This document shows positions 1 to 33,501 of a DNA stretch of 33,501 nucleotides, piece after piece; the first letter of the stretch is position 1; each line of letters opens with the position of its first letter. Both the position numbers and the translations under genes were made by a program. The notes beneath the pieces are model-generated. The model saw only the letters and a list, made by a program, of their open reading frames with translations. It was not told where the DNA came from and ran no database searches. Location: positions 1 through 33,501 of the forward strand of contig CAIXRH010000229.1 of the NCBI GenBank assembly GCA_903921785.1, in the 5' to 3' direction. This stretch comes from an uncultured Pseudomonadota bacterium (GTDB lineage Bacteria; Myxococcota_A; UBA796; SXON01).

Positions 1-443
1 CGCCACTTGTGCGCGTTTCGCCGCCCCCCGACGAGCACAACTCCCCGAGGTCCACGAACCTCCGGGCGTTGTGCACGGCCGCCGGGGCGATCCAGGCCTT
101 CCCGAGGGCGCTGGCGCCCGGCTTCGAGCAGAAGTCGCAGAGGTCGGGGGAACCACCGCCACTTGTGAGCGTTTCGCGACCTCCAGGCGCTCACAACTCG
201 CCGAGGTCCACGAACCTCCGGGCGTTGTGCACGGCCGCCGGGGCGATCCAGGCCTTCCCGAGGGCGCCGGCGCGCGCCGACGAGCAGAAGTCTCCGAGGT
301 CGGGGCAACCACCGCCACTTGTGAGCGTTTCGCCGCCCCCGTCGAGCACAACTCCCCGGGGTTCACGAACCTCCGGGCGTTGTGCACGGCCGCCGGGGCG
401 ATCCAAGCCTTCCCGAAGGCGCTGGCGCCCGCCCCGACGCCGC
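1..443. repeat. Three tandem copies of a 156-bp direct repeat
   Basis: Units begin at 1, 157 and 313, each with CGCCACTTGT, so the period is exactly 156. Units 1 and 2 share 67 consecutive identical bases (45-111 against 201-267). Unit 3 matches the core closely, carries a one-base deletion in its C-rich stretch and is cut off by the end of the neighbouring gene at 446. Translated on the minus strand, each core encodes GKAWIAPAAVHNARRF, but a stop in unit 2 and the frameshift in unit 3 break the frame, so this looks like a DNA-level or decayed repeat rather than a working gene. The array may extend beyond the left edge of the window. It lies just 3' of the FecR-domain gene. No gene is seen in this stretch. 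Confidence 0.85.
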
Positions 444-445
444 GC

Positions 446-1312
446 TCAGAACTCGATCGTCACGCCCACCTGCGGCACCGTGGTGTCCCGCACCAGCTCG
501 GCCCGCGCCACCTCCGCCGAGCGACCGAGGAGCGAGGTCGCTTCGACCTCCAGGGCGTTCTTCCCCTCCGCCAGCGGCACCTTCGCCACGAACCGCCCGT
601 CCTTGCCCGCCCGCGCGCTGACCGGCCGCGCGCCGCCCTTCACGGTGACCGTGGCCCCCGGCTGGGTGCTGCCCTCCACCGTGACCTCCTGCTCCCGCGT
701 ACGCCCCGGCGCCGGGAACGCCACCTGGAGCAGCAGCGCGTCGGAGGCCGGCGCGCGCAGCGGCGAGCCCCCGCCCGCCGGCGCGACCAGATCGTCGCCC
801 TCCTTGAGTTCCGCCACGCCCGACACGCCCGTGAGCTCCACCCGGCCACGCTCCGTGCTCACGGCGAGGTTGCCCTCCCCGTCCCGCACGGCGGTGAACT
901 CGGCGTCCGTCGCGGTGACCTCTCGGCCGTCGCTGACCACGCCGACGCGCCCGCTGCCCGGACGCACCGTGGCCTTCACCTTGCCGCCTTCGAGCTCCAG
1001 CCGCACCCCCTCGTCGGTGACGCCCATCACCTTCACCGAGGACCGCGCGTCGACCGACACGCGGGTGTCGGCGCCGAGGCCGAGCACGGCGCTGCCGCCA
1101 TCGCCGGAGACGATCCGGTCGCCCTCTTCGAGCGTCTCCCCCGCCTGGGCGGTGGCGCCTTCGCCGTCGGAGCGCAGGTGGCGCACGTCGCCCTGCACGG
1201 TCACGATGCGGAAGCGGTCGGCGAGGCCGGCGCCGAAGAGCACCCGATACCCCACGGCGCCCACCGCGAAGATCAGGCAGACGACCAGGAGCGCGCGCAG
1301 CTCGCGGTTCAC
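446..1312 (-). CDS. Membrane-anchored FecR-domain protein with C-terminal Ig-like domain
   Basis: The predicted protein has 288 residues. A short cytoplasmic N-terminus (VNRELR) is followed by one membrane segment at about 8-27 (ALLVVCLIFAVGAVGYRVLF). Residues about 35-160 look like a FecR domain: VTVQGDVRHL, then EGDRIVSGDGGSAVLGLG, then repeated short beta strands. The C-terminal 110 residues (VTVEGSTQPGATVTVKGG, then GRFVAKVPLAEGKNALEVEA) resemble a bacterial Ig-like/glucodextranase-B-type fold. Family knowledge: FecR-type domains sit in the periplasm and take part in surface signalling or scaffolding. The GTG start at 1312 is chosen because it overlaps the stop of the upstream histidine kinase as GTGA. 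It is the last gene of a three-gene signalling operon, so a periplasmic sensing or output partner of the kinases is inferred. Confidence 0.8.
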   Translation of the reverse strand: MNRELRALLVVCLIFAVGAVGYRVLFGAGLADRFRIVTVQGDVRHLRSDGEGATAQAGETLEEGDRIVSGDGGSAVLGLGADTRVSVDARSSVKVMGVTDEGVRLELEGGKVKATVRPGSGRVGVVSDGREVTATDAEFTAVRDGEGNLAVSTERGRVELTGVSGVAELKEGDDLVAPAGGGSPLRAPASDALLLQVAFPAPGRTREQEVTVEGSTQPGATVTVKGGARPVSARAGKDGRFVAKVPLAEGKNALEVEATSLLGRSAEVARAELVRDTTVPQVGVTIEF

Positions 1313-3096
1313 GCCGAGGGCCCTTCCGCGGCAGGGGCGACCGCCCGCCACGCCTTGCCCACCGCTGCGGGCACCTCCTCCACCGACCACCCGTCCGCGT
1401 TGAGCACCCGCCGTGCCGCCCACAACCCCACGGAGGCAGCGCGCCAGTCGTCCTGGCTCTCGAGCGTGCGGTCGAGCTCGAAGCGGAGCTCCACGGCGGG
1501 GGCGGTCGGGTCCCGAGGCATCGTGACGCGGAGTGTAGCACCCGGCGCGGCGGCGGATCGCAAGGCCCCCAGAACCTGGGAGAGGGCGCGCCCGAGCTCG
1601 TCTGGTTGCGCCGGCACACGTATGGCTTCCGCGGGGTGTTCAAACACCAGGATCACGTCCCGCTGGCGGAACGAGCTGCCCGCCAACCCGACCACGTCGG
1701 CGACGAGCTCCACGAGGTCCACCTGCTCACGTTCCCCAGAGGGGCGCGGCGCGGCGGTGAACCGCAGCAGCGACCCGACGATCTCCTTGCAGCGCAGCGC
1801 CTCCGTCTCCGCGGCGCCGAGGAGCGCGGCCTCGGCGGTGCCCGCGCGCTGGGCCTTCACGATCTGCACGATGCCGAGCAGCCCGGCGAGGGGGTTGTTC
1901 AGCTCGTGGGCGAGGCCGGCGCTCATGTCGGCCACCGCGGCGAGCTGGGAGCTCTCCACGAGGCGGGCCTGGGCCTCCCGAAGCTGCCGGGTGCGCTCGT
2001 CCACCCGGGCCTGAAGCTGCCGGTTGAAGCTCTCGATCTCTTCGTTCTTGGCGGCGATCTCGCTTCGTCCGGCGTCGAGGTCCTGGGTCATCTGGTTGAA
2101 GGTGCGGGCGAGGTCCGCGATCTCGTCGCTGCCCTCCAACTTCACCCGGAGGTGAAGGTCGCCGGAGCCGACGGCCGCCGCAGCGTTGCGCAGCCCCTGC
2201 ACGGGCGCGGTGATGCTGCGACCGAGCAGGGTGGCCGCCACGGCCGCGGCGATGAGCGACACGAAGCCGACGTACCAGGTGGGGCGTAGGACGCGGGTGA
2301 TCATCGCGTCGGCCTCGGCGGCCGGCGCCGCCACCACCACCACGAGATCGCGTCCCGGAAGCTGGGCGGTGGCCACCACGACGGAGTCGTCGAGGCGAGC
2401 GTCGGCCTGGGCGGAGCGGAGCACCGGCGCGAGCCGGGCGGGGTCGACCAGCTGCACGTCGCCTGCGCCGAGGAGCACGTTGCCCGAGGGGTCCACGAGG
2501 AGGGCGGCGCGATTGTCCGCCACCATCGACTCCAGCTCGGCCCGCATGGGCGCGAGGGAGAGCTCCACGCCGAGCGCAAGGGAGTCCCCGGAATGCGAGG
2601 CGATCACCAACGGGATGGCCGCGGCCATCCCGTCCGCCGGTCGAAACGGCGCCCCATGAACGGCGCCTTCCCCCGCGTCCGGGAGCGCGGCCCGGAAGTG
2701 GGCCAAGCGCTCTGGCGTGACGACGTCGTGCCCCTGCGCCTCCTCCGCCGTCGACGCATACACGGGAGGGGCGACCTCGGCCCCCGCGCCGTCGACCAAC
2801 GTCACGATCGACGCCTCGGGAATCAACCGCCAGGCCCCGACGAGGAAGCCGTTGCGCGCTTCGTCGGGCGCCACGTCGAGCCGGAAGGTGTCGAGGTAGG
2901 CGCTCAGCACCCGCTCCTGCTCGTCGAGCGAGTGCCCGAGGAGCGTGGCGAGCTGCGCCGCGCTGCTCACCTGCTCGCGGCTGAGCGCGTCTTCCAATTC
3001 GTCGCGGGCGACGCCGCTCGAGGCCCACGCGAGCACCCCCAGCGGTACCACCGCCGTGAACAGCACGAAGAGGCGGAGCTGGGAGCCGAGCCGCAC
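1309..3096 (-). CDS. Membrane sensor histidine kinase with degenerate ATP-binding domain
   Basis: The protein has 595 residues. Membrane segment 1 is at about 8-25, followed by a periplasmic cache-like sensor at about 30-270. Membrane segment 2 is at about 274-292, then a HAMP domain (about 292-345) and a coiled coil. The HisKA box is intact, MSAGLAHELNNPLAG with His397. The HATPase region (about 455-590) is decayed. The N-box reads ALSQVLGALRSAAAPG and lacks the Asn that binds magnesium-ATP. No DxGxG box is visible, and the G2 region is reduced to ASVGLWAARRVL. It can therefore probably receive or relay phosphate but not bind ATP normally (inference). It starts six bases after the stop of the upstream receiver-kinase gene, so the two are very likely co-transcribed and may form a pair. 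Confidence 0.9.
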   Translation of the reverse strand: MRLGSQLRLFVLFTAVVPLGVLAWASSGVARDELEDALSREQVSSAAQLATLLGHSLDEQERVLSAYLDTFRLDVAPDEARNGFLVGAWRLIPEASIVTLVDGAGAEVAPPVYASTAEEAQGHDVVTPERLAHFRAALPDAGEGAVHGAPFRPADGMAAAIPLVIASHSGDSLALGVELSLAPMRAELESMVADNRAALLVDPSGNVLLGAGDVQLVDPARLAPVLRSAQADARLDDSVVVATAQLPGRDLVVVVAAPAAEADAMITRVLRPTWYVGFVSLIAAAVAATLLGRSITAPVQGLRNAAAAVGSGDLHLRVKLEGSDEIADLARTFNQMTQDLDAGRSEIAAKNEEIESFNRQLQARVDERTRQLREAQARLVESSQLAAVADMSAGLAHELNNPLAGLLGIVQIVKAQRAGTAEAALLGAAETEALRCKEIVGSLLRFTAAPRPSGEREQVDLVELVADVVGLAGSSFRQRDVILVFEHPAEAIRVPAQPDELGRALSQVLGALRSAAAPGATLRVTMPRDPTAPAVELRFELDRTLESQDDWRAASVGLWAARRVLNADGWSVEEVPAAVGKAWRAVAPAAEGPSA

Positions 3097-3102
3097 GGCC
3101 GC

Positions 3103-4263
3103 TCAGCGATCGACGGGGAAGCGCAGCTCGAAGGTGGCGCCCGCGCCGATACGCGAGTCCACGGTGATCGTGCCCCGGTACTTGGTGACGATGCGGTAGA
3201 CGATGTTCAGCCCGAGGCCGGTGCCCTTCCCGGGCGCCTTGGTGGTGTAGAACGGGTCGAAGATGAGGCGCTGTTTGTCGGCCTCGATCCCCGGCCCGTT
3301 GTCGGAGACGGTAGCCCAGACGTGGTTGCCGGTGCGCCCTGCGGCCAGGCGGACCAGCCCGCCGCCTTCCACCTCGGAGGCGGCCTCGGCCGCGTTCTTC
3401 ACCAGGTTCACGAAGACCTGCTGGAGCTCGTTGGTGCGCGCGTTGAGGAACAGCTCGGGCTCGATGGCGGTCTCGAAGCGGACGTTTCGCACGTCGGAGC
3501 TGCGCTCCACGAGCCGCAGCGCGTCGTGGATCACCCGGGAGAGCTCCACCGTGGTGAGGTACTCGTTGGTGGCGGCGCGGGAGTAGCTGGAGAGCTCCAC
3601 CACGATGTCCCGCACCGTACGGCAATACTCCACGATGTCCCTGGCATAGGACTGGGCCAGCGGCAGATCCTGCTCGTCGGCGATCGCCTCGGCGAGGCCC
3701 ATGATCCCAAACAGCGGCGAGCTGATCTCGTGGGCGATGCCGGCGGCCAACGTGCCGATCCCGGCGAGCTTCTCGGACTGGATGAGCTCGGCCTGCAAGG
3801 AGCGGGTCTCCTCCAGGGCGGCCTCCACGGCCGCGTTCTTCTCCCGCAGCTCCACGATGAGCCGGCGGTTCTCCAGCGCCACGTCCTGCTTCGCGAAGGC
3901 TTGACGGACCTTCTTGCGGATGTCGAAGACGTTGTTGAGCGGCTTGAGCACGTAGTCGAACGCATCCAGCTCCATGGCGGCCAGCGCCGTCTCCAAAGAG
4001 CCGTAGCCGGTGAGGATGATGACCTCGCACAGCGGCTCGCGCGCCTTCGCGATGCGCAGCAGCTCGATCCCCGAGAGATCGGGCAGGTTTTTGTCGGTGA
4101 GCAGCAGGTCGACACGTTCGGACTCGAGGATGCGCCTCGCCTCGCTGCCCGTACCCGCGAGAGTGAGCCGCCACGGCTCTTCTTCGAACACCGCCTTGAG
4201 GATCTGGAGGATGACCGGCTCGTCGTCCACCACCAGCAGGTGTTTCTTGTCGCTGGACTGCAT
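3103..4263 (-). CDS. Receiver-histidine kinase (REC-HisKA-HATPase)
   Basis: The protein has 386 residues and no membrane segment. The N-terminal receiver domain (about 8-120) has the acidic pair Asp13/Asp14, phosphoacceptor Asp57 (LLLTDKNLPD), Thr85 and Lys107. A coiled coil (about 125-165) links it to HisKA with His178 (GTLAAGIAHEISSPL). The HATPase domain is complete: N-box LQQVFVNLVKNAAEAA, G1 DNGPGI, F-box FDPFYTT, G2 GKGTGLGL. This order, a receiver before the kinase core, is common in myxobacteria and other deltaproteobacteria. It is the first gene of a minus-strand operon with the degenerate sensor kinase and the FecR-domain protein. No DNA-binding output domain is present, so the final target is unknown. 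It may supply kinase activity to its degenerate neighbour (inference). Confidence 0.92.
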   Translation of the reverse strand: MQSSDKKHLLVVDDEPVILQILKAVFEEEPWRLTLAGTGSEARRILESERVDLLLTDKNLPDLSGIELLRIAKAREPLCEVIILTGYGSLETALAAMELDAFDYVLKPLNNVFDIRKKVRQAFAKQDVALENRRLIVELREKNAAVEAALEETRSLQAELIQSEKLAGIGTLAAGIAHEISSPLFGIMGLAEAIADEQDLPLAQSYARDIVEYCRTVRDIVVELSSYSRAATNEYLTTVELSRVIHDALRLVERSSDVRNVRFETAIEPELFLNARTNELQQVFVNLVKNAAEAASEVEGGGLVRLAAGRTGNHVWATVSDNGPGIEADKQRLIFDPFYTTKAPGKGTGLGLNIVYRIVTKYRGTITVDSRIGAGATFELRFPVDR

Positions 4264-4326
4264 CCTTACCCGCTATCCCAGCGCCGGTTACATGGCCGCT
4301 CGGTCCTGTTCCGGCGGAGATTGCGA

Positions 4327-4917
4327 ATGCTGCTCGTGCTCACCCTGCTCGCTTGCCCCACCCCCACCGGCGGGGGCACCGGCACCGTCGGAAACGCCGT
4401 CGCGGGCGGCACCACCGCGCCTGGCAAGCTCCCGATCGGCACCGCCGGGGTGCTCACCACGCGGATCACCGAGGATGGCCTCAACCAGGTCGAGGTCGAT
4501 CTCGATGGCGACGGCAAGGTCGACATCATCAACTACTACCGGGAGAGCAGCGGCGTGAAGCTGCTCCTCAAGAAGGACGTGGACCTCAACCACGACGCCC
4601 GGATCGACGTGCGCACCACGTTCGATGAAGCCGGTCTCCGCGTGCTCGAAGAGATGGACGGCGACTTCGACGGGCGTGCCGACGTCGTGGATCACTACAT
4701 CCAGGGCAAACGGTCGATGACCGAGAAGGACACCGACTTCAACGGCAGCTTCGACCTGTTCTCCTACTACGAAGGCGGCAAGGTCCGCCGCAAGGAGCGG
4801 GACAGCAACGGCGACGGCAAGATCGACTTCTGGGAATACCTCGACGATCAGGGCGCGGTCATGAAGACCGGCAAGGACACCGACGGCGACGGCACGATGG
4901 ACGACCGCCGCGAGTGA
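4327..4917 (+). CDS. Lipoprotein with six EF-hand-like calcium-binding loops
   Basis: The protein has 196 residues. It starts MLLVLTLLAC, a very short signal peptide ending in a lipobox with Cys10, then a Gly/Thr/Pro-rich linker to about residue 45. Six acidic loops follow at about 25-residue spacing: DLDGDGKVD, DLNHDARID, DGDFDGRAD, DTDFNGSFD, DSNGDGKID and DTDGDGTMD. Aromatic pairs (NYY, SYY, DHY, EYL) follow most loops, so this is a regular solenoid-like repeat that probably binds calcium outside the cell. The ATG at 4327 is preceded by GGCGGAGA at suitable spacing. A TTG two codons upstream is the alternative start. The gene is divergent from the kinase operon (63-base gap) and 21 bases ahead of fabG, with which it may be co-transcribed. 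Function is not known. Confidence 0.8.
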   Translation: MLLVLTLLACPTPTGGGTGTVGNAVAGGTTAPGKLPIGTAGVLTTRITEDGLNQVEVDLDGDGKVDIINYYRESSGVKLLLKKDVDLNHDARIDVRTTFDEAGLRVLEEMDGDFDGRADVVDHYIQGKRSMTEKDTDFNGSFDLFSYYEGGKVRRKERDSNGDGKIDFWEYLDDQGAVMKTGKDTDGDGTMDDRRE

Positions 4918-4938
4918 ACCGATAGTCGGGAGGTAGTC

Positions 4939-5664
4939 GTGGAACTCTCTGGAAAGCTGGCGATCGTCACCGGCGGCAGCCGGGGCATCGGCCGGGCGAT
5001 CGCGATCGAGCTCGGCCGCGCCGGCGCCCGCGTCATCGTCAACTACAAGGGCAACGTGGCGGCCGCCGAGGAGGTGGCGCAGCTCATCGGCAACGCCATC
5101 CCGGTGGCCGCGGATGTCTCCACCCAGGCGGGGATCGACGCGCTCATCGCCGTCGCCGAGGCCGAAGGCGGCGCCGAATTGGTGGTGAACAACGCGGGCA
5201 TCACCCGCGACGGCCTGCTCCTGCGCATGTCCGACGAAGACTGGGACGAGGTGATCAGCACCAACCTCGGCTCCACGTTCCGCATGTGCCGCGCGGCGGC
5301 CACCCACATGCTCTCGCGCCGCAAGGGCGTCATCGTGAACCTCACCAGCGTCTCCGCCATCATGGGCAACGCCGGGCAGGGCAACTACGCCGCCGCCAAG
5401 GCGGGCGTCATCGCGATGACCCGCTCGCTCGCCAAGGAGCTCGGCCGCCGGCAGATCCGGGTGAACGCGGTGGCGCCGGGCTTCATCGACACCGACATGA
5501 CCCGCACCCTCCCCACCGAGCTGCTTGAGGGCGTTCAGAAGATGATCGCACTTCGGCGGCTGGGAAAGCCGGAGGAGGTCGCGCCGCTGGTCCGCTTCCT
5601 GCTCGGCCCGGGCGCCAGCTACATCACCGGCCAGACCTTCGTGGTCGACGGCGGGCTGAGCTGA
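4939..5664 (+). CDS. fabG: 3-oxoacyl-ACP reductase FabG (short-chain dehydrogenase)
   Basis: The protein has 241 residues, the usual FabG length. It reduces 3-oxoacyl-ACP with NADPH in fatty acid elongation in the cytoplasm. The Rossmann fold has TGGSRGIG at 11-18 and NNAG at about 84-87. The catalytic set is Asn109, Ser137 (LTSVSAIMG), Tyr150 and Lys154 (NYAAAKAG). The C-terminus [13 protein letters not shown] is typical. The start is GTG at 4939, giving [13 protein letters not shown], with a GGGAGG ribosome binding site about ten bases upstream. It is not next to acpP, fabD or fabF here, so a role in polyhydroxyalkanoate or another acyl pathway cannot be excluded. FabG is still the best match. 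Confidence 0.92.
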
Positions 5665-5703
5665 GCACGCAGGGTCCGCGGCGTTTGGCTTGGTGATTTT
5701 GGG

Positions 5704-5723
5704 ACGGGGGGCAAGCCCCCCGT
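5704..5723. terminator. Strong GC hairpin downstream of fabG, no U-tract
   Basis: A perfect 9-bp stem, ACGGGGGGC paired with GCCCCCCGT, closes on the two bases AA, 40 bases after the fabG stop and before the convergent lipoprotein gene. There is no T-run on either side, so it is at best a non-canonical terminator or an mRNA 3'-end stabiliser. Confidence 0.5.
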
Positions 5724-5770
5724 AACGCCCCCAACCGTCGCCATCCAATGCCGTCCGGACTCGCGCATTT

Positions 5771-5820
5771 CTCCCCTTCTCCCCTCAGGAGAAGGTGGCG
5801 CGCAGCGCCGGATGAGGGGA
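5771..5820. repeat. REP-like palindromic intergenic element
   Basis: Two stem-loops lie side by side: CTTCTCC/GGAGAAG (about 5777-5795) and GGCGC/GCGCC (about 5798-5810). Outer TCCCC and GGGGA arms can also pair. The overall pattern (CTTCTCCCC...GGAGAAGGTGGC...CGGATGAGGGGA) resembles abundant intergenic palindromic repeats known from several proteobacterial groups. It lies between the convergent fabG and the small lipoprotein gene. Only one copy is seen in this window. Confidence 0.6.
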
Positions 5821-5843
5821 CTCGCAGCGCCCGATCTGCGCCG

Positions 5844-6176
5844 TCAGCTCCGCACCAACCGGAAGTCGTACCCGACCGCGACCGCCGCGCTCCCCTCCCC
5901 CGCCCGGCACACCCCCGACCGCTGCGCCATCACGGCCTCTGCGGGGGCCGTCCACGCGATGGTCATCCTCCCGTCCAGGACCTCCGCGCGCACGTCGGGA
6001 CCGTCGCAGCGGCCGCTGGCGCGTTGGACCACCGCCGAGACGTCGACCGTCGTGGAGAAGGGCACCGGCACCCCCGCCTCCGCCAGCGGCAGGTGCTGCT
6101 CCACCAGGACCGGACTGTAGGGCTGATGCGCGGCGCAGCCAGAGAGTACGGCGAGGACGAGGGCGAATCGGATCAT
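5844..6176 (-). CDS. Small predicted lipoprotein
   Basis: The protein has 110 residues. MIRFALVLAVLSGC is a lipoprotein signal with lipobox LSGC (Cys14). The remainder is mostly beta-prone (VDVSAVVQRASGRC, VRAEVLDGRMTIAWTAP, AVAVGYDFRLVRS) with two more Cys residues that could form a disulfide. No family is recognised. It starts 54 bases after the scpB stop on the same strand, so it may be the last gene of an scpA-scpB transcript, although no functional link to condensin is apparent. It is the only exported protein in the window with a charged residue near the start of its signal peptide. Confidence 0.7.
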   Translation of the reverse strand: MIRFALVLAVLSGCAAHQPYSPVLVEQHLPLAEAGVPVPFSTTVDVSAVVQRASGRCDGPDVRAEVLDGRMTIAWTAPAEAVMAQRSGVCRAGEGSAAVAVGYDFRLVRS

Positions 6177-6230
6177 CTCGTTCCCGCTCCGAAGACTTCC
6201 CCCGTATTCGGTCCGCGACGAGCGGGCCGC

Positions 6231-6884
6231 TCACCCCTCGTCGCCATCCGGGAACGGCACCACGGGCACCGGGCTCGCTTCGGGATCATCCTCCCGGAGG
6301 GCGCGGAGATCACGGAGGGTGGGCAGGTCCGCCAACGAGCGCATGCCGAAGAGCGTGAGGAACGCCGAGGTGGTGCCGTAGAGCATCGGCCGCCCGGGAT
6401 CGTCGCTGCGGCCGGCGAGCTTGAGCAGGCCGCGGTCGAGCAGCGTGCGGAGGATGCCGCCGCTGTCCACGCCGCGGATGTCGTCCACGTCGCCCTTGGT
6501 GACGGGCTGCCGGAAGGCGACGATCGCGAGGGTCTCCAGCGCGGGGCGGCTGAGGCGGAACGGCTTCCCTCCCCGCACCGCCGCCACCCAGGTGGCCATG
6601 CGCGGCTCGGTGCGCAGCTGCCACCCCTCCCCGACCTCCACCAGGCGCACGCCCGCCCCGGTGCGGAGCTGCCGCTCGCGCAGCGCCTCCAGCGCCCCCG
6701 TGACCTGCTCCTCGCTCACCCCGAGGGCGGCGGCGAGCGTGGCCGTGGGCACCGGCTGCGTGACCGCGAACAAGCACGCCTCCAGCGCCGGCACCAGGTG
6801 CTCCGGCGGACAACTGCCAGACGGCTCCTCCGCCGCGGACTCCTCCGCGGCGGGGAACGCGATGACGTTCTCTTCGTCGCTCAT
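6231..6884 (-). CDS. scpB: Segregation and condensation protein ScpB
   Basis: The protein has 217 residues. ScpB is the winged-helix kleisin-binding subunit of the Smc-ScpA-ScpB condensin, which compacts and helps segregate the chromosome. Two winged-helix units are visible. The first has LVPALEACLFAVTQPVPTATLAAALG. The second has the characteristic LSRPALETLAIVAFRQPVTKGDVDDIRGVDSGG followed by LLDRGLLKLAGRSDDPGRPMLYGTT. The ATG at 6884 is chosen because the protein then begins MSDEENVIAF and the gene sits 13 bases after the scpA stop. The reading frame is open further upstream, but that extension overlaps scpA and is not used. The acidic N-terminal 25 residues are variable in the family. Confidence 0.93.
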   Translation of the reverse strand: MSDEENVIAFPAAEESAAEEPSGSCPPEHLVPALEACLFAVTQPVPTATLAAALGVSEEQVTGALEALRERQLRTGAGVRLVEVGEGWQLRTEPRMATWVAAVRGGKPFRLSRPALETLAIVAFRQPVTKGDVDDIRGVDSGGILRTLLDRGLLKLAGRSDDPGRPMLYGTTSAFLTLFGMRSLADLPTLRDLRALREDDPEASPVPVVPFPDGDEG

Positions 6885-6897
6885 GCGGCCCCCGGGC

Positions 6898-7731
6898 TCA
6901 TCCCCCGGCGCTCCGATCGTCGTGCTCGTGGTCGGCGAGCATCGAGAGATCGGCCTCCGCCGCGCGCACCCGGGCCTGGAGCGTGACCGCCCCCAGGTGG
7001 ATGCGCTGCCAGAGATCGACCAGCTGGAACTTGGCCGACTCCAGCGCCGCGAGGAAGGTGATGAGCCGGGCGCGTCGGAACGGCATGTCGACCCACAGCT
7101 CGGAGAGGGTGTGCTCCTCCCCGTCGTCGAGCAGCTCGAGCATGTTTCGCACGGTGTCGGCCATCGTGTAGGTCTCGAACGCGACGCTGTGGACCGGCGG
7201 CGGCGCGGACTGCTTCTCGAGCAGGCCGTAGAAGACCTGCGCGAGCCCCCAGGTGTCGGTCGTCGGGTCGATCGGCTGCTCGTCCGCCGCCACGGGCTCC
7301 ATCGGGCGCGCGAAGACCTCACGGTCGAGGAGCTGGCGACGACCGAGCTGGTCGGCCGCGTCGCGGAAGCGTTCGTACTCCAAGAGGCGCCGTTCGAGGG
7401 CCTCCCGGGGGTCTTCTTCTTCTTCTTCGCCTTGGATCGTCGGGGCTTTGGGGAGCAGCTCTCGCGCCTTCAAGAGACAGAGCGTGGAGGCCATGGCGAG
7501 GTAGTCGCCAGCTTTGTCCACGTCGATCTCGTCCAACTCGTGGAGATGCCGCAGGTACGCATCGCAGATCCGCGCGACCGGAATCTCCCTGAGCGCCACC
7601 CCCTCCTTTCGGACGAGGTAGAGCAACAGATCGAGAGGGCCGTCGTAGACGCCGATGTGTACCGGCGGCTCCGCGCGCCGGGCCTGGGGTTCGGGCTGCG
7701 GGAGCACCTGGAGGGTGCGCTCGGCCTGCAT
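6898..7731 (-). CDS. scpA: Segregation and condensation protein ScpA (kleisin)
   Basis: The protein has 277 residues. ScpA bridges the Smc heads and binds ScpB. The N-terminal kleisin motif is clear: VYDGPLDLLLYLVRKEGVALREIPVARICDAYL at about 28-60, then the helical AGDYLAMASTLCLLKARELLPK. A Glu-rich insert (EEEEEDPREALERRLLEYERFRDAA) follows. The C-terminal winged helix includes RRARLITFLAALESAKFQLVDLWQ. The start at 7731 gives a 25-residue polar extension before the conserved region, and a somewhat later start is possible. The gene is divergent from rpsT with about 140 bases between the two start codons and lies directly ahead of scpB. Confidence 0.93.
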   Translation of the reverse strand: MQAERTLQVLPQPEPQARRAEPPVHIGVYDGPLDLLLYLVRKEGVALREIPVARICDAYLRHLHELDEIDVDKAGDYLAMASTLCLLKARELLPKAPTIQGEEEEEDPREALERRLLEYERFRDAADQLGRRQLLDREVFARPMEPVAADEQPIDPTTDTWGLAQVFYGLLEKQSAPPPVHSVAFETYTMADTVRNMLELLDDGEEHTLSELWVDMPFRRARLITFLAALESAKFQLVDLWQRIHLGAVTLQARVRAAEADLSMLADHEHDDRSAGG

Positions 7732-7816
7732 GATGGGGTTGCCGTCGGGGAGGGGGGGACGGGTGACCGCCGGGAGGCGATCGGGGGGATGAACGTCTTA
7801 CCGGATCCGCCCGCCC

Positions 7817-7845
7817 TTGACAAGCCGAGGGCGAGAACTTAGTCG
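7817..7845 (+). promoter_or_regulatory. Candidate sigma-70-type promoter of rpsT
   Basis: A perfect -35 TTGACA (7817-7822) is followed by 17 bases and a weak -10, TTAGTC (7840-7845). The rpsT start codon lies 28 bases further on. The -35 box and spacer match other candidate promoters in this window, but the -10 is poor. Confidence 0.5.
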
Positions 7846-7872
7846 CGGCTCCCGATTGACTGGAGAGTTTCC

Positions 7873-8142
7873 GTGGCCCATCACAAGAGCGCGATCAAGC
7901 GCATCCGTACCAGCGCCGAAGCCAACGAGCGGAACCGCTCGCAGCGCACGCGCGTCAAGAATGCCGTGAAGGCAGCTCGCGAGGCGATCGCCGGTGGGGA
8001 CGCCACGGCGGCCGCCGCCACCCTCAACGAGACCGTGTCCACGCTCCAGAAGATGGCGCGTAAGGGCATCCTCCACAAGCGCACGGCGGCCCGCAAGGTC
8101 AGCCGGCTCGCGAAGGCCACCAACGCCCTCACGAAGAAGTAG
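7873..8142 (+). CDS. rpsT: 30S ribosomal protein S20
   Basis: The protein has 89 residues, the normal S20 length. It binds 16S rRNA early in 30S assembly. The N-terminus MAHHKSAIKRIRTSAEANERNRSQ and the Lys/Arg-rich helical body ending KGILHKRTAARKVSRLAK are diagnostic. The start is GTG at 7873, with a GGAG ribosome binding site at 7862-7865. A non-ATG start is known for rpsT in some bacteria and may limit expression (family knowledge). The gene stands alone, with its own candidate promoter upstream and a clear intrinsic terminator 44 bases downstream. Confidence 0.97.
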   Translation: MAHHKSAIKRIRTSAEANERNRSQRTRVKNAVKAAREAIAGGDATAAAATLNETVSTLQKMARKGILHKRTAARKVSRLAKATNALTKK

Positions 8143-8185
8143 CTGCGCATCGGGCGTTCGCGCCCGGTAGCGTCGCTGCCCCACG

Positions 8186-8217
8186 AGCCCGCCTTCTGGC
8201 GGGCTTTTGGTGTTTTT
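8186..8217 (+). terminator. Intrinsic terminator of rpsT
   Basis: An 8-bp perfect stem, AGCCCGCC (8186-8193) and GGCGGGCT (8198-8205), has a TTCT loop and is followed by TTTGGTGTTTTT. This is the best canonical Rho-independent terminator in the window. Confidence 0.9.
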
Positions 8218-8344
8218 CGGCGCAAGGACCGGGTCGGCCCCCGGCTCGCCGACCTGGCGCCACCCGCCCCTCCCCATCCCTCCCCTGCGCCTCGACGCCG
8301 ACCGCTCGCCTCCTACGGTCCGTGCCCGATGAGGATCGTTCTCT

Positions 8345-8519
8345 CGTCGCGGCGACGCGGAGCGAGTCCGTGCATCAAGCAAAAGCGGGCTTCCCGCCGT
8401 CGCGTGAAAACCTTGTCCGTGTTCGCCGACGGTTCAGGGTGAGGTGACGATGCGGGTGACGTCACGGGCGAACCGGCCGAGCGCAGCGAGGGCCGGGCGC
8501 TCGTGGCGGCAGGACCCAG
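8345..8519 (+). repeat. Dispersed repeat, copy A
   Basis: This stretch matches 33194-33383 in the same orientation. From 8347 to 8442 the two copies align without gaps, 76 of 96 bases identical by hand count, including TTCGCCGACGGTTCAGGGTG. After that the alignment needs gaps but again shares GAGCGCAGCGA and GTGGCGGCAGGACCCAG. A small frame, ATG 8329 to TGA 8442 (37 codons), ends in VFADGSG, and the other copy has a matching small frame. Mismatches fall at all three codon positions, so conservation of the DNA rather than of a peptide is likely. The flanking 8220-8344 and 8520-8630 hold nothing I can identify. Confidence 0.75.
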
Positions 8520-8630
8520 CACCACCCCTCACGTTCGCCGAGGCAACAGTGGCGCAACTCGCGACGCCGGGAATCCCGCTCCCCGGCGCAGCGTCCTCGC
8601 CGAGCGAGCGTTGATCACGGCCCGCCCAGC

Positions 8631-9647
8631 TCAGGCCTTGACCACCAGCCCGAGCACGAACGCCTCGATCACCCGACGGTCCCCCGCGCGGGACGAGTTC
8701 ATCCGCCGTGCGGCTGTGGCGAGCGCCTCCAACCACGCGCTCGGCGAGACCGGGCGGCGCTCCACCCGCTCCCGCACCGCGCGCAGCTTGAACGGGGGCA
8801 TCCGCACGCCCGACTCGCGGTCGGGGAGGTGGCGCCGGGCGGCGTCCTGCACCAGGAGCACCTGCCGGAGCTGCCAGGCGATGTTCGCCATCAGCCGATG
8901 CGGCGCTTCCCCCTCTTCGAGCAGCCGATGGAGCTCGGCGAGGGCGCCGTTGGCGTCCGCCGCGACGATGGCGTCGGTGAGCCGCCAGACATCCGCCGCG
9001 GCCGTACTCGCGCAGACCTCCTCGACCACCTCGGGCGTGATCCGCCCGCCGGAGCCCACAAAGCCGCAGCACAGCTCGAGGTTCCCGGCGAGGACATCGA
9101 GATCGTCGCCGCCGTACTCGATGAGCTTCTGGACCCCCGCCGTGTCCACCGTGACGTTCCACGGCTTGGCGCGCGAGCGGGCGAAGGCGGCGGGATCGAT
9201 GCCGTCGGCGTCGAGCTTGCAGACGACGCCGGTCTTCTTCACCTGGTTGGTGATGCGCACGCCGTAGTCGGTGCCGCCGATGGCCGCGGGCATCTTCATC
9301 CCCGAGACGAGGAGCACCGTGGAGTCGATAGGCTTTTGTACGTAGGCGAGCAAGGACTCCATGAGCGCCTTGTTGCCGTCCTGCACCTGCTTGAGCTCCA
9401 CGAGCCGCCGCGACGACATCACCGGCACCTGCCGGCACGCGTCGGCAAAGCCGAGCGCCGCCTCCTCGCCGCACACGAACGAAGCGTGGTTGAACGCGGC
9501 CATCCCGCCAGCGAGCACCACCTCCCGGACCGCCTCCACCGCCTCCTTCACCAGCAGCGACTCTTCCCCCACGCACACGTACACGGGCGCCGGGGTGCCC
9601 AGGGAACGGCGGAGGTCGTCGAGTCCGGCCACGCTGCCCGGTAACAT
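8631..9647 (-). CDS. holA: DNA polymerase III delta subunit HolA
   Basis: The protein has 338 residues, typical for HolA, the clamp-loader subunit that opens the sliding clamp. Conserved features are the N-terminal PVYVCVGEESLLVKEAVEAVRE, the SSRRLVELKQVQ strand after the first helices, STVLLVSGMKM, the middle domain with GGDDLDVLAGNLELCCGF, and the C-terminal collar helices ALAELHRLLEEGEAPHRLMANIAWQLRQVLLV. The start at 9647 is the first in frame and keeps the whole N-terminal domain. It lies 127 bases downstream of the lptE-like gene on the same strand, repeating the lptE-holA order known from enterobacteria. Confidence 0.9.
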   Translation of the reverse strand: MLPGSVAGLDDLRRSLGTPAPVYVCVGEESLLVKEAVEAVREVVLAGGMAAFNHASFVCGEEAALGFADACRQVPVMSSRRLVELKQVQDGNKALMESLLAYVQKPIDSTVLLVSGMKMPAAIGGTDYGVRITNQVKKTGVVCKLDADGIDPAAFARSRAKPWNVTVDTAGVQKLIEYGGDDLDVLAGNLELCCGFVGSGGRITPEVVEEVCASTAAADVWRLTDAIVAADANGALAELHRLLEEGEAPHRLMANIAWQLRQVLLVQDAARRHLPDRESGVRMPPFKLRAVRERVERRPVSPSAWLEALATAARRMNSSRAGDRRVIEAFVLGLVVKA

Positions 9648-9774
9648 CGGCGCCGAGGGCGCGGGGCACGGTGTCGAGGGGCAGGTGGCGCTCCACCGCC
9701 CTTCTGCCCGGGGAGGGTCGGCGGTCGAGGAGCCACGTTCGGCGAGAATGGCGGGGCGGGCACCAGCGCCGCCC

Positions 9775-10218
9775 TCACGGCGTCGGCGACACCGGCGCGC
9801 CGCGGAGCGTGAGCCACGCCACCCCGTCCGCCGCGACTCGCTTCGCCAGCTCGGCGAACGCCGCGGCCCGGGCGGGGACGGCGGCGGCGGCGCTGCCCGG
9901 GTCCGCCACCACGGTGCTCTCCGTGACCAGCCGCTCGCCCGCCTCCGTACGAAAGCGCACGCCGAGCGAGGCCTCGTAGAGCACCACGTCCCCCGTGCGG
10001 CGGCCGGGGCGCCAGTCGGCGCGCTCGACCGTGAGGCGCAGCGGCAACGCCCCGACGGCGGACTGCCCCCCGAGCGCCTGCTCCACCTCGCGGCGCACTG
10101 CTTCGTCCACTCCCGGCTCCGCGACCGGCGCGCTCACCTCCACCACCGCAAAACCCGGCGAGGGAACGGTGCCCAGGTGGAGCACGCAGCCGACGAAGAG
10201 CACCAGGAGGGTTGACAC
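9775..10218 (-). CDS. lptE: LptE-like LPS-assembly lipoprotein
   Basis: The protein has 147 residues. It begins with GTG, giving MSTLLVLFVGC, a short lipoprotein signal with the acylated Cys at residue 11. The body fits the LptE alpha/beta pattern: a strand (FAVVEVSAPVAEP), an acidic helix (VDEAVRREVEQALGG), a strand (LRLTVERADWRPGRR), a strand pair (LYEASLGVRFRTEAGERLVTES) and a final helix (ARAAAFAELAKRVAADGVAWL). Family knowledge: LptE plugs the LptD barrel that inserts LPS in the outer membrane. Sequence identity across this family is always low, so the call rests on fold pattern, lipobox and position ahead of holA. It is divergent from the outer-membrane-type gene at 10266. Confidence 0.72.
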   Translation of the reverse strand: MSTLLVLFVGCVLHLGTVPSPGFAVVEVSAPVAEPGVDEAVRREVEQALGGQSAVGALPLRLTVERADWRPGRRTGDVVLYEASLGVRFRTEAGERLVTESTVVADPGSAAAAVPARAAAFAELAKRVAADGVAWLTLRGAPVSPTP

Positions 10219-10265
10219 CGGGCGTGTCCTAAAGCACGATCCGCGCCAAAGCCAACCTGGACGCC

Positions 10266-11075
10266 ATGCTCAGTCTCCTCCTCGCCCCGATCGCGTTCGC
10301 CAACACCCCGGCCGAACCCCTCCCCTCGGCCGTCGCCCCCGCGGTCCGCCTCAGCGACGCCGCCACCGACGACGCAGATGCCGCCGCCCCGAGCGGAAAG
10401 AAGCGCGACTACCTGATGGAGGTCGGCTTCCGCGGCCGCTACCTCACCGTGCCCCGCGAGATCCTCAACGGCGGCGTGGAAGCCCACGACAACGACGAGT
10501 ACCCCCGTCGGCCGGACCTCAACGCCTACACCCTGGGCCTAGAGTTCGTGGTCAAGAACAAGAGCGCGAACGGCATCTTCTACGTCGAGTACCTCAACTC
10601 GTTGATGGAGCCCGGCTACTGGGACGACCGCGACCGCGACGCCGGCGAAAACGGCGACGGGAGCTGGATCGAGCCGGTGAACTTCGGCCTGGTGACCATC
10701 GGGGCCGACTACGCCTACGAGATCCACGCGACCAACTGGTTCTCGGTGCTCTTCGGCGCCGGCCTCGGCGCGGGCATCGTGCTCGGCGACATCAAGGAGT
10801 GGCAGGCCGGCGAGGACCCGAGCGACCCCGAGGGCAACAACAACAACGCCGACCCGTCGTGCGGGCCGATGCCCACCGCCGCCTACGAGCGCCACGACCT
10901 TGGCTGCAAAGCCGATTCCAACCTGGTTGCCGACGGAACCGTTCCCCCCGTGGTGCCGATGGTTGACATCAACATCGGCGTACGCTTCAACATCTCGGAT
11001 CGCGCGAGCATCCGCCTCGAAGGCGGGCTCCACGACTTGTTCTACGGCGGCGGCGCCGTCAGCGTGGTCTTCTGA
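10266..11075 (+). CDS. Predicted outer-membrane beta-barrel protein, unknown function
   Basis: The protein has 269 residues. A short signal peptide (MLSLLLAPIAFA) probably ends at residue 12 and is followed by an Ala/Asp-rich linker to about 45. The rest alternates beta strands of barrel type (YLMEVGFRGRYLTVP, NAYTLGLEFVVKNKSANGIFYVEYL, VNFGLVTIGADYAYEIHATNWFSVL, VDINIGVRFNISDRASIRLEGG). It ends GGGAVSVVF with the terminal Phe typical of barrel proteins handled by BamA. An acidic/Asn-rich extracellular-type loop (about 180-215) carries two Cys. No family is recognised. Only 47 bases separate it from the divergent lptE-like gene. Confidence 0.7.
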   Translation: MLSLLLAPIAFANTPAEPLPSAVAPAVRLSDAATDDADAAAPSGKKRDYLMEVGFRGRYLTVPREILNGGVEAHDNDEYPRRPDLNAYTLGLEFVVKNKSANGIFYVEYLNSLMEPGYWDDRDRDAGENGDGSWIEPVNFGLVTIGADYAYEIHATNWFSVLFGAGLGAGIVLGDIKEWQAGEDPSDPEGNNNNADPSCGPMPTAAYERHDLGCKADSNLVADGTVPPVVPMVDINIGVRFNISDRASIRLEGGLHDLFYGGGAVSVVF

Positions 11076-11137
11076 TTCCAGGGCTTGCGCGCGCTCCTTC
11101 CCTGTATTAGAGGGCGGCGCCCCTTTGGAGTCCCTGC

Positions 11138-11383
11138 TTGGTCCTCGTCACCGTCCGCGACAATGAGCCCTTCGAGAAGGCCCTCCGCCGTTTCCGCCGC
11201 AAGGTGGAACGCGAGGGGATCCGCAAGGACATCAAGAAGAACAGCTTCTACCTCAAGCCCGGCGAGAAGCGCCGCCTGAAGCAGCGCCTCGCCGAGAAGC
11301 GCCGCCGGAAGGCCGCGCGTCGCGCCCAGCGCAAGATGCCGCCGAAGGCCCCGCCCTCCGGCTCCTCCTCCTCCGGGATGTGA
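11138..11383 (+). CDS. rpsU: 30S ribosomal protein S21
   Basis: The protein has 81 residues. S21 joins the 30S platform and helps initiation. The conserved core is VTVRDNEPFEKALRRFRRKVEREGIRKDIKKNSFYLKPGEKRR, followed by a Lys/Arg helix. The C-terminus is extended by a Pro/Ser-rich tail (MPPKAPPSGSSSSGM), longer than the 71-residue E. coli protein. The start appears to be TTG at 11138, with GGAG at 11126-11129. No ATG or GTG gives the full conserved N-terminus. No terminator with a T-run is visible downstream. Confidence 0.95.
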   Translation: MVLVTVRDNEPFEKALRRFRRKVEREGIRKDIKKNSFYLKPGEKRRLKQRLAEKRRRKAARRAQRKMPPKAPPSGSSSSGM

Positions 11384-11690
11384 GAATCTGGGCGTAGCGT
11401 CCGGTCGCTGATCGACAGGTCGGGTACGCCCAACGTCCGCGGCGCTTCGGTGGCGCGGAACCCTTCGAGCTCGCACCTTCGGGTCGCGGGCTTGACGTGC
11501 GTCCGTGGTGTGAACACGGCGGGCTCAGGCCGGGCGCCCGGACACGGCTGCGGCGGCCCCCCGTTGCCGCTCGCGGCCTTCTCGCCGCTCACCCCACCGC
11601 TCTCGGGCGACCGGGAGGGAGCGCCAGCGTGCGCCCGTGGAGGCCAGGCCCGTCACCCAAAATGATGACCCGTCGACCGGCACCCGCGCG
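11384..11690. other. Intergenic region with one hairpin, no gene seen
   Basis: This stretch of about 307 bases lies between rpsU and the convergent nth. Near its start GGGCGTA (about 11391) can pair with TACGCCC about 28 bases later, enclosing a smaller AGCG/CGCT stem. There is no T-tract, so it is not a canonical terminator. The short open frames here show no recognisable protein. Confidence 0.5.
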
Positions 11691-12395
11691 TCAGCCCCCC
11701 GCGGTCGGCTCCCACGGACAGAGGTCCCGCAGCGGACACCCCTCACACTGCGGTGCGCGCGCCGTGCACCGGTAGCGGCCGAAGAGCACCACCCGGTGCC
11801 CGAACGCAGGCCATTCGGCCTGCGGTACCGTCTTCATCAGGATCGGCTCCACCTTCTCGGGCGTCTTCTCCGCCTGCCAGCCCCACCGGGCGGTCACCCG
11901 GAAGGCGTGCGTGTCCACGGTGACGCCGCTGGGGATGCCGAAGGCCGTGCCAAGCACCACGTTCGCCGTCTTCCGCGCGACGCCCGGGAGCTCGAGCAGC
12001 GCCTCCATCGACGCCGGCACCTCCCCGCCGTGGCGCTCCACCAGGAGCTTCGCGCTGGCGATCGCGTTCTTCGCCTTGTTCCGGAAGAACCCCGTGGGAC
12101 GGAGCACCGCCTCCACCTCCGACTGCTCCGCCGCGGCGAGCGCTGCCGGCGTGGGCCAGCGCGCAAAAAGCACCGGGGTGACCTTGTTCACCATCACGTC
12201 GGTGGACTGGGCGGAGAGCTGGGTGGCGATGAGCAGCTCGAACGGGTTGCGGAAGTCGAGCTCACACTTCGGCACGGGCACGGCCACCGTGAGCGCCGCC
12301 AGCCACGGGGCGACGTCCTTCGGGGGACCGACCCGCGGTCCCGGCGCTGCCGCCTTCGCCGCCTTCGCCCTGCGCGGCGCCGCCTTCGCCGCCAT
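11691..12395 (-). CDS. nth: Endonuclease III (base-excision repair glycosylase/AP lyase)
   Basis: The protein has 234 residues. It removes oxidised pyrimidines from DNA and cuts at the resulting abasic site. The helix-hairpin-helix is LELPGVARKTANVVLG with catalytic Lys142, and the catalytic Asp161 is in VDTHAFRV. The 4Fe-4S cluster cysteines are complete: Cys210, 217, 220 and 226 in the C-x6-C-x2-C-x5-C spacing. A basic Ala/Lys/Arg-rich extension of about 25 residues precedes the conserved domain. The ATG at 12395 is chosen because it shares one base with the upstream stop (TGATG). A TTG one codon earlier is possible. Translational coupling to a surface-protein gene is unusual. Confidence 0.95.
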   Translation of the reverse strand: MAAKAAPRRAKAAKAAAPGPRVGPPKDVAPWLAALTVAVPVPKCELDFRNPFELLIATQLSAQSTDVMVNKVTPVLFARWPTPAALAAAEQSEVEAVLRPTGFFRNKAKNAIASAKLLVERHGGEVPASMEALLELPGVARKTANVVLGTAFGIPSGVTVDTHAFRVTARWGWQAEKTPEKVEPILMKTVPQAEWPAFGHRVVLFGRYRCTARAPQCEGCPLRDLCPWEPTAGG

Positions 12396-13486
12396 CAACG
12401 CCGCCGGCGCACGGTGAGCGCCACCAGCGCCAACGCAACCCCGCCGCCGAGCGCGCTGCCGCCCCCGGAATCGCAGCCGCAGCCCGGCTTCGTCTCTTGC
12501 TCGGTGCCGGTGTCGGGCGTCGGGCCGCTGTCGGGCTCGCCGGTGTCGTCGCTCCCGGGCGCGGGGATGAACCCGTCGCAGTCGTGATCGACGCCGTCGT
12601 GTTCGTCGGTGGGGGCGCCCGGGTAGGTGGTCTCGTCGCCGTCGTCGCAGTCGTCGCCGCCCACGCCGTCGAACTGGTGGCCATCGCCGTCGGCGTCATA
12701 ATCGTCGTTGCCGGCGCAGTCTTCGTCCTTGCCGTCGTACCAGAGGTCCTGGGCGCCGGGATACACGTAGGGGTCGGTGTCGTCGCAGTCGGTGTCGTGC
12801 TCCACGCCGTCGCCGTCGCGATCGTAATCGTTCCGACCGTCGCAATTCTGGTCGACGCCGTCGTACCAGGTCTCGGTGGCGTCCGGGTAGACGGCGGGGT
12901 CGTCGGGGGCGCAGTCCTCGGAGTCTTCGGCGCCATCCCCGTCGCGATCGCGCCCGCCGCTCTGGAAGTCGAAGTCGAGGAAGGCCACGGCGCCGCCGGT
13001 GGAGAGCCCGGCCACGCCGACGTCGCCGGAGATGCGCGAGATCGTGCAGTCGGTGTCGCCCGTCCACACGTCCACCCCGTCGATGGTGACCCAGGTCGTG
13101 TCGCGGTCCACGGTGACGACGAAGGTCGGGTCGGTGCCCGGGTCCTCACCGTCGAGCACCAGGACCTCGCCGCCGTCGGAATTGCCCACCCACACGTCGC
13201 CCTGGCCGTAGAAAACACCGCACCAGTCGCCGGTCGTCGACGAGGCGTAGATGATGCCCGGCGTCCCCGTTCCCACTGGGTGGGTGGTGAAGGTGACGCG
13301 CTCTTTCAGGGAGTTGTACCCGGCGAGCGTGAGCATCCCCGGACCGGCGGTGGTCTGCACGCCGGAGAGCTCCCCGCCGTCCTCCAACCACTGCCCGTTC
13401 GACGGGCGCCACGCGGTCATCACCCCGTCCTCGAAGTCGTCGTAGATGGCGGTGGTGGCCAACGCCACCGAAACCAGGAGCAGCAT
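12395..13486 (-). CDS. Secreted MopE-repeat surface protein with MYXO-CTERM tail
   Basis: The protein has 363 residues. MLLLVSVALA is a short signal peptide. Residues about 14-175 form a beta-rich, LamG/concanavalin-like region (DDFEDGVMTAWRPSNGQW, then VTFTTHPVGTGTPGIIYAS). Residues about 178-300 hold three MopE-type metal-binding units built from DRDGDG, DCDDTDP, YPGA and DGVDQNCDG motifs. A DTGEPDSGPTPDTGT spacer leads to CGCDSGGGSA, a membrane segment (LGGGVALALVALTV) and RRRR. Cys plus transmembrane plus Arg is the MYXO-CTERM sorting signal processed by myxosortase-type enzymes (family knowledge). The ATG at 13486 is chosen so that the signal peptide is at the N-terminus. The stop overlaps the nth start. 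Confidence 0.85.
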   Translation of the reverse strand: MLLLVSVALATTAIYDDFEDGVMTAWRPSNGQWLEDGGELSGVQTTAGPGMLTLAGYNSLKERVTFTTHPVGTGTPGIIYASSTTGDWCGVFYGQGDVWVGNSDGGEVLVLDGEDPGTDPTFVVTVDRDTTWVTIDGVDVWTGDTDCTISRISGDVGVAGLSTGGAVAFLDFDFQSGGRDRDGDGAEDSEDCAPDDPAVYPDATETWYDGVDQNCDGRNDYDRDGDGVEHDTDCDDTDPYVYPGAQDLWYDGKDEDCAGNDDYDADGDGHQFDGVGGDDCDDGDETTYPGAPTDEHDGVDHDCDGFIPAPGSDDTGEPDSGPTPDTGTEQETKPGCGCDSGGGSALGGGVALALVALTVRRRR

Positions 13487-13543
13487 CGCGCCTCCGTACT
13501 CTCGAAGAGGGCAGTGTAGCGCTCCTCCCGTCATCGCGCCGCG

Positions 13544-13572
13544 TTGACGGCCGCCTCCCCCCGGCGTACCCT
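13544..13572 (+). promoter_or_regulatory. Candidate promoter of the 13597 outer-membrane gene
   Basis: TTGACG (13544-13549), a 17-base spacer, then TACCCT (13567-13572). The start codon follows 24 bases after the -10. The arrangement matches the other TTGAC-N17 sites in the window. Confidence 0.5.
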
Positions 13573-13596
13573 GCCAAACCGGAGTCGCGCGGATCC

Positions 13597-14658
13597 ATGC
13601 TGTTCGTACTCGCCGCCGCCCAGGCGGCCACCGTCACCGACCTCCCCCCGTTCCTGCGCGGCGATGTCACGATCGGCTACACGTTCGATCGTCTGCAGGG
13701 CTCGCTCGTGGAGCGCGGTTCCAGCGGCGATCCCGACGCCGAGGTCGGCAAGCGTCAGGTCAACGACCACTCGCTGCACTACGGCGCGGCGTTCGGCGTC
13801 GCCCCCGGTGCCGCGGTCTTCGTGGATGTGCAACACACCGTCTACCGCTCCGTGGAAGCCCAGGAGTGGAGCAAGATGGTGTACGACCCGAGCACCGAGT
13901 CGGGCACCTACGTGGGCACCGCCAACGAGGCCGACGAGACCGTCGCCCGCGGCGCGGGCCTCCAGGGCGTGTGGATCGGCGCCGAGGGCACCCCGTTCTC
14001 TCAGGCGTTCGTCAAGCGCCACAACCGGGTCACGTTGCTGCTCCAGGGCGCCGTACGCACCCCCACGGAGCAGAGCTGGTTCACCGTCGCCGATCCGTCC
14101 ACCACCGGCGGGCTCGGTATGCGCGGCGTCGGCCCCGGCGGGGTGGGGCTCCGCATCGGCGGCGCCGCCTCCATCACCCAGGGCCGCAACGAGCCCTACC
14201 TGTCGATGGTGTACGAGGACAACCTCCCCACCACCATCGACATCACGGCGGACGACGGCACGCTCCTCTGGCGCAACTGCGAGATCGATCCCGCCAACCG
14301 CTTTGAGGCCAAGGTCGGCACCGAGGTGGTGCTCGGCAGCAACGAAGCCAGCGGCGCCCGCTCGGCGTTCGACGTACACCTCGCCACCGGGTGGACCAGC
14401 TTCCAGGACATCCCCACCGGCGTGGAGCTCCCCGCGGTGCTCCTCCCCGAAGCGGGCCTGGTCCAGCAGTCGGAGACGCTCGAGATGGGCGGCGGCCTCG
14501 GCCTCGACCTGCGCTTCATGAAGTACCTGGCGCTCAACCTCCACGCCGACGCGCGCTACCACTTCCCCCAGCGCCTCGAGAGCCCGTACCCGGTCTACAC
14601 CGGCCCCGACACGCTGCACGTGATGGCCGGGGTGGACGTCCAGATTCGAGTGCGCTGA
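13597..14658 (+). CDS. Predicted outer-membrane beta-barrel protein, unknown function
   Basis: The protein has 353 residues. MLFVLAAAQA is a very short signal peptide. The mature part is rich in amphipathic strands (GDVTIGYTFDRLQGSL, HYGAAFGVAPGAAVFVDVQ, RVTLLLQGAVRTP, VGLRIGGAASITQ, KVGTEVVLGSNE, FDVHLATGWTSF, GGLGLDLRFMKYLALNLHADARYHF) and ends VMAGVDVQIRVR. It resembles generic barrel or porin-like proteins, but no family is recognised. The terminal residue is Arg rather than Phe. The gene is divergent from the MYXO-CTERM gene, with a candidate promoter 24 bases before its start, and is convergent with yraN. Confidence 0.72.
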   Translation: MLFVLAAAQAATVTDLPPFLRGDVTIGYTFDRLQGSLVERGSSGDPDAEVGKRQVNDHSLHYGAAFGVAPGAAVFVDVQHTVYRSVEAQEWSKMVYDPSTESGTYVGTANEADETVARGAGLQGVWIGAEGTPFSQAFVKRHNRVTLLLQGAVRTPTEQSWFTVADPSTTGGLGMRGVGPGGVGLRIGGAASITQGRNEPYLSMVYEDNLPTTIDITADDGTLLWRNCEIDPANRFEAKVGTEVVLGSNEASGARSAFDVHLATGWTSFQDIPTGVELPAVLLPEAGLVQQSETLEMGGGLGLDLRFMKYLALNLHADARYHFPQRLESPYPVYTGPDTLHVMAGVDVQIRVR

Positions 14659-14776
14659 GCGGAGCGAGGGCGGCGACCTGCCCGCAGGGTGGAAGCACTT
14701 TCGGCCCTACGAAGCTCGATTCTGGTTCCCCCTCCCGGCGCTACCCCACCCTCGCGAGCCAGGACAAACGTCGCGG

Positions 14777-15241
14777 CTACCCGTCGAACGCGTCGTCGAC
14801 CCAGTCGATCCGCCCGCCGGGGTCGACCATCGCGACCAGGAAGCAGACCTCCCGCTCGGGCTCGCCGTCGTTCGGCGCGCCGGACAGGGCCCCCTGGGCG
14901 AGCAGCCACGCACGCGCGGCGCCGCGCAGCTTCGAGCGCTTGCTCGGGGTGACCGCCTCGTCGGACAACGGGTCGTCCAGGTCGCGGAGCTTCACCTCCA
15001 CGAACCGGATCTCCCCGGAACGGCGCACGACCGCGTCGAGCTCACCGCCGCCCCCTCGCCAGTTGCGAGCGAGCACGGTCCAGCCCTGGGTCGCCAGCTC
15101 CGCCACCGCCTTGGCTTCGGCCGCGGCCCCCCTCGCGAGGCGGGCGCGGCGCTCCTCAGCCTCAGCTGTGGTGGTGATACGCCGCTTCCTTGAGGCGGGC
15201 GCTCTTGCCGGACCGCTCGCGGAGGAAGTAGAGCTTGGCAC
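14777..15241 (-). CDS. yraN: YraN/UPF0102 family endonuclease-like protein
   Basis: With the GTG start at 15241 the protein has 154 residues. The family has a restriction-endonuclease-like fold of uncertain role. The conserved core is visible: [26 protein letters not shown], then GELDAVV (Glu67, Asp69) and FVEVKLR (Glu82, Lys84), then [19 protein letters not shown]. These acidic and Lys residues match the PD-(D/E)xK active site. The start is uncertain. No ATG, GTG or TTG occurs in frame between 15241 and the conserved core, so translation would begin about 80 bases inside rplS unless an unusual codon is used. The region after the rplS stop continues the frame without a gap. Confidence 0.8.
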
Positions 15242-15518
15242 GCCGCACCGAGTGGCGCGTCTTGACCTCGATCTTCTCGATCGTGGGGGCGTAGATCGGG
15301 AACACGCGCTCGACGCCGACGCCGAAGCTGTTCTTGCGGACGGTGATCGTGGTGCGGGGCCCGCCCTGCTTGATGGCGATGACCGTGCCTTCGTACACCT
15401 GGATACGGGTCTTTTCCCCGTCGGTGATCTTCACGTGAACGCGCACGTCGTCGCCGACGCGGGCTTCAAGGGTGCGGCCGGCGAGCAGTTCCTGCTCGAG
15501 GGTGGAAACGGTCAGCAT
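15162..15518 (-). CDS. rplS: 50S ribosomal protein L19
   Basis: The protein has 118 residues, close to the usual 115. L19 lies at the 30S-50S interface. Conserved segments are the N-terminal [37 protein letters not shown], the [21 protein letters not shown] strand and [27 protein letters not shown] short His-rich tail (YHHHS) ends it. The usual partners rpsP, rimM and trmD are absent here. Instead rplS follows truB by 62 bases and overlaps yraN. A candidate promoter lies within the truB-rplS gap. Confidence 0.97.
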
Positions 15519-15542
15519 GGGCAGAGTCTCGGAAAGCAGCGC

Positions 15543-15571
15543 CGTCTATCTGCGGGCCTGTGGTCCGTCAA
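15543..15571 (-). promoter_or_regulatory. Candidate promoter of rplS
   Basis: Read on the minus strand: TTGACG (15571-15566), a 17-base spacer and TAGACG (15548-15543), with the rplS ATG 24 bases further. The -35 overlaps sequence just before the truB stop region, so rplS could be transcribed independently of rbfA-truB. Confidence 0.5.
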
Positions 15572-15580
15572 GGGTTGGCT

Positions 15581-16537
15581 TCAGGTGGCCTCTCGGGCGA
15601 GCACCACGGCCTTCTGGCCGCCGGGCGGCACAACGCCCACCACGTCCGACCCTTCGAGGAGCAGCATCGCCCGGTCCCCTCCCCGCGCGTTGGCGGGCGC
15701 CAGGCCGGTCTGGAGGAAACGCCGCGCTTCGATGGAGGAGAGCGTCATCGTGGGCAGGTGCGCGAGCGCCTGCCGGCCCGAGAGCAGGAAGGACTGGAGC
15801 CCGGTGATGATCGACGGCCGATCGCGCCATTGGACCCGATCTTCGCGGCGCGTAGGCTTGAGCACCTTCACCCACTCCGGCGATCCGGCCACGATCGTGG
15901 ACAGCCGCGACATCGAGATCGCCTGCTCGAGCAAGAAGTTGCCGCTCCCCTCGCGCCGCAGCTCCGAGAGGTGGCCGACCGTACCGAGCGCTTCGCCGAT
16001 CTCCTCGGCGATCACCCGGGCGTACGTGCCGCGGCTGCAGTGGATGCGCACCCGCAGGCGCTCGGGCGCGAGCTCAACCAGCTCCATCCGCTCGATGCGG
16101 ATGGGCCGGGCCCGGGCCTCCACCTCCTCGCCCGCGCGGGCATAGGCGTAGAGCGGCCGCCCCTGCACCTTCACCGCCGAATACTTCGGGGGGACCTGAT
16201 CGCGCATCCCCAAGAACGTGGCGAGCACGGCCTCCACCTCCGCCTGCCGAAGCGGAGGCACCGGCTTCTCCTCGATCACCGTGCCGGTGGGATCGCCCGT
16301 GTCGGTGCGGGCGCCGAGCTGCACGACGCAGTCGTAGATCTTCACGCTTTCATCGAGGTACGCGATGAGGCGAGTGGCGCCGCCGAGGGCGAGCGGGAGC
16401 ACGCCGGTGGCGAAAGGATCGAGCGTGCCGGTGTGGCCCACCTTCTTGAGCCCCGTGACGGCGCGAACGACCGCCACGATGTCATGCGAGGTGACGCCAG
16501 GCGGCTTGTCGACGACGAGGAAACCATCCATGATCAT
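15581..16537 (-). CDS. truB: tRNA pseudouridine-55 synthase TruB
   Basis: The protein has 318 residues. It converts U55 of the tRNA T-arm to pseudouridine. The N-terminus GFLVVDKPPGVTSHDIV and the catalytic motif VGHTGTLDPFATGVLPLALG (Asp40) are diagnostic. QVPPKYSAVKVQGRPLYAYARAGE and CSRGTYARVIAEEIGEALGTVGHLSELRRE complete the core. The C-terminal part includes a PUA-like region. The ATG at 16537 overlaps the rbfA stop as ATGA. A second ATG two codons later is also possible. Confidence 0.97.
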   Translation of the reverse strand: MIMDGFLVVDKPPGVTSHDIVAVVRAVTGLKKVGHTGTLDPFATGVLPLALGGATRLIAYLDESVKIYDCVVQLGARTDTGDPTGTVIEEKPVPPLRQAEVEAVLATFLGMRDQVPPKYSAVKVQGRPLYAYARAGEEVEARARPIRIERMELVELAPERLRVRIHCSRGTYARVIAEEIGEALGTVGHLSELRREGSGNFLLEQAISMSRLSTIVAGSPEWVKVLKPTRREDRVQWRDRPSIITGLQSFLLSGRQALAHLPTMTLSSIEARRFLQTGLAPANARGGDRAMLLLEGSDVVGVVPPGGQKAVVLAREAT

Positions 16538-16893
16538 TCTTCGTCGCCGCTCCGCTTGGGAAGGTTGGCGAACAGCTCATCGATGTGGGCGGCGTACTCC
16601 ACGTTGCGATCGAGCTCGAAGCGCAGCTCCGGAGAGTGCCGGATCCCGAGCGCCCGCCCGACCGGCCCCCGGAGCATCGGCGCCACCGTCTTGAGGCCCT
16701 CGGCGATCGTCTTGCGGTCGCCGATGCCGCCGAACGGCAGCCAGCGGATGGTGGCCAGGGTGAGGTCATCGTTGACGCTCACGCCCACCACGCTGATGTT
16801 CCCCACTCGGGGATCGGGGACCCCGTGGCGAAGGAGCTGCGTGACCTCCTCCTGGACTCGGACGGCGATACGATCGGCGCGGCGTGCGGACAT
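16534..16893 (-). CDS. rbfA: Ribosome-binding factor A
   Basis: The protein has 119 residues. RbfA binds the 30S subunit during 16S rRNA maturation and cold adaptation. It shows the KH-like pattern: RADRIAVRVQEEVTQLLRHGVPDPRVG, then ISVVGVSVNDDLTLATIRWLPFGG, a helix (IAEGLKTVAPMLRGPVGRALGIRHSPELRFELDRNVEYAAHIDELFANL) and an acidic end. It is translationally coupled to truB by ATGA. In many bacteria rbfA follows infB, but no infB is present in this window, and upstream lies an unrelated gene on the same strand. Confidence 0.95.
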   Translation of the reverse strand: MSARRADRIAVRVQEEVTQLLRHGVPDPRVGNISVVGVSVNDDLTLATIRWLPFGGIGDRKTIAEGLKTVAPMLRGPVGRALGIRHSPELRFELDRNVEYAAHIDELFANLPKRSGDEE

Positions 16894-16930
16894 CCCTCGC
16901 GGCTAACCGGAAACGCCCGCCCGCGCGCGT

Positions 16931-18565
16931 TCAGCGCGAACGCAGCGCCGCCTCGAGCTCCGCCACCCGCTGCTCGAGCTCGACGATCCGCGCGCGTTGT
17001 TCCTCCACCTTCCGGCGCATGTGCCGCACCAGGGTGACCGGCGCCCGGTGGGTGACGCCGTCCTCGTCGTTCATGGTGTGGCTGTGCGCGAGGCCTGGAC
17101 CGCGGCCGTTGGGCGCGGGCGGCGGCGTGCCGGGAGACCGACCCGGCGCGGCTTCTGGGGGCTCGGGGAGCTCCACGCGCGCATCTTCGAGATCGTGGTT
17201 CGTCCGCACCCGCGAGAGGGGGGCCGGCGCGGGCGGGGCGACGGGCGGAGGGAGCTCGTCCGCCAACGGCGGGCGGGACGGCACGGTGGGCTGGACGGGC
17301 GACGGCTCGGCCCCTTCGTCCAAGGCCGGCAGTTCGTCGGCCGCGAGGATCTCCTCCACCACCGGGGCCACGCCGCGGATGGGCGGCAGCACCTCCCGGG
17401 CGAAGACCCCCGCGTCGTTGTCGGCGCCGCTCCGCACCGTGACGTGCTCGGTGGACTGCCGGTGCGAAGGGAGATCGATCGAGAACACCGCCTCCTCCTC
17501 GGAGTCGGTGAACGACGCGTAGAACGCGGCGGCGCCCACGGTCGGTGCGGGCGCCGAGGGGACGTCGCCTTCGTCCTCCATGTCGTCCACAGGGCGGGGG
17601 GCGCTCGCTGCCGACGCGGAGGGGGCCGACGGCGCCAGGGGAGCGGGCGGCGCGGACGACGACGGGACCACCGGGCGGACGGCGCGCCGCTCCGTCGGCT
17701 CCGGCGGGTCGGCGACCGTCGGGCCGCCGAGGTGGAGCGCTTCGTGCTCCTCCACGCTGTCGTCGGCCTCGCCGAGGGCCAGGGCTTCGTGATCTTCGAG
17801 CGAATCGTCGGCCTCGCCGAGGGCCAGGGGCTCCATCCCCCCCTCGATGAACACGGTCGGCGCGTCGGCGAGCACGGGGGTTTGGGGCGCCGGGGGCCCC
17901 GCGGGCATCCGCCGTACGGGGCGCTGCACCTCGTAGGTCGACGGGGAGGCCAACGGCCGCGTGGAGGCCAGCACCGGCGGCGGCTCCCGCCCCGCGATGC
18001 CCGGGAGCGGCGCCTCCGCGACCTCCGCGATGGGGCGAGGCTGCGGCGCCAGCGGCACGGGTCCGGTGAGCGAGGCCAACGCGGAGTCCACGTCTTCCGA
18101 ATCTTCGGTGTGCACCGTGATGCTGTCGAGCGCCTGGCGGAGCTCGCTGAGCGACGGACGCCGGGACTTGGGCTTCTGCGGCTTCGGCTCGGCGGGCGGG
18201 ACGGAGACGGGCAGCACCACGTAGCGGAAGCCTCCCTCGACCACGACCTCGAGCTCATGCCAACGGTCGAGCTCCACCCGGTCGAGCTGGAGCTCCTCCA
18301 GGCGGTTGAGCAGGTGACCTTGTCGGGCCCGCCCCCCATCCCACACCAGGATGAACCGGGTGCTGCGCAGCTGCTGCGGGGAGAGGCGCTCCTCCACTCC
18401 CACCTGCCGCGCGGGCGGATCGATGAGCACCCCCGGGCGGGCAACGCGGAGGATGCCCTTGCCGTCCATCACCTCAAAACGCAGGGAGAACGGGCCCTCT
18501 GCGACGTTCTGCCGCCGCATCCAGAGGCGAAAGCGAGGCGGGTGGGCCTGAGAGTCGGCGGGCAT
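16931..18565 (-). CDS. Unrecognised Pro/Ala-rich protein with N-terminal beta domain and C-terminal coiled coil
   Basis: The protein has 544 residues and no signal peptide or membrane segment. Residues about 10-125 form a folded beta-rich domain (RFRLWMRRQNVAEGPFSLRF, STRFILVWDGGRARQGHLLNRLEELQL, WHELEVVVEGGFRYVVLPVSV). A long low-complexity Pro/Ala/Glu region of about 125-505 follows, with an internal repeat of LGEADDS-type units. The last 35 residues (LVRHMRRKVEEQRARIVELEQRVAELEAALR) form a coiled coil that could dimerise. The ATG at 18565 is chosen because the frame upstream runs into the divergent promoter region. No family is recognised. A scaffold or regulatory role is only a guess from the architecture. 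Confidence 0.75.
   Translation of the reverse strand: MPADSQAHPPRFRLWMRRQNVAEGPFSLRFEVMDGKGILRVARPGVLIDPPARQVGVEERLSPQQLRSTRFILVWDGGRARQGHLLNRLEELQLDRVELDRWHELEVVVEGGFRYVVLPVSVPPAEPKPQKPKSRRPSLSELRQALDSITVHTEDSEDVDSALASLTGPVPLAPQPRPIAEVAEAPLPGIAGREPPPVLASTRPLASPSTYEVQRPVRRMPAGPPAPQTPVLADAPTVFIEGGMEPLALGEADDSLEDHEALALGEADDSVEEHEALHLGGPTVADPPEPTERRAVRPVVPSSSAPPAPLAPSAPSASAASAPRPVDDMEDEGDVPSAPAPTVGAAAFYASFTDSEEEAVFSIDLPSHRQSTEHVTVRSGADNDAGVFAREVLPPIRGVAPVVEEILAADELPALDEGAEPSPVQPTVPSRPPLADELPPPVAPPAPAPLSRVRTNHDLEDARVELPEPPEAAPGRSPGTPPPAPNGRGPGLAHSHTMNDEDGVTHRAPVTLVRHMRRKVEEQRARIVELEQRVAELEAALRSR
17731..17827 (-). repeat. Internal coding repeat, LGEADDS units
   Basis: Within the 544-residue protein, residues 247-278 read as near-identical units, LALGEADDSLEDHEA then LALGEADDSVEEHEA, followed by a partial LHLGG. 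The DNA repeats too (GTCGGCCTCGCCGAGGGCCA occurs twice, 48 bases apart), so the duplication is recent. The surrounding region is otherwise disordered. Confidence 0.75.
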
Positions 18566-18610
18566 ACGGCCGATCAGTGTATCGCGGACCGCCGGGCTTG
18601 GCGGCAGCGG

Positions 18611-18639
18611 TTGACCTTGCGCGCGGCGGAAACTACTGT
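18611..18639 (+). promoter_or_regulatory. Candidate promoter of the 18660 small gene
   Basis: TTGACC (18611-18616), a 17-base spacer and TACTGT (18634-18639). The ribosome binding site GGAGGAA (18646-18652) follows at once and the ATG is at 18660, so the leader would be short. This is the best-formed promoter in the window. Confidence 0.6.
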
Positions 18640-18659
18640 GGGCCTGGAGGAAAGTCGCC

Positions 18660-18851
18660 ATGGGCATCGGTCGAAGCCTGATCCGCGGGCTCAAGGACAA
18701 GGTGATGAGCCGCTACGGCGAGCGCATCGTCTCCTCCTTGGGCGACACGTCCTCGGACGCCCCCAACAAGTTCTCCGAGCCCAAGCGGAACCTCTACGAG
18801 GAGCTGGAGAAGGAAGGGCGGATCGACAAGAAGCCCGGCTCCGACCGGTAG
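18660..18851 (+). CDS. Small charged protein of unknown function
   Basis: The protein has 63 residues. It starts MGIGRSLIRGLKDKVMSRYGERIV, an amphipathic basic helix, followed by a polar linker (SSLGDTSSDAPNKFSEPK) and a second charged helix (RNLYEELEKEGRIDKK). There is no signal peptide and no Cys. A strong GGAGGAA ribosome binding site and a good candidate promoter directly upstream support real expression. No family is recognised. The amphipathic N-terminal helix could bind membrane or nucleic acid, but that is speculation. It lies 129 bases before the ccm operon on the same strand. Confidence 0.7.
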   Translation: MGIGRSLIRGLKDKVMSRYGERIVSSLGDTSSDAPNKFSEPKRNLYEELEKEGRIDKKPGSDR

Positions 18852-18865
18852 CAGGCGCCGGTCAT

Positions 18866-18897
18866 CCGGGGGGTGGGATAATTCCAACATCCCCCGG
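18866..18897 (+). terminator. Hairpin between the small gene and ccmA; weak terminator or ccm leader structure
   Basis: CCGGGGGGTG (18866-18875) pairs with CATCCCCCGG (18888-18897): ten pairs including one G-T, around a 12-base loop. No T-run follows. The right arm CATCC can alternatively pair with GGATG at about 18903, so two exclusive folds are possible. Between here and ccmA there is at least one more small GC hairpin. Confidence 0.45.
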
Positions 18898-18980
18898 TTG
18901 TAGGATGCTGGACTGCGCACGCCCTTGGTTCGCCCGGTGGGGCGTTGCACCCCTGCCGAGGGGGGTTACCACGCCGTCCG

Positions 18981-19670
18981 ATGCCCGATCCCGCCATCCT
19001 CGCCACCGCAGTCGGCCGCCGCTTTGCCGGCCGCTGGGCCGTGCGTGACGTGTCCCTCACCGTCGCCCAGGGCGAGAGCGTGCTGGTGCACGGCGCCAAC
19101 GGCTCGGGCAAGACCACGCTTTTGCGGGTGTTGGCGTCCGCCATCTCCCCCACGGCCGGATCGGTCACGGTGCTGGGGAAACCGGCCATCGAAGCCCGCA
19201 GCAAGGTCGGTCTGCTCTCCCACGCCGACGGCCACTACGACGAGCTCAGCGGCCGCGACAACCTCGAGCTGGCGGTGAAGCTCGGCCACCTCCCCGACCG
19301 CATCGATGCGGTCCTGGAGCGGGTCGGGCTGGCCGCCCGCGCGGGGGACGCCGTCCGGGGCTACTCCGCCGGCATGCGCAAGCGCCTCGCGTTCGCCCGG
19401 CTGCTGCTCAAGGCGCCGCCGGTGGTGCTGATGGACGAGCCCTACGCCGCGCTCGATCCGGCCGGTCACCAGTTCGTCGACGAACTGTGTGCCGAATTCT
19501 CCGCTCAAGGGGCGACTGTGCTAATCTCCACACACCAGGTGGGCCGAGTCGCACAGTGGTGCGACCGGGCGATCCGCATGGACCAGGGGCGCCTCGGCTG
19601 GTCGGGAGACGCGAGTGAGCTCCGCACCCGCCCGGCGGACGCCGTGGCGGCGGCAGAGGAGCGCGCCTGA
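18981..19670 (+). CDS. ccmA: Haem exporter ABC transporter ATPase CcmA
   Basis: The protein has 229 residues. It is the ATPase of the CcmABCD complex that releases haem-loaded CcmE in System I cytochrome c maturation. Walker A is GANGSGKT at 38-45, the signature is YSAGMRKRLAFARLLL, Walker B is VVLMDEPYAALD and the switch His is in STHQ. The ATG at 18981 is chosen to start just before the first strand of the ATPase. A start further upstream adds an unlikely Cys/Arg-rich extension. The stop shares one base with the ccmB start (TGATG). It is the first gene of a nine-gene operon. Confidence 0.93.
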   Translation: MPDPAILATAVGRRFAGRWAVRDVSLTVAQGESVLVHGANGSGKTTLLRVLASAISPTAGSVTVLGKPAIEARSKVGLLSHADGHYDELSGRDNLELAVKLGHLPDRIDAVLERVGLAARAGDAVRGYSAGMRKRLAFARLLLKAPPVVLMDEPYAALDPAGHQFVDELCAEFSAQGATVLISTHQVGRVAQWCDRAIRMDQGRLGWSGDASELRTRPADAVAAAEERA

Positions 19671-20347
19671 TGGAGCTCATCCTCGAATCCCGGGCGGTGC
19701 TGGCCAAGGAGCTGCTCCACGTCTGGCGTGCACGGGCGCGCCTCGTCGCCACGGGCACCTTTGCGCTGGCCACGCTGCTCCTCTTCTCGTTCGCGGGCGG
19801 CCTCAACGACGCCGCCCTCCGCGAGAATTCAGCGGGCTACCTGTGGATCGGCATCCTCCTCGCCAGCACGCTCGCCCTCGGCGAGGGCCTCCGGGTGGAG
19901 ACCGAGCACAACGCCATCGAGATGCTCCTGCTCCTTCCGGTGAGCCCCGCTGCCATCTTCTACGGCAAGGCCATCGGCAACCTGCTGGTGCTCCTCCTGG
20001 TCGGCATCGTGATGTTGCCGTTTCTGACTGTCTTGTTCGACGCCACGCCCACCGAGGGCGTCGGCCCCCTGCTGCTCTGCCTCTTCGCGGGCTCCGCGGC
20101 GATCAGCGCGCCGGGCACGCTGCACGCCACCTTGGCGGCGCGTGCGCGCAGCCGGGACGTGCTTCTGCCGTTGTTGCTCTTCCCCCTCGTCATCCCGTGC
20201 GTGGTGGCCGCCGTCCAGGCGACCCACCTCGTTTACGCTGGCGACCCGATGGATCAGCTTGGTTCGTGGCTTGGCGTGCTCTTTGCATTCTGCGTGGTCC
20301 ACTGGTCTGTCGGTGGGCTTTTGTACTCCCGGGTGGTGGAGGATTGA
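19670..20347 (+). CDS. ccmB: Haem exporter membrane subunit CcmB
   Basis: The protein has 225 residues, typical for CcmB. It forms the membrane part of the CcmAB transporter. The N-terminus carries AVLAKELLHVWRARARLVATGTFAL, the family-typical cytoplasmic start. About six hydrophobic segments follow, including TLLLFSFAGGL, YLWIGILLASTLALGEG, LLVLLLVGIVMLPFLTVLF, PLLLFPLVIPCVVAAVQ and LGVLFAFCVVHWSVGGLLY. The short HNAIEMLLLLPVSPAAIFYGK loop is conserved in the family. Translation is coupled to ccmA by a one-base overlap, and ccmC begins four bases after the stop. Confidence 0.93.
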   Translation: MELILESRAVLAKELLHVWRARARLVATGTFALATLLLFSFAGGLNDAALRENSAGYLWIGILLASTLALGEGLRVETEHNAIEMLLLLPVSPAAIFYGKAIGNLLVLLLVGIVMLPFLTVLFDATPTEGVGPLLLCLFAGSAAISAPGTLHATLAARARSRDVLLPLLLFPLVIPCVVAAVQATHLVYAGDPMDQLGSWLGVLFAFCVVHWSVGGLLYSRVVED

Positions 20348-20351
20348 TCCG

Positions 20352-21005
20352 ATGAAAGGTCGTTGGGAGCTGATCGTGGGCGCGGTGGGTGGCCTTGGGC
20401 TGCTCGCGGGCTCGGCGCTCGGGCTGTGGTGGGCTCCTCAGGAGCGCTTCATGCTTGAGACCGGGCGCATCCTCTATGTCCACGTCCCCACGGCGTGGCT
20501 CTCGATGATCCTGTTCACCGCGGCCTTCGTCGGCTCCATCGGCTGGCTGGTCAAGCGCCGCTGGGGTTTCGACTTCCTGAGCGAAGCGTCGGTGGAGGCC
20601 GGCGTGGTGCTCGGCTGCCTGCTCTCCGTGCAGGGCAGCATCTGGGCCCACTGGACCTGGAACACCTGGTGGGCCTGGGACCCTCGCCTCACCTCGGTGG
20701 CGGTGATGGTCCTCTCCTTCCTCGGTATCCTGGCCCTCCGCTCCTTCGTGGATGACCCGGAAAAGCGGGCCACCTGGAGCGCGACGGCTACCATCGTGGC
20801 GTGGGTCAACGTGCCGTTCGTCTACCTCTGCGTGAAGTGGATGCGCTCCCTGCATCAGGGCCAGTCATCGGTCGCCAACATCGATCCCGACATGGGCAAG
20901 GTGCTGTTGCTCAACACCGTCGCCGTCACCCTGGTGGCGATCTACTTCGTCGTGACGCGCTGGCGTATCGCCAACGCGGTGCACCAGCGGGAGTTCACCG
21001 AATGA
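20352..21005 (+). CDS. ccmC: Haem-handling membrane protein CcmC
   Basis: The protein has 217 residues. CcmC holds haem at the periplasmic side and loads it onto CcmE. Six membrane segments are predicted. The periplasmic tryptophan-rich (WWD-type) haem motif is IWAHWTWNTWWAWDPRL at about 97-113. Conserved His residues flank it: one in ILYVHVPTAW and another in RSLHQGQSSV. The ATG at 20352 lies four bases after ccmB and gives a normal cytoplasmic start, MKGRWELIVG. The stop overlaps ccmD as ATGA. Confidence 0.95.
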   Translation: MKGRWELIVGAVGGLGLLAGSALGLWWAPQERFMLETGRILYVHVPTAWLSMILFTAAFVGSIGWLVKRRWGFDFLSEASVEAGVVLGCLLSVQGSIWAHWTWNTWWAWDPRLTSVAVMVLSFLGILALRSFVDDPEKRATWSATATIVAWVNVPFVYLCVKWMRSLHQGQSSVANIDPDMGKVLLLNTVAVTLVAIYFVVTRWRIANAVHQREFTE

Positions 21006-21163
21006 TCCTCCTCTCTCTCTCCGCCGCGTTCGCGCAGGGCATGCCCGCCATGCACACCGACGACGGCACCTCCCACATGGTGTGGGCCTACGTGGCAACC
21101 GCGGTCGTCTATCTCGGCTACACGGCGTTCCTTGTGGTGCGTGGGCACCAGGAGAAAGTCTGA
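21002..21163 (+). CDS. ccmD: Small haem exporter subunit CcmD
   Basis: The protein has 53 residues. It begins with a hydrophobic, signal-like stretch (MILLSLSAAFAQG) followed by a single membrane segment (MVWAYVATAVVYLGYTAFLVV) and a short basic end (RGHQEKV). CcmD proteins are small, one-membrane-pass and poorly conserved, so the call depends on position between ccmC and ccmE and on the membrane segment. The N-terminal extension with a possible cleavage site is longer than usual. The start overlaps the ccmC stop as ATGA, and ccmE starts one base after its own stop. Confidence 0.85.
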   Translation: MILLSLSAAFAQGMPAMHTDDGTSHMVWAYVATAVVYLGYTAFLVVRGHQEKV

Positions 21164-21164
21164 C

Positions 21165-21593
21165 ATGAACAAGAAGCTCCCCGCAATCCTCGTGGTGGTG
21201 GCCGTGGTCGGCGTGCTCGGCTGGCTGGCCATGGGCAGCGTCGGCGACAACCTCGTGTACTACTGGACGCCCACCGAGCTCCACGCGGCCGGCGCCAAGG
21301 CCGGAGAAGCCACGGTGCGCCTCGGCGGACTGGTGAAGCCCGGCTCGGTCACCACGGAGGGCAACGCCACGTTGTTCCTGGTCACCGACGGCAAGGACGA
21401 GGTGAAGGTCCGCACCCAGGAGATCCCCCCGCAGATGTTCCGGGAGTGCATCGGCGTGGTCGTCGAGGGCACCCTCGGCGACGATCAGGTCTTCGAGAGC
21501 AAGAAGCTGCTCGTGAAGCACGACGAGAACTACAAGGCGCCGACCGACTCCACGGTCAAGTGCCCTGACATGCCGATGCCGGCGAAGGAGTAG
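21165..21593 (+). CDS. ccmE: Cytochrome c maturation haem chaperone CcmE
   Basis: The protein has 142 residues. CcmE binds haem covalently and passes it to CcmF. A membrane anchor (LPAILVVVAVVGVLGWLAMGSV) is followed by an OB-fold: GEATVRLGGLVKPGSV, ATLFLVTDGKDEVKVRTQ, PPQMFRECIGVVVEGTL. The haem-binding motif is KHDENY with His119 and Tyr123, so this is the classical His type rather than the Cys variant seen in some deltaproteobacteria and archaea. A flexible C-terminal tail follows. The ATG at 21165 is preceded by GGAGAAAG. Confidence 0.95.
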   Translation: MNKKLPAILVVVAVVGVLGWLAMGSVGDNLVYYWTPTELHAAGAKAGEATVRLGGLVKPGSVTTEGNATLFLVTDGKDEVKVRTQEIPPQMFRECIGVVVEGTLGDDQVFESKKLLVKHDENYKAPTDSTVKCPDMPMPAKE

Positions 21594-21595
21594 TC

Positions 21596-23590
21596 GTGCT
21601 CGGTCAAGCTGGACAGATCTTCGTCCTCGTCGCGCTCGCCGCCGCCATGGCGGGTGCGGTTACGGGGTTCGCGGCCGGGAGTCTGCGCTCCCACGGCCTC
21701 CTCCGGTGGACGCAGACGCTGTCTCGCTGGTTCGCCGTCTCGATGACCGCCGCGGTGGCCGTCATGGAGACCGCGCTCATCCGCCACGACTTCTCGGTGA
21801 AGTATGTCTCGGAGGTCGGGAGCCTCCAGACGCCGCTGTACATCACCATCGTGAGCCTGTGGTCGTCGCTCTCGGGCTCGATCCTCCTCTGGGGCCTCAT
21901 CCTCGCGATCTTCGTCGGCGCGTTCACCGAGTGGAGCCGCGACCGGCACCCCGAGAACACGCCGTGGTCGCTGGCCACGATGTTGGTGATCTGCGCCTTC
22001 TTCTCGTTCCTCATCGCCGGCCCCGCGAACCCGTTCACCCCCGCGCCGTCCCCGGTGCCCACGGACGGCCCGGGCCCGAACCCGCTGCTCCAGAACCACG
22101 TCTTGATGATCGTCCACCCGCCGATGCTCTACCTGGGCTACGTCGGGATGACGGTGCCGTTCGGGATGGCCGTGGGCGCGCTGATCTCCGGCCAGCTCGG
22201 CCCGGCCTGGACGCAGGCGCTTCGCCGCGCCTTGCTCATCCCCTGGGGCTTCCTCTCCGTCGGCATCGTGCTCGGCGGCTGGTGGGCCTACGCGGTGCTC
22301 GGGTGGGGCGGCTACTGGTCGTGGGACCCGGTGGAGAACGCCTCGTTCCTCCCCTGGCTCACCGCCACCGCCGCGCTGCACTCCGCGATGTTGCCCAGCC
22401 GACGCGACGCGCTCAAGGGCTGGACCGTGACCCTGGTGCTGGTCACCTTCGTGCTCACGCTCCTCGGCACGTTCATGACCCGCTCGGGCGTGTTCAACAG
22501 CGTCCACAGCTTCACCCAGTCCGATATCGGCCCCATCTTCCTGGCGTTCCTCGGCGCGGTGCTCATCGCCTGCGTGCTGCTGCTCGCCTCGCGGATCGAC
22601 AAGCTGGCCGGCGAGGGCGCCAATCCGACGCTCATCTCTCGGGAGAGCAGCTTCCTGGTGAACAACCTGCTGCTCGTGGGGCTCTGCTTCACGGTGCTGC
22701 TCGGCACCACCTTCCCGCTCATCATGGAAGCCGCGAAGGGGGTGCGCCTCTCCGTCGGCGAGCCGTACTTCAACCAGGTGGCGATGCCCACCGGCGTGGC
22801 GCTCCTGTTCCTCATGGGCGTCGGCCCCGCCCTTCCGTGGGGCGAGCCCAGCCTCCAGAAGGTCGTCCAGGCGCTCGGGCCGCCGGTGGTCGCCTCGCTC
22901 GTCGCGCTGGGTCTTGGCGCGGCGATCCTCGGCACCAGCTCCCCGTGGACGCTGGCGACGGTGTGGGCCGCAGGCTTCGCCACCTACGTGAGCGTCGCGG
23001 CGATGGTGTCCCCGGTGCTCACCCGGATGCGGGAGAAGAAGGAGTCCGTCGGCGGCGCCTTCACTCAGGCGTTCCTCCGCAATCAGCGCCGGTACGGCGG
23101 CTATGTGGTGCACCTCGGCATCGTGATCATCGTCGTCGCGGTGGCGATCTCCCACGCCTGGCGACAGGACACCGAGGTGACCATCCCGAAGGGGCAGACG
23201 GTGAGCTTCGCCGGCTACGACTTCCGTTTCGACATGGTCGAGAAGGTCCGCGAACCCCACCGCACCCGGCAGCAGGTGGTCGTCACGGTCAAGGGCGAGG
23301 GAGAGGAGTTCGTGCTCCGCCCGGCGCTCAACCAGTATGAGATGTCGATGAACCCCATCGGCTCTCCCGACGTGCACAGCACCGCGAAGCGGGACGTGTA
23401 CCTCTCGCTGTTGAAGATCGGCGACACCAACGAGTCGATCTCCCTGCACATCTACCTCAACCCGGTGATCGCCTGGCTGTGGTGGGGCATGTTCGTGGTC
23501 ATCTTCGGAACGCTGCTCACGCTGTTCACGATCCGCCGCGCCCCCGAATCGGCCGCCGCTCCGGCTCCCGCCCCGCAGGCCGCCAAATGA
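21596..23590 (+). CDS. ccmF: Haem lyase core subunit CcmF
   Basis: The protein has 664 residues, the usual CcmF length. It receives haem from CcmE and attaches it to apocytochrome c. About 14-15 membrane segments are predicted. The haem-handling motif is GWWAYAVLGWGGYWSWDPVENASFLPWL at about 226-253 (key residues W, G, W, D, P, E, N). Conserved neighbours are HNPPMLYLGYVG-type IVHPPMLYLGYVGM and the FLTLLGTF-type region LTLLGTFMTRSGVFNSVH. A periplasmic domain near the C-terminus (VTIPKGQTVSFAGYDF) precedes the last membrane segment. GTG at 21596 is the start, two bases after ccmE. The stop overlaps ccmG as ATGA. Confidence 0.96.
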   Translation: MLGQAGQIFVLVALAAAMAGAVTGFAAGSLRSHGLLRWTQTLSRWFAVSMTAAVAVMETALIRHDFSVKYVSEVGSLQTPLYITIVSLWSSLSGSILLWGLILAIFVGAFTEWSRDRHPENTPWSLATMLVICAFFSFLIAGPANPFTPAPSPVPTDGPGPNPLLQNHVLMIVHPPMLYLGYVGMTVPFGMAVGALISGQLGPAWTQALRRALLIPWGFLSVGIVLGGWWAYAVLGWGGYWSWDPVENASFLPWLTATAALHSAMLPSRRDALKGWTVTLVLVTFVLTLLGTFMTRSGVFNSVHSFTQSDIGPIFLAFLGAVLIACVLLLASRIDKLAGEGANPTLISRESSFLVNNLLLVGLCFTVLLGTTFPLIMEAAKGVRLSVGEPYFNQVAMPTGVALLFLMGVGPALPWGEPSLQKVVQALGPPVVASLVALGLGAAILGTSSPWTLATVWAAGFATYVSVAAMVSPVLTRMREKKESVGGAFTQAFLRNQRRYGGYVVHLGIVIIVVAVAISHAWRQDTEVTIPKGQTVSFAGYDFRFDMVEKVREPHRTRQQVVVTVKGEGEEFVLRPALNQYEMSMNPIGSPDVHSTAKRDVYLSLLKIGDTNESISLHIYLNPVIAWLWWGMFVVIFGTLLTLFTIRRAPESAAAPAPAPQAAK

Positions 23591-24108
23591 ACTGGAAGGT
23601 CCTCCTCGTCGGCCTCTTGCTGGTCGCCCCGCTGGTCTGGGTGCTCAACTCCGGCTTCGGCAACGATCCGAGCTACATCCCCTGCCCGCTGATCGGCAAG
23701 CCCGCACCGCGCTTCGACCTCCCGGTGCTCGACGGCAACGGCGCTACGCTGAAGCTGAGTGACTACCTGGGCAAGCCCGTGGTGGTGAACTTCTGGGCCA
23801 CGTGGTGCCCCACCTGCGGAGACGAGCACCCCGAGCTCATCTCCCTCTCGCGCACCTACGAAGGGCGGGTGCAGTTCGTGGGCATCGCCTACCTCGACAC
23901 GGAGGACAACCTCCGGCGGTGGCTCCGGAGCCACGGCGGCATGGCCTTCCCGGCGCTCATCGATGTGGGGAGCACCGCCGCCGTCGCCTATGGCGTGGGC
24001 AAGCTCCCGGAGACCTACCTGGTCGACAAGACCGGGGTCATCCGCAAGAAGTACTTCGGGGCCATCAACCCCGCCGAGTTCATCCCCGACGTGGAGAGCG
24101 TGCTGTGA
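23587..24108 (+). CDS. ccmG: Thiol-disulfide oxidoreductase CcmG (DsbE-type)
   Basis: The protein has 173 residues. It keeps the CxxCH cysteines of apocytochrome c reduced in the periplasm. An N-terminal membrane anchor (VLLVGLLLVAPLVWVL) is followed by a thioredoxin fold with the active site FWATWCPTCGDEHPEL (Cys74, Cys77) and the cis-Pro in LPETYLVDKTGVI. The acidic residues typical of CcmG after the active site are present. The ATG at 23587 overlaps the ccmF stop, and the TGA overlaps the ccmH GTG. Confidence 0.95.
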   Translation: MNWKVLLVGLLLVAPLVWVLNSGFGNDPSYIPCPLIGKPAPRFDLPVLDGNGATLKLSDYLGKPVVVNFWATWCPTCGDEHPELISLSRTYEGRVQFVGIAYLDTEDNLRRWLRSHGGMAFPALIDVGSTAAVAYGVGKLPETYLVDKTGVIRKKYFGAINPAEFIPDVESVL

Positions 24109-24635
24109 TCCTCGCCGTGACCCTCTGCGGCGCGCTCTTCGCCCCGCCCGCCCACGCCCAGTCTCCCGAAGCCCCCGTCGCGGCCGACGCCAAGGGGCTC
24201 GACCCCTCCCAGATCGTCGGCTCCCCCGAGGGCACCCCGCTCTCCGGGGCGGAGCTCGAAGTGCGCACGGCGCAGGTGTCCGCGAAGCTTCGCTGCCCGA
24301 CCTGCCAGGGCATGAGCGTCGCGGAGAGCCCCGCCGAGGGCGCCCGGGCGATGAAGAAGGAGTGCGGCAAGCTCCTGGCCGCCGGCTATTCCGACACCCA
24401 GGTGCTCGACTTCTTCGAGGCCTCCTACGGGGAGTTCATCCTCCTCGAGCCCCACAAGAAGGGGGCGAACCTGGCGCTGTGGATCGGGCCCGCCGCCGCG
24501 GTGGTGCTCGGCGCCGCGGTGATCGCTGCGCGCCTCCTCGGCAAGAAGGCCGCGCCGCCCTCCCCTCCCCCGCCGCCCTCCACCGGCGGAGCTGACCCCT
24601 ACCTGGACCGCGTGCAGCGGGAGATCGACGCATGA
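24105..24635 (+). CDS. ccmH: Cytochrome c maturation protein CcmH
   Basis: The protein has 176 residues. It works with CcmG to reduce apocytochrome and present it to CcmF. A cleavable signal peptide (MILAVTLCGALFAPPAHA) comes first. The active-site motif is KLRCPTCQGMSVAESPAE with Cys64 and Cys67. KKECGKLLAAGYSDTQVLDFFEASYGEFILLEPHKKG is the conserved three-helix part. One membrane segment (LALWIGPAAAVVLGAAVIAARLL) follows, then a Pro-rich tail. GTG at 24105 overlaps the ccmG stop as GTGA. The stop overlaps ccmI as ATGA. Confidence 0.95.
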   Translation: MILAVTLCGALFAPPAHAQSPEAPVAADAKGLDPSQIVGSPEGTPLSGAELEVRTAQVSAKLRCPTCQGMSVAESPAEGARAMKKECGKLLAAGYSDTQVLDFFEASYGEFILLEPHKKGANLALWIGPAAAVVLGAAVIAARLLGKKAAPPSPPPPPSTGGADPYLDRVQREIDA

Positions 24636-26119
24636 CCATGCTGGACACCATCGTCCGCTCCTTCTCGGCCTGGCCGCTGGCCTACGGGTCGGTGGTGGCC
24701 GGCCTCGCCGGCGGCGTGATCCTCGCGGCCCAGGCGCGCACCAAGGACATGCGCGGCGCGCCCACGTCGAAGGCCGACCTCCTCGCCCGCCGGGAGGCGC
24801 TCTATGCCCAGCTCCGCGAGCTGGACGACACCCGCGACCGGGTGGACGCGAGCCTGTACCAGGCTGAGCGAGCGCGGCTCCTGGCCGGCGCCGCCGAGGT
24901 GCTCCGGCTGCTCGACGCCGAGGGCGTCCCCTCCGTGACCCCCGCCTCCGCGGCGCCGGGCGCGGAGATCGGCGCGACCCCCGCGAGCGCCACCGGGGGC
25001 GAAGCCCCCTCGGGCCCGAAGTCCCGCTCCGGTGGCCGTTTCTCGGACGAACATCCCCGCCTCACCTCGGCGCTCTACGGCATCGCCGCGGCGCTGCTGG
25101 TGCTCGGGTTCAAGGCCGGCCTCGACAACTACACCCACTCCCGTGGCGAAGGCGAGAGCATCACGGGCGGCGGTGGCGGCGGCATGGGCGCTGGGGGTGG
25201 CGGTGGCATGGGCGGTGGCGGCGGGCAGACGGCCTCCGGGGGCGCGGACGAGCAGGGACAACCGCCCGTCTCTGCCGCCGAGCAGGCCAAGCTCGACGCG
25301 ATGAAGGCCAAGGCCGATGCCGCGCCGAATGATCTGGAGCTGCAGAACGCCTACGCCCACGAGTTGATCAACGCCGGACAGGTGATGTCGGCGTGGAAGG
25401 TCGCGGACGCCGTCTCCAAGATCGACAAGGACAACGCGGAGGCCCGCGTGCACCAGGCGGTCACGCTCCTGAGCATCGGCGACGTCGGGATGGCCACGAA
25501 GCTCCTCGACAAGGTCCTCGCCGCCCACCCCGATCAGGCGGAAGCGCTCGGGTACCGCGGCATGGTGTATGCCCAGATCGGCGACCGCCAGGGCGCGATC
25601 GACGCGTGGACCAAGGCCAAGGCCGCCGATCCGGCGCAGGCAGCCACGTTCGACACGCTGATCGCCCAGGTGGACGAGTTCATCGCCCAGGCCACGGGTG
25701 GCGGCGCCAGCGCGGCGCAGGGCGGCGGGAGCATGGGAGGCGGTGGAGCCATGGGCGGCAGCGCGGGCGGTGGCGACGTCGCCACGGGCCCCGCGGAGTT
25801 CACCGGCGAGATCACCCTCGCTTCCGGCGTCACGGCGACGGGTGGCACGCTGTTCATCTACGTGCGCGAAGCCGGCGTCACCGCCGGGCCGCCGCTGCGG
25901 GTGAAGCGCCTGCCGGCGCAGTTCCCTGCGAAGTTCACGATCTCCGCCTCAGACTCGCCCATGGGCGGCTCGCTCCCGGCCGGGCCGGTGCAGATCAGCG
26001 CCCGCCTCGACGCGGACGGCAACGTCGCCACGAAGGACCCCGCCGATCCGGTCGCGATGAGCGCGCCGGTCACGGCCGGGGCGACCGGGATCACGCTGGC
26101 GCTGACGCCGGCGCAGTAG
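24632..26119 (+). CDS. ccmI: Cytochrome c maturation apoprotein chaperone CcmI (TPR)
   Basis: The protein has 495 residues. CcmI binds the C-terminal helix of apocytochrome c and feeds it to CcmFGH. The N-terminus has a membrane segment (PLAYGSVVAGLAGGVILAAQ) and a helical segment (ADLLARREALYAQLRELDDTRDRVDASLYQ), with a second membrane segment at about 146-163. TPR units lie at about 215-350 (NDLELQNAYAHELINAGQVMSAWKVADAVSKI, AEARVHQAVTLLSIGDVGMATKLLDKVL, AEALGYRGMVYAQIGDRQGAIDAWTKA). The C-terminal domain (GGTLFIYVREAGVTAGPPLRVKRL, then GSLPAGPVQISARLDADG) is the CcmI/CycH-type beta domain. Two Gly/Met-rich linkers (about 178-198 and 352-376) are unusual. The start overlaps ccmH as ATGA. 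Confidence 0.9.
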   Translation: MTMLDTIVRSFSAWPLAYGSVVAGLAGGVILAAQARTKDMRGAPTSKADLLARREALYAQLRELDDTRDRVDASLYQAERARLLAGAAEVLRLLDAEGVPSVTPASAAPGAEIGATPASATGGEAPSGPKSRSGGRFSDEHPRLTSALYGIAAALLVLGFKAGLDNYTHSRGEGESITGGGGGGMGAGGGGGMGGGGGQTASGGADEQGQPPVSAAEQAKLDAMKAKADAAPNDLELQNAYAHELINAGQVMSAWKVADAVSKIDKDNAEARVHQAVTLLSIGDVGMATKLLDKVLAAHPDQAEALGYRGMVYAQIGDRQGAIDAWTKAKAADPAQAATFDTLIAQVDEFIAQATGGGASAAQGGGSMGGGGAMGGSAGGGDVATGPAEFTGEITLASGVTATGGTLFIYVREAGVTAGPPLRVKRLPAQFPAKFTISASDSPMGGSLPAGPVQISARLDADGNVATKDPADPVAMSAPVTAGATGITLALTPAQ

Positions 26120-26179
26120 CCCGGCGGGGAAGCGGGCTCTGCGGCGGCAAATCCGCTCGCGGAGCCTGGCTCGCCGACC

Positions 26180-26998
26180 GTGGCTCCTCGACCGCCGAGG
26201 GTGGCCGGACAGCCGGGCGGGGCTCGACCGCCGCCCCTTGACGTCCCCCTGAAACGGTCTGACCCTATCGACCAGTGCCTTCCAGCGTTGGCGGCGCGCG
26301 ACTGGGCGGCCGCCCAAGCGGTCGCCCGCCGACCTGCCGCGGCGGAGAGCACCGCGGGGAAGGTGCTCCTCCGGTACGAATCGCCCGGCGCCTGGCTGAC
26401 CGACCTCCGCGACTCCGGGGTGCTCGTCGGTCTGACACCGACCGCCTCGCCGCTGCCCCTGGACGTTCGTGCGCTCCTCGTGGACGCCGGACAGGCTGCG
26501 TGGTTCGACGTAGAGACGGGCCAGTGGCCCAACGAACACGAGGGGCTGCTCACGAAGCTGGCGGCGCTGGCTCCCGGCGGCCTCGGCGATGTGGCCTTCG
26601 GGGAGGCGGCGCCGCCGGTCGAGGGCATGCGTGCGAAACACCCCTCCCCCGCCGGCAGCTACCAGCTCTTCGCCTGGATGGACGGCCATCGTTTCGCCGT
26701 CCGCGCCGAGGACCTCGGCGACTGGTACGACCTCCCTGCCGTCCTCGGGCTGCTCAATGGCCTCGCTCGCCAACGGAACGTCGACACCTCGTGGGTGACC
26801 CTGGCGACCGGCGGGCAGGATGTGGTGGTGGTGGCCCTGACGGCCCGGGGCCTCGGGGCCGCCCGCACCCAGGGCTGGCTCACCCCGGGCGAGGCGAACG
26901 ACGCGGTGAAGGCCGGGAAGGGCGCCGAAGAGCAGGTCTTCCAGCAGCTCTCGAAGGACGGCGCGGACGTGAAGCGCGACGTGGTCATCCCGAACTAG
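26180..26998 (+). CDS. Hypothetical protein, no family recognised
   Basis: From the GTG at 26180 the protein has 272 residues. The first 35 are Pro/Arg-rich and look unlike the rest, so a later start (TTG at 26288) is possible. A promoter-like TTGACG at 26238 with 17-base spacing to GACCCT would favour it. The body looks like a real soluble protein: LAARDWAAAQAVARRP, VRALLVDAGQAAWFDVETGQWPNEHEGLLTKLA, AGSYQLFAWMDGHRFAVRAEDLGDWYDLPAVLGLLNGLARQ, WVTLATGGQDVVVVALTARGL, then a helical C-terminus. No signal peptide or motif of known chemistry is visible. It follows ccmI by 60 bases and ends four bases before the convergent lipoprotein gene. Confidence 0.65.
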   Translation: MAPRPPRVAGQPGGARPPPLDVPLKRSDPIDQCLPALAARDWAAAQAVARRPAAAESTAGKVLLRYESPGAWLTDLRDSGVLVGLTPTASPLPLDVRALLVDAGQAAWFDVETGQWPNEHEGLLTKLAALAPGGLGDVAFGEAAPPVEGMRAKHPSPAGSYQLFAWMDGHRFAVRAEDLGDWYDLPAVLGLLNGLARQRNVDTSWVTLATGGQDVVVVALTARGLGAARTQGWLTPGEANDAVKAGKGAEEQVFQQLSKDGADVKRDVVIPN

Positions 26999-27002
26999 GG
27001 CG

Positions 27003-28622
27003 TCAGAGCTCCGGCCCCTTCGGCCCCGGACCCGCCGTCGGGTCGATCCCCCCCGGCGCTTCCCCCTGCTCGACATACTGGAACGTCGACGCGATCCGCC
27101 CCCCCTCGACCGGGCCGCCTTCGAGGCCGGGATCGAGCTCCCAGGCGCGCGTCCATGCGGCGGCCGCGTCGTCGGTGCGGCCGAGGGCCTCGAGCGCGCG
27201 GGCGCGGAGGGCGTGGGCTTCGGCGTCGTTCGGGCGGGCGGAGACCGCGGCCTCCGCGGCCACGAGCGCCTCGTCCGGCGCCTTCCCCCACAAGGCCACC
27301 TCCGCCTCCACGCGGGCGCGGAGCGGATCGTCCGCGGCGAGCGCCTCGGGCACCTCTCCTGGAGCCGCGGCGAGCCGCGCGCGGGCGCGGATGCGGGCGG
27401 CGAGCGGGGCCGGCGCGAGCGCGGCGGCGTCGTCCAGGCGCCCGAGCGACACCAACAGCGCCACCTCCAACGCGTCCGTCTGGGGGCCCGGGTCGCGATC
27501 CCGGAGCGCGCCGATGAGCGACTGCGCCTCCACATACTGGGTGGCGCGAACCCGGGCGTCGATGCGCCGCCGTACGGGCTCCGGGTTCTGCGTGTCCACG
27601 GCCTGCCACCGGGCGAGGAGGGGATCGAGGTCCGCCGCGCCGCCCGCGGCCTCGGCGGCGGCGACCCGGAGCTCGGCGACCGCGGGATCCCACGCGAATT
27701 CCACCGGAATCGCCTCGAGGGCGGCGACGGCTTCGTCGGCCCGATCGGCCGCGAGGCGCGCGCGCGCGAGGGGGACCAACCAGCGGGGATCGCCGGGCGT
27801 GGCGCCCGCCAGCGTCTCCCAGGAGAGCAACGCCTCCGCGCGATGGCCGGTGAGCCCCAGCAGCGTGGCCTGGTCGGCCGCCAGAAGCGGCGAGGTGGGG
27901 CGGAGGAGCTGCGCGCGACCGAGCGCGTCCGCCGCTTTCCCGCCATCGACCGTGGTCGCCGCCTCCCACCGCGCCCGGATCCACTGCGCGAGGGGCTGGC
28001 CGGGATCGAGGAAGACGGCCTTGCGAACGGGATCGTTGCGCGGGTCCCCGGGGGTGAGGCTCGGGGGGAGGATTCCGTAGAACTGGGCCGCAGCCCGCCC
28101 GGTGATGAGCTCGCTGTAGTTGTCCTTCGACCCGGGCTTCCGCCACGCGGCGCGCGCTTCGTCGGAGACCTCCACGTCCAGGACGGACGCGGCGCCGTCG
28201 AGCATGTCGCCGACCGCGGCCCACGGGTCCTTCGCGGTGCCGGTCGAGGTGGTGCTGAGGCAGCCGCCGCCCGCCACGCAGAGCTCCAGCTCGAACTCCA
28301 GCGCCTCCGGGGCGCCTCGGGCGGAGAGCCGGGCATCCACCTGCCGATGCGGCGGTGGACGTTCGCCGAGGAAGCTCAACGCTGCGGCGTCCCCCGGGAC
28401 CACCGGCACCACGCCGGGGAGGTCGGAGAGCCCCAACTCGATCGCCGCGGTGACCAGCCCGCGCAGCTCCGCGTCGTGGGAGAACGGACGAGCGACCGAC
28501 ATCGTCGTGAGGCGCACCTCGGTGAGCACGATCGGGCGGGGCGCTTCGTCCGCGGGGACCTCGGCCTCCGGCGAGGCGCCGGAGCCGCAGGCCGGGAGCA
28601 GGAGCAGCGCGAGGAGGCTCAC
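27003..28622 (-). CDS. TPR-containing lipoprotein coupled to the kinase gene
   Basis: The protein has 539 residues. The start is GTG at 28622, overlapping the kinase stop as GTGA and giving MSLLALLLLPAC, a short lipoprotein signal with Cys12. Residues about 30-150 form an alpha/beta domain (LTEVRLTTMSVARPFSHDAELRG, GLSDLPGVVPVVPGD, FELELCVAGGGC) that recalls the TolB-like or CsgG-like domain of TPR signalling proteins (inference). KDNYSELITGRAAAQFYG then leads into many TPR-like helix pairs rich in Ala and Arg, the clearest being PNDAEAHALRARALEALGRTDDAAAAWTRAWELDP near the end. Translational coupling to the kinase suggests joint function, perhaps as its extracytoplasmic partner. Confidence 0.8.
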   Translation of the reverse strand: MSLLALLLLPACGSGASPEAEVPADEAPRPIVLTEVRLTTMSVARPFSHDAELRGLVTAAIELGLSDLPGVVPVVPGDAAALSFLGERPPPHRQVDARLSARGAPEALEFELELCVAGGGCLSTTSTGTAKDPWAAVGDMLDGAASVLDVEVSDEARAAWRKPGSKDNYSELITGRAAAQFYGILPPSLTPGDPRNDPVRKAVFLDPGQPLAQWIRARWEAATTVDGGKAADALGRAQLLRPTSPLLAADQATLLGLTGHRAEALLSWETLAGATPGDPRWLVPLARARLAADRADEAVAALEAIPVEFAWDPAVAELRVAAAEAAGGAADLDPLLARWQAVDTQNPEPVRRRIDARVRATQYVEAQSLIGALRDRDPGPQTDALEVALLVSLGRLDDAAALAPAPLAARIRARARLAAAPGEVPEALAADDPLRARVEAEVALWGKAPDEALVAAEAAVSARPNDAEAHALRARALEALGRTDDAAAAWTRAWELDPGLEGGPVEGGRIASTFQYVEQGEAPGGIDPTAGPGPKGPEL

Positions 28623-31600
28623 CGGGAGAACGTATCCAGCCGGCCCTCGGCCCACGCCAACATCTCCGCTTCCCCGCGGGCGCGGGCCTGCGCCGCGACC
28701 TGGTCGAGGAGCCCGCGCACCTCGCTGTCGCGGACGTCGGGGGGCGGGAGGATGCGCCCGAGCACCGCTCGGCTCTCGGCGACCCGCTCGGCGTCGCCCA
28801 GGGCGAGCCCGCAGACCAGGAGCCCCAGCTCCACACAGACCTCCACCTCGGGCGACGGCCACCGGCGGAGCTCGGCGACCTGCGGCTCGAGCTGCGCTCG
28901 CGCCGCGTCGAACCTGCCCTCTTCGAGGAGGAGCAGGCCAAGGTTCACCTGCGGCACAAACGCCATCCACGAGCTGACCGCCTCCAACAACTCCGCCGCC
29001 GCGCGGTACTGCTCCGCCGCTTCGGACCGCCGCCCCTGGAAGCGGAAGATGTCCCCGCGCAGGTTGTAGACCCGCGCGAGACCGACCCGGTTGCCGACCC
29101 GTCCGAACGAACCCTGCGCCTGATCCGCGTGGTCGGTGGCCGCGGGGAGGTCGCCAGACTTGACGTCGAGGAGGCAGAGGCCGAGGTGCACCTCGCCCGC
29201 CCCCATGGCGTCGTCGAGGACGGCGAAGAGCGGCGCGGCGTCGAGGAAGCTCCGCCGCGCGGCCTCCCAATCGCCGAGGTCGACGAGCACGTCCCCGAGG
29301 TCGGCGCGGGCGCGGGCGACGGTACGCAGGTCGCCCGTGGAGGCGGCGGCGAGGGCGGCGTCGCCCAGGGCGTCCCGGCTGCGCTCCGACTGGCCGCGGC
29401 GCCGCGCGATGCGCCCCTGGAGCCAGAGGGTTCGCGCTTGTACGCCGGACCATCCGTGGACGAGCACATCCTCGGCCACCGCGTTGGCCTGCGCTTCGGC
29501 GCCCGCGAGATCGCCGGCGACCTGGGCCAGGAGCGCCTGCAGCAGGCGCTGCTCCCCGCGTCGGGCGTCCTCGGGCATCACCCCGATCCGGCCGAGCGCG
29601 TCTTCCCGCATCTCCAGGAGATCGGTCGCGGTGTTCACCTCGCGGGCGAGGATGCGGTCCTCGATGGCGATCGCCAGCGGGCCGAGGCTTCCGCCCAGAT
29701 CGCCTGCGGCGAGGAGGTGACGACCGATCCGCTCCGCCACGGCCCGGTCCTGGTGACGGCGGAGCATGCCCGCGCAAGCCCGGTGCCAACGGTCCAGTCG
29801 TCCACCTCGGGCCGCACGCCGCTCCAACGCCTCGCGGAACATGGCGTGCACAAACCGCCAGCCTCCCCCGTCGGTGCGCGAGATCAGGCCCTCCGACTCC
29901 AGCCGCTCGGCGAGGAGCTCGGACGGATCGAGGCCGGCCTCACTGCATGCGACGGTCCATTCGTCGCGATCGGCGGGGTCGCCGAGGACGGCGAGCAGCT
30001 CGATCGACTCCGCGGCCGCCGCCGAGAGCCCGTTTGCGGCGAGGTCCATCCGCTGCGCCCAGACCCGCTCAAGGTCTTCGGGGAGGGTGAGCTGCACCCC
30101 GCGGCGCAGGCGCACGCCGCGCGGACCTGACTCCAAGAGTTTGCGCTGGACACACTCGCCGACCAGTTGCAGGGCGAACAGCGGGTTGCCCTTGGTCCGG
30201 TGGGAGACCGCGTCCGCAAACGCACGATCGAGCCCCAGCTGCCGCTCCAGCAGCTCCCGACAGGCGAGCTCCCCGAGCGGGAGCAGGCGGAGCTCCTCCA
30301 CGCTCGGGAGGGTGCGCAGGTCGGCCAGGAGCCCAGCCTCCAGCGACGTGGGGGCGAGGAGCTCGTCGGTGACCGTGAGCAGGATCAAGACCGGGATCGG
30401 CGCGTTGTCCAGGGCGCGCACCAGGGCCAGCGCCTCGACGCTGCCCTGATGGGCCCCGTCAATCCACAAAACAAGAGGTTTCCCCTCACCCGTCGGCGGA
30501 GGTGCCTGCACCATCGCGGTGAGCACCCGACGCCACAACGCCACCCGCTCCGCGCGCGGTAGCAGCGGCGTGGCGCGCCCGGAAGCGCTGGTGAGCCACA
30601 CCCCGAGCGCGGCCCGATCGGCGGGGTCCAGCGCGGGCGCCGCGACCGCGAGGCTGTCGCCCACGGTGGCGCGGTCCTCGGGAGTGAGGCGGAGGGCGCG
30701 TGTAAATGCAGGACGAAGCCCCCGAACGGACGCCGCCCCGCCGCCGTACCACGCGACCACCGGCCGCGCGACGCCGAGCTCTCCGGCGGACTCCACGAGC
30801 CACCGCACCAGCCGCGTCGTGCCCACCCCGCTCGGCCCGTGGACGATGACCACTCGGGCGCGCCCGGTCTCGTACACGTCGCGGAGCCGCGCCCAGAGGT
30901 AGTCCTGTTCCGGATCACGCCCGACCACCTCCAGCGCGCGGAGGCCGAGGAGCTCCAGTCCGGTGCCCGCAAACATTGCCGGGAGCGAGCGGGGGGCCAG
31001 CGGGCGCGGCGGGAACGGAGGAAGCGCCTCCCCCGGCGGCGGCTGGTTCTCCGGATCGGGGTGGACGTGGCGGGGCTGGCGCGGCGCGATCGGCTGGGTG
31101 GTCTCGCTCGGGGTGGCGCGGCCTGCGGCCGGGCGCGTGGGGGCATCGCTCCCTTCGCTGGGAATCCGGGAGAGGAGCCGGAGCGCGTCCGCCGCGGCGC
31201 GGACTCGACGGGCGGGGTCCTTGACCAGGAGCCGACGGAGCCAGGGCTCGGCGCCGTCGGGGAGGGCGCAGGTGGGGGTGAACGGAGGGAGCGCCGCCTC
31301 CAGCTGCAGGGTGATGACCTCCTCCGGGGTGCCCGCAAACGGCGGGGAGCCGGTGAGGAGCGTCCAGGCGGTGCAGCCGAGGGAGTACAGGTCGGTCCAG
31401 GGGCCGAGCGCGCCCAGCCGCGGGTCGATCTGCTCCGGGGCCATGTACGACGGGCTGCCCCACCCGATCTCTCGGCCGCGCGTGGGATGCGCCGGATCGA
31501 GGTGCTGCGCCACCCCGAAGTCGCCGATCTTCACCCCGGGGCGCACGCCACCGACCAGCAGGTTGGCGGGCTTGATGTCTCCGTGGACGAACCCTCGGGC

Positions 31601-32011
31601 GTGCGCGTGGGCGAGCCCCGCGAGGACGTCGCCGAGTGCGGCGCGCACCGCGGCCCAGGTCATCGCGCCGGCGCGGTCTCGGAGGGTGCCGCCCTCGGCG
31701 AATTCCATGGCGATCCAGGCGGCGCCGGGGCGGAGCTTAGGCCCGATGGCGGAGACGGTCGCGGTGGTGATCTCGCCCGTGCCGAACACGTACACGATGT
31801 TGGGGTGATCCAGCGCGGCCACGGCGCGCAGCTCCGCACGGAGCGCCATGCGCGCCAGCGGGTCCCGGGCGGACTCGGCGTTGAGCACCTTCACCGCCGC
31901 GGGCACGCGGGTGAGCACATGCACGGCCTTCCAGACCTCGCCCACCCCACCGGTCGCCACGTGCTCCAGGAGCTCGAACGGACCCAACACCAGCGCTGAA
32001 GGCTCACCCAT
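28619..32011 (-). CDS. Ser/Thr protein kinase fused to STAND-like NTPase and TPR region
   Basis: The protein has 1130 residues. The kinase domain is at about 10-285: Gly loop ATGGVGEVWKA, Lys41 (AAVKVL), Glu60, catalytic loop VHGDIKPANLL (Asp145, Lys147, Asn150), IGDFG (Asp164) and YMAPEQ. The usual HRD Arg is Gly, a non-RD type. After a Pro-rich linker, residues about 360-700 resemble a STAND/AAA module (VVGRDPEQDYLWARLRD). Its Walker A reads GPSGVGTT, lacking the Lys, and its Walker B reads LVLWIDGAHQGS, lacking the second acid, so ATP hydrolysis there is doubtful. Residues about 720-1110 form TPR-like repeats (VYNLRGDIFRFQGRRSEAAEQYRAAAELL). No membrane segment is seen. The fused kinase-STAND-TPR layout is typical of Myxococcota. 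Confidence 0.9.
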   Translation of the reverse strand: MGEPSALVLGPFELLEHVATGGVGEVWKAVHVLTRVPAAVKVLNAESARDPLARMALRAELRAVAALDHPNIVYVFGTGEITTATVSAIGPKLRPGAAWIAMEFAEGGTLRDRAGAMTWAAVRAALGDVLAGLAHAHARGFVHGDIKPANLLVGGVRPGVKIGDFGVAQHLDPAHPTRGREIGWGSPSYMAPEQIDPRLGALGPWTDLYSLGCTAWTLLTGSPPFAGTPEEVITLQLEAALPPFTPTCALPDGAEPWLRRLLVKDPARRVRAAADALRLLSRIPSEGSDAPTRPAAGRATPSETTQPIAPRQPRHVHPDPENQPPPGEALPPFPPRPLAPRSLPAMFAGTGLELLGLRALEVVGRDPEQDYLWARLRDVYETGRARVVIVHGPSGVGTTRLVRWLVESAGELGVARPVVAWYGGGAASVRGLRPAFTRALRLTPEDRATVGDSLAVAAPALDPADRAALGVWLTSASGRATPLLPRAERVALWRRVLTAMVQAPPPTGEGKPLVLWIDGAHQGSVEALALVRALDNAPIPVLILLTVTDELLAPTSLEAGLLADLRTLPSVEELRLLPLGELACRELLERQLGLDRAFADAVSHRTKGNPLFALQLVGECVQRKLLESGPRGVRLRRGVQLTLPEDLERVWAQRMDLAANGLSAAAAESIELLAVLGDPADRDEWTVACSEAGLDPSELLAERLESEGLISRTDGGGWRFVHAMFREALERRAARGGRLDRWHRACAGMLRRHQDRAVAERIGRHLLAAGDLGGSLGPLAIAIEDRILAREVNTATDLLEMREDALGRIGVMPEDARRGEQRLLQALLAQVAGDLAGAEAQANAVAEDVLVHGWSGVQARTLWLQGRIARRRGQSERSRDALGDAALAAASTGDLRTVARARADLGDVLVDLGDWEAARRSFLDAAPLFAVLDDAMGAGEVHLGLCLLDVKSGDLPAATDHADQAQGSFGRVGNRVGLARVYNLRGDIFRFQGRRSEAAEQYRAAAELLEAVSSWMAFVPQVNLGLLLLEEGRFDAARAQLEPQVAELRRWPSPEVEVCVELGLLVCGLALGDAERVAESRAVLGRILPPPDVRDSEVRGLLDQVAAQARARGEAEMLAWAEGRLDTFSR

Positions 32012-32064
32012 GCCCCGCCAGTGTCACCCGATCCGGCGTGGCGCGCCCGGGATAAGGCACACGA

Positions 32065-33162
32065 ATGCGCCCGTATCGCGTCGCCGACTTCACCCGCGTG
32101 CTCGCCGGGCCGTGGGCCACGCAGACCCTCGGCGATCAGGGCTTCGACGTGGTGAAGGTGGAGTCCCTCGAAGGCGACGACACCCGGCGCTTCCGACCCC
32201 TCGTCGGAGGGGAGAGCGTCTACTTCGCATGCACCAACCGGAACAAGCGGTCATTGGCGATCGATCTGAAACATCCGCGTGGGCAGGCGCTCGCCCGGCG
32301 CCTCATCGCCGACGCCGACGTCGTGATGGAGAACTTCCGTCCCGGCGTGATGGCGCGGCTCGGCCTCGACTACGCCCAGGTCGGTCGGCCGGCGCACATC
32401 TGGGTGAGCGTCAGCGCTTTCGGCTCCGCGGTGGATGGCGCGGGGTACGACCTCGTGCTCCAGAGCGTCGGGGGGATCACCACCCTCACCGGCGACCCGC
32501 CCGCCAAGGCCGGGCCGAGCATCGCCGACCTCGCCAGCGCCCAGGTCGCCGTCCAAGGCGTGCTCTTCGGGCTCCTCCACCGCGAACGTACGGGCCAGGG
32601 CCGCCACGTCGACATCAGCATGCTCGACGTGCAGCACAGCCTCCTCGCCTACTACGCCAGCGCCTCCCTCAACGCCGGCGCCAGCCCTCCGCCCCCGAGC
32701 AACGCCCACCCGTCGATCGCCCCGTACAACCTCTACCGCTGCCGCGACGGTTGGCTGGCGATCTGCTGCGCGAACGAAGGGCTTTGGGTGAAGCTCCGCG
32801 ACGCGCTGGGCCTCCCGCACGATCCCCGCTGGGCCACCCTCCCCGACCGCATCCACCACCGCGCCAGCCTGGACGAGGCGATCAACGCCGTGCTCGACGA
32901 AGACGACGTCGCCGTCTGGGAAGCACGCCTGGGCGCCGCAGGCGTGCCGGTCGGCCCCGCGCTCAGCGTCCCGGAGTCGCTCCGGCACCCCCAGGCGCGG
33001 CAGGTGGACGTCGGGCCCTGGCGCCTGCCTCACCCGCCGCTCGAACCCACCCAGCTCCGCCCACCGCCCCGCCTCGGCGAACACACCGACGAGGTGCTCG
33101 CGGAGCTGGGCTGTGCCGCGGAGGAGATCGCGGCGCTGCGGGCGGCGGGGGTGGTCGGCTGA
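32065..33162 (+). CDS. Class III (CaiB/BaiF-type) CoA-transferase
   Basis: The protein has 365 residues, a little shorter than most members (about 390-420). The family moves CoA between carboxylic acids through an aspartyl-CoA thioester. Diagnostic segments are VADFTRVLAGPWATQTLGDQGFDVVKVE, NRNKRSLAIDLKHPRG and DVVMENFRPGVMARLGLDY. The probable catalytic Asp129 is in GYDLVLQSVGG, followed by HVDISMLDVQHSLLAYY. The C-terminal part has APYNLYRCRDGWLAICCANEGLW. The substrate cannot be told from sequence, and alpha-methylacyl-CoA racemase activity is the main alternative within the family. It is divergent from the kinase gene by 53 bases. The stop is followed almost directly by a dispersed repeat. 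Confidence 0.9.
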   Translation: MRPYRVADFTRVLAGPWATQTLGDQGFDVVKVESLEGDDTRRFRPLVGGESVYFACTNRNKRSLAIDLKHPRGQALARRLIADADVVMENFRPGVMARLGLDYAQVGRPAHIWVSVSAFGSAVDGAGYDLVLQSVGGITTLTGDPPAKAGPSIADLASAQVAVQGVLFGLLHRERTGQGRHVDISMLDVQHSLLAYYASASLNAGASPPPPSNAHPSIAPYNLYRCRDGWLAICCANEGLWVKLRDALGLPHDPRWATLPDRIHHRASLDEAINAVLDEDDVAVWEARLGAAGVPVGPALSVPESLRHPQARQVDVGPWRLPHPPLEPTQLRPPPRLGEHTDEVLAELGCAAEEIAALRAAGVVG

Positions 33163-33193
33163 CCCCGTATGGCCGAGAACCGGCTCGACCACG

Positions 33194-33383
33194 GGTCGCC
33201 GCGACGCACCGCGAACCCGTGCAGCGAGCCCACGCGGGCTTCACGACGTCGCGGCCAGACCTTCGCCTTGTTCGCCGACGGTTCAGGGTGAGATGACGGG
33301 CCCGAAAGTGGGCCAGGGGTGTGACGTCGCCAGCGGCGGGCGGAGCGCAGCGACCGCTCGCCGATGGTGGCGGCAGGACCCAG
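33194..33383 (+). repeat. Dispersed repeat, copy B
   Basis: This is the same orientation as copy A at 8345-8519. The shared blocks are the gap-free 96 bases from 33196 ending in GACGGTTCAGGGTGA, then GGAGCGCAGCGA and GTGGCGGCAGGACCCAG, with about 15 extra bases in the middle of this copy. A small frame, ATG 33169 to TGA 33291 (40 codons), ends LFADGSG and corresponds to the one in copy A. Like copy A it lies just 3' of a plus-strand gene. The remaining 33384-33501 shows nothing I can assign. Confidence 0.75.
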
Positions 33384-33501
33384 GGCTGATACCGAACGAC
33401 CATGATCCAGCTCGCCCGGCCAAACGCGGCGCGGGGGGCCGTGGGGTTCCGCGACACGCCCTGTCGGCGACGGGGCTCCCCGGCATGGTCGGCGTTGGCG
33501 C

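Follow-up and report, generated by a model that had tools for sequence, protein, structure and literature searches.

Two similar stretches of DNA lie about 25 kb apart in a contig of 33,501 nucleotides, here called the window, which is the entire contig C229 of an uncultured bacterial genome (G000; 7.48 Mb in 362 contigs). They raise the question of whether such a repeat is a structured RNA, a non-autonomous mobile element or a genomic packaging site rather than a peptide-coding sequence, the readings that an earlier note on this DNA had weighed. Our comparisons of the sequence suggest that the two stretches probably belong to a genus-specific family of BOX-like non-autonomous mobile elements, each with a conserved structured RNA of approximately 250 nt, and they support the view that the structured RNA and mobile element readings hold together.

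The similarity between the two copies, A and B, is real. Their best ungapped 96-base block (8346-8441 against 33195-33290) is identical at 76 of 96 positions, matching the 79% previously counted by hand, and BLAST aligned them at 72% identity across 190 bases. Both copies are on the plus strand. The earlier placement of the two copies just 3' of a plus-strand gene holds for copy B, which directly follows the TGA stop (33160-33162) of gene 32065-33162, and is loose for copy A, which lies 171 bases past the stop of gene 7873-8142, because a terminator-like hairpin followed by a T-run (8180-8216) intervenes, 3' of that gene and 5' of the copy. Lying behind this terminator-like sequence, copy A is not clearly a 3' UTR. 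The upstream gene appears, from its translated protein, to encode ribosomal protein bS20. The related genomes G012 and G021 lack the element between the bS20 gene and the gene facing it, and in G021 their two stops are only six bases apart, so copy A either entered the G000 lineage by insertion or disappeared from the other lineages. The features of the two copies are as follows.

8311-8313, plus strand: left flank TCC of copy A, presumably an altered 3-bp target duplication (TCA expected)
8314-8630, plus strand: copy A, full element, with its 5' end TACGG at 8314, placed by alignment to copies in which both terminal repeats are present
8314-8333, plus strand: terminal inverted repeat at the 5' end of copy A, with 80% identity to the 31-copy consensus
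8329-8442, plus strand: mini-ORF of copy A (MRIVLSSRRR...FADGSG), judged non-coding
8369-8440, plus strand: first core segment of copy A (CCGTGCATCAAGC ... TTCGCCGACGGTTCAGGG), from the copy alignment
8449-8522, plus strand: central hairpin of copy A together with its invariant flanks, GGGTGACG and GGCAGGACCC; the best match in this genome of R1, a covariance model of the central hairpin
8631-8633, plus strand: right flank TCA of copy A, the stop codon of minus-strand gene 8631-9647 and the right copy of the 3-bp duplication
33163-33390 (right edge approximate), plus strand: copy B, directly after a TGA stop
33300-33315, plus strand: one unit of an optional 16-base module (GCCCGAAAGTGGGCCA) in copy B

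The 5' end of copy B has decayed and its distal (3') part is unrecognisable, while its core is retained. Both mini-ORFs end in FADGSG with RASRRR ahead of it, as had been observed. Only 7 of the 31 copies aligned from this genome have a start codon at that position from which the frame stays open as far as the conserved stop, and variability was flat over the three codon positions (0.138, 0.172 and 0.132), in agreement with the even spread of substitutions reported for A and B. These two results give no support to a peptide, against which the earlier note had argued, and the element, in the manner of a MITE, has no protein of its own.

The repeat had been described as present in two copies; the repeat stands and the count does not, with about 50 copies in the genome. 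A genome-wide search found 47 matching places with copy A as the query and 48 with copy B, some of them halves of one copy, and these numbers indicate that the similarity of A to B exceeds chance. Stretches with copies (38 retrieved initially, others added later) yielded the 31 unsplit copies of the alignment. In these, a common core runs from CCGTGCAGCAAGC to GGCGGCAGGACCCAGCGC and the distal part finishes in GGCGCCGCGTCCTCGCCGGGCGAGCGG. The apparent splits of other copies are due to a tandem 16-base module (AGCCCGAAAGTGGGCC), of which a copy may carry anything from 0 to about 8 units at one or the other of two positions, and the whole element is about 250-340 bp long. In seven of the 31 copies the 5' repeat cannot be recognised (each has an identity below 0.5, and the average is 0.29), and their two core segments nevertheless stand at 0.86 and 0.87, compared to 0.91 and 0.86 in the 15 copies with 5' repeat identity of at least 0.7. 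The core is therefore not simply decaying along with the ends. Some copies apparently arose without ends, as at three loci (L015, L031 and L039) the core comes immediately after a copy of the distal part. Copies here are mostly dispersed singly; integron attC sites, by comparison, stand in a cassette array beside an integron integrase. At two contig ends of another genome (L195 and L199, on C70 and C111 of G014), element copies stand in tandem about 180 bp apart, and are perhaps the ends of longer arrays.

Many copies in G000 start with TACGGTCTGACCCTGATGA and finish with CAGGGTCAAACCGTA, forming an inverted repeat. Both ends were well kept (no more than two mismatches at the 5' end and one at the 3' end) in 14 of 43 copies examined, so that the terminal inverted repeats expected of a MITE are found in many copies, not in all. 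The search for target-site duplications, proposed previously as a mark of mobility, revealed 3-bp duplications, with identical TGA or TCA triplets on both sides of nine of the 14 well-kept copies; the other five had no identical flanks. A pattern search showed that a similar end, TACGGCCTGAGCCTGAAGAAGATCG, occurs at eight contig ends in this genome, where it leads into an open frame that begins MPSILRVSPHLTPEEVVA.

G000 contigs C15, C83, C90, C146, C203, C243, C280 and C281 (e.g. L107, L108, L111 and L112): insertion-sequence left ends

This sequence is probably an insertion sequence in multiple copies that interrupted the assembly, and its end follows TGA or TCA in all four contig ends that were read. 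The element end and the insertion-sequence left end are identical at 22 of 25 positions, indicating that, as in a MITE, the ends are shared with a presumably autonomous element in that genome. Of the insertion sequence, the left ends were recovered, at contig ends and in G000 only, and the transposase was not; the insertion sequence was not found in the ten other genomes of the genus. Locus L109 carries a 115-bp version with both ends, no core and a TCA duplication. In G014 and G020, copies inspected by eye finish, for example, with ACAGGCTCAGGTCGTA or CAATCGGTA before a T-A triplet. The insertion-sequence-like terminal inverted repeats and the 3-bp duplications back the reading of a non-autonomous mobile element.

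A central-hairpin pattern matched 10 of the 11 genomes of the genus and one of 52 others of the order, and its reversed form matched none of these 63. The single match outside the genus (G036) is probably chance, and model R1 gives it no support. R1 itself matched all 11 genomes of the genus, none of 60 other genomes of the class and none of 273 other genomes of the phylum under the search filters used; in the phylum sample, 9 of 282 genomes matched, all nine from this genus. Ten of the matched genomes had supplied the sequences for R1, and only G020, whose copies were found with R1, is independent. The resulting copy numbers are lower bounds, as the searches scored at most 63 candidates per genome for the class and at most 16, with stricter filters, for the phylum: at least 56 in G012, 50 in G000, 42 in G014, 27 each in G013 and G020, 20 in G017, 16 in G015, 6 in G016, 3 in G021, and one each in G018 and G019. 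Stem sequences are species-specific, and the flanking motifs GGGTGACG and GGCAGGACCC are common across species. On the genomes searched in this way, the family is genus-specific.

The suggestion of a packaging site found no support, as copies are dispersed through cellular genomes and neither the phage nor the plasmid collection contained a match to the element; five pattern matches in viral contigs lacked its other motifs and look like chance. A known RNA family was also rejected. Using Rfam release 15 (4227 families), there were no matches in the window at the gathering score, none at E <= 1 at L009, L017, L021 and L043, and nothing on the element at E <= 1 at ten further loci. A weak match to isrG at L206 (705-903, minus strand; 26.8 bits against a gathering score of 100) lies off the element and is probably chance. 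A literature search found no description of this repeat family.

To describe the position of the element relative to genes, we placed 129 copies, a subset of all copies, in 11 genomes using our own codon-usage gene caller. None was within a called gene. Fifty-four copies lay between convergent genes and only 6 between divergent genes, while convergent and divergent gaps made up 16.5% and 32.6%, respectively, of the intergenic bases in the same stretches; the scarcity of divergent copies can be explained by harm to promoters. A further 19 had no called gene on one side. The 50 copies between tandem genes were in the sense orientation in 38 cases and antisense in 12 (P = 0.0003), a bias that calls for something strand-specific, such as an RNA. 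Ten copies in G000 have a TGA stop codon as their left flank. Special targeting of stop codons is not needed for this, since stop codons account for 162 of the 437 TGA/TCA sites available.

Many copies with compensatory changes had been named in advance as the sign of a conserved RNA, and this is what the comparison of copies revealed. Thirteen copies from G013, G015 and G016 share one long hairpin with a consensus energy of -116.7 kcal/mol, in which 19 of 70 predicted pairs show compensated double changes, and 19 copies from G014 give a consensus of -66.7 kcal/mol with such changes in 15 of 51 predicted pairs. The outer stem differs among copies within one genome and mostly stays paired. The central stem was compared across 51 copies (49 distinct) from ten species with shuffled controls, which are optimistic because the sequences are related copies: 96.0% of cells were paired, compared to 77.8% in shuffles and 36-47% when the stem was slid, and 129 cells had double changes, compared to 38.1 in shuffles. 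Double changes occurred in 9 of 11 pairs against 7.4 in shuffles, a small margin (17 of 500 shuffles reach 9), and four GGGU/ACCC pairs are uninformative because they never vary. In G020, which was used for neither the pattern nor the model and whose stem was written from one of its copies, 18 copies (17 distinct) had 20 double-change cells against 4.8, and 94.8% against 89.5% of cells paired. Where pairs had been chosen without G-U, departures were G-U in 33 cells and A-C in 6 (A1 and A2 together), or 24 against 5 when counted by pairs (two-sided binomial P = 0.0005, an optimistic value given that the copies are related), which points to an RNA on the given strand. Single-sequence folds of copies A and B were only moderately unusual (z of -2.2 and -2.5). 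The compensatory changes and the excess of G-U over A-C back the structured RNA proposed for A and B.

The main rival without an RNA function is that the element is purely selfish DNA, an imperfect palindrome in which template switching copies the arms and so gives compensation without selection. Palindromes are common in such elements, a DNA transposon would account for the inverted ends and the 3-bp duplications, and the core-less L109, which has both ends and its duplication, indicates that the core is unneeded for movement. However, arm-copying does not predict an excess of G-U over A-C departures, and unpaired motifs are common to species whose stems differ; these two observations disfavour it. 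The sense bias and the retention of the core in copies without a 5' repeat also speak against selfish DNA, which we consider unlikely.

The element could instead be a dispersed regulatory RNA or terminator owned by the host, with its mobility in the past and selection keeping copies at gene ends, an explanation that we regard as distinctly improbable. Its placement at gene ends is consistent with this, and several copies adjoin the same gene in different species. In addition, G019 and G021 share one orthologous copy (L206/L207), which has the same gene downstream and unrelated DNA upstream, and in which the stem changes are compensated. However, copies at shared sites come from different species-specific subfamilies, and at two shared sites (L209/L176 and L215/L172) they lie in opposite orientation beside the same genes. 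Matching ends and duplications are still present in many copies, copy numbers range from at least 1 to at least 56 among genomes of the genus, and G012 and G021 have no element at the bS20 site, all of which speaks against this explanation.

A MITE would be expected to have target-site duplications of one fixed length. Identical TGA or TCA triplets occur at nine of the 14 well-kept copies, and other copies are bordered by direct repeats of 14-40 bp. These consist of host sequence at L018 (38 of 40 positions identical), L032 (26 of 27), L037 (17 of 17) and L116 (14 of 14), and at L018 and L116 they seem, on our reading, to duplicate overlapping gene ends, keeping both genes whole. Such repeats hint at a second way of insertion. 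A scan of 124 copies found long host-sequence repeats at only a handful. In the direct-repeat scan, L217 and L218 were dropped as edge artefacts; because flanks contain element pieces, its mismatched-pair control scored high (99th percentile 43), and we therefore relied on long host-sequence repeats only. It is conceivable, although very improbable, that host selection maintains the element at gene ends and that it spreads by two routes, one driven by the insertion sequence with 3-bp duplications, the other possibly RNA-templated with duplications of 14-40 bp and no terminal repeats. If true, this would make the family a bacterial equivalent of SINEs that has become a set of 3'-end elements.

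Reverse-transcriptase domains are present in 5 of the 11 genus genomes, and a search for PF00078 in G000, listed as 96% complete, gave no match. None of seven reverse-transcriptase loci examined has the element beside it; one loose pattern match among them (L227) reads as coding and lacks the other element motifs. Four loci (L223, L224, L225 and L228, in G014, G012 and G017) hold reverse-transcriptase genes; three of these resemble the retron type, and the fourth belongs to a frame of 1182 residues. A retron RNA is not supported, given the missing PF00078 match in G000 and the absence of the element at the seven loci. A SINE-like element, its RNA copied back to DNA without terminal repeats and with long target duplications of variable length, would draw on the reverse-transcriptase domains in the genus and on the host-sequence repeats of 40, 27 and 14 bp at L018, L032 and L116, which have no 5' repeat, and is nonetheless very improbable, given the lack of a match to such a domain in this genome, the coding character of the L227 match and the rarity of long repeats.

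Retron RNA or msDNA-like repeats occur in myxobacteria, and are similarly dispersed structured repeats, here in a probable myxobacterial lineage; the present family differs in having neither an Rfam match nor a reverse-transcriptase domain in the genome, nor any copy beside the reverse-transcriptase loci examined. Judged by one protein, the nearest relatives of this genome are metagenome-assembled Deltaproteobacteria or Proteobacteria, and one labelled Myxococcales ranks lower. ERIC, RUP and other bacterial MITEs are intergenic palindromic elements with inverted ends that are moved in trans. Our element resembles them in being intergenic and palindromic with inverted ends, and differs in its 3-bp TGA/TCA duplications and in a core that outlasts the ends. 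BOX elements of Streptococcus pneumoniae and relatives are small, non-autonomous, modular repeats (boxA-boxB(n)-boxC) with boxB in variable number, insertion-sequence-like ends, a predicted stem-loop when transcribed, and versions in several congeneric species (PMC3049150). The likeness is one of plan only, and no relationship in sequence would be expected: a small non-autonomous repeat with a variable internal module (boxB there, the 16-base unit here), insertion-sequence-like ends, a predicted stem-loop and related versions within one genus. Unlike BOX, the present element is GC-rich, has a longer hairpin, favours gene 3' ends and has stems that differ by species and are strongly compensated over ten species. 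REP and BIME sequences are hairpin-forming repeats at gene 3' ends that are reported to attenuate transcription (PMC3049150). They share hairpins and position with our element, which, at about 250-340 bp with insertion-sequence-like ends, is unlike the short REP units.

Under the preferred reading of BOX-like mobile elements with a structured RNA, an insertion-sequence transposase would move element copies in trans, and insertions would survive where no gene is harmed, often at a TGA stop codon restored by the duplication. A copy would then be transcribed as the 3' tail of the upstream gene, or from both sides between convergent genes, and would fold into a long GC-rich hairpin. This hairpin might limit read-through or exonuclease and so act at the 3' ends of mRNAs, the least certain step, which we propose tentatively and by analogy, as possible rather than probable. 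Action at 3' ends, on read-through or exonuclease, has been reported or discussed for BIME/REP and BOX.

The family adds a genus-wide RNA that is backed by covariation and lacks a match in Rfam, and its hosts are represented here mainly, or even exclusively, by metagenome assemblies. Every species carries a version of its own, in one to more than 50 copies located largely at gene ends. The genus therefore provides a natural experiment for asking if hairpin repeats of this dispersed kind are junk, parts of mRNA 3' ends, or both, a question that applies likewise to BOX, ERIC and REP sequences.
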